50,190 bases of DNA from contig PCWA01000084.1 of NCBI GenBank assembly GCA_002796125.1, positions 88,045-138,234 on the forward strand, written 5' to 3'. Under the pieces are notes generated by a model. That model did no database searches. It saw only the letters and a list, made by a program, of their open reading frames with translations, and was not told the DNA's origin. Shown here one piece after another: positions 1-50,190 of the stretch (positions are counted from its first letter, which is position 1; each line of letters begins with the position of its first letter). This DNA is from Candidatus Ghiorseimicrobium undicola. GTDB lineage: Bacteria; Omnitrophota; Gorgyraeia; Ghiorseimicrobiales; Ghiorseimicrobiaceae. The position numbers were made by a program, and so were the translations under genes.

Positions 1-1181
1 GTATCCGTAGCGAAACAATTAATAGCTACCACTACCGGCACGCCAAAAATCCTGATATTTTCAATTTGTTTTTCTAAGTTGCCCGCCCCTTCCCTTATCG
101 CTGATAAGTTCTCACGGATTAAACTATCATCAAGAGGTTTGCCCGGCTTAACGCTAAATTTACCGGAATGCATCTTAAGCGCGCGCACCGTACATACCAA
201 AACCGCCACATCAGGCACAAGACCGCTTGTCCGGCATTTAATATTGAAAAACTTCTCCGCTCCGCAATCCGCCCCGAAACCCGCCTCCGTTACCACAAAA
301 TCGGAAAGCTTTACGGCAAATTTATCCGCAATGATTGAACTATTGCCATGCGCTATATTAGCAAAAGGCCCGGCATGAACAAAACAAGGCGTATTATCCA
401 AAGTCTGCATTAAAGTAGGATGTACGGCGTCTTTTAAAAGAACGGCCATCGATCCGGCAACCTTTAAATCTTCCGGAGTTATATATTTGCCATCGGTGGT
501 CTTGGCTAATACTATCCTGCTTAAACGCTTACGCAAATCAAATATATCTTCGGACAAAGCAAGAATTGCCATTATTTCGCTGGCAACCGTAATATCAAAA
601 CCGGTACTCCTTGGATATACCCCTTCTATATTTTCATCCAAGCCAACGCTGATCTTGCGTAAAGATCTGTCGCTTACATCCATAACCCTGCGCCAGCTGA
701 CTGAATTAACGTCGATATTGAGTTTTTTTCTAAAAAGTGCGTTTTCTAAAAATGACGCGCATAAATTATGCGCCAGGCCTACCGCATGCACATCCCCGGT
801 CAGGTGCAGATTAAAATCTTCCATTGGCACAACCTGCGCATAACCTCCGCCGGCGGCACCGCCTTTAATCCCGAATACCGGCCCCAGAGACGGCTGCCTG
901 ATACAAGTAATTGTTTTTTTACCTATACGGTTTAAACTCATAGAAAGCCCGACGGTGGTGACCGTCTTGCCTTCTCCCAATGGGGTGGGAGTAATGGCGC
1001 TGACCAGGACATATTTTGCCTGATGTTTTTTCTTTTTGGCATTAGCAACGACAGTCGGCAAAACCTTGGCCTTGTATTTTCCGTAGAGCTCAAAATCATC
1101 ATCAGAAACACCTAAAGACCGGGCGATATCCTTTATATGTTTTAATTTGGCTTTTTGCGCTATTTCTATATCGCTAAGCAT
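1..1181 (-). CDS. fhs: Formate-tetrahydrofolate ligase, N-terminal part (runs off the window)
   Basis: ATP-dependent ligation of formate to tetrahydrofolate, feeding one-carbon metabolism and the methyl branch of the Wood-Ljungdahl pathway. About 393 residues are visible and the gene continues past position 1; the family is normally about 555 residues, so roughly the last third is missing. The signature nucleotide-binding stretch TPTPLGEGKTVTTVGL follows a conserved KYVLVSAI strand near residue 60. RQPSLGPVFGIKGGAAGGG and the HLTGDVHAV segment are also typical. The ATG at 1181 is the first one in frame and lies downstream of a promoter-like sequence. It is the last gene of the window on this strand, after rnhB. 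Identification is firm; involvement in acetogenesis cannot be judged from here. Confidence 0.95.
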   Translation of the reverse strand, partial: MLSDIEIAQKAKLKHIKDIARSLGVSDDDFELYGKYKAKVLPTVVANAKKKKHQAKYVLVSAITPTPLGEGKTVTTVGLSMSLNRIGKKTITCIRQPSLGPVFGIKGGAAGGGYAQVVPMEDFNLHLTGDVHAVGLAHNLCASFLENALFRKKLNIDVNSVSWRRVMDVSDRSLRKISVGLDENIEGVYPRSTGFDITVASEIMAILALSEDIFDLRKRLSRIVLAKTTDGKYITPEDLKVAGSMAVLLKDAVHPTLMQTLDNTPCFVHAGPFANIAHGNSSIIADKFAVKLSDFVVTEAGFGADCGAEKFFNIKCRTSGLVPDVAVLVCTVRALKMHSGKFSVKPGKPLDDSLIRENLSAIREGAGNLEKQIENIRIFGVPVVVAINCFATD

Positions 1182-1236
1182 AGACTAATCTCTTTTAACC
1201 GATAAATTAATTGGCCTGATATTATTAGAAAGTAGT

Positions 1237-1265
1237 ATTATATCTAATCTTGCGCTATTTTTCAT
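1237..1265 (-). promoter_or_regulatory. Putative sigma70 promoter of fhs
   Basis: Reading the minus strand, a perfect TATAAT (1237-1242) lies 17 bases downstream of ATGAAA (1260-1265), which matches four of six bases of the -35 consensus. The predicted start leaves about 50 bases of leader before the fhs ATG at 1181. It lies in the 105-base gap between rnhB and fhs, which holds nothing else I recognise. Confidence 0.5.
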
Positions 1266-1286
1266 CTTTTTTTATAATTTCTACGG

Positions 1287-1937
1287 CTACCCTATGCCGC
1301 ACTTGAGTTCGCTTACGGGGTAAAACGTCTTTCTGTGTATCTTTACCGGGCCGAATCTTCTTAAATTGGCGATGTGTTCCTTTGTTGGGTACCCCTTATG
1401 CCGGCTAAAGCCATACGATGGATATACTTTATCGTATATTTGCATAATGCGGTCCCTTGTTACTTTAGCGACAATAGAGGCGGCGGCTATTGAGCGTGAT
1501 TTTTTATCACCGGAAACAATACAACGGAATCCGTAAGGAATTTTTAGACCAATATTCCCGCCGTCAACTAAAAAATATAGATTTTTTTTAGCCGAACCTG
1601 ATAAAAATATCTTTGCCGCCTTACGAGCGCAGGAAATAACCGCGTTTTCCATCGCCACCAACGTTGCCTGTAATATATTCAAAGAATCTATGATTGTTTC
1701 CGGTATTATACCTATGCCTACGACTGAAAAATCGGTTATTTCCTTATAGGCATTTTCTCTTTGAACAGCCGAAAGAGCTTTAGAATCGTCTATTTTACTA
1801 TTAATTTTTTTTTCTGTCAGTATAACGGCCGCGGCTACCACCGGCCCTGCCAGAGGGCCGCGTCCGGCTTCATCTACGCCGCCCACCAGATCAAAACCTT
1901 TTTTACCGGCATCGGCTTCGTAATAGAAATTAGGCAT
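1287..1937 (-). CDS. rnhB: Ribonuclease HII
   Basis: Cuts the RNA strand of RNA-DNA hybrids and starts removal of single ribonucleotides from DNA. The 216 residues match the normal length. The catalytic signature GGVDEAGRGPLAGPV is at residues 19-33 with D22 and E23 as metal ligands. Further acidic positions are in FLVDGGN and in AAASIVAKVTRD, where the last Asp completes the DEDD-type site. The start at 1937 has no clear ribosome binding site. The gene follows rplS and trmD, the usual trmD-rplS-rnhB order in bacteria. The 81-base gap upstream carries short GCGC-rich pairings but no clear terminator. Confidence 0.95.
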   Translation of the reverse strand: MPNFYYEADAGKKGFDLVGGVDEAGRGPLAGPVVAAAVILTEKKINSKIDDSKALSAVQRENAYKEITDFSVVGIGIIPETIIDSLNILQATLVAMENAVISCARKAAKIFLSGSAKKNLYFLVDGGNIGLKIPYGFRCIVSGDKKSRSIAAASIVAKVTRDRIMQIYDKVYPSYGFSRHKGYPTKEHIANLRRFGPVKIHRKTFYPVSELKCGIG

Positions 1938-2018
1938 ATCGCATATTAGTACATAGCGCGCATTATTTATTTTTTGCTATGCGCTGGGCCTGTCTCCTCC
2001 GGAAAACACTCCGCGCTA

Positions 2019-2351
2019 TTATAGGCTTGCTTTTTTACCGACACGGCCGCGCAGATAATAAATCTTGGCGCGCTTTACCTTTGTTGACTTAAGAACCTCT
2101 ATTCTTTCTATTGTCGGAGAATGCCTTAAAAAAACCTTCTCTACTCCTTCGCCAAAAGATATTCTTCTTACGGTAAAACTCTGGCGCGCTCCACTGCCCT
2201 TTTTGGCTATTACCGTTCCTTCAAAAGGATGCGCCCTTATTTTATCCCCTTCTTGTATCTTCACATAGACCTTTACACGATCTCCGATATTAACTTCGGC
2301 CAAATCATTACGTATTTGTTTTTGTTCCAATTCGCTTATTTTTTTATTCAT
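2019..2351 (-). CDS. rplS: 50S ribosomal protein L19
   Basis: Component of the large ribosomal subunit at the interface with the small subunit. I place the start at 2351 (110 residues) rather than at an upstream in-frame codon at 2381. The 2351 ATG is preceded by the purine-rich AAGGGGGG ribosome binding site, and the protein then begins MNKKISELEQKQI as in the family. Diagnostic blocks are GDRVKVYVKIQEGDK, EGTVIAKKGSG, SFTVRRISFGEGVEKVF and the basic C-terminus KVKRAKIYYLRGRVGKKASL. It lies directly after trmD, with rnhB next. Confidence 0.96.
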   Translation of the reverse strand: MNKKISELEQKQIRNDLAEVNIGDRVKVYVKIQEGDKIRAHPFEGTVIAKKGSGARQSFTVRRISFGEGVEKVFLRHSPTIERIEVLKSTKVKRAKIYYLRGRVGKKASL

Positions 2352-2425
2352 TCTGCACCCCCCTTGATAAACACACGGCATCTTTTTCTTTATTATTAGT
2401 TGTTTTATACTCGATACTCATTACG

Positions 2426-3118
2426 CTATACATTTTTTAATAAATCCGGCCTTTTTTTGCGCGTCACTTTCAAAGCTTGTTTTTTACGCCATTGATTTAT
2501 CCGGGCATGGTTTCCTGAAAGAAGCACTTCCGGTACTTTATAATTATTAATCTCAGCAGGCCTCGTATATTGCGGATACTCAAGCAAACCTTCCTCAAAA
2601 CTCTCTACATCTTTTGAAGAACTCCTTCCCAGGACCCCCGGCAGGAGCCGCACCACAGTGTCGATCAAAACCATGGCGGGAAGCTCGCCTCCTGTTAATA
2701 CATAATCACCGATAGAAACCTCATCAGTTACTAAATGCTTCATCACCCTTTCATCCACGCCTTCATAATGGCCGCAGATTAAAATAAGATGCCTGTCGGC
2801 GGATAATTTTTTTGCCAGTTTCTGGGTTAATTTTTTTCCTTGCGGACTAAGCAATATAATTCGCGGTTTATTCTTTAATTTATCGCTCTTTTGTTTTAGC
2901 CTGCGCACGGCATCAAATATTGGCTGGGGCATCATCACCATCCCCGGCCCTCCGCCATAAGGCCTGTCATCAACCTTTTTGTGCTTATCCTTCGTATATT
3001 GCCTTAAATTATGTATTTTAATTTCTACCCGGCCTTTATTACGGGCGCGCTTGATGATTGACTGGCCTAAAACCGGCTCAAACATTTCGGGAAATATCGT
3101 AACTACATCTATGCGCAT
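2426..3118 (-). CDS. trmD: tRNA (guanine-N1)-methyltransferase
   Basis: SAM-dependent methylation of G37 in tRNAs reading CNN codons, which prevents +1 frameshifting. The 230 residues are slightly shorter than the usual 240-250. It starts [13 protein letters not shown] and contains the trefoil-knot SAM-binding motifs: [28 protein letters not shown] and the LLPGVLG segment, followed by the C-terminal NHARINQWR. It ends 74 bases before rplS, the standard order. The usual rpsP-rimM partners are not upstream; tgt lies 12 bases upstream instead, so a tRNA-modification gene has taken that place in the operon. Confidence 0.96.
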
Positions 3119-3130
3119 TTATCAATAAAG

Positions 3131-4258
3131 TTATGCCGTATTATTATATCTATCCAGAAAATTTTTTTTAAAGCCCGTAAAATCATCCTGCTTTATTGCC
3201 TGGCGTATTTTATGCATAAACTCTAAATAAAAATAAGTATTATGATAAGAAACTGCCGCCGATCCAAGTATTTCTCCGGCATTTAAAAGATGCCTTATAT
3301 AAGAACGGCTGTATTCGCGGCAGACAAAACAGGAGCATTCTTCATCCAATGGCGCCAGGTCATTGGTAAAAGAGGCGTTTCTCACTACTATTTTTCCTCT
3401 ACTTGTAAAGGCCGTGCCGTTACGGCCATAACGGGTAGGTACAACGCAATCAAACATATCAACCCCAAAATCAACGGCAGAGATAATGTCCTGTGGCGTT
3501 CCTACGCCCATCAAATAACGAGGAAAATTTTCCGGTAAATATTCGCATGTTGATTGAACAATATTATACATCAAATCCTGCGGTTCGCCAACAGAAATTC
3601 CTCCTATAGAATACCCTGAGAAGGACATCTCCGCTAACTGCTCAACGCATGATTTTCTTAAGTCCGGATATGTCGCCCCCTGCACAATACCAAACAATAA
3701 CTGCGAGCCGTGATTTGCCTGTTGCCAACGGCCCAATGCCTCTTTGGAACGCTTGGCCCATTGGATAGTGCGTTTCATCGCTGTTTGCGCCTCATCTTTT
3801 ATGCAGGGATAATGCAGACATTCATCAAGCGGCATCAGAATATCCGAGCCTAAAATACATTGTGTATCGATTACATTTTCCGGTGTAAGAAAATGCCGGG
3901 AACCGTCAATGTGCGACTGGAACTCAACACCAATATCTTTTACTTTTCTAAGGCGCGCCAGGCTAAATACCTGGTATCCCCCGCTATCGGTTAAAATCGG
4001 CTTATCCCAAGCCATAAATTTATGCAGGCCTCCGGCATTCTTTATTATTTCAAGCCCCGGCCTGAGATACAAATGATAAGCATTGGCCAAAATAATCTCT
4101 GCTTTACATTCCCGTAAATCCCTATTACTAAGCGCCTTAACTGTGCCCTGGGTCGCAACCGGCATAAAAATAGGGGTATCTATATCTCCGCGCACGGTAA
4201 CAAGCCTGCCCAGGCGCGCCCTGGAATTTTTATCTTTATGGATTAAGGTAAATGACAT
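3131..4258 (-). CDS. tgt: tRNA-guanine transglycosylase
   Basis: Exchanges guanine 34 for preQ1 in tRNAs with GUN anticodons, the first tRNA-level step of queuosine synthesis. The 375 residues are a normal bacterial length. The active-site TDSGGYQVFSL carries the general-acid Asp (D91), and FDCVVPTRYGRNG carries the nucleophile Asp (D270). Zinc ligands are visible as C308-x-C310-x2-C313 and H339. The start at 4258 gives the usual MSFTLIHKDKNSRARLG opening. It lies upstream of trmD and downstream of queA, separated by a hydrolase and a YkgJ protein. Confidence 0.96.
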   Translation of the reverse strand: MSFTLIHKDKNSRARLGRLVTVRGDIDTPIFMPVATQGTVKALSNRDLRECKAEIILANAYHLYLRPGLEIIKNAGGLHKFMAWDKPILTDSGGYQVFSLARLRKVKDIGVEFQSHIDGSRHFLTPENVIDTQCILGSDILMPLDECLHYPCIKDEAQTAMKRTIQWAKRSKEALGRWQQANHGSQLLFGIVQGATYPDLRKSCVEQLAEMSFSGYSIGGISVGEPQDLMYNIVQSTCEYLPENFPRYLMGVGTPQDIISAVDFGVDMFDCVVPTRYGRNGTAFTSRGKIVVRNASFTNDLAPLDEECSCFVCREYSRSYIRHLLNAGEILGSAAVSYHNTYFYLEFMHKIRQAIKQDDFTGFKKNFLDRYNNTA

Positions 4259-4281
4259 GCCAACGGTAAAATTAAAAGTGG

Positions 4282-5076
4282 TTAATATTGATGAAGGAAT
4301 TGCTTGATTTTTTCTACGACCAGATTAGCGGAATTAAAAAATGCGTCGTTATGCGAACCTGAGATCTCAATGAACTGCTTGGGAGCGGCTGCCGCATCAA
4401 AAAGCTTCCTGCCTAAGTCAAAAGGCACCATCTCATCATCAGGGCTGTGAAAAAACAGCTTAGGGCATTTAATATTTTTTATTTTTGACTCGGAATCAAA
4501 TTTAGTCATATAAACAAACGCCGGGATGAAAGGATAAATTCTCTTACCCATATCCCTAATAGAGCTAAACGCGCCCTCAACTATCAAAGCGCCGATTTCT
4601 TCCCTTGCTGCCAAATCGACCGCCGGCGCAGACCCCAGAGATTCTCCGAAAAAAATAATATTCTCAGGGGCGATATTTTTATTTTCCGTTAAGTAACGGT
4701 ACGCCGCGCCGCTATCCCGGTAAAAACCGCCTTCCGAAGGCCTGCCGCCGCTTAGCCCGTATCCGCGGTAATCAAAAATAAATACGCTCATCCCTAAATT
4801 ATGGAACAGCCGTATCTTATCCAGCCGGTGGCTTATATTACCGCCGTTTCCGTGAAAAAACATAAGCGTGCGCCTGGCGCCTTCAGCCGGTATAAACCAG
4901 GCCTTTAAATTTAAGCCGTCTGCTGTGGCAATATCCGCCTCCTCATAAGAGAGGCCGGCGTCTTTCGGCGTTACTTCAATCTCATGAGTAGGAAAATATA
5001 TATTCTTATATTCAAAATGCCGGAGGTACAAAATGGCGAAGACCAAAACCGCTAAAAAATAAAAAAATATTTTCAT
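4282..5076 (-). CDS. Membrane-anchored alpha/beta hydrolase
   Basis: Serine hydrolase of the alpha/beta fold, in the group annotated as BAAT/ABHD13-like or prolyl oligopeptidase-like. Residues 1-20 form a single hydrophobic anchor. The oxyanion region FFHGNGGNISHR, nucleophile elbow GESLGSAP, acid loop HSPDDEMVPF and GSHNDAF with the catalytic His are all present, so the triad looks intact. Substrate cannot be read from the sequence. I take the ATG at 5076 because it overlaps the stop of the upstream YkgJ gene as TGATG, typical of coupled translation; a GTG one codon earlier is possible. 264 residues. Confidence 0.85.
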   Translation of the reverse strand: MKIFFYFLAVLVFAILYLRHFEYKNIYFPTHEIEVTPKDAGLSYEEADIATADGLNLKAWFIPAEGARRTLMFFHGNGGNISHRLDKIRLFHNLGMSVFIFDYRGYGLSGGRPSEGGFYRDSGAAYRYLTENKNIAPENIIFFGESLGSAPAVDLAAREEIGALIVEGAFSSIRDMGKRIYPFIPAFVYMTKFDSESKIKNIKCPKLFFHSPDDEMVPFDLGRKLFDAAAAPKQFIEISGSHNDAFFNSANLVVEKIKQFLHQY

Positions 5077-5453
5077 CACAGAATATCTTTTTTAATCCTC
5101 GGCTTACTTTCTATTGCCGGTCTGTTATCACATAGCCTTTCATAATATAAGGCCGGTTTACCCAGCTCCAAAGGAAAATCCGCGCAATTTTGAGGGCGCA
5201 CGCTATAGACACTGCAGAGCTTATCGTCGCGCTGGAAAACGCATCTTCCGTTGCGAACAATAGTCTCATGATTATATCCCGGGTCAGGCGCATCATTCGG
5301 GTCTATAAGCTTAAACCATGGCTTTTCAACAGCGGGGTTTAATTTTTCTATACGCAGCATTTCTTCTTCCGTTACCTCAACGCCTTCCTGACAACACGAT
5401 CCTGACTTACATATCTTGCAATTCTTAAGCATACTATTTACCATTTTTTTCAT
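5076..5453 (-). CDS. YkgJ-family cysteine-cluster protein
   Basis: Small cytoplasmic protein of 125 residues with the metal-binding cysteine pattern of the YkgJ (CxxCxxxxCC) family. C12, C15, C20 and C21 are near the N-terminus, followed by GRCVFQRDDKLCSVYSVRPQNCADFP and a last Cys near residue 107. The family probably binds zinc or an Fe-S cluster; its reaction is not settled. It is translationally coupled to the downstream hydrolase and sits between queA and tgt, but this does not by itself show a role in tRNA modification. Two other in-frame ATGs lie within the first eight codons, so the exact start is uncertain. Confidence 0.85.
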   Translation of the reverse strand: MKKMVNSMLKNCKICKSGSCCQEGVEVTEEEMLRIEKLNPAVEKPWFKLIDPNDAPDPGYNHETIVRNGRCVFQRDDKLCSVYSVRPQNCADFPLELGKPALYYERLCDNRPAIESKPRIKKDIL

Positions 5454-5474
5454 AGCACACCAGTCCTTTTCAGC

Positions 5475-6518
5475 TTAAATAATCAACATCGCATCGCCAT
5501 AACTGTAAAACCTGTATTTACTTTTTATGGCTTGATTATATGTTTTTATGGCCAATTTACGCCCGGCGAAAGCACAAACAAGCATAAAAAGCGTGCTCTT
5601 GGGAAGATGGAAATTAGTCAGCAGGCAGTCAACCGCCTTAAAGCGGTAACCCGGGTAAATAAACAAATTTGTCCATCCGTAAACGCACTTATTTTCATTA
5701 TCAACCTTAACATGTTCTGAGCTTGAATAACCGGCGTTAAAAAGCGTCTCTATTGTACGGCAGGCGGTAGTGCCTACGGCAAAAACTTTCTTTTCTTTTT
5801 GCCTGGCGGCCTTTATTTTATTTATTAATTCTTCTTCTGCCTCAAAATATTCCGCCTCCATACTATGCGAGCTTACATCATCGCACTTTACCGGTTTAAA
5901 CGTACCAACGCCTACATGCAAAGTAACATAATTAACATCAACTCCGCGCTCTCTAATATCATCCACCAAATCTTTTGTAAAATGCAGGCCTGCGGTGGGG
6001 GCGGCGATTGAACCGGGGTGTTTGGCAAAAACAGTCTGGTATCTTTCAAGGTCAATAAATTCTGTCTGCCGTTTTATATAAGGCGGAAGCGGCATAACCC
6101 CTGCCTTGTAAACATCTTCTATATGCGCCTGGGTAAATTCAAGTTTATTTTTGCCTGTTATTTTTGCTCGTAAGCCGCCGTTTTTATTATCAAATAATAT
6201 AGTTTCCCCGTCTACAAATTTTTTAGCCGGCTTTACCATGGCGGAAAAAACATTTCCCTGACGCTTGATCAAGAGAAATTCTATTTTTGCGCCCGTCTTT
6301 TCTCTTATCCCGAATAACCTCGCAGGCAGGACTTTTGTATTGTTTAAAACGAGCAAATCGCCGCTGGATACAAAGCCGGAAATATCGCTAAATTCCAGGT
6401 GCCGGATAGTCTCATTTTTTCTATCTAAAACAAGCAGGCGGCTATGTTCACGCTTTGCGGCGGGATACTGCGCGATTAATTCTTTGGGTAAATTATAATC
6501 AAAATCAACGAGCTTCAT
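5475..6518 (-). CDS. queA: S-adenosylmethionine:tRNA ribosyltransferase-isomerase
   Basis: Transfers and isomerises the ribose of SAM onto preQ1-tRNA to give epoxyqueuosine, the step after Tgt. The 347 residues match the family. It opens MKLVDFDYNLPKELIAQYPA and contains SRLLVLDR, LLVLNNTKVLPARLFG, GSIAAPTAGLHFT, the VTLHVGVGTFKPV block and TNFHLPKSTLFMLVCAF. All are conserved signatures. The start overlaps the last 14 bases of spoIID, so translation is probably coupled. With tgt downstream and queH upstream, the window holds three consecutive steps of the queuosine pathway. Confidence 0.97.
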   Translation of the reverse strand: MKLVDFDYNLPKELIAQYPAAKREHSRLLVLDRKNETIRHLEFSDISGFVSSGDLLVLNNTKVLPARLFGIREKTGAKIEFLLIKRQGNVFSAMVKPAKKFVDGETILFDNKNGGLRAKITGKNKLEFTQAHIEDVYKAGVMPLPPYIKRQTEFIDLERYQTVFAKHPGSIAAPTAGLHFTKDLVDDIRERGVDVNYVTLHVGVGTFKPVKCDDVSSHSMEAEYFEAEEELINKIKAARQKEKKVFAVGTTACRTIETLFNAGYSSSEHVKVDNENKCVYGWTNLFIYPGYRFKAVDCLLTNFHLPKSTLFMLVCAFAGRKLAIKTYNQAIKSKYRFYSYGDAMLII

Positions 6519-7683
6519 ATATATCTTCTATTTCCGCGTCCTGATAATAAAATTTGAGTATCGTGTAATATTTATAGCCGTCTTTTGCCATGAAATAAGC
6601 GCCCCACTGGCACATCCCTACTCCGTGGCCCCATCCAAAACCGGAAAAGAACGCTTTACCCGCCATAACGTCAAGGCTAAACTTCAGGCTGCGGATTATT
6701 TTGGGGTCCAGCATCTGGCGAAACTCCTTGCCGGAGATAATCTTTTGCCCCTCATCTGATATTAACTCAAGCGCTTTCACCCGCCCTGAATCATTCAACT
6801 TCAAAACGCGCATATCCTTTAATGGCCCTATATTATATCCTGAAAGGTTTAGTTTTTCCACAATTTCCGCAAGCGTAAGCGTCACATCCCATTTAATATG
6901 CAAAGAGGCGCCGCAATAAGGGCAATCCACGCTTTTAAGGCAGCCTAAATTTATATTCCAAAGCTCATCGGCATTTTCCGTCCTGCCGGCGCAGGTGGCG
7001 TGAAAATAAGCCGGAAAAATTTTTCCTTTATATTTCAAAACTAAACCGCGGGTCAGCTCCACAGCTTTATTAGTCCGGTATCTTTCAGAATCTTTGCCTC
7101 CATAAACCTGCGAATAGATATCGCTGCTTACATCATAAGGCTTGGCCTTATTCATTTGCGCATGATAAAGCGCATAAGTCCTTGTAGCGATGGCCTGCGC
7201 TTTAATGGCTTCTATCGGCCAACGGTGGGAAATTTCATGAAAAAGAACGCCCTTAACATAATCTTCCAACCCGATATAGTTTATTGCCGATAATTTTTCC
7301 GAGGCTGCTTCTTTTCTGATTATTAAATCACCTCTCAACGAACGGTTATTAACGTAAAAATATCCCGAGGCAGGGTGGATAAGCAGCGCTTTCTTTTTAA
7401 AACTCTCGCGCAGGTTTATGCCGGAAGCAGACGCGGATACCTTAACGCTTAAAGAATTTCCGCTGGATAAAAGCTTATTATTTTCCAGCGAGCGTATTTC
7501 GTATTTGCCTTTGATAAAAAGTTTAAAGCTTGCCGTATCTTTCATTATAAGGACGCGTATGCGGGAATTATCTTTAGCGTGGGTAAAAGGAAGAAAAAAT
7601 AGAAAGGATAAAACTGATAAAAGTATAATCCGTCTAATCTGTGGTTTAAATCCGTGCAATCTATGCTTTACCGGCGCGGCCAT
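6505..7683 (-). CDS. SpoIID/LytB-domain secreted protein
   Basis: Exported protein of the SpoIID/LytB family, which includes the peptidoglycan lytic transglycosylase SpoIID and amidase enhancers. The N-terminus is a signal peptide with core ILLSVLSFLFFLPFTHA. Family blocks are YRGDLIIRKEA-like, YVKGVLFHEISHRWPIEAIKAQAIATRTYAL and GFGWGHGVGMCQWGAYFMA near the end. A C-x2-C pair (DCPYCG) lies in the middle. I chose the ATG at 7683 over a TTG at 7689. The n-region of the signal peptide is encoded by a short quasi-repeat (see findings). The family is widespread in non-sporulating bacteria, so a wall-remodelling role is more likely than sporulation. It overlaps queA and DUF2905. Confidence 0.88.
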   Translation of the reverse strand: MAAPVKHRLHGFKPQIRRIILLSVLSFLFFLPFTHAKDNSRIRVLIMKDTASFKLFIKGKYEIRSLENNKLLSSGNSLSVKVSASASGINLRESFKKKALLIHPASGYFYVNNRSLRGDLIIRKEAASEKLSAINYIGLEDYVKGVLFHEISHRWPIEAIKAQAIATRTYALYHAQMNKAKPYDVSSDIYSQVYGGKDSERYRTNKAVELTRGLVLKYKGKIFPAYFHATCAGRTENADELWNINLGCLKSVDCPYCGASLHIKWDVTLTLAEIVEKLNLSGYNIGPLKDMRVLKLNDSGRVKALELISDEGQKIISGKEFRQMLDPKIIRSLKFSLDVMAGKAFFSGFGWGHGVGMCQWGAYFMAKDGYKYYTILKFYYQDAEIEDIYEAR

Positions 7684-7889
7684 AGCCAAAATATTATTAA
7701 AAGGACAATGCTGATTAAGATTGATGTAGTAACGGGAAAATAAAAAGTAAAATTCTTCTTTTGTATGTAGATATCGCCCGGCAACCTGCCTAAAAACGGC
7801 AGTTTATTAAAAAAAGTTAACAATAAACCTATAATTACTAAAACTATTCCAAAAATGACTAGTGCTTTAGCGAAGGAATTTATATCCAT
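7668..7889 (-). CDS. DUF2905 small membrane protein
   Basis: A 73-residue protein with two transmembrane helices (about residues 6-28 and 50-70) flanking the conserved LPFLGRLPGDIYIQKKNFTFYFPVTTSILIS stretch of DUF2905. Function is unknown. In many genomes this family sits next to ruvB or queA/tgt, and here it overlaps the start of spoIID by about 16 bases, upstream of queA. The ATG at 7889 has only a weak GAGA purine motif just upstream; a stronger AAAGGAG lies about 20 bases further back. Confidence 0.85.
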   Translation of the reverse strand: MDINSFAKALVIFGIVLVIIGLLLTFFNKLPFLGRLPGDIYIQKKNFTFYFPVTTSILISIVLLIIFWLWPRR

Positions 7890-8104
7890 ATGATTCTCTT
7901 AAATCTTAATAACTCCTTTAATAGCAAGCGGCTTGGGCTGATTTCGAGCAGGGCCTAACGCAGGCCGAGCGGGCACGGTTGGCCTTTGATTACATGTTGG
8001 CCAGAGCGAGGCCGAGTAGCGGAGCGCAATTTTCCACGCTGGGGAAAATTGCGCGTCCCTGAGAGAAATCGGACCAAGCCGCCAAACAACTAGGCCTATA
8101 GCGT
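7890..8104. repeat. Structured GC-rich palindromic element (core 7928-8082)
   Basis: A 215-base intergenic stretch, clearly more GC-rich than its surroundings, that folds on itself. The outer arms GCGGCTTGG (7928-7936) and CCAAGCCGC (8074-8082) are perfect complements. Inside them GATTTC (7940-7945) pairs with GAAATC (8065-8070) and CAGGG (7949-7953) with CCCTG (8057-8061). Inner hairpins are GGCC-N7-GGCC (7952-7966), GGCC-N14-GGCC (7981-8002) and a 12-bp perfect stem GCGCAATTTTCC/GGAAAATTGCGC (8024-8035 and 8043-8054). No ORF is apparent. A miniature mobile element or a structured RNA are the two readings. Confidence 0.7.
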
Positions 8105-8635
8105 TTAACGTTTTTTTCTTTCTGCCCCAGAATATATACAGCCGCAGTATTTCTGCCGGTAGAGATTTAATTTTTTTGCCTCTTCCTGCGCGTATTTAAA
8201 TCCCGGGCGGAAATCCTGGAATAAAAATTCAATATCTATCTCATCTGCCGTCTCTTCGCCGATTACTTTAAGTAGCCCCTGATCCTGATAGGGGCTGACT
8301 AAAAGCGTGGTGGAGAAAGCGTCAAAATTGTTTTCCCTGGCAAAACATGCCGCTTCTTTCAGGCGCATCTTCCAGCAAATTTTACACCTTAGGGGTTTTT
8401 CAGAATCTTTGGCTATTAAATTCAAGTAATTGGCGCAGTCATTTTTGTGAACTACTAAATCAACTCCAGCTTGCTTAGAAAAATCTTTAAGTGTATTAAG
8501 ACGCCTCTCATGCTCATCATAGGGATAAATATTTGGGTTATAAAAAAAACTCTCCACCTTTACGCCTTTCTTTCTTAATTCGCCTAAAGGAAAAATCAAA
8601 CACGGAGCGCAGCATGTGTGAAGCAATAAACGCAT
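8105..8635 (-). CDS. queH: Epoxyqueuosine reductase QueH
   Basis: Reduces epoxyqueuosine-tRNA to queuosine-tRNA, the last step of the pathway; the non-cobalamin alternative to QueG (formerly DUF208). The 176 residues match the family. It begins MRLLLHTCCAPC with C8, C9 and C12, and continues with FFYNPNIYPYDEHERR, the CKICWKMRL cysteine pair and a C-terminal YCGCIYS pair, which supply the Fe-S and catalytic cysteines. It is separated from queA by the structured element, DUF2905 and spoIID, and lies 8 bases after the zinc-ribbon gene. Confidence 0.95.
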   Translation of the reverse strand: MRLLLHTCCAPCLIFPLGELRKKGVKVESFFYNPNIYPYDEHERRLNTLKDFSKQAGVDLVVHKNDCANYLNLIAKDSEKPLRCKICWKMRLKEAACFARENNFDAFSTTLLVSPYQDQGLLKVIGEETADEIDIEFLFQDFRPGFKYAQEEAKKLNLYRQKYCGCIYSGAERKKR

Positions 8636-8642
8636 AGTTTAT

Positions 8643-9083
8643 CTATTTTTTAAAAACCTGCGGAAAGTACAGCCTGAAAAAATCTATTACAACTTCAAGC
8701 TTCTCTTCAATCGGGCTTCGCTTGTTTATTTTATTGTATTCTCCGGCATCCAGCCAAATACCATCGCAATCCTTGCAATAATCTATAAGGACTTTTTTAT
8801 TCCGTACGCTATATATTTTTTCCATCTTTCTATTGTTCTTACAGCGCGGGCATGCAATTTCTTTTTTATCGAAATTGATTTCTTTAAGCAATTCCTGGTC
8901 ATTAACGGTGCCTGTCTCCACCTCAAATTCCAAAGTATCAATAATCTCTTTGTTGATTACGGATGATAACTCATTCTTGTCAAACCACAGCCCGCCGCAG
9001 GCAAAACACCTGTCAATCACAAGAGGATTCTTTTCGCCTATTTTGACCTGTTCTAATTTACCCACACATTTTGGACAATGCAT
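8643..9083 (-). CDS. TFIIB-type zinc-ribbon protein with two ribbons
   Basis: A 146-residue cytoplasmic protein with two copies of the zf-TFIIB ribbon. The first is MHCPKC...DRCFACGGLWFDKNEL and the second ACPRCKN...DYCKDCDGIWLDAGEY. Each has two CxxC pairs and the G-[LI]-W-[FL]-D signature. A hydrophobic-basic tail (FRLYFPQVFKK) ends the protein. Family function is unknown; probably zinc binding. The start has a clear AAGGAAG ribosome binding site. It lies directly upstream of queH, with nothing in the sequence that links the two functionally. Confidence 0.88.
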   Translation of the reverse strand: MHCPKCVGKLEQVKIGEKNPLVIDRCFACGGLWFDKNELSSVINKEIIDTLEFEVETGTVNDQELLKEINFDKKEIACPRCKNNRKMEKIYSVRNKKVLIDYCKDCDGIWLDAGEYNKINKRSPIEEKLEVVIDFFRLYFPQVFKK

Positions 9084-9139
9084 TTTTTTCTTCCTTTCTG
9101 CTGCCTTTTTACCGCTTTACATCCCACTGTGAAACTATT

Positions 9140-9475
9140 TTAGACAGTAATCACGTTGTCGGAATTCATCAGCGTAGAAATAATAGTTACCATATCGCTG
9201 ATATGCACCGGCTCTATCTTGTCTTTGAGTTCATAATAATTAACGCAGGTCCCGCAGGCAATCAGGTCAACGCCTGATTTTAAAAGCAATTCTATGGCGT
9301 CAAAAACTCCCGAATTCTTAACTAAGAGCTTAACGCCGGAATTGTAAAAAATTATTTTCTCCGGCTTATTATTTTCCAGGCAAAGCTTTCTTAAGAATGA
9401 ACCCATTATCTGCCTGCCTAGATCATCATTGCCGCGCCCTAAAATCTCATTATTGATTACAACAGTTTTTTTCAT
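9140..9475 (-). CDS. YedF-like DsrE-family protein
   Basis: A 111-residue DsrE-fold protein resembling the C-terminal domain of YedF, annotated as a sulfurtransferase-like selenium-metabolism protein. Typical blocks are VVINNEILGRGNDDLGRQIMGSFLRKL, FYNSGVKLLVKNSGVFDAIELLLKSGVDLIACGTC and the VNYYELKDKI segment. The Cys of ACGTCVNY is a likely reactive residue. The TusA-like N-terminal domain found in full YedF is missing, so this is a single-domain form. I take the ATG at 9475, which has GGAG six bases upstream; an ATG at 9487 contains that site and is rejected. Substrate unknown. Confidence 0.85.
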   Translation of the reverse strand: MKKTVVINNEILGRGNDDLGRQIMGSFLRKLCLENNKPEKIIFYNSGVKLLVKNSGVFDAIELLLKSGVDLIACGTCVNYYELKDKIEPVHISDMVTIISTLMNSDNVITV

Positions 9476-9519
9476 CGCTATCTCCATAATTTTAGCCTGC
9501 TTTCTTTTTCTTGAGGGAT

Positions 9520-9939
9520 TTATGATAAATTAATATATTCCTTGGGCGAAAGGTTAGTTTCAAATGTCCATACATTGGCAACACAGTCAACTACTCCAAA
9601 TACAATCAAGATATCATAACCCATTTTTTCAACCACGGGCTTTAAAAAAGGCCGGTTATTTACAATTTCCTTTTTTAATTCTATATCTTCTTTAATAACG
9701 GCCTTGCCTTTTACCCTTACCTGCGTATTGCTTTGTGCGTTGAAAAAACATACTTCAACCAGTGGGTTATTTTTTATTTGGCGATACAGGTCTTTAGTGT
9801 TGCCTGTGCTGAAAATTATGCCCTTTTCATCTGCCCGGTAAGCCATCATTGCGCGGACACGCGGCTGGTTGTTTTCTGCCGTTGCCAAATAACAAGTAAG
9901 ATTCTCATTCATAAATTTAATTATTTCTTCTTTGGTCAT
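9520..9939 (-). CDS. Pyridoxamine 5'-phosphate oxidase-family flavoprotein
   Basis: A 139-residue split-beta-barrel protein of the PNPOx-like family, which binds FMN or F420. It shows MNENLTCYLATAENNQPRVRAM, the GIIFSTGNTKDLYRQIKNNPLVEVCFF block and a QVRVKGKAVI strand, all typical. Family members range from general stress proteins to flavin reductases; the sequence does not choose between them. The ribosome binding site is GAGG. The 165 bases between this gene and ruvB hold a weak hairpin (TTGGTT/AACCAA near 10035-10065) and no gene that I can support. Confidence 0.82.
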   Translation of the reverse strand: MTKEEIIKFMNENLTCYLATAENNQPRVRAMMAYRADEKGIIFSTGNTKDLYRQIKNNPLVEVCFFNAQSNTQVRVKGKAVIKEDIELKKEIVNNRPFLKPVVEKMGYDILIVFGVVDCVANVWTFETNLSPKEYINLS

Positions 9940-10104
9940 CTTATCCTCTTCTGTTTATCGCTTTTATCTATTCCCTGCGGCATCTACTTTCCGGTATTAT
10001 TAAGGCCTAACCCCATTGTTCTTTCGTTAGATTTTGGTTTTTTCAAGTTTTTTATAACCAACGAATATGAGCACAATAAAGGCAGCCGGAAGCGAGACCG
10101 AAAA

Positions 10105-11184
10105 TTAGAACAACTCCCCCTGCCCTTCCCTCTTCTTCCCCAAATGCTCAAATGCCAATTTTGTCGCCTGCCTGCCGCGCGATGTACGCTTAAGGTATCC
10201 GCTTTTTAAAAGATACGGCTCTATAGTATCAACAAGAGTATCTACTTCTTCGTTGAGGCTGGCGGCAAGCGAATCTATCCCGACAGGCCCTCCATTATAA
10301 AGCTCAATTATGGTGGAAAGAACTTTTCTGTCGTGGTCGTCAAGGCCGTGAGAATCTATCCTTAATGAAGAGAGTGAAATTTCTGCGGTTTTTTTGGTGA
10401 TGGTATTGCTTTTATCCTTTACCTGCGCGTAATCGCGCACGCGCCGTAAAAGCCGGTTTGCGATACGCGGCGTGCCGCGGGAACGGTTGGCAATTTCAAG
10501 CGCGGCGTCTTCCTCTATTTTAATGCCTAAAAGATCAGCCGACCTTTTAATAATCGTTGCCAAATCTTCGGGTGGGTAAAAATCAAAGTGGTAAAATATA
10601 CCGAAACGCGAGCGCAGCGCCGAACTTAAAAGCCCGCTTCTGGTTGTCGCGCCTATAAGAGTAAATCTTTTCAGGTTGAATTTTATGGTGCGCGCGTAGG
10701 GCCCTTTATCGATAATGAAATCTATCTGGGAATTCTCCATAGCAGGATAAAGAAACTCCTCAACCACTTTAGACATCCTGTGTATCTCATCTATAAAAAG
10801 TATGTCTCCTGCTTCTAAATTTGTGAGTATGCCGATTAAATCGCCCGCGCGTTCAATGGCGGGCCCGCTAGTCGCGGTAACTTTTGTTCCCATTTCATGG
10901 GCGATAATAAAAGAAAGGGCGGTTTTGCCAAGCCCGGGAGGGCCGGAGAGAAAAACATGCTCCAAAGATTCCTTGCGCTCTTTGGCGGCAGCTATGGCTA
11001 TCTTTAAACTTTCGACTATTTTTTCCTGGCCGACGAATTCGGAAAGTTTTGAGGGGCGCAGTGAAAGGTTTAAGACCACATCTTCTTCGGTTTCTTGCCT
11101 TATAAAATCAGAGGCTACCGAAGGGGGCCCTTGCGGGGGGAATGTATTATCTTGCGTGATTATTTTTTTTCTTCCCTGGGCCAT
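10105..11184 (-). CDS. ruvB: Holliday junction branch-migration helicase RuvB
   Basis: AAA+ motor that drives branch migration with RuvA. The 359 residues are normal. Walker A is [11 protein letters not shown] near residue 80, Walker [12 protein letters not shown], followed by the [15 protein letters not shown] arginine-finger region and sensor GATTRSGLL. The C-terminal winged helix ends in [18 protein letters not shown]. RuvA and RuvC are not in the window. It follows scpA by 15 bases, so the two are probably cotranscribed. The first 30 residues before the conserved [13 protein letters not shown] are low complexity. Confidence 0.97.
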
Positions 11185-11199
11185 AATTCTTACCCCAGT

Positions 11200-11955
11200 C
11201 TATTCTGAGGATTCCTGGTAACTTGATACTCTTGAAGGAGGCAGGATATTTTCTTCGTTGCGCACAATTTGAATCTCGCCGAATAACTCTTTCTGGACAA
11301 TTTTTATCTCTTTCATTTTTATCAATTCCAATATCGCTAAAAATGTTGATACCACCTCAAGGTTATTCTTGGCTCTGTCAAACAGTTCCGAAAGTTTCAG
11401 TTTCGGCGTTTCAAATAAAATGTGCAGTATCTGGTGTATTTTTTCTTCTACCGTAAACTCGTCTTTTATTACTTCATAAAGTATGTCTTTCGGAATGTCT
11501 TTTAGCGCTTTTGAAAAAGCGGATATTAATTCAAAAAGGCTGGTTTCAAAATAAACCTCTCCCGTATCTTCGTCTTCAAAACCTATCTTTCTCGGGAAAA
11601 CCTCCTGCCGGGAACGTTCTTTCATCCTGAGATGCTCAGCCGCTTCCTTAAAACGCTTGTATTCCAGCAATCTTTCTACTAAATCCAGCCTCGGATCCTC
11701 TTCTTCCGGTATCTCGGCGTTTTCTTCCTGCGGCAGCAGCATTTTTGATTTTATATGCAGCAATGTCGCGGCAATTACAAGAAATTCGCCCGCAATATCC
11801 AAATCCAAAAGCTCCATCAGCTCAAGGTACTTCATGTACTGCTCTGTTACCTGGGCAACCGGTATATCATATATATTGAGCTGGTCCTTACGTATTAAAT
11901 AAAGCAATAAATCCAAAGGCCCTTCGAATGTCTGGAGTTTTAATTTATAGCTCAT
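11200..11955 (-). CDS. scpA: Segregation and condensation protein A
   Basis: Kleisin subunit that bridges the two SMC heads in the bacterial condensin complex. The 251 residues match the family. The N-terminus YKLKLQTFEGPLDLLLYLI and the segment VAQVTEQYMKYLELM are diagnostic, as is the AATLLHIKSKMLLP helix. The C-terminal winged helix (KLSELFDRAKNNLEVVSTFLAILELIKMKEI) is intact. The partner scpB, usually next to it, is not here; trpS lies 12 bases upstream and ruvB downstream. Confidence 0.95.
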   Translation of the reverse strand: MSYKLKLQTFEGPLDLLLYLIRKDQLNIYDIPVAQVTEQYMKYLELMELLDLDIAGEFLVIAATLLHIKSKMLLPQEENAEIPEEEDPRLDLVERLLEYKRFKEAAEHLRMKERSRQEVFPRKIGFEDEDTGEVYFETSLFELISAFSKALKDIPKDILYEVIKDEFTVEEKIHQILHILFETPKLKLSELFDRAKNNLEVVSTFLAILELIKMKEIKIVQKELFGEIQIVRNEENILPPSRVSSYQESSE

Positions 11956-11967
11956 ATAGCCCGCTCC

Positions 11968-12951
11968 TTAAATTCCCATTACTCGCTTTACTTCCTTTAA
12001 CGTGCCGGATGTAACTTCCTCTGCTTTAATCTTTCCTTTATCTATTATATCCGAAATTTGCTTTTTGTCAGATATTAATTTATTTCTTTTTTCCTGTATG
12101 GGCCTAAGATGTTCTGTTAATATTTCAGAAAGTTTTGCCTTGCATTCCGTGCATCCGATTTGAGCGAATTTACACTTCTCTTTTATTTCCTCAACCAGTT
12201 CCGGTTTAAATACGGCATAATAACTATGCACATTACATTTTTCAGGATGGCCCGGGTCAGTGCGCTTGATACGCTTGGGGTCAGTTATCATAGACATCAC
12301 TTTTTTATGCAGGATATCCCTGGAATCGGAAAGATAAATACAATTATCATAGCTCTTGCTCATTTTTCTTAAATCAAGCCCGAGCAATCTGGGGAAAGCC
12401 GTCAAAAGCGGCTGGGGGTCAATTAAAATATCCTCTTTGTATAGGCTATTAAAACGCCTGGCTATTTCACGGGTCAATTCAAGGTGGGGAAGCTGGTCTT
12501 CTCCTATGGGCACATACTCTGCCTTATATGCTAAGATATCCGCCGCCTGAAGCACGGGATAGCCTAAAAACGCGTATGTAGAAATATCCTTATTTTTTAA
12601 CTCTTTAATCTGCTCTTTGTAAGTGGGGCATCTTTCTAACCAGCCAAGCGGAGTAAGAGCGGATAAAATCATAAATAAATCCAAATGCTCCTTAACATCA
12701 GACTGTATAAATATCGTGGCCTTATCCGGAGAGATACCGCAGGCAATCCAGTCTATTATGTTATCAAAGGCATTTTCTTTTATTATGGAAGGATTGGCGT
12801 ATTCGCTCATCAGAGCGTGCCAGTCGGCAACCATAAAAAAACACTCATACTCATCCTGTAACCTCGCCCAGTTATTTAAGGCGCCTACTAAGTGCCCTAA
12901 ATGCAGCCTGCCTGTAGGGCGCATACCGCTAAGAATACGTCTTTTATTCAT
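11968..12951 (-). CDS. trpS: Tryptophan-tRNA ligase
   Basis: Class I aminoacyl-tRNA synthetase. The 327 residues are normal. The HIGH-type motif is GRLHLGHLVGAL near residue 14 and the KMSKS loop is DLRKMSKSYDN. The GEDQLPHLELTREIARRFN block is also conserved. The start has no ribosome binding site in the bases just upstream, which belong to an AT-rich quasi-repeat filling the gap to infB. It is followed 12 bases later by scpA. Confidence 0.97.
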   Translation of the reverse strand: MNKRRILSGMRPTGRLHLGHLVGALNNWARLQDEYECFFMVADWHALMSEYANPSIIKENAFDNIIDWIACGISPDKATIFIQSDVKEHLDLFMILSALTPLGWLERCPTYKEQIKELKNKDISTYAFLGYPVLQAADILAYKAEYVPIGEDQLPHLELTREIARRFNSLYKEDILIDPQPLLTAFPRLLGLDLRKMSKSYDNCIYLSDSRDILHKKVMSMITDPKRIKRTDPGHPEKCNVHSYYAVFKPELVEEIKEKCKFAQIGCTECKAKLSEILTEHLRPIQEKRNKLISDKKQISDIIDKGKIKAEEVTSGTLKEVKRVMGI

Positions 12952-13029
12952 TGATTGGTTAAGTAGTTAAATTGTTAAAAGGTTATTGGTTTAAAAATTT
13001 AACCATTCACTAATTACCATTTAACCAGT
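12952..13029. repeat. AT-rich quasi-repeat between infB and trpS
   Basis: The whole gap is built from variants of GGTTAA and TTAACC. Plus-strand TTGGTTAAGTAGTTAAATTG near 12955 imperfectly complements ATTTAACC...TTTAACCAG towards 13027. It abuts the trpS start codon, leaving no visible ribosome binding site. Its origin is not known; slippage-generated repeat or decayed palindrome are both possible. Confidence 0.5.
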
Positions 13030-15231
13030 TTAAAGTTTTCTGGCTATTTTTTCTACGGAATACACTTCTATTCTATCGCCTACCTGATAATCAGTAAACC
13101 CTTCTACCGCGACACCGCACTCGGTATTTACGTCAACTTCCCTTACGTCATCTTTAAAGCGTTTCAAAGAAGAAACCTTGCCCTCATACACAACTTCTTC
13201 GCCCCTTACAACAGAAACCATGGAATTACGCATAATCTTTCCCTTTTGCACGAAACAACCCGCAATGAGCCCGGACCTGGTCAAATTAAACACCTGGCGG
13301 ACAACCACAGTCCCCACGTAAATCTTTTTTAGTTTCGGCTCAAGAAGGCCTTCCAAGGCTGTTCTGACTTCATTTATAGCTTCGTATATAACGGTATATG
13401 TCCTGATGTCTACGTCATCGGTGCGCGCGATATCTTTTGCCGCTTCATCAACATCAACATGAAACCCTATAATGATCGCGTTGGATGCGGAAGCCAAAAC
13501 TGCATCCGAGGTATTAATATTGCCCACCCCTTTATGAATAAAATTAATCTGGACTTCCTGCGAACCGATTTTACTTAAAGCGTCATCCAAGGCGCCTAAA
13601 CTTCCCTGCACGTCGGCTTTTAGTATAATGCTTAACTCTTTTATTTTTCCTTCTTTTATCTGCAGAGATATATCTTCCAAACTTAACCTTTTTGCTTTTG
13701 GCTGTAATAACGCCATGCGCGCTTTTTCCTGGCGCGTCTGTGCTATCTGGCGCGCCTCTTTATCGTCTGCTACCACATAAAACTGCTCTCCGGCTAAAGG
13801 CACGCCGGATAAACCGGTTATCTCAACCGGCATTGAAGGGCCGGCCTTGTCTATTTGATGCCCGAGATTATCAAACATCGCTTTTATTTTTCCGTAACGC
13901 TGGCCGCAGATAAAACTATCTCCGACATTAAGCACGCCATCCTGTATTAAAACCGTCGCGACCGCGCCTCTGCCTTTACTTAGTTTTGCCTCAATCACTA
14001 TACCTGAGGCGGGTTTATTAAAGTTTGCCTTTAATTCCAAAAGTTCCGCTTCAAGTAAAATCATCTCCAGCAATTCGTCTATACCCTCACCTGTCTTGGC
14101 AGAAACACCCACCGCTATAGTTTTTCCTCCCCAGTCTTCAGGAATTAAATCAAGCTCGGAAAGCTGTTTTTTAACTTTATCAATATTTGCCTGCGGTTTA
14201 TCTATCTTATTTATAGCAACCACGATCGGCACGCCCGCCGCCCGGGCGTGATCTATCGCCTCTTTTGTCTGCGGCATAATCCCATCGTCTGCGGCAACTA
14301 CCAAAACAACAATATCGGTAATATGAGCGCCCCGGGCGCGCATTGCCGTAAATGCCTCATGCCCCGGCGTATCCAAAAATGTAATCTTTCCTTTGGGTAA
14401 ATTTACAACATAAGCCCCGATGTGCTGGGTTATCCCGCCGAATTCTCTTTCCGCTACTTTGGTTTTACGTATCATGTCCAGCAAAGAAGTCTTACCATGA
14501 TCAACATGCCCCATAAAGGTAATCACCGGAGCGCGAAAAGACAGCTTTGAAACATCCTGCTCCTCTGCATGAGATTTAATCACAAGCTCTTCTTTAGTTA
14601 AAGCCTTTTTTAAAATAAATCCAAACTTGGCGGCAACCTGATCAGCCAATTCATCATCAAGAGGCTGATTAATATTAGCAAACACCCCGAAATCCATAAG
14701 CGTTTTAATGATTATCGACGGCTTCTGATTCAATCTTACGCTTAAATCCTTTACCGTAATCGGCAAATCTACTTCAAGTTCTTTGCCTTCTCTGGCCTTC
14801 GGCTTTACTTCCTTCTCAACTTCTTGAACAATCTCCGCCTTTTTTTCTTCTATGGCCGGGGCCCCAATCATTGCTTCTTCCAACGGCCTAGCCTCATGTG
14901 TTTTTTCAATTTCAATATGCGCCTTCTTTTCTTTTGTTTTTGAAATCGCGCCCTCTTCAATAAAAGGATTCACCACAGCCGATTTTTCCTTCTTTTTTAC
15001 CGGCGGTTTTTTAGCTGGCCTGGCCTGTTTAGCTGCCGTCTCCGCAGGCGCGTGCGCGTGAAATTTTTTAGGAGGCTTTAACTCTTTAGTTTTTACCTTC
15101 TTTGGCGCAGCCGCTTTAGCTTTGGCGGGTTTTTTAACCCCGGATGTTTTTAGCCCTGTTTTTTTCTCTTTACCCAAGGCAGGTGTCTTTTTCTTATCAG
15201 TCGGTAATTTCGCTTTTTTTGTTTTAGGCAT
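13030..15231 (-). CDS. infB: Translation initiation factor IF-2
   Basis: GTPase that brings initiator tRNA to the ribosome. I start it at 15231 (733 residues), where MPKTKKAKLP follows a GAGGACATT ribosome binding site; an in-frame codon at 15261 lacks support. Residues 1-150 are Lys/Ala/Pro-rich low complexity. The IF2_N module (LPITVKDLSVRLNQKPSIIIKTLMDFG) follows, then the G domain with GHVDHGKTSLLD (G1), GGITQHIGAYVV (G2), DTPGHEAFT (G3), NKIDKP (G4) and SAKTGEG (G5), then domains II-IV. It follows nusA in the usual nusA-infB order; rbfA and truB are not downstream here. Confidence 0.97.
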   Translation of the reverse strand: MPKTKKAKLPTDKKKTPALGKEKKTGLKTSGVKKPAKAKAAAPKKVKTKELKPPKKFHAHAPAETAAKQARPAKKPPVKKKEKSAVVNPFIEEGAISKTKEKKAHIEIEKTHEARPLEEAMIGAPAIEEKKAEIVQEVEKEVKPKAREGKELEVDLPITVKDLSVRLNQKPSIIIKTLMDFGVFANINQPLDDELADQVAAKFGFILKKALTKEELVIKSHAEEQDVSKLSFRAPVITFMGHVDHGKTSLLDMIRKTKVAEREFGGITQHIGAYVVNLPKGKITFLDTPGHEAFTAMRARGAHITDIVVLVVAADDGIMPQTKEAIDHARAAGVPIVVAINKIDKPQANIDKVKKQLSELDLIPEDWGGKTIAVGVSAKTGEGIDELLEMILLEAELLELKANFNKPASGIVIEAKLSKGRGAVATVLIQDGVLNVGDSFICGQRYGKIKAMFDNLGHQIDKAGPSMPVEITGLSGVPLAGEQFYVVADDKEARQIAQTRQEKARMALLQPKAKRLSLEDISLQIKEGKIKELSIILKADVQGSLGALDDALSKIGSQEVQINFIHKGVGNINTSDAVLASASNAIIIGFHVDVDEAAKDIARTDDVDIRTYTVIYEAINEVRTALEGLLEPKLKKIYVGTVVVRQVFNLTRSGLIAGCFVQKGKIMRNSMVSVVRGEEVVYEGKVSSLKRFKDDVREVDVNTECGVAVEGFTDYQVGDRIEVYSVEKIARKL

Positions 15232-15276
15232 AATGTCCTCTCCGCATAACTTTAGGCACAAAAATAAATCATCCTT

Positions 15277-16464
15277 TTATTTTCCTATAAGCTTTTTCGC
15301 TTCTTTTATGATCTTCTCGGCTGTTTTTTTACCTATGCCGTCAACCTTGGTCAATTCTTCTGCCGTTGTTTTAGCGATAGCATCTACATCTGTGAAGCCG
15401 GCTTTCTTAAGGTTTTTGGCTGTTTTTTCTCCTATCCCGGAAAGCTCTGTTATCTCTACTTTTTCTGCCTCTTTGACCTCGGCTTTAACCTCAGGCTTTG
15501 CCTGCTGTGCCGCTTTTTCAACAAGCATTGCCTTAGTGCGTATATCTATGCTATATCCTGTAAGACGGGACGCCAGCCTTACATTTTGCCCGCGCTTTCC
15601 TATAGCAAGCGAGAGCTGATCATCATCAACCACAACCTCAACGGCCTTATTTACTTTATCAATCTTCATCTGAGCTATCTTTGCCGGGCTTAAGGCGCCG
15701 GTTATATACTCTCTCGGCTCTTCATTAAAGCGCACGATATCTATCTTTTCATTATGCAGCTCATTGACGATATTTTTTACCCGCGCGCCTCTCATTCCGA
15801 CACAGGCGCCCACGCAATCTACTTTTTCATCTTTAGACCAAACCGCTATTTTAGTCCTCTCTCCGGCATCGCGGGCGATAGACTTTATCTCAACAATCCC
15901 TTCGTATATTTCAGGAATCTCCAGTTCAAAGAGTTTTTTGACAAAATTCGGATGCGCCCGGGATAAAATAATCTGCGGGCCGCGAGGTTCTTTTTTAACC
16001 TCTAAAACATATGCTTTAAGACGGTCCCCTTGCTTAAATTCCTCATTCGGGCACTGTTCGCTCCTGGGCAAAAATCCCTCCGCCCTGCCTAAAAGATCAA
16101 CCACCATATTGCCCCTTTCAAAACGATAGACAGAACCACTTACGATATCCCCCAATTTACTCTGAAAATCCTGGAAAACAACTTCCTTTTCTGCCTCGCG
16201 TATCTTTTGTATTATAACCTGCTTGGCTGTTTGGGCTGCAATCCTTCCAAAATCAATAGAATCAACTTTTTTCCCGTCTAAAAATACGCTGATTTCACCG
16301 TTTGCCTTATCCAATTTCACTATGATTTCCTGCTCCGGACCGACTTTAATCACTTTTTTCGCCGCCGATACCAAAGCCGCCTCAACCGCCGCGATTAATA
16401 TATCCTTGTTAATACCTTTTTCACGCTCCATATATTCCAAAACCGACAATATTTCCTGATTCAC
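15277..16464 (-). CDS. nusA: Transcription termination/antitermination factor NusA
   Basis: RNA polymerase-binding factor affecting pausing, termination and antitermination. The 395 residues contain the N-terminal polymerase-binding domain, an S1 domain (GDIVSGSVYRFERGNMVVDLLGRAEGFLP) and two KH domains (VGACVGMRGARVKNIVNEL and LAIGKRGQNVRLASRLTG). A C-terminal tail of two helix-hairpin-helix motifs (ELSGIGEKTAKNL and KVDGIGKKTAEKI) replaces the acidic repeats of E. coli NusA. The start is GTG with an AAGGAAG site upstream. It lies between rimP and infB. Confidence 0.97.
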   Translation of the reverse strand: MNQEILSVLEYMEREKGINKDILIAAVEAALVSAAKKVIKVGPEQEIIVKLDKANGEISVFLDGKKVDSIDFGRIAAQTAKQVIIQKIREAEKEVVFQDFQSKLGDIVSGSVYRFERGNMVVDLLGRAEGFLPRSEQCPNEEFKQGDRLKAYVLEVKKEPRGPQIILSRAHPNFVKKLFELEIPEIYEGIVEIKSIARDAGERTKIAVWSKDEKVDCVGACVGMRGARVKNIVNELHNEKIDIVRFNEEPREYITGALSPAKIAQMKIDKVNKAVEVVVDDDQLSLAIGKRGQNVRLASRLTGYSIDIRTKAMLVEKAAQQAKPEVKAEVKEAEKVEITELSGIGEKTAKNLKKAGFTDVDAIAKTTAEELTKVDGIGKKTAEKIIKEAKKLIGK

Positions 16465-16557
16465 CCCGCACTTCCTTTCTTAACTTTAACCCCAAACTCT
16501 TCTAGAAAAGCGGGGTTCATTTTAAACTCGGTATTTTAAGTAATTAATCAATATCTA
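16465..16557. other. nusA leader with a weak hairpin
   Basis: The 93-base gap between rimP and nusA. AACCCC (16488-16493) can pair with GGGGTT (16512-16517) across an 18-base loop. The nusA ribosome binding site AAGGAAG is near 16473. There is no T-run, so this does not look like a terminator; an attenuator or chance pairing is possible. Confidence 0.3.
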
Positions 16558-17034
16558 TTATATAACCTGCTTTGCCTTTGCTATATTGTTCAAATCTATT
16601 GTTAAAAGTCCGTCTTTAGTTTCTATTGCTATTGCCTCATCACTGACCTCCGTAAGATTGCCGCAAAATTCATATTTTTCTTTTCCGCCCGTGGCAGCGC
16701 TCACAGGATTTTTTAGAAAAACCGTCAATGCCTGCTTCATCGCCCTTAAAAAATCTTTTCGGTTAACTAAAGGCCTGTCCAGCCCCGGAGAAGAAACTTC
16801 AAGCTCCGCCGCCTCTTTGAATACGGCATCATCTTCAAGAAACGATTGTAAATCCCGGTTAAGTATCGCGCATTCTTCAATGGTGATGCCGCCGTATGGC
16901 CTGTCTGCTAAGATAGAAATAATCCTACCCCGGCTTGAAGGTTTTATTTTCAGCTCAACCAGATCAAATCCTTTTTGAATAATAAACTGCTCTGCTTTAG
17001 ATTTTAAGTCCGCGATAATTTCATCTGTATTCAT
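16558..17034 (-). CDS. rimP: Ribosome maturation factor RimP
   Basis: Assists late assembly of the 30S subunit. The 158 residues match the family: an N-terminal domain ending in KPSSRGRIISILADRPYGGITIEECAILNRDL, the LEVSSPGLDRPLVNRKDF signature at the domain junction and a small SH3-like C-terminal domain. It starts three bases after the proS stop region and precedes nusA, the order common in bacteria. Here proS stands upstream, not downstream, of rimP. Confidence 0.95.
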   Translation of the reverse strand: MNTDEIIADLKSKAEQFIIQKGFDLVELKIKPSSRGRIISILADRPYGGITIEECAILNRDLQSFLEDDAVFKEAAELEVSSPGLDRPLVNRKDFLRAMKQALTVFLKNPVSAATGGKEKYEFCGNLTEVSDEAIAIETKDGLLTIDLNNIAKAKQVI

Positions 17035-17037
17035 AGT

Positions 17038-18273
17038 CTATGCTTTAGCCTTTATTATCTCTATGATTTTATCCGCATCTATCAGTTCAACATCTTGACC
17101 GCGCCTTGATAATTCCACTTTTTTTTCTTTTAAGTTTTTCTCCCCTATGATAACCCTTAAAGGAATACCTATAAGATCGGCGTCTTTTAACTTTGCCCCC
17201 GGACGCTCATCACGGTCATCAAGCAGAACTTTAAATTTTAATGATAGGCCATTGTATAATTTTTCCGCGGCTTCTTTAACTTCTATATTGCTGACGTTTA
17301 AAGGAGATATCAATAGATCATAGGGACTTACCTCTTTAGGCCAGATTATACCGCTTTGATCATGGTTTTGTTCGATAATCGCTGCTATTAAGCGGCTGAC
17401 GCCTATGCCATAACAGCCCATTACAATCGGCTTTAATTCTCCATTGCCCGCGGCAAAGCTAGCCCCTAAAGATTCGCTGTATTTTGTGCCCAATTTAAAA
17501 ATATGGCCTACTTCAATAACCGTTTTTTCTTCCAGCTTTTTCTTACAATTCGGGCAATGCAACAGATTCTCACCTTTTATCTTTGTAAAATCACAATTTG
17601 GGCAATGAACAACCCTGTCTTCTCCGCTTTCGGCGGGTATCATAAATTCATTGGACTCATCCCCGCCCATTACTCCGCTGTCCGCCTCGGTCGTCAGGAA
17701 GGAAAGCCCGCAGCGTGAAAATATATTTTTATAAGCTTCAAACATCTTTTTGTAGTTTTTATCCAGGCCTTCTTTATCAATATCAAAACTATAGGCATCT
17801 TTCATGATAAACTCGCACGACCTGATAACTCCGAAACGCGGCCTTATCTCATCCCTGTATTTTGTCTGAATCTGGTATAAGATAAACGGCAACTGCTTAT
17901 AAGAACGTACCTGATTTCTAACCACCTCTGTTATTACCTCTTCATGAGTCGGCCCAAGGCATATTTTCCTGCCGCGCCTGTCCTCAAAACGAATCATTGT
18001 CTGACCCATTAAATCGTCTCTGCCTGAACGCAGCCATAAATCAACCGGCTGCAGGCCCGGAAGGAGCAGTTCCTGAGCACCTGAGTTGTCCATTTCATCC
18101 CTAATAATATTTTCTATGTTACGCAATACTTTAAAACCAAGCGGGAGATAAGAATAAACGCCCGAGATAAGCATGCGAATCAGGCCTGAACGGAGCATTA
18201 ATTTATGGCTTGCGCTCTCTGCCTGCTCCGGCGCCTCTTTTAGCGTAGAAATAAAAGCTTCTGACCACCGCAT
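17038..18273 (-). CDS. proS: Proline-tRNA ligase lacking the editing domain
   Basis: Class II synthetase. At 411 residues it is well short of the usual bacterial length of about 570. Motif 1 is in the opening half (LPLGFKVLRNIENIIRDEMDNSGAQE), motif 2 is the FRD-like KYRDEIRPRFGVIRSCEFIMKDAYSF block, and motif 3 is MGCYGIGVSRLIAA. The YbaK-like INS domain normally lying between motifs 2 and 3 is absent. In its place a compact zinc-ribbon-like HCPNCDF...HCPNCKKKLEEK joins directly to VGHIFKLGTKYS. I start at the ATG at 18273 (MRWSEAF); an in-frame GTG at 18285 lies inside a repeat element and has no family support. There is no evident ribosome binding site. Confidence 0.95.
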   Translation of the reverse strand: MRWSEAFISTLKEAPEQAESASHKLMLRSGLIRMLISGVYSYLPLGFKVLRNIENIIRDEMDNSGAQELLLPGLQPVDLWLRSGRDDLMGQTMIRFEDRRGRKICLGPTHEEVITEVVRNQVRSYKQLPFILYQIQTKYRDEIRPRFGVIRSCEFIMKDAYSFDIDKEGLDKNYKKMFEAYKNIFSRCGLSFLTTEADSGVMGGDESNEFMIPAESGEDRVVHCPNCDFTKIKGENLLHCPNCKKKLEEKTVIEVGHIFKLGTKYSESLGASFAAGNGELKPIVMGCYGIGVSRLIAAIIEQNHDQSGIIWPKEVSPYDLLISPLNVSNIEVKEAAEKLYNGLSLKFKVLLDDRDERPGAKLKDADLIGIPLRVIIGEKNLKEKKVELSRRGQDVELIDADKIIEIIKAKA

Positions 18274-18280
18274 ATTAGTG

Positions 18281-18386
18281 AGCACATAACTTACGGAGGC
18301 AAAGCCGACGTAAGTTATAAGTGCGAATTAATCCCGAAGCCTATCGGGAAATATCGAAGATATTTACCCGATAATTAGGCGAGGGA
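18281..18386 (-). repeat. Modular palindromic repeat, copy A (proS leader)
   Basis: Module 1: ATAACTTACG (18286-18295) and CGTAAGTTAT (18309-18318) form a 10-bp stem with an inner GGC-AAA-GCC hairpin, flanked by GAGCAC and AAGTGCGAATTAATC. Module 3: CCCGA/TCGGG (18333-18348) and AAATATC-GAA-GATATTT (18349-18365) followed by ACCCG. The minus-strand reading ends in GTGCTCA close to the proS start codon. Copies B, C and E share module 1; B and C share module 3. Confidence 0.8.
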
Positions 18387-18415
18387 TATTGTTTTCAGTC
18401 AAACGGAAAAATTTT

Positions 18416-19675
18416 TTATTCGGCCTTATTGAATATATCTTTAGGCAATTTTATGCCGTATTCAATAAATTTATTATAAAAATCCGGTAGGCGCGCATGC
18501 GCCTTCCACTTTCCCATAACCTTGCCCGAATCATCAAGGCCATCAATTGAATAACTGTATAAATCATGCAATTCAACTTCCTCGCCTTTTATACCGCCTA
18601 CTTCAGTCACATGAGTAATTTTACGCGAGCCGTCGGCAAGCTGGTCATGGTGCAAAATCAAATCAATGCTGGAGGATATTTGTTTCTTAACTGCCCACAT
18701 GGGAAAAGCGCTATTGGTCGTCAATATCATTGTTTCTATACGCGATATTACATCCTGCGGAGAGCTTGCATGGAGAACCGCCAAACATCCGCTGTGCCCG
18801 CTGGATGCCGCCTGGAGCATGTCTAATGCCTCGCTGCCCCTGATTTCACCCAAGATCAGCCTCCTCGGGCGCATACGCAGTGAATTTTTAAAAAGGTCCC
18901 CTATGCTTATTTCTCCCTTTCCTTCTACGTTAGCGCTTCTTGCTTCAAGGCGCACTACATGCTCCTGCCTTAGGCGAATTTCGGCGGTATCTTCTATGGT
19001 TATTATCCTCTCCCGGGCATCTATATGGGAAGATAAAACGCTAAGTGTCGTGGTCTTACCTGTGCCGGTAGCGCCGGAAAAAAGTATATTTAACCTCGCC
19101 TTAATGCAGGCGCTTAAAAAATCAGCCATGGGCTTAGTTAAGGTGTCCAGCTTGATTAAATCATTAATCCCGGATATGTTTGAGAGAAATTTTCTTATGG
19201 TAATAACCGGGCCGGTTAAAGATACAGGCGGCAGTATAATATTTACCCGCGAGCCGTCCATAAAACAGACATCAACATAAGGGTTGCTTTCATCTACCCT
19301 TCTTCTGGTAGGGGATATAATTTTATGCATTATAGTCATAAGGTGGTTTATGTCTTTAAATTGCTTCTTTGAAAGGACCATGTTGCCGGCTCTCTCTATA
19401 TAAATCTTATCCGGGCCGTTAACCATAATTTCAGAAATTTCAGGATCATCCATAAACTCTCTTATGGGCCCCAGGCCAAGCAAATCATCTATAAGCTCGC
19501 GAATGACACTATCGGTTTCTTCGCGGCTTAAATCAATATTTTCATAGCGGCCTAATTCGGAGATTACTCTCTGGATATCCCTGCGTAATGTTTCTTCTTT
19601 CCACTGGTCTTTAGAAGAGGTGGAAAGATACTCCGCGATCAACCTTTCTCTTATCCTGTCTTTAATTTTTTCCAT
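18416..19675 (-). CDS. CpaF/TadA-type secretion ATPase
   Basis: Hexameric ATPase of the type II/IV secretion superfamily, closest by motif to CpaF/TadA of Tad (Flp) pili. The 419 residues contain the N-terminal GLGPIREFMDDPEISEIMVNGPDKIYIER block, Walker A SGATGTGKTTTL (200-211), the IITIEDTAEIRL Asp box, RMRPRRLILGEIRGSEALDMLQAASSGHSGCLAVLHA (Walker B and His box). No other tad gene is visible. It overlaps the end of ispG by 14 bases and precedes proS. A regulatory or envelope-assembly role cannot be excluded. Confidence 0.88.
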   Translation of the reverse strand: MEKIKDRIRERLIAEYLSTSSKDQWKEETLRRDIQRVISELGRYENIDLSREETDSVIRELIDDLLGLGPIREFMDDPEISEIMVNGPDKIYIERAGNMVLSKKQFKDINHLMTIMHKIISPTRRRVDESNPYVDVCFMDGSRVNIILPPVSLTGPVITIRKFLSNISGINDLIKLDTLTKPMADFLSACIKARLNILFSGATGTGKTTTLSVLSSHIDARERIITIEDTAEIRLRQEHVVRLEARSANVEGKGEISIGDLFKNSLRMRPRRLILGEIRGSEALDMLQAASSGHSGCLAVLHASSPQDVISRIETMILTTNSAFPMWAVKKQISSSIDLILHHDQLADGSRKITHVTEVGGIKGEEVELHDLYSYSIDGLDDSGKVMGKWKAHARLPDFYNKFIEYGIKLPKDIFNKAE

Positions 19676-20723
19676 AATTTTTAAGCTCCTTGAAAATTTC
19701 TTTTATGGCCTCTGCCTTTTTTATCCTTTTAACTATTTTTTTGTCACGGAATAAAACACCGCTTGTTTTTCCAAAAGCAATACCGAAATCGGCTGCCCTG
19801 GCCTCGCCGGGCCCGTTGACTTCACAACCCATTACGGCCAATTTTATTGGCCGAGTTGACAGTTGAGAGCTGGCAGTTGAGAGTTTGCCTTCTAATTTTT
19901 TCACCATATTTATCAGGTCAACCTCGCATCTTCCGCATGTGGGACAACTTATAATTTCCGGGCCAAAGCTCCTTAAGTTGAGGGCCTTTAGTATTTCCTT
20001 CGCCGCCTCAATTTCTTCCAGCGGGTCTGCCGTTAAAGAAACCCTTATCGTATCGCCTATGCCGTCTGCCAATAATGCTCCGATCCCTATCGCTGATTTT
20101 ATCCGGCCCTCTTCTGTTGTGCCTGTCGCGGTTATGCCTAAATGCAGAGGATAGCGGCTTTTTTTAGCGAATTTTCTATATGCCTCTATGGTTTCTGAAA
20201 CGCTTGATGCTTTTAATGATACTACAATATTATAAAATCCAAAATCTTCCAGCATGTTTATATAAGACAACGCGCTCTTAACCATGCCTTCAACGTTGGG
20301 GCTGTATTTTCTCATAGAGCCGGAATTAACCCCTACCCGTATAGGTATTCCTGCCTTATTGGCCATGGCCGCGATTTTGGAGACTTGGTCTTTTTTATAT
20401 ATATTCCCGGGGTTAAGCCTTATTTTGTCCGCGCCGTTTTCTATTGAAAAAAGCGCCAATTCATAATTAAAATGGATATCGGCAACCAGAGGAATATTTA
20501 TTTTGCTTTTTATTCTTCTTATCGCGCAGGCTGCATCCTTATCTTTAACTGCCACCCTGACTACTTCGCAGCCGCATTTTTGCATCTGTTTAATCTGGCT
20601 GGAGACCGCGGCAATATTTCTGGTGTCAACCTTTGCCATAGATTGGATAGCTATGGGATGGCCGGCCCCTATTTTCACATTACCTATTTTTATTTCTTTG
20701 CTGCTGCGCCTGGTAATATTCAT
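19662..20723 (-). CDS. ispG: 4-hydroxy-3-methylbut-2-enyl diphosphate synthase
   Basis: Fe-S enzyme of the MEP isoprenoid pathway, converting MEcPP to HMBPP. The 353 residues carry an N-terminal TIM barrel opening RRSSKEIKIGNVKIGAGHPIAIQSM and LVADIHFNYELA, and the C-terminal [4Fe-4S] ligands in SCPTCGRC and MGCEVNGPGEARAADFGIAFG. Between these cysteine sites lies LSTASSQLSTRP, encoded by a 14-base quasi-repeat not expected in the family. It follows rseP and dxr (dxr makes the same pathway's MEP), and its end overlaps the start of the CpaF-type gene. Confidence 0.96.
   Translation of the reverse strand: MNITRRSSKEIKIGNVKIGAGHPIAIQSMAKVDTRNIAAVSSQIKQMQKCGCEVVRVAVKDKDAACAIRRIKSKINIPLVADIHFNYELALFSIENGADKIRLNPGNIYKKDQVSKIAAMANKAGIPIRVGVNSGSMRKYSPNVEGMVKSALSYINMLEDFGFYNIVVSLKASSVSETIEAYRKFAKKSRYPLHLGITATGTTEEGRIKSAIGIGALLADGIGDTIRVSLTADPLEEIEAAKEILKALNLRSFGPEIISCPTCGRCEVDLINMVKKLEGKLSTASSQLSTRPIKLAVMGCEVNGPGEARAADFGIAFGKTSGVLFRDKKIVKRIKKAEAIKEIFKELKNYGKN
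19854..19884. repeat. 14-base quasi-repeat inside ispG
   Basis: CAGTTGAGAG occurs at 19860-19869 and again at 19874-19883, giving a 14-base period, preceded by a partial GAGTTGA. The unit is translated in frame as part of the linker LSTASSQLSTRP of IspG. Number of units is about two and a half. Confidence 0.6.
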
Positions 20724-20726
20724 GCC

Positions 20727-21803
20727 CTAATTAATAAAATTTTTCAGCCAATGCGATAATTTATCCCAAAGGCCGAAGTTAATAATGTCGTTATATGTAA
20801 CGAAAACAGCCAAGAGAATCAACAAGCTAAATCCTACGCGCTCAAAAGATTCTTCTATTTTCCTTTTTAACGGCCGGCCGCGGATTTTTTCAATACATAA
20901 GAATAATACATGCCCGCCGTCTAAAACAGGAAAAGGCAGCAGATTAAATATACCCAGGCTCAGATTAAGCAAAGCCACTACAAACAGTAATTCACCCAAC
21001 CCCCTTTTTGCCTTATCCTTTGTAATAGTAAAAATGCCTATTGGGCCTGCCACCGATTGCTTAAATGATTTTTTCCCGGTTATTATGGAACCGAACATTT
21101 TATAAGTATATAAAGTAAGCCCCCAATATTCTTTCGCGGCGGCAAAAAAACCGTATTTATTATTGTAAGATTTCTGCCCGGGCTTAATACCGATAAGAGA
21201 AATACCGATTTTCCCTTTTTCAGTATCAAATTCTTTTATTTTTGTAGGCACCTTTAAGCTTAGCGGCATATTGCCTCTTAAGAGCTTTATATCCGCAGGC
21301 TGGCCGTCTTTATCATATATAATATCCAGCATCTCGGCCCAAAAATAAATATTTTTTCCATCTATAGATACTATCCGGTCGCCGGGCAGTATACCAGCGC
21401 TTTCTGCCGGATAGCCGCTTAAAACCTCGCCCACGCTGGCGGTATAATCGGTAAAACTAAAAATCAGCGCTGCGGCAAAACAGAAAAATCCCAGCAGGTA
21501 ATTCAGGAGCGCTCCCGAAACAACTATTTTCGCCCTGTCTTCCGGTTTCTTCGCCAGGTATTCATATTTTTTTCCGGCGTATTCCTCCCTGCTGTCCCCG
21601 GCCATTTTTATATAGCCGCCCAAAGGAATTAAACATATTTGATAAGTCGTATCGCCTCTTTTTATGGCGCATAATTTTGGGCCGAACCCTAAAGAAAATG
21701 TTTCAACGCGCACACCGACTCTTCTGGCTACTATAAAATGGCCAAACTCATGGGCAACAATAAGTATGCTTAAAATTATAATCGGTATTAACGAATAAAA
21801 CAT
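20727..21803 (-). CDS. rseP: Site-2 intramembrane zinc protease RseP
   Basis: Intramembrane metalloprotease that cleaves anti-sigma factors and signal peptides. The 358 residues contain the zinc site HEFGH (H18, E19, H22) in the first transmembrane helix, a single PDZ domain around residues 110-190 (SAGILPGDRIVSIDGKNIYFWAEM) and the NLLPFPVLDGGHVLF motif that supplies the third zinc ligand. E. coli RseP has two PDZ domains, so this is the shorter form common in other phyla. It overlaps dxr by 16 bases and lies three bases before ispG. Confidence 0.95.
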   Translation of the reverse strand: MFYSLIPIIILSILIVAHEFGHFIVARRVGVRVETFSLGFGPKLCAIKRGDTTYQICLIPLGGYIKMAGDSREEYAGKKYEYLAKKPEDRAKIVVSGALLNYLLGFFCFAAALIFSFTDYTASVGEVLSGYPAESAGILPGDRIVSIDGKNIYFWAEMLDIIYDKDGQPADIKLLRGNMPLSLKVPTKIKEFDTEKGKIGISLIGIKPGQKSYNNKYGFFAAAKEYWGLTLYTYKMFGSIITGKKSFKQSVAGPIGIFTITKDKAKRGLGELLFVVALLNLSLGIFNLLPFPVLDGGHVLFLCIEKIRGRPLKRKIEESFERVGFSLLILLAVFVTYNDIINFGLWDKLSHWLKNFIN

Positions 21804-22951
21804 TTTACCTCATCTCTGGCCCAGGCATCAATTTTTAATATTTCCTTTAATTCGGGATTAACCACAGGCCTGTGCTTGATTAATACTTTTTCAATAATTT
21901 TTGCGATATCAATAAAACTTATTTTTCCGCTTAAAAAAGCCAAGACACTCTCTTCATTGGCCGCATTTAAAACGCAAGGGGCGCTTCCTGCGGTTTTGGC
22001 GGCCTTCCTCGCCAAAGATAAACAGGGAAATTTTTTATAATCCGGCTTTTCAAAAGTCAGATTTTCTTCTTTTAAAAAATTTAGGCCTTTTACCCCCGCA
22101 TCAATACGATCGGGATAAGTCAACGAGTACTGTATGGGAATCCGCATATCCGCTACGGCCAGCTGCGCAAGTACCGCGCCATCGATAAATTCAACCATAG
22201 AATGTATTATGGACTGCCGGTGTATTAATATCTCTATTTCATCTGCCTTGAGATCAAATAACCACATCGCCTCAATTAATTCAAGCCCTTTATTCATCAG
22301 CGTCGCTGAATCAACCGAAATCTTTTTACCCATCTTCCAACGCGGATGGCTAAGCGCCTCCCGGGGAGTAACAAATTTCAGCTTAGATGGGCTGATATTT
22401 TTAAACGGCCCTCCGGAAGCGGTAAGGTAAATTTTTTTTACAAACTCGCGGGCGCCTGCCGCGATACACTGAAATATAGCGCTCTGTTCGCTGTCTATAG
22501 GAATTATATTAACTCCCTTTTTCTCTGCTTGGCGCATTATGATCGAGCCGGCCATAACCAAGGCCTCTTTATTGGCCAAGGCAAGAGAATCAGTCGTATC
22601 TAAAGCTTTCAGTATCGGCAAAAGCGCGCATGATCCGCCAATGCCAACGACAACAACATTGCTCTTTTTGCTAAGCAAATTTTCCATGCCTTCACTGCCC
22701 TTGAGAATCTTTGTCCTGCCGCTTCTTTTACCTAAAGCGGCATTCGCTTTCAATCCTGAATCTTGCGCCTTATCCAAATCAGAAACTACGGCATAGCGAG
22801 GCTTGAATTCATTAATTTGTTTAGTCAATAAATCAATATTCGAATGAGCGGATAAACCAAGAACAGAAAATCTATCCCTGTTGCGGCGCACTATATCTAA
22901 AGCATTTTTACCAATGGAACCCGTTGATCCTAAAACTATTATATGTTTCAT
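21788..22951 (-). CDS. dxr: 1-deoxy-D-xylulose 5-phosphate reductoisomerase
   Basis: Second step of the MEP pathway. The 387 residues start with the NADPH-binding VLGSTGSIGKNALDIVRR and contain LANKEALVMAG, the metal- and substrate-binding PIDSEQSAIFQC, LTASGGPF and HPRWKMGKKISVDSATLMNKGLELIEA. All are catalytic signatures. The order uppS, cdsA, dxr, rseP is widely conserved and joins undecaprenyl phosphate, phospholipid and isoprenoid synthesis with the membrane stress protease. The 67 bases between cdsA and dxr hold no gene. Confidence 0.97.
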   Translation of the reverse strand: MKHIIVLGSTGSIGKNALDIVRRNRDRFSVLGLSAHSNIDLLTKQINEFKPRYAVVSDLDKAQDSGLKANAALGKRSGRTKILKGSEGMENLLSKKSNVVVVGIGGSCALLPILKALDTTDSLALANKEALVMAGSIIMRQAEKKGVNIIPIDSEQSAIFQCIAAGAREFVKKIYLTASGGPFKNISPSKLKFVTPREALSHPRWKMGKKISVDSATLMNKGLELIEAMWLFDLKADEIEILIHRQSIIHSMVEFIDGAVLAQLAVADMRIPIQYSLTYPDRIDAGVKGLNFLKEENLTFEKPDYKKFPCLSLARKAAKTAGSAPCVLNAANEESVLAFLSGKISFIDIAKIIEKVLIKHRPVVNPELKEILKIDAWARDEVKCFIR

Positions 22952-23018
22952 TTACCAAAGTTTTACAATAGCAAAATTTTCTTATATAATTAAGTCCTTG
23001 GCACAGCCTTAAAAAAAA

Positions 23019-23819
23019 CTAATTACCGGTGATAGTGCTTATATAAAAATATAATGCGGGACTTGTAAACAAAAGGCTGTCAATTATATCCAGTATGCCG
23101 CCAATTCCGGGAAACAGCTCTCCGGAATCCTTAGCCTGACAATCGCGCTTGATTAGCGACTCTGAAAGATCACCTAATTGCCCCAATATTCCTAAGAGCA
23201 TGCCGATAAAAATAAGCTGCAGACAGGAAAAAGCGGGAATAAATATATTACTGGCTAAAGCGGCAAGGATGGAAAAAATAAATCCTCCTATAGCGCCCTC
23301 TATTGATTTTTTGGGGCTAATCCGCGGCATCAGATAATGCCTGCCCCATCTGGTACCTATTAAATATGCTCCAATATCGCCGGCTTTTGTCACCAGTAAA
23401 AGCGTTGCCACCAGCTGCCAGCCGCCAGGCAAATATTTTAATTTAATTATAAAACTAAAAAGCCAGGATATATATAATATGCCGAACAAAAGAGTAGAAA
23501 CCCCTTCCACGGCCCCGCGGTTATCCTTACGCGTGAACTGGAGCAAAAAAATTATGAAAAAAAGCAAAACGATAAAAAATAACTCCCAGCTTTTTGTAAG
23601 TTCAAATTTATTATAAATCGACAGGGGAATAATTATGCCTATTCCCACGCCGAAATATTTATATATTTTAATGCCTTTTTTTTCTATCAGGTTAAAAAAT
23701 TCATATAAGCCAGAGGCGATTAAAAATATAACCAATGTGCCGAATACCCAATTGATCATAAGGCCGATTACGCATAAGGATATTAAAAATAAGGAGCTGA
23801 ATAAACGTTTTAGAGTCAT
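23019..23819 (-). CDS. cdsA: Phosphatidate cytidylyltransferase
   Basis: Integral membrane enzyme making CDP-diacylglycerol from phosphatidic acid and CTP. About 266 residues with seven or eight hydrophobic segments. The family block RISPKKSIEGAIGGFIFS and the C-terminal signature KRDCQAKDSGELFPGIGGILDIIDSLLFTSPALYF carry the catalytic Asp and Lys positions. I prefer the ATG at 23819 (MTLKRLFSS) over a TTG at 23828. It lies between uppS and dxr. Confidence 0.94.
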   Translation of the reverse strand: MTLKRLFSSLFLISLCVIGLMINWVFGTLVIFLIASGLYEFFNLIEKKGIKIYKYFGVGIGIIIPLSIYNKFELTKSWELFFIVLLFFIIFLLQFTRKDNRGAVEGVSTLLFGILYISWLFSFIIKLKYLPGGWQLVATLLLVTKAGDIGAYLIGTRWGRHYLMPRISPKKSIEGAIGGFIFSILAALASNIFIPAFSCLQLIFIGMLLGILGQLGDLSESLIKRDCQAKDSGELFPGIGGILDIIDSLLFTSPALYFYISTITGN

Positions 23820-23837
23820 TGTTTTCAAATAATCCCG

Positions 23838-24578
23838 TTAGACCGCGCCGAATCTTCTTTCTCTTTTTTCATACTCATTAATCGCTTTTTCTAAATCTTC
23901 TTTCTTAAAATCCGGCCACAGTTTTTTACAAAAATACAGCTCTGTATATGCCATCTGCCAAAGCAGAAAATTACTTAAGCGCTGTTCTCCTGAAGTGCGT
24001 ATAAGTAAATCCGGATCCGGCAAGTCCTTGGTATAAAGATACCCGGAAAAATACTTCTCGTCTATCTTTTCTATTTCAAAATCGGAATTTTTCTTAATAT
24101 TTCTGGCTATGGAGCTGACCGCGTCTATTATTTCACAGCGGGAGCCGTAATTCAAAGCCAAATTCAAAATAAAACTGGAATTCTTTGCCGTTTTTTTCAC
24201 TCCGTCATCAAGCACTCGGCGCACACTAGGCGAAAGATTATCCGGACGCCCTATGACATTTAAACGAATGCCGCGCTTGTTTAAACTTTTCAGGTTTAGC
24301 TTCAGAAACAACTGCAAGTAATTCATCAGCGCGTCAATTTCCTGCCTAGGTCTGCTCCAGTTTTCCGTTGAAAAAGCAAATATTGTCAGGATCTTTACAC
24401 CCAGCTCCTGCGCTGCTTTTATCGCCCTCTTTACACTATCACATCCTGCTTTATGCCCTAAACTCCGCGGCAGGTGGCGTTTCCTTGCCCAACGGCCGTT
24501 ACCATCCATTATAATCGCTATATGCCTGGGAATCATTTTTAATCTGCTTAACAAAATGGGGGATTTATTATCCCCCAT
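23838..24578 (-). CDS. uppS: Isoprenyl transferase (undecaprenyl diphosphate synthase)
   Basis: cis-prenyltransferase that makes the C55 carrier for peptidoglycan and O-antigen. Signatures are RHIAIIMDGNGRWA (catalytic Asp), GHKAGCDSVKRA, FAFSTENWSRP and the C-terminal DLLIRTSGEQRLSNFLLWQMAYTELYF. The start is uncertain: GTG at 24602, ATG at 24578 (AAGG five bases upstream, 246 residues) or ATG at 24536 right before the conserved IPRHIAI. I chose 24578. With that choice the start codon lies within a perfect 10-bp hairpin. Confidence 0.93.
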   Translation of the reverse strand: MGDNKSPILLSRLKMIPRHIAIIMDGNGRWARKRHLPRSLGHKAGCDSVKRAIKAAQELGVKILTIFAFSTENWSRPRQEIDALMNYLQLFLKLNLKSLNKRGIRLNVIGRPDNLSPSVRRVLDDGVKKTAKNSSFILNLALNYGSRCEIIDAVSSIARNIKKNSDFEIEKIDEKYFSGYLYTKDLPDPDLLIRTSGEQRLSNFLLWQMAYTELYFCKKLWPDFKKEDLEKAINEYEKRERRFGAV

Positions 24579-24579
24579 T
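24555..24579. promoter_or_regulatory. Perfect hairpin over the uppS start
   Basis: AATGGGGGAT (24555-24564) and ATCCCCCATT (24570-24579) are exact complements around a five-base loop. On the minus strand the second arm contains the candidate ATG at 24578, and the hairpin is followed by TTGTT. It could hide the start codon, act as an attenuator, or be a coding coincidence. Confidence 0.5.
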
Positions 24580-24650
24580 AGAACCTTGCCGTAATCAAAC
24601 ACGGCATCTGTCCCATAACAAACGAAATTAAACCGGCGCGGCTTCTTTAC

Positions 24651-25043
24651 TCATCTTTTTTTCTGCTCTCTGGCGTTATTTGCAAGCGCTTCTTTTAAAT
24701 CCTCTTCCATGGCGGCCTTAAGCTTGGTTATTTTATCCAGCTCTGACTTAAGCGTCTTGCTGGCAAGCAATTCTTCATCCAAGCTCTTTTTTAGCTCTTC
24801 CAGGGCTGCCTTATTATTCTCCAAGTCAGCAGTCAACTTTTTAATTTTATCTTCAAAAGACGTCTTCTCTTTCAAGAAAGATATGTTCTGCTCTTCAAAT
24901 TCAAGGCGAAGCCGCATTTCATTCTTCATGTCTTTTTTGACTTTGCTTAACTCGCTGGTTACGCCAAAATCCCAGACAAAAAGCATGACGCAAGCTATCC
25001 CTATAATTAAAATTATTCTGTTCTTTATCGCTTCATTTATCAT
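24651..25043 (-). CDS. Small membrane-anchored coiled-coil protein
   Basis: I do not recognise this protein. Its 130 residues have a short N-terminal MINEAIKNR, one hydrophobic helix (about residues 9-28) and then an uninterrupted charged coiled coil to the C-terminus, rich in E, K and L heptads. By topology the coil would face the periplasm if the N-terminus is inside. I take the ATG at 25043; an in-frame GTG at 25055 lies inside repeat copy B. It stands between the OmpA-type lipoprotein and uppS, so an envelope-structural role is a guess from context only. Confidence 0.65.
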   Translation of the reverse strand: MINEAIKNRIILIIGIACVMLFVWDFGVTSELSKVKKDMKNEMRLRLEFEEQNISFLKEKTSFEDKIKKLTADLENNKAALEELKKSLDEELLASKTLKSELDKITKLKAAMEEDLKEALANNAREQKKR

Positions 25044-25317
25044 TTTAATGAGCACATAACTTACGGAGGCGAAGCCGACGTAAGTTATAAGTGCGAATTA
25101 ATCTCCTCGCTTAAGCAAGGAGTAAATTCTCTTCGAGAATTTACCCCTTAAGCTTCGGAGTAGGTTAGAACTTATTAAGCTTGAACCTACCCGCAGCCTG
25201 CCCACAGGGGCGGACCATCCTAACACCTTTTAAGGATGAGCCCTATCGGATAAATATCGGAGAGATTTACCCGATGTTTAGGCAAGGGATACCCTAACGT
25301 CTAATGAGCCCACAACT
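25044..25317 (-). repeat. Modular palindromic repeat, composite copy B
   Basis: Fills the whole 274-base gap. Module 1 (25047-25103) is almost identical to copy A. Module 2 has CTCCTCGCTTAAGCA from 25104, an inner stem TAAATTCTC-TTC-GAGAATTTA (25123-25143) and GCTTAAG/CTTAAGC as outer pairing. Further hairpins are GTAGGTT/AACCTAC (25160-25190), CCGC...GCGG with CCTG-CCCA-CAGG near 25191-25213 and CATCCT/AGGATG near 25216-25238. Module 3 follows (CGGATAAAT/ATTTACCCG, about 25247-25274). A partial module 1 end (AATGAGCCCACAACTT) abuts the OmpA-type gene. Confidence 0.8.
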
Positions 25318-25974
25318 TTATTTAAGATTTTCCTTTGATAAGCCGGGCATCTCCTCATCTAAGCCTTCTCTAACTTTGGTTACTTTAGGTAAAATAACAA
25401 TTTCTACCCTGCGGTTTTGCTGACGGCCTTCTTTAGTATCATTTAAGGCAACCGGCCTAAACTCTCCATAGCCGATCGCTGAAACTCTCTCCCCTTCTAT
25501 GCCTTTTTCGTCTACCAGATAATGTAAGACACTTAACGCCCTGTTGGCGGATAATTCCCAATTAGACTTCCATCCTGAATGTTTAATCGGCACATTATCG
25601 GTATGGCCTTCAATACCCACATTGTTATCGGGAACATTTTCTGATAATACTTTGGCAATTTTATCCAGCGTGGCGTAGGCAGAAGTCCTTATGTCCGCCT
25701 TGCCTGAATTGAATAATATATCCGCAAGGAAAGTAATAACCAGGCCGCGTTCAGCCATTTCCAAAGTTACTTCTTTATCTGAAATTTCCTTTTTTAGTCT
25801 ATTCTCCAACAATCTTTTGGCGTCTTCCAGCTCGCTTAACTGCCTGCTCAACGATTCTATTTTTTTGATATCCGATCTCTTACCCTTTTGCAGTATCAGT
25901 GTGCATCCGCTTAAAGCAAAAACCAGCATAAACACAAAAAATACCCTCATTCTATAATTTATTGCGTTTGTCAT
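25318..25974 (-). CDS. OmpA-family lipoprotein
   Basis: Outer-membrane lipoprotein that binds peptidoglycan, 218 residues. The lipobox ends in LSGC with C24 as the lipidated residue. A coiled-coil stretch (about residues 35-70) follows, then an OmpA C-terminal domain with LFNSGKADI, VGIEGHTDNVPI, NWELSANRALSVLHYL and GYGEFRPVALNDTKEGRQQNRRVEI. The Asp and Arg of TD and NRRVEI are the diaminopimelate-binding pair. The start at 25974 has a strong GGAGG ribosome binding site and a promoter-like sequence upstream. Resembles Pal and the MotB-like OmpA group; no partner genes are nearby. Confidence 0.93.
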   Translation of the reverse strand: MTNAINYRMRVFFVFMLVFALSGCTLILQKGKRSDIKKIESLSRQLSELEDAKRLLENRLKKEISDKEVTLEMAERGLVITFLADILFNSGKADIRTSAYATLDKIAKVLSENVPDNNVGIEGHTDNVPIKHSGWKSNWELSANRALSVLHYLVDEKGIEGERVSAIGYGEFRPVALNDTKEGRQQNRRVEIVILPKVTKVREGLDEEMPGLSKENLK

Positions 25975-26040
25975 ACTTACCTCCGGTTATGTTTAATATA
26001 TAATGAAATTATACCTATTGGCGGGAATCATCTTCCCTAT

Positions 26041-26068
26041 ATTATCCCAATATACAAAAAAAAGTCAA
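26041..26068 (-). promoter_or_regulatory. Putative sigma70 promoter of the OmpA-type gene
   Basis: On the minus strand TTGACT (26063-26068) is followed after 16 bases by GATAAT (26041-26046). The spacer starts with seven T residues. The predicted leader is about 60 bases, with GGAGG just before the ATG at 25974. It lies in the gap after the purA stop. Confidence 0.6.
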
Positions 26069-26090
26069 GGAAAATCGCCTTTACCCTTAT

Positions 26091-27446
<1,356 letters not shown>

Positions 27447-28688
27447 TTACGGTGTCATTGTAAAAATTTTACGCGCTATGTCAGGATGCCTTGCAATAAA
27501 CAAAAGCTCAGCCTGAGTTAACGGTTTCTGATTATGCACATTAGCGTACCTAACCAAGTCTAAAACCTCAGCCGCCTCTTTATCGTTTTTAAATTCGATT
27601 TCCAGCTTCTCAAAGACGTTTCTAAACCCCTTTATACCGCTATATTCTCCGGCAGTGATTTGCCTCCCAGTATCGACAATTTCGGCTTCCCCTCTTCCTA
27701 ATTCCTCAAAATCATACAGCTCGTAATTACGCCTGTCCTTCAATGCTCCATCAGCGTGTATGCCTGATTCATGCGCGAAGGCATTTGCCCCTATGCCGGG
27801 CTGATTTATGGGAATGGGGACTCCGAAAGCGTATGAAGCGTATTTACACATACGCCATGCAACCTTTAAATCTATCTTTTCATCTAAAAAGTCTTTACCT
27901 TTAAAACCTTCACCGTATTTTATCGCAAGAATTACACTTACTATATCCGCGTTGCCGGCGCGTTCCCCCATACCGTTTACGCAGGTATTAATATAGGCGT
28001 CCTCTCCGCATTCAATAGCGGCGATGGCCCCGGAAATAGAATTAGCTACAACCAGCCCCAAGTCATTATGGCAATGCACCTCGATCGGCATCTTAATCGC
28101 TTTAACCAGTTTTTTGATTCTTTCGTAAATTGTAAACGGCGTATCACAACCCAATGTATCACAATACCTGATTCTGTCAGCTCCTGCTTTCTTTGCGGCC
28201 TGCGAAAATTCTATCAGGTAATCAAGGTTTGTCCTGGATGCGTCTTCGGCGTTTACACCTATGCTAACCGCGCCTAACCTGCGCGCCTCAGCTACCGCCT
28301 CAGACATCTCCTGAATTACCGAAGCATGATCAAGCTTGCCCTTAAATTTATGTATAATCATCTGGTCAGAGGTGGAAATAGAAAGATTTAGGTGCTTAAT
28401 ATCCGGCGCAAGTTTAAATGTCGTCAGCACATCTTCCCTGGTCGCCCTTAACCAGCCTCCAAGGCGCATAGGAAAAATAACTTTATTTTTTGCCAATTCT
28501 AAGTTGGCATTGAGATAATTTGTTTCATGGCGCGTAACCGGAAAACCAAATTCAGACTGAAAGATCCCCATTTCATTCAGGTACATGTTTATCATGGTTT
28601 TTTCCAGCTTAGATAAGCATATACGCGAGGTCTGCACGCCGTCTCGATTAGTTACATCTATTATATATATTTTATTTTTTGAGCTCAT
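27447..28688 (-). CDS. Homocitrate/Re-citrate/isopropylmalate synthase-family enzyme
   Basis: Claisen-type condensing enzyme of the DRE-TIM metallolyase family, 413 residues. The metal motif is VTNRDGVQT (D16) and the HxH ligand is VHCHNDLGLVVAN; GVNAEDASRTNLDYL, DRIRYCDTLG and NGMGERAGNAD are also conserved. The family includes homocitrate synthase NifV, isopropylmalate synthase, citramalate synthase and the Re-face citrate synthase of strict anaerobes. The sequence alone does not choose. There is no C-terminal LeuA regulatory domain. It follows the phosphoesterase-thioredoxin gene with an AGGAG ribosome binding site; no leucine, lysine or nif genes are nearby. Confidence 0.85.
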   Translation of the reverse strand: MSSKNKIYIIDVTNRDGVQTSRICLSKLEKTMINMYLNEMGIFQSEFGFPVTRHETNYLNANLELAKNKVIFPMRLGGWLRATREDVLTTFKLAPDIKHLNLSISTSDQMIIHKFKGKLDHASVIQEMSEAVAEARRLGAVSIGVNAEDASRTNLDYLIEFSQAAKKAGADRIRYCDTLGCDTPFTIYERIKKLVKAIKMPIEVHCHNDLGLVVANSISGAIAAIECGEDAYINTCVNGMGERAGNADIVSVILAIKYGEGFKGKDFLDEKIDLKVAWRMCKYASYAFGVPIPINQPGIGANAFAHESGIHADGALKDRRNYELYDFEELGRGEAEIVDTGRQITAGEYSGIKGFRNVFEKLEIEFKNDKEAAEVLDLVRYANVHNQKPLTQAELLFIARHPDIARKIFTMTP

Positions 28689-28714
28689 CTGTTATCTCCT
28701 GGTAAGTTATTCTT

Positions 28715-30511
28715 TTATTTAAGCATTTTTTCCAGCTCTGATTTTTCCGGAGCTTTTATAATACTAAACACCTCCTGATTATCAACCAGAAACGTCCCGA
28801 AAGAAGAAATCTGAAGCTCGATGCCTAAGGCTATATTTTCCATAAACAGGCCCTTGCCTTCAATAGATGCGCTGCAAGACTTTATTAAATTAATATTCAT
28901 GCCGCAGGAATTCAGGCAATCATCCCACCAGCTGCTCTGGATGTTTTTAGCGCGGCAGGAAAGATAATCCCAGTATTTATCCGGGTATTTAGCCATAACG
29001 CACACAGACCTGAGATCCTCTTCTACTTCCGGTAACCCATAGGGGGTAATAATATTTTCTTCCGAAGGCTGCAGGGCTATGAAGTGAAGTTTAAAATTTA
29101 TATTTTTATGCTCTTTATCGCTTAAAAAATCTTTCATCATATCCAGAAGCGCTGCGGTATTTTTATCATACAAGCTGACGAATAAATCGAGGGTTTTTTC
29201 TTTCTTTTCCCTGCCCACAAAAAATGATACGCCCAAAACGCTTGGGTCAAGAAGGTATTTATCGCCTTTTGGAACCAGGAACTTCCGGAAGCTGTTAAAA
29301 TTAGCATTTTTCTCAACCTCCCTGCCAAACAAATACGCCGGGAGCATCTCTACCCCTAAATCCTTGACCAAATCCCTGCCTTTTTTTGTTTCGTAATAAA
29401 CGCGGGAAATATCCACATTCCAGAATGTATCTTTAAAATATTTTTCCGCCTGCTCCAGCTTACAGCTGGCGCATTTTTTCGGCGAGATTATCAGTATGGA
29501 AATTTTTTCCGGCTCCTTAAATTCACACTTTGCAGAAAGCGTGCCAGAATCATTACACGTACCGCTAAATCCTTTTTTTCTACAATCCGCTGATGAAAAA
29601 CATTCAGGCAAAACAGATAATGCTTCCTTATCGTCTTTTATTTCATTACCGATAGTTATATCGTCTATATTGTAACTTATAATCCTTCCGTCTTTTATTT
29701 CCAATTCCGCTTTGCCTAATTTTCTACCCTGCCATCCGGGCCGTAAAATTATGGTCTGGCCTATTTTATCATTATGGCCAGGATCGCTGCTCAGCTTATG
29801 ACCGGTAACCAATACATCAATACCATAAACATTGCGGATTAGGCCTAAATCCTCATCTTCCCCCAGATGGCTCAATACCACTATAATATCCGCCCCATCC
29901 TGCTTCAGGGCGCCGATGGTTTCTTCCAGTGCTGCCTGCGGTTCCGTATATTTTATATCGGATATTTTGCGCTTTACATCATAATTACTCAAGGCAACCA
30001 TGCCTACCTTGATATTTCCTTTCTTGATTAATGCGTGATTCATCAGGTAACCATTTTCAATATTAGAAGAAAGAAAATTAATGCCTTTTGTTTTGGCAGC
30101 CTCTTTTAAAAAATCTTCCCCGAAATTAAACTCTTCATCGCCTACGGCTACGGCGTCATAACCCATCAGCTTCATGGCATCTAAATTTACCAATGTCCTT
30201 TGTTTATCAAGCTCAACACTTTGCGTATATTCATCCAGCAGCCCTCCGGCAAAAACACCGCCGCTGTCTACAAGCAGTATATTAGGATTAGCTTTGCGCA
30301 GCTCCTTGATTTTTGTCGCGCGCTTAGCCAGCCCCCCGGAAATATTAAGCGGGCATGACCCGCAGGCATAAAGCATAGAGTGGGTCTCGCCTGTATAAAG
30401 AACCGTAAGTCTTTCCGTGTCGGCATAAGAAAAAGAATAAACAAAACAGGCTAGAATAAAAAAGATCTTCAGCATTTTAATATTTTTAATTTTAGATTTT
30501 AGATTTTTCAT
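28715..30511 (-). CDS. Exported metallophosphoesterase-fold protein fused to thioredoxin-like domains
   Basis: 598 residues, exported by a signal peptide (residues 1-30). Residues 34-290 have the 5'-nucleotidase metallophosphoesterase fold, but several metal and catalytic positions are changed (see findings), and a CGSC pair (50-53) sits beside the first metal motif. Residues 304-329 hold four cysteines. Residues 336-430 look like thioredoxin, with C347-A-S-C350 and a cis-Pro-like MLP391. Residues 440-598 resemble a DsbA-type fold without the N-terminal CxxC; C504, C519, C532, C536 and C546 lie in its helical part. It is coupled to the DUF1573-CcdA gene one base upstream. The first 12 codons are a low-complexity repeat, and M13 (30475) is another possible start. 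Function unknown. Confidence 0.75.
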   Translation of the reverse strand: MKNLKSKIKNIKMLKIFFILACFVYSFSYADTERLTVLYTGETHSMLYACGSCPLNISGGLAKRATKIKELRKANPNILLVDSGGVFAGGLLDEYTQSVELDKQRTLVNLDAMKLMGYDAVAVGDEEFNFGEDFLKEAAKTKGINFLSSNIENGYLMNHALIKKGNIKVGMVALSNYDVKRKISDIKYTEPQAALEETIGALKQDGADIIVVLSHLGEDEDLGLIRNVYGIDVLVTGHKLSSDPGHNDKIGQTIILRPGWQGRKLGKAELEIKDGRIISYNIDDITIGNEIKDDKEALSVLPECFSSADCRKKGFSGTCNDSGTLSAKCEFKEPEKISILIISPKKCASCKLEQAEKYFKDTFWNVDISRVYYETKKGRDLVKDLGVEMLPAYLFGREVEKNANFNSFRKFLVPKGDKYLLDPSVLGVSFFVGREKKEKTLDLFVSLYDKNTAALLDMMKDFLSDKEHKNINFKLHFIALQPSEENIITPYGLPEVEEDLRSVCVMAKYPDKYWDYLSCRAKNIQSSWWDDCLNSCGMNINLIKSCSASIEGKGLFMENIALGIELQISSFGTFLVDNQEVFSIIKAPEKSELEKMLK

Positions 30512-30512
30512 C

Positions 30513-31724
30513 TTACCCCCTGAAAATTAACAATAAAACGCCTAAGCCGAGAAATATCACGGCTGTCAGTAATTTTACTTTAGCTAAATGCTTGCGCGCT
30601 ATCCTTTCAAAAAAAGAAGACGTAAAACCGTAAAAGGCCAAAATAAACACACATATCAATGGTAGAATAAACATAAAGTTATAGAGCAAAAAATAGAACA
30701 TTGCCCGCGCTCTTAGGTCGGGAAGTTTCATTATAAAAGCGATAGCGGGAAGATAAAGCTGCCCGGTACAGAATAACTCCAGAATAGATACGAGAAAGCC
30801 GCAGCTTAAACTTGCCAGGGCAACAGGGACCAACGCCCTATTAGAATCCTTATCTTTAATAAAATCCTGCCGGATTACACTCTGTATTTTGCGCTTTATC
30901 AAAAAAGGCAGTTTTATAATCACATTTTCCGGATTTTTTGTTTTTACATAAACCCAAAAATCGTAAATATTGAGTGTGCCTACGACAAAAGCAAATACCG
31001 CGATTGAGCGGTAAAATATATGAGAAAAGCGAACAAACGATTCCAGGCTTCGGATTGTTTTAAAAAAGCCCAGGCCTATCAGCATATAAGTTATATATAC
31101 CGATAAGATAAATAAAATCCCAACAACGATTAAGTCCCTCCTGCGGTATCCGGTAAACGCCAAGAAAGAAACAAAGAATACCATCACCGTAAAAGCGCAG
31201 GGATTTATGCCGTCTATCAATCCGGCGCTTAAAATCGCTAAAGCGCTAAAATCCGAAAATCTGTCAATGAAAGTCTGCTTTTGGGCTGCAACATGAGTTT
31301 TTACTTCTACCCTAAGCAAAGAATCAACAGCGTCAGAAGTATATATATAAAGAAACTTACTCTCTTCGCCGATTAATCCCGTGGTATCTAATTCAAAAGT
31401 TGCTTCCTGGCTTGCGTATGGCGGAATTTCAACTTTTTCTTTGGGGCTGATAACCTTAAGGCAGGCACAGCCTAAAACTTCAACGCTCGCATTAATAGGC
31501 GAAGACGTATTATTTATAATAGAAAAGGTTTCTGTTGTTTTTACGCCTTCATTAATGCTACCCAGGTCTATGACATTATCTTTTAAGCTGGTCGTAACAT
31601 TGGCCGCAAAAAGAGAAGAAGCAGAAATAGATAAAGAAATAGCGGCGCTAATCAAGCCAGCCCGAAAAACGCAAGGCAAAAAAACCCTGTATTTTAACAG
31701 CCAAACAGAAACCTCTCTGATCAT
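30513..31724 (-). CDS. DUF1573 domain fused to a CcdA/DsbD-type electron conduit
   Basis: 403 residues. A signal-anchor (about 20-40) is followed by a periplasmic DUF1573 domain (50-146) whose usual CGC motif appears as C86-A-C88. Residues 155-401 have six hydrophobic helices of the cytochrome c biogenesis (CcdA/DsbD) family, with the conserved cysteines at C176 (GINPCAF) and C319 (ELFCTG) on the first and fourth helices; C308 is extra. This family passes electrons from cytoplasmic thioredoxin across the membrane. The start overlaps the serA stop by four bases (ATGA), and the next gene encodes an exported thioredoxin-like protein, its likely acceptor. Confidence 0.85.
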   Translation of the reverse strand: MIREVSVWLLKYRVFLPCVFRAGLISAAISLSISASSLFAANVTTSLKDNVIDLGSINEGVKTTETFSIINNTSSPINASVEVLGCACLKVISPKEKVEIPPYASQEATFELDTTGLIGEESKFLYIYTSDAVDSLLRVEVKTHVAAQKQTFIDRFSDFSALAILSAGLIDGINPCAFTVMVFFVSFLAFTGYRRRDLIVVGILFILSVYITYMLIGLGFFKTIRSLESFVRFSHIFYRSIAVFAFVVGTLNIYDFWVYVKTKNPENVIIKLPFLIKRKIQSVIRQDFIKDKDSNRALVPVALASLSCGFLVSILELFCTGQLYLPAIAFIMKLPDLRARAMFYFLLYNFMFILPLICVFILAFYGFTSSFFERIARKHLAKVKLLTAVIFLGLGVLLLIFRG

Positions 31725-33304
31725 AGCTTTATTACTTTTACAGAAGAAATATTTTCTATCTTTTTTATTTCCGCGATAACATCAAGCGAAGGAGCGCTAT
31801 CTATATTTAATAAGGTTATGGCCTTGCCTCCGGCAGTCTCCCTGCCGAAATTCATACCCGCGATATTAATCTTGTGCCTGCCCAAAAGCATGCCTAACGC
31901 GCCGATTATTCCCGGCTTATCCAGATTATAGACAACAAGCATAACGCCCCGGGGTATCGCCTCAACATAAAAATCATCCAGCTTTACAATACGCATCTGC
32001 TTGTTGGTAAATAATGTGCCGCTTACGCGGTGGCCGCCCTTATCCGTTCTTACGCTTACGGAAATCAGGTTGGTAAACTCCTCTGATTGCTCAGACTTGC
32101 TTTCATTTACTTTTATCCCTCTTTCTCTGGCTAAATTTAAGGCGTTAACAAAATTCACCGTCTCCTGGAGGCTCGGAGAAAGGAGCCCTTTTATCACCGC
32201 CAAAGTAAGCGGAGAACAATCCATCTTTGTTATATCTCCATTATATTCAATCCTTACATCCGCAAATCTTCCTTCAATAATTTGGCCTGCGAATAAACCT
32301 AATTTTTCCGATAAATTTATATAGGGCTGGAATATCTTGCACGCTTCCGGTTCAAGGCAGGGATAATTTGCCGCGCTCCTAATACCCCTTCCCAGAAGAG
32401 CATCCCTTACGGATTCGGCTATTTCTATCGCTACATTAACCTGGGCTTCTTCGGTAGACGCGCCTAAATGAGGAGTCGCGATCAAGTTATCTAATTTCAA
32501 TAATTCCATATTTTTAGGCGGTTCCTCTTCAAATACATCCAAAGCCGCCGCCATCACTTTTTCTTCTTTAAGCGCGCGGTATAACGCATCCTCGTCTATG
32601 ATACCGCCTCTTGCGCAATTGATTATACGGACCCCTTTCTTCATTAACTTAAACTCTTGGTCCGATATTATATGTTTTGTATCTTCCGATAAAGGAGTGT
32701 GCACGGTGATATAGTCGGCGCGCTTGAATAATTCTTTTAATTCTAATAACTCTATCCCCATTTCCTCCGCTTTTTGACGCGATAAAAAAGGATCAAAAGC
32801 GATTATTTTCATCCCGAAAGAAAGAGCGCGCTTGGCAACTTCATTACCTATCCTGCCTAATCCTATTACGCCTAATGTCTTGCCATACAACTCGACGCCC
32901 ATAAAATTAGAACGCTTCCATTCGCCTTTTTTCATTGAAGCGTTTGCCTGAGGGACGTTGCGCGAAAGTGCCAGAAGCAGGCTTAAGGTATGCTCACAAG
33001 TTGATATGGTATTGCCTCCGGGTGTATTCATGACAATTACGCCCTTAGCGGTTGCCGCCTCCAGGTCTACATTATCCAAACCTACCCCCGCCCTGCCTAT
33101 CACTTTAAGGCTGGAGGCATTCGATAAAATATCTTTAGTAACTTTAGTGCTGCTTCTTACGATTAAGGCATCATAAGAAGCAATAATATTTTCTAACTCT
33201 TCCGCCTTAAGGCCGGTCTTAACTTCCACGGATAAATCTTTTTCTTTTTCCAGAATATCCAGGCCTTCCCTAGCTAACGGATCGCTAATAAGTATTTTAA
33301 ACAT
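31721..33304 (-). CDS. serA: D-3-phosphoglycerate dehydrogenase
   Basis: First step of serine synthesis. I start at the ATG at 33304 (MFKILISDPL), which has GGAGA seven bases upstream; an in-frame codon at 33346 lies in a palindrome. The 527 residues contain the NAD domain (GVIGLGRIGNEVAKRA), catalytic NCARGGIIDEDAL and the HLGASTEEAQ His loop, an ASB domain (about 310-440) and a C-terminal ACT domain with NLDKPGIIGALGMLLG for serine feedback. The upstream gene is a class V aminotransferase that may perform the next step. Confidence 0.96.
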   Translation of the reverse strand: MFKILISDPLAREGLDILEKEKDLSVEVKTGLKAEELENIIASYDALIVRSSTKVTKDILSNASSLKVIGRAGVGLDNVDLEAATAKGVIVMNTPGGNTISTCEHTLSLLLALSRNVPQANASMKKGEWKRSNFMGVELYGKTLGVIGLGRIGNEVAKRALSFGMKIIAFDPFLSRQKAEEMGIELLELKELFKRADYITVHTPLSEDTKHIISDQEFKLMKKGVRIINCARGGIIDEDALYRALKEEKVMAAALDVFEEEPPKNMELLKLDNLIATPHLGASTEEAQVNVAIEIAESVRDALLGRGIRSAANYPCLEPEACKIFQPYINLSEKLGLFAGQIIEGRFADVRIEYNGDITKMDCSPLTLAVIKGLLSPSLQETVNFVNALNLARERGIKVNESKSEQSEEFTNLISVSVRTDKGGHRVSGTLFTNKQMRIVKLDDFYVEAIPRGVMLVVYNLDKPGIIGALGMLLGRHKINIAGMNFGRETAGGKAITLLNIDSAPSLDVIAEIKKIENISSVKVIKL

Positions 33305-33331
33305 AATCATTCTCCAATCAAAATCCGGGGA

Positions 33332-33368
33332 AATTACACAAAACAAGCATTGCTTGTTTTGTGTAATT
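33332..33368. repeat. 37-base perfect palindrome between serA and the aminotransferase
   Basis: Two 18-base arms, AATTACACAAAACAAGCA (33332-33349) and TGCTTGTTTTGTGTAATT (33351-33368), are exact complements around a single T. It starts two bases after the aminotransferase stop codon. It has no GC-rich stem and no T-run after it, so it is not a standard terminator. Confidence 0.85.
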
Positions 33369-33370
33369 CG

Positions 33371-34507
33371 CTATTTTAAAAATGCTTCTTCTGCCGCTTT
33401 TACGCCTCTGCCCAGCTCAAATTTATAACCTAAATTGGTTAACGCTTTTTCAAGGCAGGAAATACCGGTAATAATATCAAACTCGTCGATATATCCCATA
33501 TGGGCAATTCTGAATATCTTGCCCTTTAACTCACTCTGGCCTCCGGCGATAGTAACGCCGTATAGATCACGCATAGATTTAACAAGTTTCTCTCCATCAA
33601 GGCCTTGCGGCACCTTGACCGCCGTAACCACATCAGAGGAGGCAGTGGGCGCGAATAATTCCAGGCCCAATGCCTTCATCGCGCGGCGGGTCGCATCCGC
33701 CAGCCGCCTATGGCGTAAAAATATTTTTTCAAGGCCGTCTTGTTTGATTATTTTTAGGACTTCGTCTAAAGCGATGATTAAATTTATTGCCGGAGTAAAA
33801 GCCGTATCATTTTTATCGTATGCCTTTTTTGCCGCTTTCAGGCTAAAATAATATCTGGGATTCCTAGAATTCTCCGCAAAAACCCAGGCCTTGGCGCTTA
33901 CGGAAATAAAACCAAGCCCCGGAGGAAGCATAAGGCCCTTTTGCGATCCGGAAACTACCACATCGCAAGACCAGTCATCCGTCTTTAAATCAATGGCTCC
34001 CAGCCCGCTTATCGCATCAACGATCAACAAAGCGGACGTATTTTTCACAAGCGAACCTATGGCTTTTATATCGTTTACTACGCCGGTAGATGTCTCGCAT
34101 AAAGTCGCAAATACGCCTTTAATTGCGATATTTGCTTTTAAGCGTTTTTCTATTTCCAGATGGCTTACTGCTTTTCCCCATTCAACATTTATAATTTCAG
34201 TATTAATATTATATGCCCTGCATATTTCTGTCCAGCGTTCGCCGAACTTTCCTCCCTCAACGATCAAAACAGTATCACCCGGAGAAAATAAATTTGCTAC
34301 AGCCGCTTCCATGGCCCCGGTTCCTGAAGAGGCAAGGATAAAAACATCGTTGTCTGTCTGGAATACGTGTTTTAAGCCGGCATAAACCTCTTTTAATACA
34401 GCCTGGAATTGCGGCGTGCGGTGATGAATAATGGGACGGGCCAATGCTTCACAAACCTTAGGCGGTAAAGGCGTAGGCCCGGGAGTCAAAAGATAATTCT
34501 TGCGCAT
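33371..34507 (-). CDS. Class V aminotransferase (serine/alanine-glyoxylate type)
   Basis: PLP enzyme of 378 residues. It starts KNYLLTPGPTPLPPKV and contains PIIHHRTPQF, ILASSGTGAMEAAVANL, the SGSQKGLMLPPGLGF loop with the PLP lysine, and AHMGYIDEFD. The family covers serine-glyoxylate, alanine-glyoxylate and phosphoserine-type activities. Its place directly upstream of serA suggests the phosphoserine aminotransferase step, since no serC is in view; this is an inference. Ribosome binding site GGAGG. Confidence 0.88.
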   Translation of the reverse strand: MRKNYLLTPGPTPLPPKVCEALARPIIHHRTPQFQAVLKEVYAGLKHVFQTDNDVFILASSGTGAMEAAVANLFSPGDTVLIVEGGKFGERWTEICRAYNINTEIINVEWGKAVSHLEIEKRLKANIAIKGVFATLCETSTGVVNDIKAIGSLVKNTSALLIVDAISGLGAIDLKTDDWSCDVVVSGSQKGLMLPPGLGFISVSAKAWVFAENSRNPRYYFSLKAAKKAYDKNDTAFTPAINLIIALDEVLKIIKQDGLEKIFLRHRRLADATRRAMKALGLELFAPTASSDVVTAVKVPQGLDGEKLVKSMRDLYGVTIAGGQSELKGKIFRIAHMGYIDEFDIITGISCLEKALTNLGYKFELGRGVKAAEEAFLK

Positions 34508-34531
34508 AAAACCTCCACAATAAATCCTATA

Positions 34532-34557
34532 TAGAGAACGGTCGCGGCCGTTCTCTA
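34532..34557. repeat. REP-like 10-bp palindrome in the aminotransferase leader
   Basis: TAGAGAACGG (34532-34541) and CCGTTCTCTA (34548-34557) are exact complements around TCGCGG. There is no T-run on either side. It resembles the short GC-rich palindromes of REP type that I remember near RAYT transposases; no transposase is visible here. Confidence 0.65.
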
Positions 34558-34572
34558 CAGATAATATTAACC

Positions 34573-35199
34573 CTATTTTTTTGTGACAATTACTTCGTCA
34601 ATCAAGCCGTACTTTTTCGCCTCTTCGCTGGACATGAAATAATCGCGATCGGAATCTTTTTTAATTTTTTCTTGCGTCTGCCCAGTATGTTTAGCCAGAA
34701 TTTCTTCTATTTTTTCCCTCAAGCGGAGTATTTCATTAGCCTGAATAGATATATCAGCGGCTGCTCCCTGCACCCCGCCCCAAGGCTGATGTATCATTAT
34801 ACGTGAATTCGTAAGGGCATAACGTTTTCCCTTTGTCCCGGCGGCAAGTAAAAGCGCTCCCATGCTTGCGGCCTGGCCTACACAATAAGTAGAAACCGGC
34901 GCTTTCACAAATTGCATAGTATCGTATATCGCAAGCCCGGCGGTAACCGAACCTCCCGGAGAATTAACATAAAGATTAATCTCGCGATTAACATCTTCCA
35001 TCTGTAAAAATAACATCTGGGCTATTATCAAATTTGCGACATTGTCATCAATAGGCGTGCCTATAAATATAATGCGGTCTTTAAGTAGGCGGGAATATAT
35101 ATCATATGCCCTTTCAAAACCGCGGCTGGTCTGCTCAACCACCATGGGGACCAATACCTGCCCTGCTTCCGGATTACGAAACTGTGAATTTGTTTGCAT
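34573..35199 (-). CDS. clpP: ATP-dependent Clp protease proteolytic subunit
   Basis: Serine protease that forms the 14-mer barrel. I start at the ATG at 35199, which has a GGAGG ribosome binding site; ORF-extending codons at 35211 and 35238 lie in or before that site. The 208 residues have the triad S112 ([10 protein letters not shown]), H137 (IMIHQPWGG) and D186 (SDRDYFMS). It follows tig, as in many bacteria, but clpX is not downstream; an aminotransferase is. Confidence 0.97.
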
Positions 35200-35221
35200 A
35201 TTTACCTCCATTTTATCTTCT

Positions 35222-35322
35222 GCTCCTCGCTTAAGCAATGGGGAAATTATCGGAGAGAATTTCCCTATTGAGCTCCGGAGTAAGTTCAGACATATAACTT
35301 ATGTTCGCCTAGGCTCCCGTCC
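35222..35322 (-). repeat. Modular palindromic repeat, copy D (module 2 type)
   Basis: CTCCTCGCTTAAGCA at 35224-35238 is identical to module 2 of copy B. It is followed by GGGGAAATT...AATTTCCC, an imperfect complement of the outer sequence (ATTGAGCTCCGGAG), then TAAGTTCAGACATATAACTTATG, which itself can pair. It fills the gap between tig and the clpP leader. The clpP ribosome binding site is intact. Confidence 0.65.
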
Positions 35323-36201
35323 TCACTTATCCGTCCAGTTGGCTTCTTTAAATAAAAATTCCAATGTCTTTGCGGTGCCGCTTTTTTCATCAATAGTAAT
35401 ATTTTCCAATTGCGCGATTTTATCCAGGATAAAATAAATTTTAAGGTCTTTCATAACCGCTTCGCGCAACGCCTTCTCGGCGTCTTTTTTGCGCTTATCT
35501 ATATCTTCTTTGGTTAAACCCTGGCGCCTTAACTGATAATCCAGCATATTGAGCCGTTCTTTATATTCGTTCTCAAGTACCGACTGCGGCAGGTCCAGCT
35601 CAGCGTTGGAGATAAGAAATTCTATTACTTGCGATTCATGCTGACGCCTGGCATTCTCCGAATAGCTGACAAACAATTGATTTCTTACCAGTTCCTTAAG
35701 GTTAGAAAGCGATGGATAACCAATACTCTTGGCAAAATTATCGTCAAGAATATCCGCCTTTTTTTCTTTCTTTATATTTTCCAGGGCCTCATTGACCTTT
35801 TCATCGCTGAGCTCAATCTGCGCTCTTTTAATTTTTATGCCTTTATATTTCTTTATATTCACTTCCGGCCTTACCTCAACCACCGCCTTAAAGGAGAATC
35901 CGTCATTCTTTAAATTGATATCGCTGATTACCGGATGATTGATTACTGAAATTTTTTCTTTGTCTATTGCCTGCTTGTATAAATCCTCCACCAGCTCCTG
36001 TATAACGCTGGACTTAGCTGCTTCATTATATTTTTTCTCAATTATATTACGCGGCGCCTTACCGGGCCGGAAGCCGGGAATCTTGGCCTCTTTAGCAATA
36101 TGCGCATAAACTTCATCATATTTCTGCTTTACGGCATCTTTGCCTGTTTCGATATTTAATTCAACTTTTGATTTACCTATTTTTTTTACCTGAATATTCA
36201 C
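35323..36201 (-). CDS. tig: Trigger factor lacking the FKBP (PPIase) domain
   Basis: Ribosome-associated chaperone. At 292 residues it is far shorter than the normal 430. The N-terminal ribosome-binding domain is intact, with the signature IPGFRPGKAPRNIIEKKYN near residue 41. The linker strand (ELSDEKVNEALENIKKEKKA) then runs directly into LDDNFAKSIGYPSLSNLKELVRNQL, which in normal proteins follows the FKBP domain. The C-terminal chaperone arms are present. The start is GTG with AAAGG upstream. It precedes clpP. Confidence 0.92.
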   Translation of the reverse strand: MNIQVKKIGKSKVELNIETGKDAVKQKYDEVYAHIAKEAKIPGFRPGKAPRNIIEKKYNEAAKSSVIQELVEDLYKQAIDKEKISVINHPVISDINLKNDGFSFKAVVEVRPEVNIKKYKGIKIKRAQIELSDEKVNEALENIKKEKKADILDDNFAKSIGYPSLSNLKELVRNQLFVSYSENARRQHESQVIEFLISNAELDLPQSVLENEYKERLNMLDYQLRRQGLTKEDIDKRKKDAEKALREAVMKDLKIYFILDKIAQLENITIDEKSGTAKTLEFLFKEANWTDK

Positions 36202-36220
36202 TTATTTGCCTTTCTTTTAT

Positions 36221-36284
36221 TAGGGACACATCCTATTTTTCTATCCACCCTAGATTAAGTTTTAAAAAATAGGATGTGTCCCTA
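36221..36284. repeat. 20-bp perfect inverted repeat between lptB and tig
   Basis: TAGGGACACATCCTATTTTT (36221-36240) and its exact complement (36265-36284) enclose 24 bases. The right arm ends one base before the lptB stop codon. From memory such GGGACAC-type arms occur at the ends of small REP/IS200-type elements. It contains no ORF, so it may be a REP doublet or a miniature element; a read-through attenuator is an alternative. Confidence 0.8.
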
Positions 36285-36285
36285 T

Positions 36286-37008
36286 TTACATTCTAAACTT
36301 CTCCCCCAAGTATATCTTCTTTGCCTCGGGATTATTAATCAATTCTTCGGCGACACCGCTTATAAGGATACGCCCATCGGCAATCAAGTAAGCCCTATCG
36401 GTTATAGAGAGCGTTTCCCGCACATTGTGATCCGTAAGTAATATACCTATGCCTTTCCTTTTTAATTCTTTTATAATCTGCTGGGCTTCATTAACAACTA
36501 TCGGGTCTATGCCCGAAAATGGCTCATCTAAAAGTATAAAAGAAGGATTAGTAACCAAGGCCCTGGTTATTTCAAGCCGCCTGCGCTCTCCACCCGAAAG
36601 CATATAGGCTTTTTTCTTGGATAAATGCGCTATGTTTAATTCATCTAATAAGTTCTTTAGGCGGACGCTCCTTTCGCGCGGGGATAAATGCAAAGTCTCA
36701 AGAATGCTCATTATATTATCCCGCACCGTAAGTTTTCTAAATATCGATGTATCCTGAGAAAGATATCCGATACCGAAACGCGAACGTTTATGTATGGGAA
36801 AGCGCGTTATGTCTTCCTGATCAAAAATAATCTTGCCTTTGTCAGGAGGGATAAGGCCAACTATCATATAAAAGGTTGTGGTCTTGCCTGCTCCGTTGGG
36901 ACCCAACAACCCCACTATTTCACCGCGTTTTACAGCGATATCCACGCCCTTTACCACGTGGTGGCCGTCATATGATTTTACCAGGCTTCTAGTTTCCAAA
37001 AGATGCAT
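36286..37008 (-). CDS. lptB: LPS export ABC transporter ATPase LptB
   Basis: ATPase that powers LPS transport to the outer membrane. 240 residues with Walker A GLLGPNGAGKTTTFYMI, Q-loop IGYLSQD, signature LSGGERRRLEITRAL, Walker B FILLDEPFSGIDP and switch His LLTDHNVRETL, all in the LptB-specific form. I take the ATG at 37008 with GGAGG five bases upstream; a TTG at 37011 is possible. It overlaps the LptC/LptA gene by about 20 bases. LptF/G membrane subunits are not in the window. Confidence 0.96.
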   Translation of the reverse strand: MHLLETRSLVKSYDGHHVVKGVDIAVKRGEIVGLLGPNGAGKTTTFYMIVGLIPPDKGKIIFDQEDITRFPIHKRSRFGIGYLSQDTSIFRKLTVRDNIMSILETLHLSPRERSVRLKNLLDELNIAHLSKKKAYMLSGGERRRLEITRALVTNPSFILLDEPFSGIDPIVVNEAQQIIKELKRKGIGILLTDHNVRETLSITDRAYLIADGRILISGVAEELINNPEAKKIYLGEKFRM

Positions 37009-37876
37009 CAAGCCCTCCCGAAGAATAAATAACCAGCCGCGGCCTCCCCGTCAAAACAACCTTTTTATCCTTTGCCGTATATATTGCCTCTTGGCTATAA
37101 GTGATGTTTTCTCCGTTTAAAATCTTAACATTCCCGTGCGATTCTACGCGTTCAATGCTTTTGCCTTTCATGTCAAAATGGATTATCATTTTATCAGCCT
37201 GCATTGATCCCTGGGAATGTGTAACTTTAACGTTATTATTAAAAACGGCTATCTGGTTTTCATAATCGACATTTAACGGCCCGTCGCATGTGATGGTAAT
37301 AGGCTCTTTATCTTCGCCCTGCGCCTTATCTTCTTCTTCGGAAGAGAAAGAAAAATCGCTATTTTCTATATCTACTTTCACTTCTTCGTTTAATTTCACT
37401 TTTTTTAAATTCGGCTCCGCTTCTATCCCTTTGCCCACCACTTTAATATTTTGCTTAACTATATCGACATTGTCTTTCGTACTTACCTGCTGGGTCTGCT
37501 GCTGCCAATCTAAGGAGTCGGTAACTAATTTAGCCCCGCTTTCCGTGGTGACCACAACATTATCCTGTAAATGCACACTCCCTTGAGCTTTATTATAGAC
37601 ACCGCTGTCTGCAGTAAGGTTAACATTATCTTCTTCGCCGTACACATTTGCCACGATATCATTAAGCTTGACGGTTTCAGAAAAAATATCGGCGGATTTA
37701 CCCTCTACGTCCCAGGCCCGCTTACCCTTATCGCCGAATCCAGATAACTCAAATTGGAGAATCTGCTGATCAGAATCTGCCTCGAAGTTCTCTTCCTGGC
37801 AAAAACCAACGGCGGGAATAAACAAATACAATCCCAGGTAAAATACTATCAACAGCAATTTAATTATTTTAGTCAT
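36989..37876 (-). CDS. LptC-LptA fusion, periplasmic LPS transport protein
   Basis: 295 residues with an N-terminal signal or anchor (1-25). Residues about 35-175 match LptC (FELSGFGDKGKRAWDVEGKSADIF, then repeated beta strands such as VNLTADSGVYNKAQGSVHLQDNVVV). Residues 190-290 match LptA/OstA (DGPLNVDYENQIAVFNNNVKVTHSQGSMQADKMIIHF, TYSQEAIYTAKDKKVVLTG). Both are beta-jellyroll modules that form the periplasmic bridge. Their joining in one chain simplifies that bridge. It is followed by an overlapping lptB, which supports the assignment. The promoter is so close that the mRNA may be leaderless. Confidence 0.88.
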   Translation of the reverse strand: MTKIIKLLLIVFYLGLYLFIPAVGFCQEENFEADSDQQILQFELSGFGDKGKRAWDVEGKSADIFSETVKLNDIVANVYGEEDNVNLTADSGVYNKAQGSVHLQDNVVVTTESGAKLVTDSLDWQQQTQQVSTKDNVDIVKQNIKVVGKGIEAEPNLKKVKLNEEVKVDIENSDFSFSSEEEDKAQGEDKEPITITCDGPLNVDYENQIAVFNNNVKVTHSQGSMQADKMIIHFDMKGKSIERVESHGNVKILNGENITYSQEAIYTAKDKKVVLTGRPRLVIYSSGGLDASFGN

Positions 37877-37886
37877 ATTTACGCGT

Positions 37887-37915
37887 ATTATACCCTCTTA
37901 AGCATCAAGTTACAA
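37887..37915 (-). promoter_or_regulatory. Putative sigma70 promoter of lptCA
   Basis: TATAAT (37887-37892) lies 17 bases after TTGTAA (37910-37915) on the minus strand. The expected start, about seven bases on, falls some four bases before the ATG at 37876, and no ribosome binding site fits between. The 58-base gap to nadA holds nothing else. Confidence 0.65.
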
Positions 37916-37934
37916 GCGCCAAAAAACTTTAAAA

Positions 37935-38837
37935 CTACATCGAGAGCATCTTTTCTATGGGGCGAATCGCTTTTTTTCTTATATCTTCAGGCACCTTGAC
38001 CTCTTCTTTTAAGTCTTCCAAAGACCAAAGTACTTTTTCCAAATTTATTTTTTTCATATTGGGGCAGACCGCTAATTCCGAAGCGGGATAAAAAGATTTA
38101 CTGGGATTATCGCATTTAAGCCGGTATATTATGCCAACTTCTGTCCCTATAATGAATTCTTTCGCGCTCGAGTCCTTGACATATTTATACATTTTCCCCG
38201 TAGAAAGCACTTCATCCGCCAATAAAATAACTTCTGGGGTGCACTCGGGATGCACCAATACCTTTGCCTGGGGATGAGCGCGGATCTGCCTTATAATGTC
38301 TTCCGGCAATATTTTCACATGCGTAGGGCAATATCCATCCCAGGAAATGAGACGCCTTCCGGTTTTTTTTGAAACATAATCCGCCAGGTACTTATCGGGA
38401 ATGAAAATAATCTCATCTTTATGCTTCAGCTTCAATATCAAATCTACCGCGTTTGTTGATGTGCAGCATATATCAAGCTCGGCTTTTACTGCCGCTGAGG
38501 TGTTTACGTAACCGACTGTCACAGCTTTAGGATGCCTTGCCTTTAATTCTATCAAATCCTCCGGAGTAATCATGTTTGCCATGGGGCAGCCCGCGCGGGC
38601 ATCGGGTATAAGCACCTTTTTGTCGGGACAGAGTATAGAAGCGGTCTCGGCCATAAAATGCACACCGCAAAAAACAACTACTGAAGCAGAGGTAGAGGCG
38701 GCAATACGGCTGAGCTCCAAAGAATCGCCTCTATAATCCGCAACATCCTGCACCTCGGGAAGCTGATAGTTATGCGCCAGTATTATGGCATTTCTATCTT
38801 TTCTTAATTTATTTATCTCTTTTATGATCTTTTTCAT
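37935..38837 (-). CDS. nadA: Quinolinate synthase A
   Basis: [4Fe-4S] enzyme that condenses iminoaspartate and DHAP to quinolinate in NAD synthesis. 300 residues. Signatures are AIILAHNYQLPEVQDVADYRGDS, FCGVHFMAETASILCPDKKVL with the first cluster Cys, TSTNAVDLIL-type region with CCTSTN, HPECTPEV, and FYPASELAVCPNMKKINLEKVLWSLE near the end with the last cluster Cys. It overlaps mnmA by four bases. NadB and NadC are not in the window. Confidence 0.96.
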   Translation of the reverse strand: MKKIIKEINKLRKDRNAIILAHNYQLPEVQDVADYRGDSLELSRIAASTSASVVVFCGVHFMAETASILCPDKKVLIPDARAGCPMANMITPEDLIELKARHPKAVTVGYVNTSAAVKAELDICCTSTNAVDLILKLKHKDEIIFIPDKYLADYVSKKTGRRLISWDGYCPTHVKILPEDIIRQIRAHPQAKVLVHPECTPEVILLADEVLSTGKMYKYVKDSSAKEFIIGTEVGIIYRLKCDNPSKSFYPASELAVCPNMKKINLEKVLWSLEDLKEEVKVPEDIRKKAIRPIEKMLSM

Positions 38838-39958
38838 TTATTAGCTATCACCTCTGAAATAATCCCTCCGCCCAGAACGACACTGCCCCCATAGAAAACA
38901 ACGGACTGTCCCGGGGCCACCGCACGCTGAGGAGAAGTAAATTCTATTCTTACGCTATCACTATTGATAGGTATAAGGCGGGATTTTACTTCCTGATGAT
39001 TATATCTGATTTTGGCGTTTATGGCAATTATTTTTTTGGGCGCCTGAAGGCTTAAAAAATTAACATCTTTTGCTATAAGTCCTTGAGAATAAAGGTAATT
39101 CTCTTCTCCTAAAATAACCGTATTTTTGGCGGCATCTATCTTTATCACGTATAATGGCCTCTTTTGCCCGCTGCAAAGCGCTTTCCGCTGGCCGATAGTA
39201 TAAAAAGCCACTCCTTTATGCCGTCCCAAATGCCTCCCATCAACGTGAAAAAAATCACCCGGCCTTATATCCCTGCCGGAAATTCCGGCAATGAAACCCC
39301 TATAGTCATTATCAGGCACAAAACATATCTCCTGGCTCTCCGCTTTATCCGAAACGGGCAGGTTAAAATCGCGTGCTTTTTGACGCACCTCATCTTTTGT
39401 GTACACGCCCAAAGGAAATAACAGCCTCGACAGAACCTCTCTTTTTACTGCATAGAGAAAATAAGACTGATCTTTTTTATTATCCCTGCCCTTTTTAAGC
39501 AAATACATTCTCCTTTGCCCGCTATATTGAACCTTTGCGTAGTGGCCTGTAGCCAAGTAATCGCAGGATAAGGCGAGCGCTTTTTTAATAAGATGTTCGA
39601 ATTTTAAGAACTGATTGCACCTTACGCATGGATTAGGCGTCCTGCCAGCCAAATATTCGGCGCAAAAATTTTTAATTACTTTATTATAAAGATTGTTTGC
39701 AAAATTAGATACGTAATGCCTTATACCCAATGCCTGCGCCACTCTCCTGGCATCTTCCACTCCTGAGATATCACAGCATGAAGGCCTTTTCTTTTCTTTT
39801 TCGGATAAATTCCCGCCGAAGGAAGACCCAAAGCACATAGTCATGCCTATGACTTCATAGCCCCGTCTTTTAAGCAATGCCGCCCCTACCGCCGAATCCA
39901 CCCCTCCAGACATCGCTACCATTACCCGCTTTTTTTTATTTAAACCATAATTTTTCAT
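38834..39958 (-). CDS. mnmA: tRNA-specific 2-thiouridylase
   Basis: ATP-dependent thiolation of U34 in Lys, Glu and Gln tRNAs. 374 residues with the PP-loop AMSGGVDSAVGAALL at 14-28, the catalytic Cys pair in the TPNPCVRCNQFLKF block and SQEICFV, and KKDQSYFLYA and YTIGQRK, all family signatures. The sulfur comes from a cysteine desulfurase; nifS is two genes upstream. Overlaps nadA and lies one base after birA. Confidence 0.97.
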   Translation of the reverse strand: MKNYGLNKKKRVMVAMSGGVDSAVGAALLKRRGYEVIGMTMCFGSSFGGNLSEKEKKRPSCCDISGVEDARRVAQALGIRHYVSNFANNLYNKVIKNFCAEYLAGRTPNPCVRCNQFLKFEHLIKKALALSCDYLATGHYAKVQYSGQRRMYLLKKGRDNKKDQSYFLYAVKREVLSRLLFPLGVYTKDEVRQKARDFNLPVSDKAESQEICFVPDNDYRGFIAGISGRDIRPGDFFHVDGRHLGRHKGVAFYTIGQRKALCSGQKRPLYVIKIDAAKNTVILGEENYLYSQGLIAKDVNFLSLQAPKKIIAINAKIRYNHQEVKSRLIPINSDSVRIEFTSPQRAVAPGQSVVFYGGSVVLGGGIISEVIANK

Positions 39959-39959
39959 T

Positions 39960-40916
39960 TTAATTTACTTTTATTACGTCTCCCGACAAAACTCTTTCTA
40001 TAAAACCAGAATCCCGCCTTAGAAGCAATGCGCCGTCCATATCTATATCCTGCGCCTCACCCGATACCTCCCTGTTTTGATAATTCAGCTTTATGCGCCG
40101 CCCCAATATGGAAGACGAGGCTTTCCATTTTTCTCTTATGCTATCAAAACCATCATTTATTAAAATCAAATAATTCTTTTCAATAAAACGCAGAATATCT
40201 TTCGTTAATTCCAGACGGCATACACTTTTCTTGCTTTCGGCACTCAAAGAGGTAGCCGCATCAGGCAAAAGAGATCTGATAGAATTTATGTTTACGCCTA
40301 TGCCGATATTAACAAATTTTATCCTATCGGGTTCAGAGTCTATCTCAGTAAGTATTCCGGCTACTTTTTTATTTTCTATCAGTATATCATTGGGCCATTT
40401 TATAAATGCCGATATCCCTGTTTGTGCTTTTATTGCCTCTACTATGCTTACCGCGGCCATTAAAGTCAGCTTAGGTGCTTCCTGGGGGAGAAATTTCGGC
40501 CTTAGCAGCAAAGACATATAAAGGCCTTTTCCTTTAGGAGAAAGCCAGCTTCTGCCAAGACGCCCCCGCCCATTAGTTTGATGTTCGGCAAAAATAACCG
40601 TGCCCTCAGGGGCTGCGTTAAATCCTAAATCAAAAGCCATGTCCATAGTAGAAGTTACTGTTTCGTAATAAAATATATTTTTGCCCACTATTTTTGTTTT
40701 AAGATTATGGGAAACCTCTTCCGGAAGAAGCTTGTCGGGTATGGATAAAAGCTTGTAACCTAAATGCGGCACCGCTTCTATTGAATAGCCGATAGAACGC
40801 AGGTTCGCTATATGTTTCCAGACCGCGGCGCGGGAAATAGATAATTCCCGGCTTATATCTTCACCGGAGACAAAACCATCCTTGGCTCTAAGAAAATCTA
40901 AAATCTGCCTTGCCAT
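39960..40916 (-). CDS. birA: Biotin-protein ligase/biotin operon repressor
   Basis: Bifunctional protein of 318 residues. Residues 1-58 form a winged helix (FVSGEDISRELSISRAAVWKHIANLR), so it can also act as a DNA-binding repressor. The ligase domain has TNGRGRLGRSWLSPKGKGLYMSLLL, the biotin-binding signature, and KWPNDILIENKKVAGILTE with the catalytic lysine; a C-terminal SH3-like domain ends in GALLLRRDSGFIERVLSGDVIKV. It lies between nifS and mnmA. No biotin synthesis gene is in view. Confidence 0.96.
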   Translation of the reverse strand: MARQILDFLRAKDGFVSGEDISRELSISRAAVWKHIANLRSIGYSIEAVPHLGYKLLSIPDKLLPEEVSHNLKTKIVGKNIFYYETVTSTMDMAFDLGFNAAPEGTVIFAEHQTNGRGRLGRSWLSPKGKGLYMSLLLRPKFLPQEAPKLTLMAAVSIVEAIKAQTGISAFIKWPNDILIENKKVAGILTEIDSEPDRIKFVNIGIGVNINSIRSLLPDAATSLSAESKKSVCRLELTKDILRFIEKNYLILINDGFDSIREKWKASSSILGRRIKLNYQNREVSGEAQDIDMDGALLLRRDSGFIERVLSGDVIKVN

Positions 40917-40920
40917 TTTA

Positions 40921-42084
40921 TTATTTTCCTTCGTAGAGAGGAGACATGCGGCGCAATTTATCTACAATGCCTGGCAGGTGTTCCAGAAGATAATCAATAT
41001 GTTCTTTTTTTGTCCAGCGGCCAAGGGTTATGCGTAAAGAACCGTGCGCTAACTCATGAGGCAGGCCTATGGCCAGTAAAACATGCGAAGGTTCAAGGCT
41101 GCTGGAGGTACAAGCCGAGCCTGTGGAAGCGGCTATGCCCAGCATATCTAAATTCAAAAGAATAGATTCGCCTTCGATATAGGCAAAGGTAAAATTTATA
41201 TTATTGGGCAGCCTTTTAGCAGCGTGGCCGTTTAAATATGAATCGCTTATTTTTTCGGGTATTTCTTTTATCAGCCTGTCGCGAAGAGAAGCTTGGAATC
41301 TTCCCTCCTCATCCATTTTTTGACGGCAAAGCTCCACCGCTTTGCCTAAGCCGACGATACCGGCAACATTAGAAGTAGAAGCACGCCTGCCGCGTTCCTG
41401 GTCTCCGCCGTGAAGATACGGGGATATCTTTGTGCCTTTGCGTATATATAAAGCGCCTACGCCCTTTGGGCCGTAAAACTTATGTGCCGAAAGAGACAAT
41501 AAATCCACACCCAGCTCGTTGACATCAACCGGTATATGCCCAACACTCTGGACAGCGTCGGTATGCATACATATTTTATATTCCTTGGCAATTTTTGAAA
41601 TCTCCGGCACAGATTCAACGGTGCCTATCTCATTATTTGCATGCATTATGCTGATAAGAATGGTTTCTTTGGTTACTGCGCTTTTTACATCTTCAGGATT
41701 TACCAGCCCTGCCTTGTCGACAGGTAAATAGGTAACCTTATAACCCTGCTTTTCTAAAAATTTGGCCGGCTCGATCACGGCGTGATGCTCTACTTGTGAA
41801 GTTATAATGTGATTACCTTTGGTTTTTAAAGCATGTGCTATCCCGAATATAGCGGTGTTATTTGACTCTGTGCCGCCTGAAGTAAATACGATTTCATCTG
41901 TTCTGGCGCCCAAAAAATCAGCCAGAATCTGCCGCGCGTCCTCCATTCCTTTACGCGCTTGCTGACCAAAGGCATGTATGCTTGAGGCATTGCCGAAGAT
42001 ATCCGTAAAATACGGCTTCATTGCTTCAACAACCTGCGGGTCAGTCGGCGTAGTCGCCGCATAATCTAAATATATTTTTTCCAT
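40921..42084 (-). CDS. nifS: Cysteine desulfurase, IscS/NifS type
   Basis: PLP enzyme that takes sulfur from cysteine for Fe-S clusters and thiolation. I start at 42084 (MEKIYLDYAATTP), where the family begins; an upstream codon at 42126 lies in a repeat. 387 residues. The PLP lysine is in SLSAHKFYGPKGVGALYI, the His in EHHAVIEPAKFLE, and the mobile catalytic Cys in TGSACTSSSLEPSHVLLA. No iscU or iscR is nearby; birA, mnmA and nadA follow and larE precedes. A TATAAT six bases upstream of the ATG hints at a leaderless transcript, with a poor -35. Confidence 0.95.
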   Translation of the reverse strand: MEKIYLDYAATTPTDPQVVEAMKPYFTDIFGNASSIHAFGQQARKGMEDARQILADFLGARTDEIVFTSGGTESNNTAIFGIAHALKTKGNHIITSQVEHHAVIEPAKFLEKQGYKVTYLPVDKAGLVNPEDVKSAVTKETILISIMHANNEIGTVESVPEISKIAKEYKICMHTDAVQSVGHIPVDVNELGVDLLSLSAHKFYGPKGVGALYIRKGTKISPYLHGGDQERGRRASTSNVAGIVGLGKAVELCRQKMDEEGRFQASLRDRLIKEIPEKISDSYLNGHAAKRLPNNINFTFAYIEGESILLNLDMLGIAASTGSACTSSSLEPSHVLLAIGLPHELAHGSLRITLGRWTKKEHIDYLLEHLPGIVDKLRRMSPLYEGK

Positions 42085-42094
42085 GATTAAATTA

Positions 42095-42172
42095 TAGGGC
42101 ACCGGCACACCAGAGCATAAGCGCACCAGTTAAAAAATTCTACTGGTGCTCTGGTGGCTGGTATTCTGGTGC
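42095..42172. repeat. CACCAG-rich inverted repeat between larE and nifS
   Basis: CACCAGAGCA (42108-42117) and CACCAGT (42124-42130), separated by six bases, together complement ACTGGTGCTCTGGTG (42142-42156). CACCAG/CTGGTG units continue outward on both sides to 42100 and 42171. The element abuts the larE stop and approaches the nifS start. Confidence 0.65.
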
Positions 42173-43000
42173 TCATTTATTAAACGTTTCGTTCATGCTC
42201 CCGGACCTATATCCTTCCAGGTCCAAGGTTATATAATTATACCCTAATTTTTTGAATTTGTTAACGATTTTTTGGCTTACAGTTAACAAAACTGTATCAA
42301 TATCATCTTTAGGCAGTTCAATACGGGCCAGCCCATTATAATGCCTTACCCTTACTTGTTTAAAACCCAGTCCGCGTAAAAATTCTTCCGCGCTGTTAAT
42401 GCGCTTTAGATCTTTTTTTGTGATCCGGCTATTGTAGGGAAAACGCGAAGCAAGACAGGCCAAAGACGGCTTATTCCAGACAGAAAGGCCCATTTCTTTA
42501 GAAAGCTTCCTTATGCCTTCTTTTGTTAATCCCGCTTCCTGCAGCGGTGAACGTATGCCGTGTTTTTCTTTTGCTTTCGCGCCCGGCCGATAATCTGTTG
42601 CATCATCGGCATTTGAACCGTCGATTACGCAGTTTAGCCCCTTTTTTCTCGCTATCTGTTTTAGTTTTGAAAATAGCTCGTCCTTACAGTAAAAACAGCG
42701 GTTTTTGGGATTTTTAGCAAAACGCGGATTGTTTAATTCGTCCGTCTCGATTACCAGATATTTTATCTTATATTTTCTGCAAAAACCGGCAGCCTCTTTC
42801 AACTCCGATTTTGTATAAGTGGGGGATTTAGCGATTACTGCTAAAAGATTATTACCCAGCATATCATGCGTTACTTTAAGCAAAAAAGAACTATCTACGC
42901 CGCCGGAATAGGCGGCCAAAACCGAGCGCATTTTAATGATTGTCCTTCTTAATTTTCCAAGTTTATTGAAATAATTTTCCACAACGAAATTAATTTCCAA
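42173..43000 (-). CDS. larE: LarE-type PP-loop sulfur transferase
   Basis: Family enzyme that gives up a cysteine sulfur to the nickel-pincer cofactor of lactate racemase. 275 residues. The PP-loop is YSGGVDSSFL (31-40); KNRCFYCKDELF, DGSNADDATDYRPG and SPLQEAGLTKEGIR are conserved. C182 in PSLACLASRFPY matches the sacrificial Cys position. LarB, LarC and LarA are not in the window, so the physiological role is open. The start appears to be TTG at 43000. Confidence 0.9.
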   Translation of the reverse strand: MEINFVVENYFNKLGKLRRTIIKMRSVLAAYSGGVDSSFLLKVTHDMLGNNLLAVIAKSPTYTKSELKEAAGFCRKYKIKYLVIETDELNNPRFAKNPKNRCFYCKDELFSKLKQIARKKGLNCVIDGSNADDATDYRPGAKAKEKHGIRSPLQEAGLTKEGIRKLSKEMGLSVWNKPSLACLASRFPYNSRITKKDLKRINSAEEFLRGLGFKQVRVRHYNGLARIELPKDDIDTVLLTVSQKIVNKFKKLGYNYITLDLEGYRSGSMNETFNK

Positions 43001-43033
43001 AGCTAAAGCCTGGCTTTTATTATTACTCTTGTA

Positions 43034-43783
43034 TTACTGTATACAAACTGCGCTGCACTCTACTGACATATCTCCTCCCAGCGAAACCGCGAGGTACCAG
43101 TTTCCATCCCCTGTATTAAAACTAACTACGCACCTACTGCTCCCCGGATTAGAATCGTCAGTATCATAATAAGATGCAAGTGCGCAAAAACTCTTTGCCC
43201 CTAAATTATAATTACCTACCCCATATATCGGGCTAGTCCAAATAGAAACGGAAGGAGAAAAACGAATCCCTCCATTCACATCTAATGTTGTAATTGGCGT
43301 CGTCGTCCCAATACCTACGCTACCCGTAGGATCGATAACGAAGACTTGATTAAAGTTTACGTAATCAGCAGTACTTTGAATTTCATAATTCGCTCCTGCC
43401 GCTCCCGCTCTCCAGGCAGGCCTGGCCGCATTAGGGCCGGGAAAATTAGTATCATAAGTTACTGCCCCGGGAGCAGAACTGGCAATATGTAATGAACCAG
43501 CCGGTTCGTTTATGCCGATGCCAATGCTACCCGCTACGGTCAAGCTGTCATCAAGATGATTGCCCCCGTTATCCACCGCCAAATCACCCACATCCACACT
43601 GCCGTCGCCATTGACATCCCCTATAGCCTGCCTGCCTGAAATTATAAGTTCTTCATATATACCGTACGGAGAAGGATAATAAGTCGTGATGGAAATCTGC
43701 TCCGACTGGGATAGAGCAAAACGCCAAGTCATCAATATTGCCGCCGTAAGCAGAAGACATATACAAACAACATTTTTAGTCAT
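43034..43783 (-). CDS. Secreted surface protein with dockerin-like and tail-fibre-like motifs
   Basis: 249 residues with a signal peptide ending near residue 26. The mature N-terminus QISITTYYPSPYGIYEELIISG is a pattern I associate with surface proteins of Omnitrophota. A calcium-binding-like loop DVNGDGSVDVGDLAVD (about 56-71) resembles dockerin or EF-hand repeats. Two tail-fibre-type repeats (VGIGTTTPITTLDVNG, SIGIGINEPAGSLHI) follow, and the C-terminal third has four cysteines. Function unknown; probably cell-surface. It follows the metal efflux operon with an AAGGAAG ribosome binding site. Confidence 0.75.
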   Translation of the reverse strand: MTKNVVCICLLLTAAILMTWRFALSQSEQISITTYYPSPYGIYEELIISGRQAIGDVNGDGSVDVGDLAVDNGGNHLDDSLTVAGSIGIGINEPAGSLHIASSAPGAVTYDTNFPGPNAARPAWRAGAAGANYEIQSTADYVNFNQVFVIDPTGSVGIGTTTPITTLDVNGGIRFSPSVSIWTSPIYGVGNYNLGAKSFCALASYYDTDDSNPGSSRCVVSFNTGDGNWYLAVSLGGDMSVECSAVCIQ

Positions 43784-43815
43784 GAAAAATCTTCCTTTCG
43801 ATTAGAATAGGCAGT

Positions 43816-43899
43816 TTAACGTCTTGCCCAGGACATAATACTGCAGCCCTCTTTACAATGAGCTACAGGACGAAGCATATAACGGATTGTAACTTTCAT
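43816..43899 (-). CDS. Possible 27-residue Cys/His microprotein or leader peptide
   Basis: Reading MKVTIRYMLRPVAHCKEGCS then IMSWARR. The ATG at 43899 has an excellent AAGGAGG ribosome binding site eight bases upstream. The H-C-x3-C motif and the position just after the heavy-metal efflux genes suggest a metal-sensing or metal-binding peptide. It could equally be a leader for the surface protein, which begins 33 bases after its stop. Confidence 0.45.
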   Translation of the reverse strand: MKVTIRYMLRPVAHCKEGCSIMSWARR

Positions 43900-43936
43900 T
43901 TTATACCCCTCCTTCCTTAGTTTGTGTCATTAATAA

Positions 43937-46900
43937 TTAAACCAAAGCCTTTTTAAGCTGGCGCTCCTTTATCCAGCAATACAGTACGGGAACCAGTATC
44001 AAATTAGAAAGTGTCGCGGTTATAAGTCCGCCCACGGTGGGGGAAGCCATAGGCTTCATTATCTCAGAACCGGTTCCGCTTGATAACATAACCGGCATAA
44101 GCGCGATAATCGTTGTCATGGTCGTCATCATCGCCGGCCTTACCTTCAAAAGACATGCCTCAATGATTGTTGAACGAATTTGTTCTATTGTTTTCGGATC
44201 TTGCTTTTTGAATAAATCATTTATTTTTGATATTACTAATATGGCATCATCTGTGGCTACGCCGAAAATAGCAATAAATCCTACCCAGACAGCAGTGGAA
44301 AATCTGAATCCTAAAATAAATAGAAGTATAATCCCACCCATTAAAGAAACAGGAATTCCTGTGGATATTATAAAAAGGGAACTAAAATCTTTAAACGCCA
44401 TATAAAGTAATATCAAAATTATGCTCAACGCAATGATTAATGACGGGATGAGGCGCCTGCGCGATTCCATCTCCGACTCAAACTGCCCGGACCAGCTGAT
44501 AAAATACCCGGAAGGAAGTTTTAATTCTCCGCTTTTTATCTTAGCATTAACCGCCGCCTTGGCGTTATTGACAAAATCTATTAATCCGACCTTTTCCTGA
44601 TTAACATTAACGAATACCCGGGCGTAGGTAATTGTATTCTCTGAATTAATCACCGCGGGGCCGGGAACTTTTTTTAAGCTTGCCAGTTGCGCAAGCGGTA
44701 TATGTTCTCCGCCAGGCGTAGGAACAAATATACGCTCAAGCGCCTGAGGACTATCGCGTAATTCACGCAAATAACGTATCCTGACAGGATATCTTTCCCT
44801 GCCTTCTACGGTAGTCGTCAAATTCATACCGCCGATAGCAGTCATGATAATATGCTGGATCTCGCCTATTTTTACGCCGTATCTGGCAGCCTGCTCCCTA
44901 TCAATCTCTATCTCAAAATAGGGCCGCTCGGATGTGCGCTCAGCAAACGGGCTCACCGCTCCTTCCACATCGCGCACAATCCTCTCGACGCTTACGCCTA
45001 TATCGACTATTTTTTCCAAATCATCGCCAAATACCTTAACGCCAACGGGTGTCTGAATACCCGTAGCCAACATATCAATTCTATTTCTTATTGGCTGAGT
45101 CATAATGGGGCTTACCCCGGGCATCATGGTTTTATCCTGTATCTCCCGGATAAGCTTATCGCGGCTCATGCTGCGCCTCCAGAATTTCTTATCCTTTAGA
45201 TGAATAATGGTTTCAATCATTATTACAGGTGCTGGGTCTGTAGCGGTCTCCGCCCTTCCTAACTTCCCCACAACCCATTCTACTTCAGGAATTTCATTCT
45301 TTATAATAATATCCTGCTTTTTCATCACATCCATTACTTGCGTAAGGGATGCCCCCGGAAGCAAAACAGGCATAAATAAAAGATCGCCCTCATTTAAGGG
45401 CGGCATAAATTCTTGTTTCATAATTGCGCCTAAGAATAAACCCACTATTACTATCGCCGCTGAGATTAAAAATATAACTTTTTTGTTTTGCAGTGACCAC
45501 AAAAGCATAGGTTTATATTTAGAATGCAGAAGGCGTGCTGTTTTATTTTCTTCAACCGGTGTTAATCTGCCTCGTAAAAGATAATAACATAAAACAGGTA
45601 AAAGCGTTAAAGCAATAACTGCCGCCCCGAACATAGCAAATGTCTTGGTAAAAGCCAGGGGGCGAAAAAGCCTGCCTGCTTGTCCGGTTAATACAAAGAC
45701 AGGCAAAAAACCTATAATTGTGGTAAGTACGGCAAAAAGGACAGGCCTTCCTACCTCAGCGGCTCCCTCAATACAAACATCTAACCTATCCGAATTAGAA
45801 AGCTTATCTGTATTTTTTTCCTTTCTTGCCTCAACGAGTTTCCTGTATATATTTTCAACTAAGACACATCCTGAGTCAACCATAACGCCTACGGCTATGG
45901 CAATACCGCCTAAAGACATGATATTCGCATCTATCCCAAATTGATACATTAAGATAAAAGCGATTAACACCCCTATGGGCAAAACACATGATATAATAAG
46001 GCTTCCCGCAAAATGCAGAAGAAAAATAACTATAACAAATATAGTAATAATGATTTCCTGGATAAGGGCATTTTTTAATGTGCCTATGGCGCGCATGATT
46101 AACCCCGTCCTGTCATAAAAAGAAACAATGCGCACACCATGCGGCAAGCCAACCGATAATTCCTCTATGCGTTTTTTTATCCGCTCGATAACTTTTAAGG
46201 GGTTCTCTCCGTAACGCATAAGTACAACACCGCCTGTCGCTTCAACACCCTCCCTATCTAAAGCATTTCTTCTAAATTCAGGCCCCAGGCTAACTGTGCT
46301 GAGGTTCTTGACATATACCGGCACATCACCTTGAACATTCACCACTATATTCTCTATATCAGAAACTGTTTTTATAAAACCTACGCCGCGTACAACAAAC
46401 TCAGCCCCGCCTTCCTCAAAAACCTTAGCCCCAACATCGATATTGGATTTTTCAACGGCAGCTATAAGCTGATGCAACTTAATGTCATAAACAAGAAGCT
46501 TATTCGGGTCTACGTCTATCTGATACTGTTTTACATAGCCTCCTACAGATGCCACTTCAGAAACGCCCTCTACCGCGTTTAATTGATACCTTACATACCA
46601 GTCCTGAATTGAACGAAGCTCGGATAAATCATAAGCAGAAGCTATTAAATCTTCTCCGTCTTGCGGGCATTTACCGGTCTTAGCAAAACGTTCCTGCGGA
46701 TGATTAGGGCAATAATATCCATTCTCAACCGTATACCAGAATATTTGGCCAAGCGCTGTTGCGTCAGGGCCCAATATAACAATAGCATTATTCGGCAGGC
46801 CTTTCTTTGCAAAATCCAATCTTTCTAAAACACGTGTTCTTGCCCAGTAAAAATCTGTCCCTTCCTGGAAAATCATATTCACCAGGCCAAAACCGAAAGC

Positions 46901-47158
46901 GCTTGTGGAACGCACTACCTTTACTTTAGGCACGCCCATAAGGCCCGTGGTTAAAGGATAAATAACCTGGTCCTCAACATCTTTAGGGCTTCTTCCCGGC
47001 CAATCAGCATAAACTAAAATCTGGAGTTCGCCGATATCCGGGATGGCATCAATAGGCGTATTTCTCATAGAATGCCAACCCCAGAAAATAATTAAGGCAA
47101 AGACGGCAATAACTAAAAAGCGGTTTTTAAGGCAGGTTTCGATTATTGATTTAATCAT
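43937..47158 (-). CDS. cusA: CusA/CzcA heavy-metal efflux RND transporter
   Basis: Inner-membrane proton antiporter of the heavy-metal RND family, 1073 residues with 12 transmembrane helices in two RND repeats. LGGIAIAVGVMVDSGCVLVENIYRKL carries the helix-4 proton-relay Asp; the CusA-type form rather than the CzcA DGAVV form points to Cu(I)/Ag(I). PHGVRIVSFYDRTGLI and GVATDDAILV are also typical. A 30-residue insertion (147-176) contains CPNHP and CPQDG, like a heavy-metal-binding domain. The start codon has no ribosome binding site because repeat copy C lies just upstream. Confidence 0.93.
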   Translation of the reverse strand: MIKSIIETCLKNRFLVIAVFALIIFWGWHSMRNTPIDAIPDIGELQILVYADWPGRSPKDVEDQVIYPLTTGLMGVPKVKVVRSTSAFGFGLVNMIFQEGTDFYWARTRVLERLDFAKKGLPNNAIVILGPDATALGQIFWYTVENGYYCPNHPQERFAKTGKCPQDGEDLIASAYDLSELRSIQDWYVRYQLNAVEGVSEVASVGGYVKQYQIDVDPNKLLVYDIKLHQLIAAVEKSNIDVGAKVFEEGGAEFVVRGVGFIKTVSDIENIVVNVQGDVPVYVKNLSTVSLGPEFRRNALDREGVEATGGVVLMRYGENPLKVIERIKKRIEELSVGLPHGVRIVSFYDRTGLIMRAIGTLKNALIQEIIITIFVIVIFLLHFAGSLIISCVLPIGVLIAFILMYQFGIDANIMSLGGIAIAVGVMVDSGCVLVENIYRKLVEARKEKNTDKLSNSDRLDVCIEGAAEVGRPVLFAVLTTIIGFLPVFVLTGQAGRLFRPLAFTKTFAMFGAAVIALTLLPVLCYYLLRGRLTPVEENKTARLLHSKYKPMLLWSLQNKKVIFLISAAIVIVGLFLGAIMKQEFMPPLNEGDLLFMPVLLPGASLTQVMDVMKKQDIIIKNEIPEVEWVVGKLGRAETATDPAPVIMIETIIHLKDKKFWRRSMSRDKLIREIQDKTMMPGVSPIMTQPIRNRIDMLATGIQTPVGVKVFGDDLEKIVDIGVSVERIVRDVEGAVSPFAERTSERPYFEIEIDREQAARYGVKIGEIQHIIMTAIGGMNLTTTVEGRERYPVRIRYLRELRDSPQALERIFVPTPGGEHIPLAQLASLKKVPGPAVINSENTITYARVFVNVNQEKVGLIDFVNNAKAAVNAKIKSGELKLPSGYFISWSGQFESEMESRRRLIPSLIIALSIILILLYMAFKDFSSLFIISTGIPVSLMGGIILLFILGFRFSTAVWVGFIAIFGVATDDAILVISKINDLFKKQDPKTIEQIRSTIIEACLLKVRPAMMTTMTTIIALMPVMLSSGTGSEIMKPMASPTVGGLITATLSNLILVPVLYCWIKERQLKKALV

Positions 47159-47163
47159 CTAAT

Positions 47164-47272
47164 GAGCACATAACTTATTGAGCACGAAGTGCGACATAAG
47201 TTATAAGTGCGAATTATCCCGAAGCCTATCGGGTAAATATCGAAGAGATTTACCCGATGTTTAGGCAAGGGG
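47164..47272 (-). repeat. Modular palindromic repeat, copy C (cusA leader)
   Basis: Module 1: ATAACTTAT (47170-47178) pairs with ATAAGTTAT (47196-47204), with an inner GCAC-GAA-GTGC hairpin (47182-47192), unlike the GGC-GAA-GCC of copies A and B. Then AAGTGCGAATTATCCC and module 3: CCCGAAGCCTATCGGG and a perfect 9-bp CGGGTAAAT/ATTTACCCG stem (47230-47255), then ATGTTTAGGCAAGGGG. On the minus strand a GGGAGGATAAATAAATG lies just outside it (47273-47289). Confidence 0.85.
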
Positions 47273-47289
47273 CATTTATTTATCCTCCC
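47273..47289 (-). promoter_or_regulatory. Orphan ribosome binding site and start codon upstream of cusA
   Basis: GGGAGGA (47283-47289) is seven bases from an ATG (47273-47275) that opens only ATG CCC CTT GCC TAA. The cusA ATG is 115 bases further on, past repeat copy C, and has no site of its own. The best reading is a former cusA ribosome binding site separated from its gene by the repeat. Confidence 0.6.
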
Positions 47290-47334
47290 ACAGCTTTAAT
47301 CCTTAATCGAGTTAATTAGGCTTCTTTCATATTC

Positions 47335-48816
47335 TTAATGCTGATGCCCAGCAGGCATAGACGGCTTATCTTCTTGTCCTTGAACCCCTAATGCTCCGCC
47401 GTAACTAGATGCAGCTATCCCCGATATCTGGCTTTGTGAATCAATTAAGAAATTTGCTTTTGTCACAACCTGCTCGCCATAAGCTAAACCTTTTAGCACC
47501 GGATAAAATGTACGCGGCTGGCCGTCAACTAAAGACGTTGCCTCAAGGCCCACATTAATAACCCTGCCTTCGTAATTTCCTCCGCCTTCATCGATCCAGA
47601 CAACCTTACGCTTACCGGTATCTAAAAGCGCTTCCTTAGGAATAACCAAGGCTTCTTCTTCGCCATTTGTACCTTGGTAGGCACTGCGTATTAATACATC
47701 AACATACATCTCGGGTTTTAATTTTAAGCCTATATTATCAACCTGAGCGCGAAAACGTATAGTGCGCTTCTTAGGGTCTACTACAGGATTGACTGAAACA
47801 ACCGTTCCTTTAAATTCTCCTTCAGGATAACCTCCTGCCGTAACTAAAACTTCAGCGCCTGTCCTTACCCAACTTAGCTCATACTCATAGACATCTGCGT
47901 AAATCCACATCTTTTCTTCGGGTAATATTAAACTACTCTGAATATTGCCTTCCTGCTCTAATTTTCTAATCTGCGCCTCATTCATGCCTAAAAGTTTTAA
48001 TTTTCTTTCCGAAGACTCTAATAAACCCTGCATACGCTCTTTTGTTTCTTCTATCAAACTGCCTTCCATTTTTTTATGTGATTTAAAGGCGGAAAGGTAT
48101 TCCTCCTGCGCGATAACCAAATCCGGATCATAAGCAACTTTGCCTACCGCGCGTATTTCTTTAAATAACTTCCTTTTAATAACGGGCTGAACCCGAACCC
48201 CCGCTAATTCCAACTGCTCTTTATCTATTTTTACGCGCGAAACCACACCTTTTATTTTATCTACTTCCTCTTTGCTGAGTTTCCTTAGGGGCCCGCCGCA
48301 TATCGGGCAATTCTCTTTTACGCCTTGTATTGTAAATATATGCTCGGCACATACACACTCTTCGCCGGCCTCCATGCCGCAAGAAGGACAAGTCCCATCA
48401 AGCATACCACAGCCGTAATATGCTTCTTCCTCTTGTTGGGACTGCTCATATACCGGCAGATAATCCATGCCCATAGAATCCTTCATGGGCACCTCTGAAG
48501 TTATGGATGGATCCATTGGATTACGATAGAAAAGAATTTTCTTCTTGCTGTCTTTTTTACCGGAATCCTTCATTTGCCGCTTAGTTTCTTCTTTATAGAC
48601 GGGAATAAGCGCCATATTACATATCGGGCACATCCCCGGCTTATCAGATTTTACCTCCGGATGCATCCCGCAGGTATAATACAAAATTTGTTCGTCATCC
48701 TTGGTTCTTTGTTGTTCGTTGTTGCCCTTTCCGCTTATCTTCGGGATAACAAAAATAATAAATGCGGTAATAATTATTAGAATCCCGGTTATTATAATAA
48801 TTTTTTTATTTTTCAT
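47335..48816 (-). CDS. cusB: CusB-type RND periplasmic adaptor with three metal-binding segments
   Basis: Membrane fusion protein joining CusA to TolC, 493 residues with an N-terminal anchor (5-26). YTCGMHPEVKSDKPGMCPICNM (48-68) is a heavy-metal-binding domain. YRNPMDPSITSEVPMKDSMGMDYLPVYE (97-124) is the methionine-rich CusB metal site. Residues 134-173 add C136, C143, C146, C154, C156, C170 and C173 as a ribbon-like cluster. The barrel-sandwich and beta-barrel domains follow (VRTGAEVLVTAGGYPEGEFKGTVVSVNPVVD). It ends GHQH. I take the ATG at 48816 with GAGGTG upstream; an ATG at 48840 lies in repeat copy E. Confidence 0.93.
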   Translation of the reverse strand: MKNKKIIIITGILIIITAFIIFVIPKISGKGNNEQQRTKDDEQILYYTCGMHPEVKSDKPGMCPICNMALIPVYKEETKRQMKDSGKKDSKKKILFYRNPMDPSITSEVPMKDSMGMDYLPVYEQSQQEEEAYYGCGMLDGTCPSCGMEAGEECVCAEHIFTIQGVKENCPICGGPLRKLSKEEVDKIKGVVSRVKIDKEQLELAGVRVQPVIKRKLFKEIRAVGKVAYDPDLVIAQEEYLSAFKSHKKMEGSLIEETKERMQGLLESSERKLKLLGMNEAQIRKLEQEGNIQSSLILPEEKMWIYADVYEYELSWVRTGAEVLVTAGGYPEGEFKGTVVSVNPVVDPKKRTIRFRAQVDNIGLKLKPEMYVDVLIRSAYQGTNGEEEALVIPKEALLDTGKRKVVWIDEGGGNYEGRVINVGLEATSLVDGQPRTFYPVLKGLAYGEQVVTKANFLIDSQSQISGIAASSYGGALGVQGQEDKPSMPAGHQH

Positions 48817-48832
48817 CTTAGACACCTCAAAT

Positions 48833-48868
48833 GAGCACATCCGCCGCGGGCGGATAAGCGCGAATTAA
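48833..48868 (-). repeat. Modular palindromic repeat, copy E (cusB leader)
   Basis: GAGCAC, then the perfect stem ATCCGCC-GCG-GGCGGAT (48839-48855), then AAGCGCGAATTAA. The flanks match module 1 of copies A-C while the stem has a wholly different but fully paired sequence. It fills most of the gap between tolC and the cusB leader. Confidence 0.75.
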
Positions 48869-48875
48869 ACCCAAG

Positions 48876-50129
48876 TTATAAATCTTCGCCTATAGCCCTC
48901 TCAAGCAAGGCAAAATTCTTAGCATAATCCGCCTTAGCCTTATAATAGGCAAGCCTTATCTTTAAAAGTGTTCTTTCGCTATCCAGCCAATTTAAAAAAT
49001 CGGTTTTGCCGGATTCATAAGCGGTTTTCACTGATTCATAAGCCTGGTTTGCCTGCGGTATAAGCGTCGTCTCGTATAAATTTATTATATCTTTATAAGT
49101 AATTAATTTAAAATATAAATCGCTGACTTCATAATCTACTTCATCGTTCTTGCTTTCCAAATCCGCATCTGCCGCTCTAAGCATAGCCTCCTTTTCTCTT
49201 ACTTGAGCATTTAATTTATTCTCCCATATGGGAAGGTTTATTGAAATTGTAGCCAACCACGCATCCTCTCCGTCGTTTGGCTGTGTTGTATGGCCCGCTT
49301 CCACGTCAATATAATTAAAACCAAATGTAAAATCCGGTAGAAAATCAAATTTTGCCAATGTTTTATCAAATTTTGATTTATCAACCTTGTGTTTTAATGC
49401 CTTTATTTCCTGCCTGCTTGCAGTACCTATCTTAAACAATTCCTCGGTATTAAAATCCATCGCTTTTATATCTATATCCTTAACTTTACCCAAAGAATAA
49501 TTGTGCGGGCGGCTGACTATACTGTTTATTTTAGCAGCTGTCGTATTACGCTGCTGCCTCAATAAAAGCAGCTTGTCTATCAGGTTTGATATTTCAACCT
49601 CTACTTTTAAAACATCCCTTTGGGGCATAAGATTTGCTTCATATTTTCTACGCAAGGTGCTTGAAGAATCAATCAAGATATTTTTTTCTCTCTCTGTAAT
49701 CTCAATGGCCCTGTCAATCCAGTATAAGTCCAGAAAAACTATTTTTAAGTTTTTGATAACCTCGCGCTTTGTTGCTTCATACATTTCTTCTGCTGTTTTG
49801 GCTTTCTCTTCCTGGGCCTTGCCTTTTAAAGAAAGCTTACCCGGGAAAGGAATTTTCTGGCTAAGGCTAAAGTTTTGTTTTTGGGGGCCGGCCCTGGTCT
49901 CTATATTTTTGCCAAAAAACCCATACATAAACATAGGATCGGGCAGGGCGGTTACCTCTTTTACTCGTTCCTGCTCCGCCTGCCATATTTCTTTAGCCGC
50001 TTTAATCTTAGGATTACTGCTAAGGGCTTCTTTGATAAGCTCATCAAGGCTTACAAATTCATTCGCATAACTAAAAGAAAAATACCCTGCAATAAAAAAA
50101 GATACAATCAAAGCTATTCTAAGCTTCAT
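48876..50129 (-). CDS. TolC-family outer-membrane efflux protein
   Basis: Outer-membrane channel of a tripartite pump, 417 residues with a signal peptide (1-22). Two outer-membrane efflux repeats are visible: FVSLDELIKEALSSNPKIKAAKE...PGKLSLKGKAQEEKAKTAEEMY and the C-terminal LPIWENKLNAQVREKEAMLRAA...ESGKTDFLNWLDSERTLLKIRLAYYKAKADY. The PDPMFMYGF and QKIPFPGKL parts recall CusC/CzcC-type members. The ATG at 50129 follows GGGGGTGG; a GTG at 50135 is an alternative. It is the first gene of the tolC-cusB-cusA operon. Confidence 0.92.
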   Translation of the reverse strand: MKLRIALIVSFFIAGYFSFSYANEFVSLDELIKEALSSNPKIKAAKEIWQAEQERVKEVTALPDPMFMYGFFGKNIETRAGPQKQNFSLSQKIPFPGKLSLKGKAQEEKAKTAEEMYEATKREVIKNLKIVFLDLYWIDRAIEITEREKNILIDSSSTLRRKYEANLMPQRDVLKVEVEISNLIDKLLLLRQQRNTTAAKINSIVSRPHNYSLGKVKDIDIKAMDFNTEELFKIGTASRQEIKALKHKVDKSKFDKTLAKFDFLPDFTFGFNYIDVEAGHTTQPNDGEDAWLATISINLPIWENKLNAQVREKEAMLRAADADLESKNDEVDYEVSDLYFKLITYKDIINLYETTLIPQANQAYESVKTAYESGKTDFLNWLDSERTLLKIRLAYYKAKADYAKNFALLERAIGEDL

Positions 50130-50149
50130 TGCCACCCCCAGTTAGAATT

Positions 50150-50178
50150 ATTGTACCTCTCAAAGTATATATATGCAA
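50150..50178 (-). promoter_or_regulatory. Putative sigma70 promoter of the efflux operon
   Basis: TTGCAT (50173-50178) and TACAAT (50150-50155) are 17 bases apart on the minus strand. The predicted leader before the ATG at 50129 is only about 15 bases. I see no inverted repeat between the two boxes that would suggest a MerR-type metal regulator. Confidence 0.6.
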
Positions 50179-50190
50179 ATTCTTTAAGCC

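Follow-up and report, generated by a model that had tools for sequence, protein, structure and literature searches.

The gene analysed here lies on the reverse strand of the window, the whole 50,190-nucleotide stretch of DNA that was examined, and its open reading frame (28715–30511) encodes a protein of 598 residues. The genome belongs to the Omnitrophota; a relative with 58% identity carries the name 'Omnitrophica bacterium GWA2_41_15'. The features of the gene and of its upstream neighbour are collected in Table 1.

Table 1. Coordinates in the window of the 598-residue protein, its motifs and the adjacent membrane protein gene
Feature	Coordinates	Strand	Basis
Whole gene: UshA-like domain lacking the metal site, Cys module, thioredoxin-type tandem	28715..30511	-	598 aa; architecture in 93 ORFs
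Probable signal peptide, residues 1-30	30422..30511	-	By eye from sequence
UshA/5'-nucleotidase N-terminal fold, residues 34-288	29648..30412	-	PDB E 1e-15; model pTM 0.85; Z 29.6 vs CD73
E42-x-H44 (GETH) replacing the D-x-H metal motif	30380..30388	-	Alignment
CGSC, cysteine pair C50/C53	30353..30364	-	CxC or CxxC in 91/93 homologues
GGLAKRAT (59-66), helix start	30314..30337	-	G59, G60, R64 invariant, 93/93
DSGG (82-85) replacing DAGD	30257..30268	-	Metal-bridging Asp missing, 93/93
GDEEFN (124-129) replacing GNHEFD	30125..30142	-	Catalytic His and Asp lost
SHLG with H215	29861..29872	-	His kept in 17/93
GHKL: H238; L240 replacing His/Gln	29792..29803	-	H238 kept as His in 22/93
Cys-rich module: C304, C310, C319, C329	29525..29602	-	95, 95, 95 and 93 of 95
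Thioredoxin-type tandem, residues 338-598; unit 1 with C347-A-S-C350, unit 2 without active-site CxxC	28715..29500	-	Relatives match DSBA/GILT/Thioredoxin, window protein does not
CASC (347-350)	29462..29473	-	CxxC missing in 7/95 homologues
Upstream neighbour: DUF1573 domain and CcdA-like membrane domain, 403 aa	30513..31724	-	Stop one base before the start of the 598-aa gene
C86-A-C88 of the neighbour's DUF1573 domain	31461..31469	-	CxC in 12/12 such neighbours
C176 of NPCAF, neighbour's first membrane cysteine, on the FTPC cysteine of canonical CcdA	31197..31199	-	Cys in 50/51
C319 of FCTGQ, neighbour's second membrane cysteine, on the SPCTAP cysteine of canonical CcdA	30768..30770	-	Cys in 50/51

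From 23838 to 36201 the genes run in the order tig, clpP, aminotransferase, serA, (DUF1573-CcdA-like), the 598-residue protein gene, homocitrate/2-isopropylmalate synthase-like, purA, OmpA-type and uppS, an order shared by many families of Omnitrophota. Trigger factor, ClpP, phosphoglycerate dehydrogenase, adenylosuccinate synthase and undecaprenyl pyrophosphate synthase were identified above their NCBIfam cut-offs; the aminotransferase, the homocitrate/2-isopropylmalate synthase relative and the OmpA-type protein scored below theirs. The same order was found in most of 40 neighbourhoods that have the gene, with the purA cluster in 32 and the serA cluster in 31 (41 neighbourhoods were given, L099 being without the gene, and clusters were named after the window's own genes). 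This recurring order places the UshA-like/thioredoxin gene among housekeeping genes. A role in serine synthesis, as suggested by the upstream serA and aminotransferase genes, was set aside in view of the signal-like N-terminus and the missing phosphatase dyad.

Fold and former metal site of the N-terminal domain

Pfam gave one weak match to the protein (Metallophos, E 0.0042, under cut-off) and, up to E 1, none to the C-terminal domain of 5'-nucleotidases. The best NCBIfam match was NF041198, UshA_like_PCGU (2.2e-34, 118.9 bits, residues 17–274), below its cut-off of 275; NF049981, UshA-like family 2, scored 61.1 bits against a cut-off of 140, and the SoxB model (TIGR04486) 82.6 bits against 550. 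Sequences of 5'-nucleotidases in the PDB matched residues 34–239 (phmmer, E 1e-15). A model of the UshA-like domain built from four sequences (pTM 0.85) aligned with CD73 (Z 29.6) and with SoxB (Z 26.9), and the N-terminal fold is thus that of UshA. In this model the cysteine loop has a pLDDT below 50, the fold being otherwise good; a model of the full-length protein was unusable (pTM 0.39).

In an alignment with canonical 5'-nucleotidases, the motifs quoted in the first-pass annotation (E42-x-H44, CGSC at 50–53, GGLAKRAT, DSGG, GDEEFN, H215, H238 and L240) were all present and fell at the UshA positions that it had assigned to them. With UshA numbering and ligand roles (D41, H43, D84, N116, H217, H252, H/Q254), the protein retains three of seven metal ligands and neither residue of the catalytic dyad, the places of which are held by E126 and N129. 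It shares its N-terminal fold with the UshA and CD73 5'-nucleotidases (COG0737), but differs from them in these losses and in having no C-terminal nucleotide domain. The fold is also common to the SoxB thiosulfohydrolase, whose dimetal ligands are not kept here. SoxB is an enzyme of sulfur chemistry that works on a carrier cysteine.

Ligand loss and a retained cysteine pair across the family

A profile search at E 1e-20 found relatives in 136 of 384 genomes of the phylum. From the loci of this and previous searches, 166 distinct ORFs that carry one of four modules were retained; 93 of them have the order UshA-like, Cys module, thioredoxin-type and are referred to below as window-type. Five canonical 5'-nucleotidase domains, each with seven of seven ligands and none with the cysteine pair, served as the comparison set.

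Among the 93 window-type domains, D41 is found in 9 (with E in 28 and Q in 33), H43 in 71, D84 in none, N116 in 5, H217 in 17, H252 in 22, and H or Q254 in 10. Counted per domain, no ligand is kept in 17, one in 36, two in 23, three in 16 and four in 1, and the catalytic dyad is fully lost in 90. The cysteine pair is present in 91 of the 93. It usually has the spacing CxC (80), and the 598-residue protein has the rarer CxxC (11). The two exceptions are L060, which is without both cysteines and retains its thioredoxin CxxC, and L177, which is without the second. When the 279 columns were ranked by entropy, the cysteine columns came 7th and 9th, as against ranks of 173 for D41, 72 for H43, 139 for D84, 225 for N116, 233 for H217, 260 for H252 and 270 for H/Q254, which agrees with the earlier view that the pattern is not one of random decay. 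Six residues (G59, G60, R64, Y48, G84 and R105) are invariant in all 93 and many more are nearly so; R105 is invariant, yet it is not a canonical 5'-nucleotidase residue.

A homologue of the same architecture with all seven ligands would have marked the window protein as a lone degenerate copy, and there is none among the 93. As judged from these alignments, it is a trait of the family, and not the decay of one copy, that the metal site is lost and the cysteine pair kept. The pair also extends beyond the window type, to nine of nine CcdA-fused domains, the one cytochrome-fused domain and both strongly diverged domains (L096 and L097, in which the GG motif is lost and the loop CxxC kept). The former site itself has more than one form. 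In the clade of the 598-residue protein, E42, H44, D125, H215 and H238 are kept in four of four members, and the nine CcdA-fused proteins, all of family f4, keep D41, D84, H217 and H252 in every case, with R replacing H43, E replacing N116, D replacing H254, and a CHC pair. A different metal set or a metal-thiol site, both proposed in the first-pass annotation, are not supported for the family as a whole because the ligand columns drift freely; a leftover metal site may persist in the clade of the 598-residue protein or in the CcdA-fused group.

The same annotation had called the cysteine pair new. UshA-like proteins with CxU and with CxxU, however, are already catalogued as families in NCBIfam, and NF041198 and NF049981, both UshA-like (seleno)proteins, are by profile match the closest named families. 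NF041198 also has an N-terminal UshA-like domain; its motif after the first metal motif is Cys-x-Cys/Sec (CxU), where the 598-residue protein has CxxC and 80 of the 93 relatives have CxC. An Omnitrophota protein that scores 223 bits on NF041198, L089 of genome G012 (...EPCGC...), ends in a cytochrome c554 domain, whereas the 598-residue protein ends in the Cys module and thioredoxin tandem. NF049981, also with a UshA-like domain, resembles our protein in its CxxU/CxxC spacing but is a weaker match than NF041198. At L089:1360-3980 the gene immediately upstream of the UshA-like (PCGC)-cytochrome c554 fusion encodes a DUF1573 protein, which gives the domain a second, cytochrome-based setting beside DUF1573.

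A 'COG0737, UshA-like' protein with CxU was reported among marine selenoproteins in 2008 and grouped there with the small number of families that have no conserved Cys-based redox motif (PMC2398784). NF041198 (CxU), NF049981 (CxxU) and DUF1573 with UGC appear in a 2026 paper (PMC13188914), and the NF041198 family is included in one from 2022 (PMC9312934). The available portions of these three papers give no function for the UshA-like selenoproteins. Within the available portions of the literature searched, which included disulfide and thioredoxin systems in Omnitrophota, nothing was found that ties a UshA-like/metallophosphoesterase domain to CcdA, thioredoxin or DUF1573.

In an unrooted tree of 55 of 110 domains, the canonical, fused and window-type domains formed separate groups, with starred support. 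Where the fused group and the long-branch cytochrome type belong was weakly supported (85/64), and the tree does not, therefore, establish a single origin of CxC. The pattern fits a stepwise loss of the metal site during which the thiol pair would have been retained. On viral contigs there were two canonical-type relatives and none from the UshA-like Cys family. The UshA-like domain matched 256 plasmid records, the 30 matches listed being unannotated or named nucleotidase, UshA or phosphodiesterase, and the cytochrome-fused type had no match on plasmids.

The thioredoxin-type half and its proposed membrane partner

The C-terminal half of the 598-residue protein matched no Pfam model and had no significant match among solved structures. 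Its probable thioredoxin nature follows from homologues: L094 of genome G004, which aligns with this half, matches DSBA, GILT and Thioredoxin_4 over cut-off. C347 and C350 are cysteines in 88 and 89 of 95 homologues, and the second unit of the window protein is, by eye, without the CPxx motif that is present in G004. Seven of the 95 homologues, five of them in family f28, are without the thioredoxin CxxC, and all seven keep the UshA-like cysteine pair. At the same operon place, three shorter homologues (L091:6515-7537, L092:6373-7410 and L095:6499-7413) consist of the thioredoxin part without a UshA-like domain, indicating that the thioredoxin part can do without this domain.

Pfam DsbD_TM did not match the 403-residue neighbour up to E 1. 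When its membrane domain was compared by HHalign with 20 ORFs gathered with the genome's canonical CcdA, the two aligned over 218 columns (probability 90, E 1.7e-6) with both cysteines in register, and on this profile alignment the domain is classed as CcdA-like. The separate canonical CcdA lies elsewhere in the same genome, beside a thioredoxin-like gene (by eye from ORFs); a search of the genome for VKOR was negative.

A DUF1573-CcdA-like gene is directly upstream of 12 of the 95 UshA-like/thioredoxin genes (nine from an automated scan, plus L169, L171 and L172 added by reading), and the DUF1573 part carries CxC in all 12. A CcdA-like gene is not adjacent in 82 of the 95 by the automated scan, or in 79 after the three additions, with 4 that could not be judged. 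In some proteins the parts are joined. In the nine f4 proteins a single chain combines the UshA-like CxC domain, a thioredoxin-like stretch with CxxC of the GCRSC type and a CcdA-like membrane domain; the ninth, L112, is cut by a contig end, and its thioredoxin-like stretch is absent from the stretch listing. As this group belongs to one taxonomic family, the fusion may have arisen once. In six other proteins the thioredoxin part of the window type is joined to a CcdA-like membrane domain. Family f6 has proteins of 950–1115 residues with one to three thioredoxin-type units and a CcdA-like membrane domain (L195:990-4334, L196:1392-4736 and L197:1630-4479), and two CcdA-like proteins with an N-terminal CxC and CxxC (L209:1470-2984 and L210:1639-3639) possibly hold DUF1573 and thioredoxin on one chain.

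In a sample of 145 genomes, 31 of the 33 with the UshA-like domain also have CcdA-like genes, as against 13 of the 112 without it, a comparison that ignores kinship and in which family f9 dominates. Counting the three fusion genomes among the others gives 28 of 30 against 16 of 115, again with kinship ignored. G100 and G140 are the two UshA-like genomes without a CcdA-like membrane domain; the cytochrome-type G012, the canonical G010 and eight genomes with the thioredoxin part only were placed outside the 33. We give the fusions more weight than these co-occurrence counts. The redox-active thiol part of the first-pass proposal draws support from the CcdA-like, thioredoxin and DUF1573 modules to which the domain is fused or adjacent.

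The domain order of DsbD, which includes the Ig-like nDsbD domain, offers a comparison. Common to the DsbD/CcdA relay and to the genes described here are a membrane cysteine pair that aligns with that of CcdA, an Ig-like domain (here DUF1573) and a thioredoxin unit. The present system differs in that DsbD_TM is not matched and in that the UshA fold, and not an Ig fold, forms the proposed output domain.

Candidate roles of the UshA-like domain

The reading towards which we lean, with some reserve, is that the gene product is a secreted protein of thiol redox chemistry, in which a UshA/SoxB fold without its dinuclear metal site works through C50 and C53 and is fed by the CcdA-like relay. Like nDsbD, the UshA-like domain would most likely serve in the periplasm as a thiol relay domain, on a nucleotidase fold that is dead as an enzyme. 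Electrons supplied by the cytoplasm would cross the CcdA-like membrane domain (C176/C319) to its DUF1573 CxC domain and pass from there to the CASC thioredoxin unit of the 598-residue protein, directly to the UshA-like CxxC, or to both, and from the UshA-like CxxC to a client protein or a small disulfide substrate. The UshA-like domain would then stand in the place of the Ig-like nDsbD of DsbD. We infer redox activity of the pair, the direction of electron flow and the existence of a client from retention of the cysteines while the ligands vary, from the fusions, the DUF1573-CcdA-like adjacency and the co-occurrence, from the persistence of the pair where the thioredoxin CxxC is gone, and from the catalogued Sec relatives. 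Against the relay stand the lack of a CcdA-like neighbour at most of the window-type genes, the unmatched DsbD_TM, the separate canonical CcdA with its thioredoxin-like gene, the cysteine losses in L060 and L177, the shorter homologues in which the UshA-like domain is missing, the restriction of the fused group to one family, the C-terminal half without a Pfam match and the low pLDDT of the cysteine loop.

The cysteines could have a different partner or a different purpose. In a metal-thiol enzyme, C50 and C53 would hold one metal together with residual ligands (E42, H44, D125, H215 and H238 in the window clade; D41, E116, D84, H217, H252 and D254 in the fused group), and the domain would reduce or transfer a small sulfur, selenium or arsenic compound while the thioredoxin and CcdA parts keep the thiols reduced. 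The constancy of the five residues in the window clade, the four canonical ligands with E and D at two others in all nine fused proteins, and the nearness of SoxB in structure and in profile score are in its favour, but the ligand columns vary and 53 of the 93 window-type domains keep at most one ligand, which makes a metal centre shared by the whole family improbable; we consider this explanation unlikely. Less likely again is a binding-only or scaffold domain, in which the fold would be a spacer or client-binding module, the cysteine pair a structural disulfide, and all redox chemistry the work of the thioredoxin unit. CD73 has a structural disulfide in the loop. Snake-venom 5'-nucleotidase aligns with two cysteines in the same loop, presumably also a structural disulfide, and some homologues do without the UshA-like domain. 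The canonical cysteines are widely spaced, however, whereas 80 of the 93 domains here have CxC; relatives carry Sec at this motif, which a structural disulfide would not need; and in seven of seven cases the pair outlasts the thioredoxin CxxC.

Two further explanations retain very little probability. The kept fold and GGLAKR block could mean that the domain is an active phosphohydrolase or nucleotidase and uses an unusual set of metals, but 90 of the 93 domains have neither residue of the His/Asp dyad and Pfam finds no C-terminal 5'-nucleotidase domain, so that such an activity is very improbable. A decaying copy under no constraint, which would explain the lost active-site residues, was rejected as scarcely credible, given that the 93 homologous ORFs share six invariant residues and many that are nearly invariant, in a conserved housekeeping neighbourhood.

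The thiol relay, to return to it, may have a counterpart at the level of the family, which we put forward more tentatively. A hydrolase fold may have become the thiol, and elsewhere selenol, redox output module of a DsbD-like membrane relay: the metal ligands would have been shed and the CxC/CxxC pair would have taken over, within thioredoxin/CcdA chains in most Omnitrophota carriers and with a multiheme cytochrome in another. If this is correct, a metallohydrolase fold has been taken over for thiol redox work, and DsbD-type relays would gain a new output domain. It would also provide a testable role for the UshA-like selenoprotein family, catalogued since 2008, for which the fusion to a CcdA-like membrane domain supplies a concrete hypothesis.

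Follow-up and report, generated by a model that had tools for sequence, protein, structure and literature searches.

The cusB-cusA junction in the window (the whole stretch of 50,190 nucleotides analysed) raises the question of how cusA is translated. A Shine-Dalgarno (SD)-like GGGAGG lies upstream of a two-hairpin palindromic repeat, and the cusA start codon lies beyond the repeat. The features of the junction are as follows.

48828..48870, minus strand: short HpB-type hairpin (24.9 bits) before cusB, followed by the SD GAGGTG
47335..48816, minus strand: cusB (RND periplasmic adaptor), starting at 48816 behind GAGGTG and ending with TAA at 47337-47335 (ORF list and hairpin/SD context)
47284..47289, minus strand: GGGAGG, SD-like, 5′ of the repeat (from sequence)
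47261..47275, minus strand: four-codon ORF ATG CCC CTT GCC TAA; ATG at 47275-47273, where other copies of the repeat have their 5′ consensus AATAT
47218..47271, minus strand: HpA, first hairpin, CCCTTGCC...GGCTTCGGG; 34 HpA copies in the retrieved loci of the same genome
47159..47219, minus strand: HpB, second hairpin, TAATTC-stem-loop-CTCATTA; 65.7 bits with model R1, covarying stem
47156..47158, minus strand: cusA start codon ATG; N-terminus conserved in orthologs, in-frame TAG just before
43937..47158, minus strand: cusA, RND efflux pump, 1073 aa, intact; G002 ortholog 83% identical

On the minus strand the order is GGGAGG, mini-ORF ATG, two-hairpin repeat and cusA ATG, and the gap from the cusB stop to the cusA start is 176 nt. 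A single base (G) separates the 3′ base of HpB from the cusA ATG, and sequence inspection revealed no SD between the hairpin and this ATG. The first-pass annotation had described GGGAGG followed by a four-codon ORF (Met-Pro-Leu-Ala-stop), with an SD-less cusA ATG 115 bases beyond the mini-ORF ATG; the letters, coordinates and distance all agreed with the sequence. cusA is indeed intact and reads through from a conserved start at 47158. An in-frame TAG abuts its ATG, and there is therefore no in-frame start further upstream. The N-terminus is conserved in the five closest orthologs of the genome set and in further Omnitrophota orthologs. Position 47158 is thus the cusA start, and an alternative start was ruled out by this conservation. 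A second small ORF (ATG TGC TCA TTA GAT GAT TAA; window positions 47171-47151, minus strand) lies in the HpB 3′ arm and runs across the cusA start; other HpB copies do not preserve its frame.

The junction carries one copy of a palindromic intercistronic repeat that is spread across Omnitrophota, the phylum to which this uncultured bacterium belongs. A 221-bp region matched 72 places in its own genome, where a covariance model built from 22 copies with the start codon left out revealed 63 distinct HpB copies after removal of reverse-strand self-hits. HpB was found in 27 of 39 relative genomes and in 89 of 145 genomes sampled across Omnitrophota. Copy counts derive from genome searches and retrieved stretches. 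The element is 56-61 nt long, with an interrupted stem of 19 pairs over 59 positions and with TAATTC and CTCATTA/TCATTGA as its ends in the alignment; compared as possible MITE-type terminal inverted repeats, AATATCCC and CATTA show no evident complementarity. In the 22 own-genome copies, 97.3% of stem cells were paired, with 34 double changes and one G-U. The corresponding values for 91 copies from relatives, in an alignment fitted to the HpB model and hence favouring structure, were 97.8% paired and 350 double changes (92 in shuffles); slid controls dropped to 21-41% paired. G-U cells accounted for only ~1.6% of this stem alignment. Such a low G-U content suggests that the palindrome could be maintained at the DNA level, and we do not take the covariation as proof of RNA function. 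Rfam 15 gave no gathering match in the window (the best hit close to the repeat had E=0.37 and a score of 13.7, the cut-off being 124 bits), and a known Rfam family was rejected as the identity of the repeat because no curated covariance model matched. A literature search for Omnitrophota palindromic repeats, partial in coverage, found no description of the HpB repeat.

Head-to-head HpB pairs, joined by a CCGCC/GGCGG stem and BIME-like, are frequent in relatives; at L166 (G002; 12530-12666, 15599-15736 and 6707-6837) HpB has an inverted partner in this orientation (GATAAGTTC...CCTCACTTA). Five loci of the own genome (L070, L072, L073, L078 and L082) carry longer repeats in which additional hairpins totalling 100-150 bp (TAGGTTC...CCTACTCCGAAGCTTAAGG) stand between HpA and HpB. 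Reverse-facing copies end in CATTTA and coincide with the stop codon of an adjacent gene; at L007 (G000:C45:2581-2639) the element provides the TGA stop.

Two further HpB copies in the window are likewise flush with a start codon.

25045..25103, minus strand: copy of HpB, flush with the start codon (ATG) of an ORF of 130 aa
18275..18333, minus strand: HpB copy flush with the proS ATG (MRWSEAFISTLKEAPE)

Across the genome, a start codon lies 1-3 nt after CATT in 39 of the 63 HpB copies, as compared with ~1.4% of random positions. The spacing is 2 nt in 25 copies, 3 nt in 13 and 1 nt in 1. Genes behind HpB (downstream ORFs were named from N-terminal sequences, and ORF edges were set by length, not expression) include ilvB, pth, pheT, smc, rpmB, rplV, rpsJ, rplF and proS, and also radA, parA, aroB, adk, tpiA, hisG, priA and cusA. 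Nine more copies have an SD immediately after the hairpin and a start 9-13 nt on; the other 15 are array modules or point away from a gene. The 48 gene-facing copies all come after the end of a same-strand ORF, which lies within 300 nt in nearly every case; shorter ORFs among these may in some cases be spurious. In a few copies (e.g., C67:46621) the upstream gene has its stop codon within the 5′ arm, so that a single HpB spans the entire intergenic gap. In this genome, the last hairpin of the repeat fills the gap from stop to start and ends 1-3 nt short of the start.

An SD within 20 nt was present in 1 of the 39 hairpin-flush genes vs. 16 of 21 ribosomal-operon genes without a hairpin, the latter scored by an SD-like match of at least 4 bases. 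The 16S-like 3′ end contains the anti-SD CCTCC. rplC, rplW, rplB, secY and map (5 of the 21) have neither hairpin nor SD, indicating that SD-less initiation exists here independently of the hairpin. cusA is one of ~39 hairpin-flush genes, and its missing SD is usual for the class rather than a sign of damage.

In relatives of the same family, 11 HpB copies are flush to an ATG and 16 have an SD (16/16). In other Omnitrophota families, 7 are flush to an ATG and 29 have a start 4-18 nt on, with an SD in 25 of the 29. Because copies in relatives end flush at either an SD or an AUG, the hairpin evidently marks the 5′ edge of the initiation region, and the own genome shows an extreme, mostly SD-less form of this arrangement. 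G000 and G002 share the hairpin-ATG arrangement at rpsJ, rplV and rplF, and their stem sequences there differ. Hairpins occur at rplV in four genomes, at rplF in four and at rpsJ in three (P ~5e-5 for uniform placement over 28 junctions, a value that ignores gap-length differences and contig ends and uses junctions assigned by eye). The rplF junction of the repeat-free relative G001 reads TGATAGATG, without an SD; the rplV junctions of G001 and G003, both repeat-free there, show GGAG within the upstream gene. Upstream of rpsJ and rplC in G003 (L167), a different repeat (GGTATCTGGTTACTGTAATCTGGTTTCTC.CGAGTG..AACGAGGGGAAATG) occupies the same two junctions, its own SD included.

The first-pass annotation proposed that the repeat was inserted between a working GGGAGG and the cusA ATG, and that the hairpins hold the SD near the AUG or are bypassed by ribosomes. 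GGGAGG does stand at SD spacing from an ATG, AAAGGA is found at a similar place in rplV, and HpA and HpB are both predicted to fold. However, among 16 repeat-free Omnitrophota cusA orthologs (at least 68% identical), 10 also lack an SD near the start, including that of the closest relative (TAAGTC-ATG), which is the outcome that the first-pass annotation had itself named as counting against insertion; most repeat-free orthologs start 3-13 nt past the cusB stop. An uninterrupted GGGAGGATAAATA-ATG-ATTAAA, which insertion predicts in relatives, was present in 0 of 39 genomes, weak evidence in that none of these is closer than another genus. An SD of at least 5 bases upstream of HpA was found in 2 of 34 copies, not enriched over a background of 8%. 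Bridging from an upstream SD is thus not general, and an SD stranded upstream of the array was rejected as a general rule. No target-site duplication was seen in 17 simple copies (mean shared flank k-mer 3.65 vs. 3.56 shuffled), and a MITE-type duplication was rejected for the repeat. The 5′ consensus before the HpA CCC is AATAT, with AATGT in the adk and L066 copies. AATGC in the cusA copy fits as a variant of AATAT; the mini-ORF ATG, which agrees with the repeat's consensus, therefore need not be an old cusA start. We consider the insertion reading quite improbable. What survives of it is a dispersed repeat before a start without an SD, missing from the repeat-free relatives examined; the splitting of an SD from its start is not supported. 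cusA probably makes no use of the upstream GGGAGG. This motif lies 8 nt before an ATG, is well suited as an SD and may have remained from a start specific to G000.

The sequence comparisons favour another reading, in which translation of cusA probably begins at the hairpin-adjacent AUG, through SD-independent initiation or through reinitiation, as one case of a genome-wide arrangement. Without SD pairing, the ribosome would begin at the AUG immediately 3′ of the folded HpB, either through direct SD-independent 30S binding or through reinitiation after cusB. The hairpin would be a compact and self-contained spacer that borders the initiation region on its 5′ side. Stable hairpins contacting a start codon are expected to impede initiation. 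By folding, predicted AUG accessibility was 0.34 with the hairpin, 0.31 without it and 0.42 at other genes. The first value is no better than the other two, so that no benefit of the hairpin was shown; improved AUG access was set aside as a role, folding having given no clear effect.

Other explanations of the flush placement have to be weighed against this one. If an RNase cut the hairpin at its base, the product would be a leaderless or nearly leaderless mRNA beginning at the AUG, and the 1-3 nt spacing would be the cut site. Such cleavage fits the rigid spacing and absent SD in 39 copies, and a strong stem that terminates at the start, but many copies of the same hairpin precede an SD, and we regard it as unlikely. 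We are similarly doubtful of a reading in which HpB, as a dispersed RNA element, is itself what allows SD-independent initiation at the flush codon, whether it recruits 30S or is processed to give a leaderless end; the lineage would then have transferred dozens of core genes, those for ribosomal proteins among them, to this element.

The strongest rival addresses the reason for the hairpin's presence and does not conflict with what our preferred explanation says about translation. Mobile or recombining intergenic repeats may survive in tight operons only when placed exactly between stop and start; they would have no role, and the genes would use pre-existing weak SD-less starts. The same-strand ORF ends within ~300 nt before gene-facing copies are consistent with such passive packing, as are the tight, SD-less junctions of repeat-free cusA and rplF and the low G-U content of the stem, which suggests upkeep of the palindrome at the DNA level. 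However, flush copies are also found in longer gaps, copies in other families are flush with an SD, and hairpins recur at rplV, rplF and rpsJ across genomes (P ~5e-5 under uniform placement, as above). We consider passive packing a real possibility, although not the one that we favour.

SD-independent initiation beside the hairpin, the preferred reading, has a wider bearing. Dozens of genes, including those for S10, L22, L6 and L28, begin flush with a hairpin and without an SD while many other genes retain one; SD-independent initiation is thus directly testable at a defined repeated structure. The repeat family is phylum-wide and absent from Rfam.

HEARO-type ATGA targeting was considered and rejected: the base after ATG is not always A, Rfam gave no match and a literature search found nothing. 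REP/BIME sequences with GTAG tags and RAYT transposases (PMC2817692, PMC3733652) are similar to HpB in that they are short covarying palindromes, extragenic, present in tens to hundreds of copies, and arranged in mosaic arrays and with inverted partners. HpB differs from them in that it is without a GTAG end, has a longer stem (19 bp, 56-61 nt) and is flush with start codons or SDs. A GTAG (or GT[A/G]G) head was not found at either HpB end in the alignment, and none of the five Y1_Tnp genes (PF01797; L049-L053) of the own genome has an HpB within 1.5 kb. Lacking both the GTAG head and an HpB-flanked tyrosine transposase gene, HpB was not assigned to the GTAG REP/RAYT group. CGTC-tagged repeats (PMC3733652) are also palindromes without a dedicated transposase alongside, and share a CNTC tract adjoining ATT at one end; they have 8-9 bp stems, 4-5 nt loops, a CGTC-type head and a CCA tail. 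HpB, by contrast, has no CCA tail, and its interrupted 19-pair stem over 59 positions falls outside the published definition (PMC3733652); membership was rejected. T4 gene 60 bypassing (PMC5009743) resembles the cusA case in that a structured RNA lies close to a break in expression. There, two segments of a single reading frame are linked, with take-off and landing codons as well as a nascent peptide (PMC5009743), whereas there is no interruption inside cusA; the gene is intact from a conserved start with an in-frame stop just before the ATG, and translational bypassing was rejected. SD-independent initiation in Bacteroidetes (PMC6847099) is similar in that starts lack an SD despite a retained anti-SD. 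Here, however, other genes use SDs, and the SD-less starts are concentrated at the hairpin repeat.
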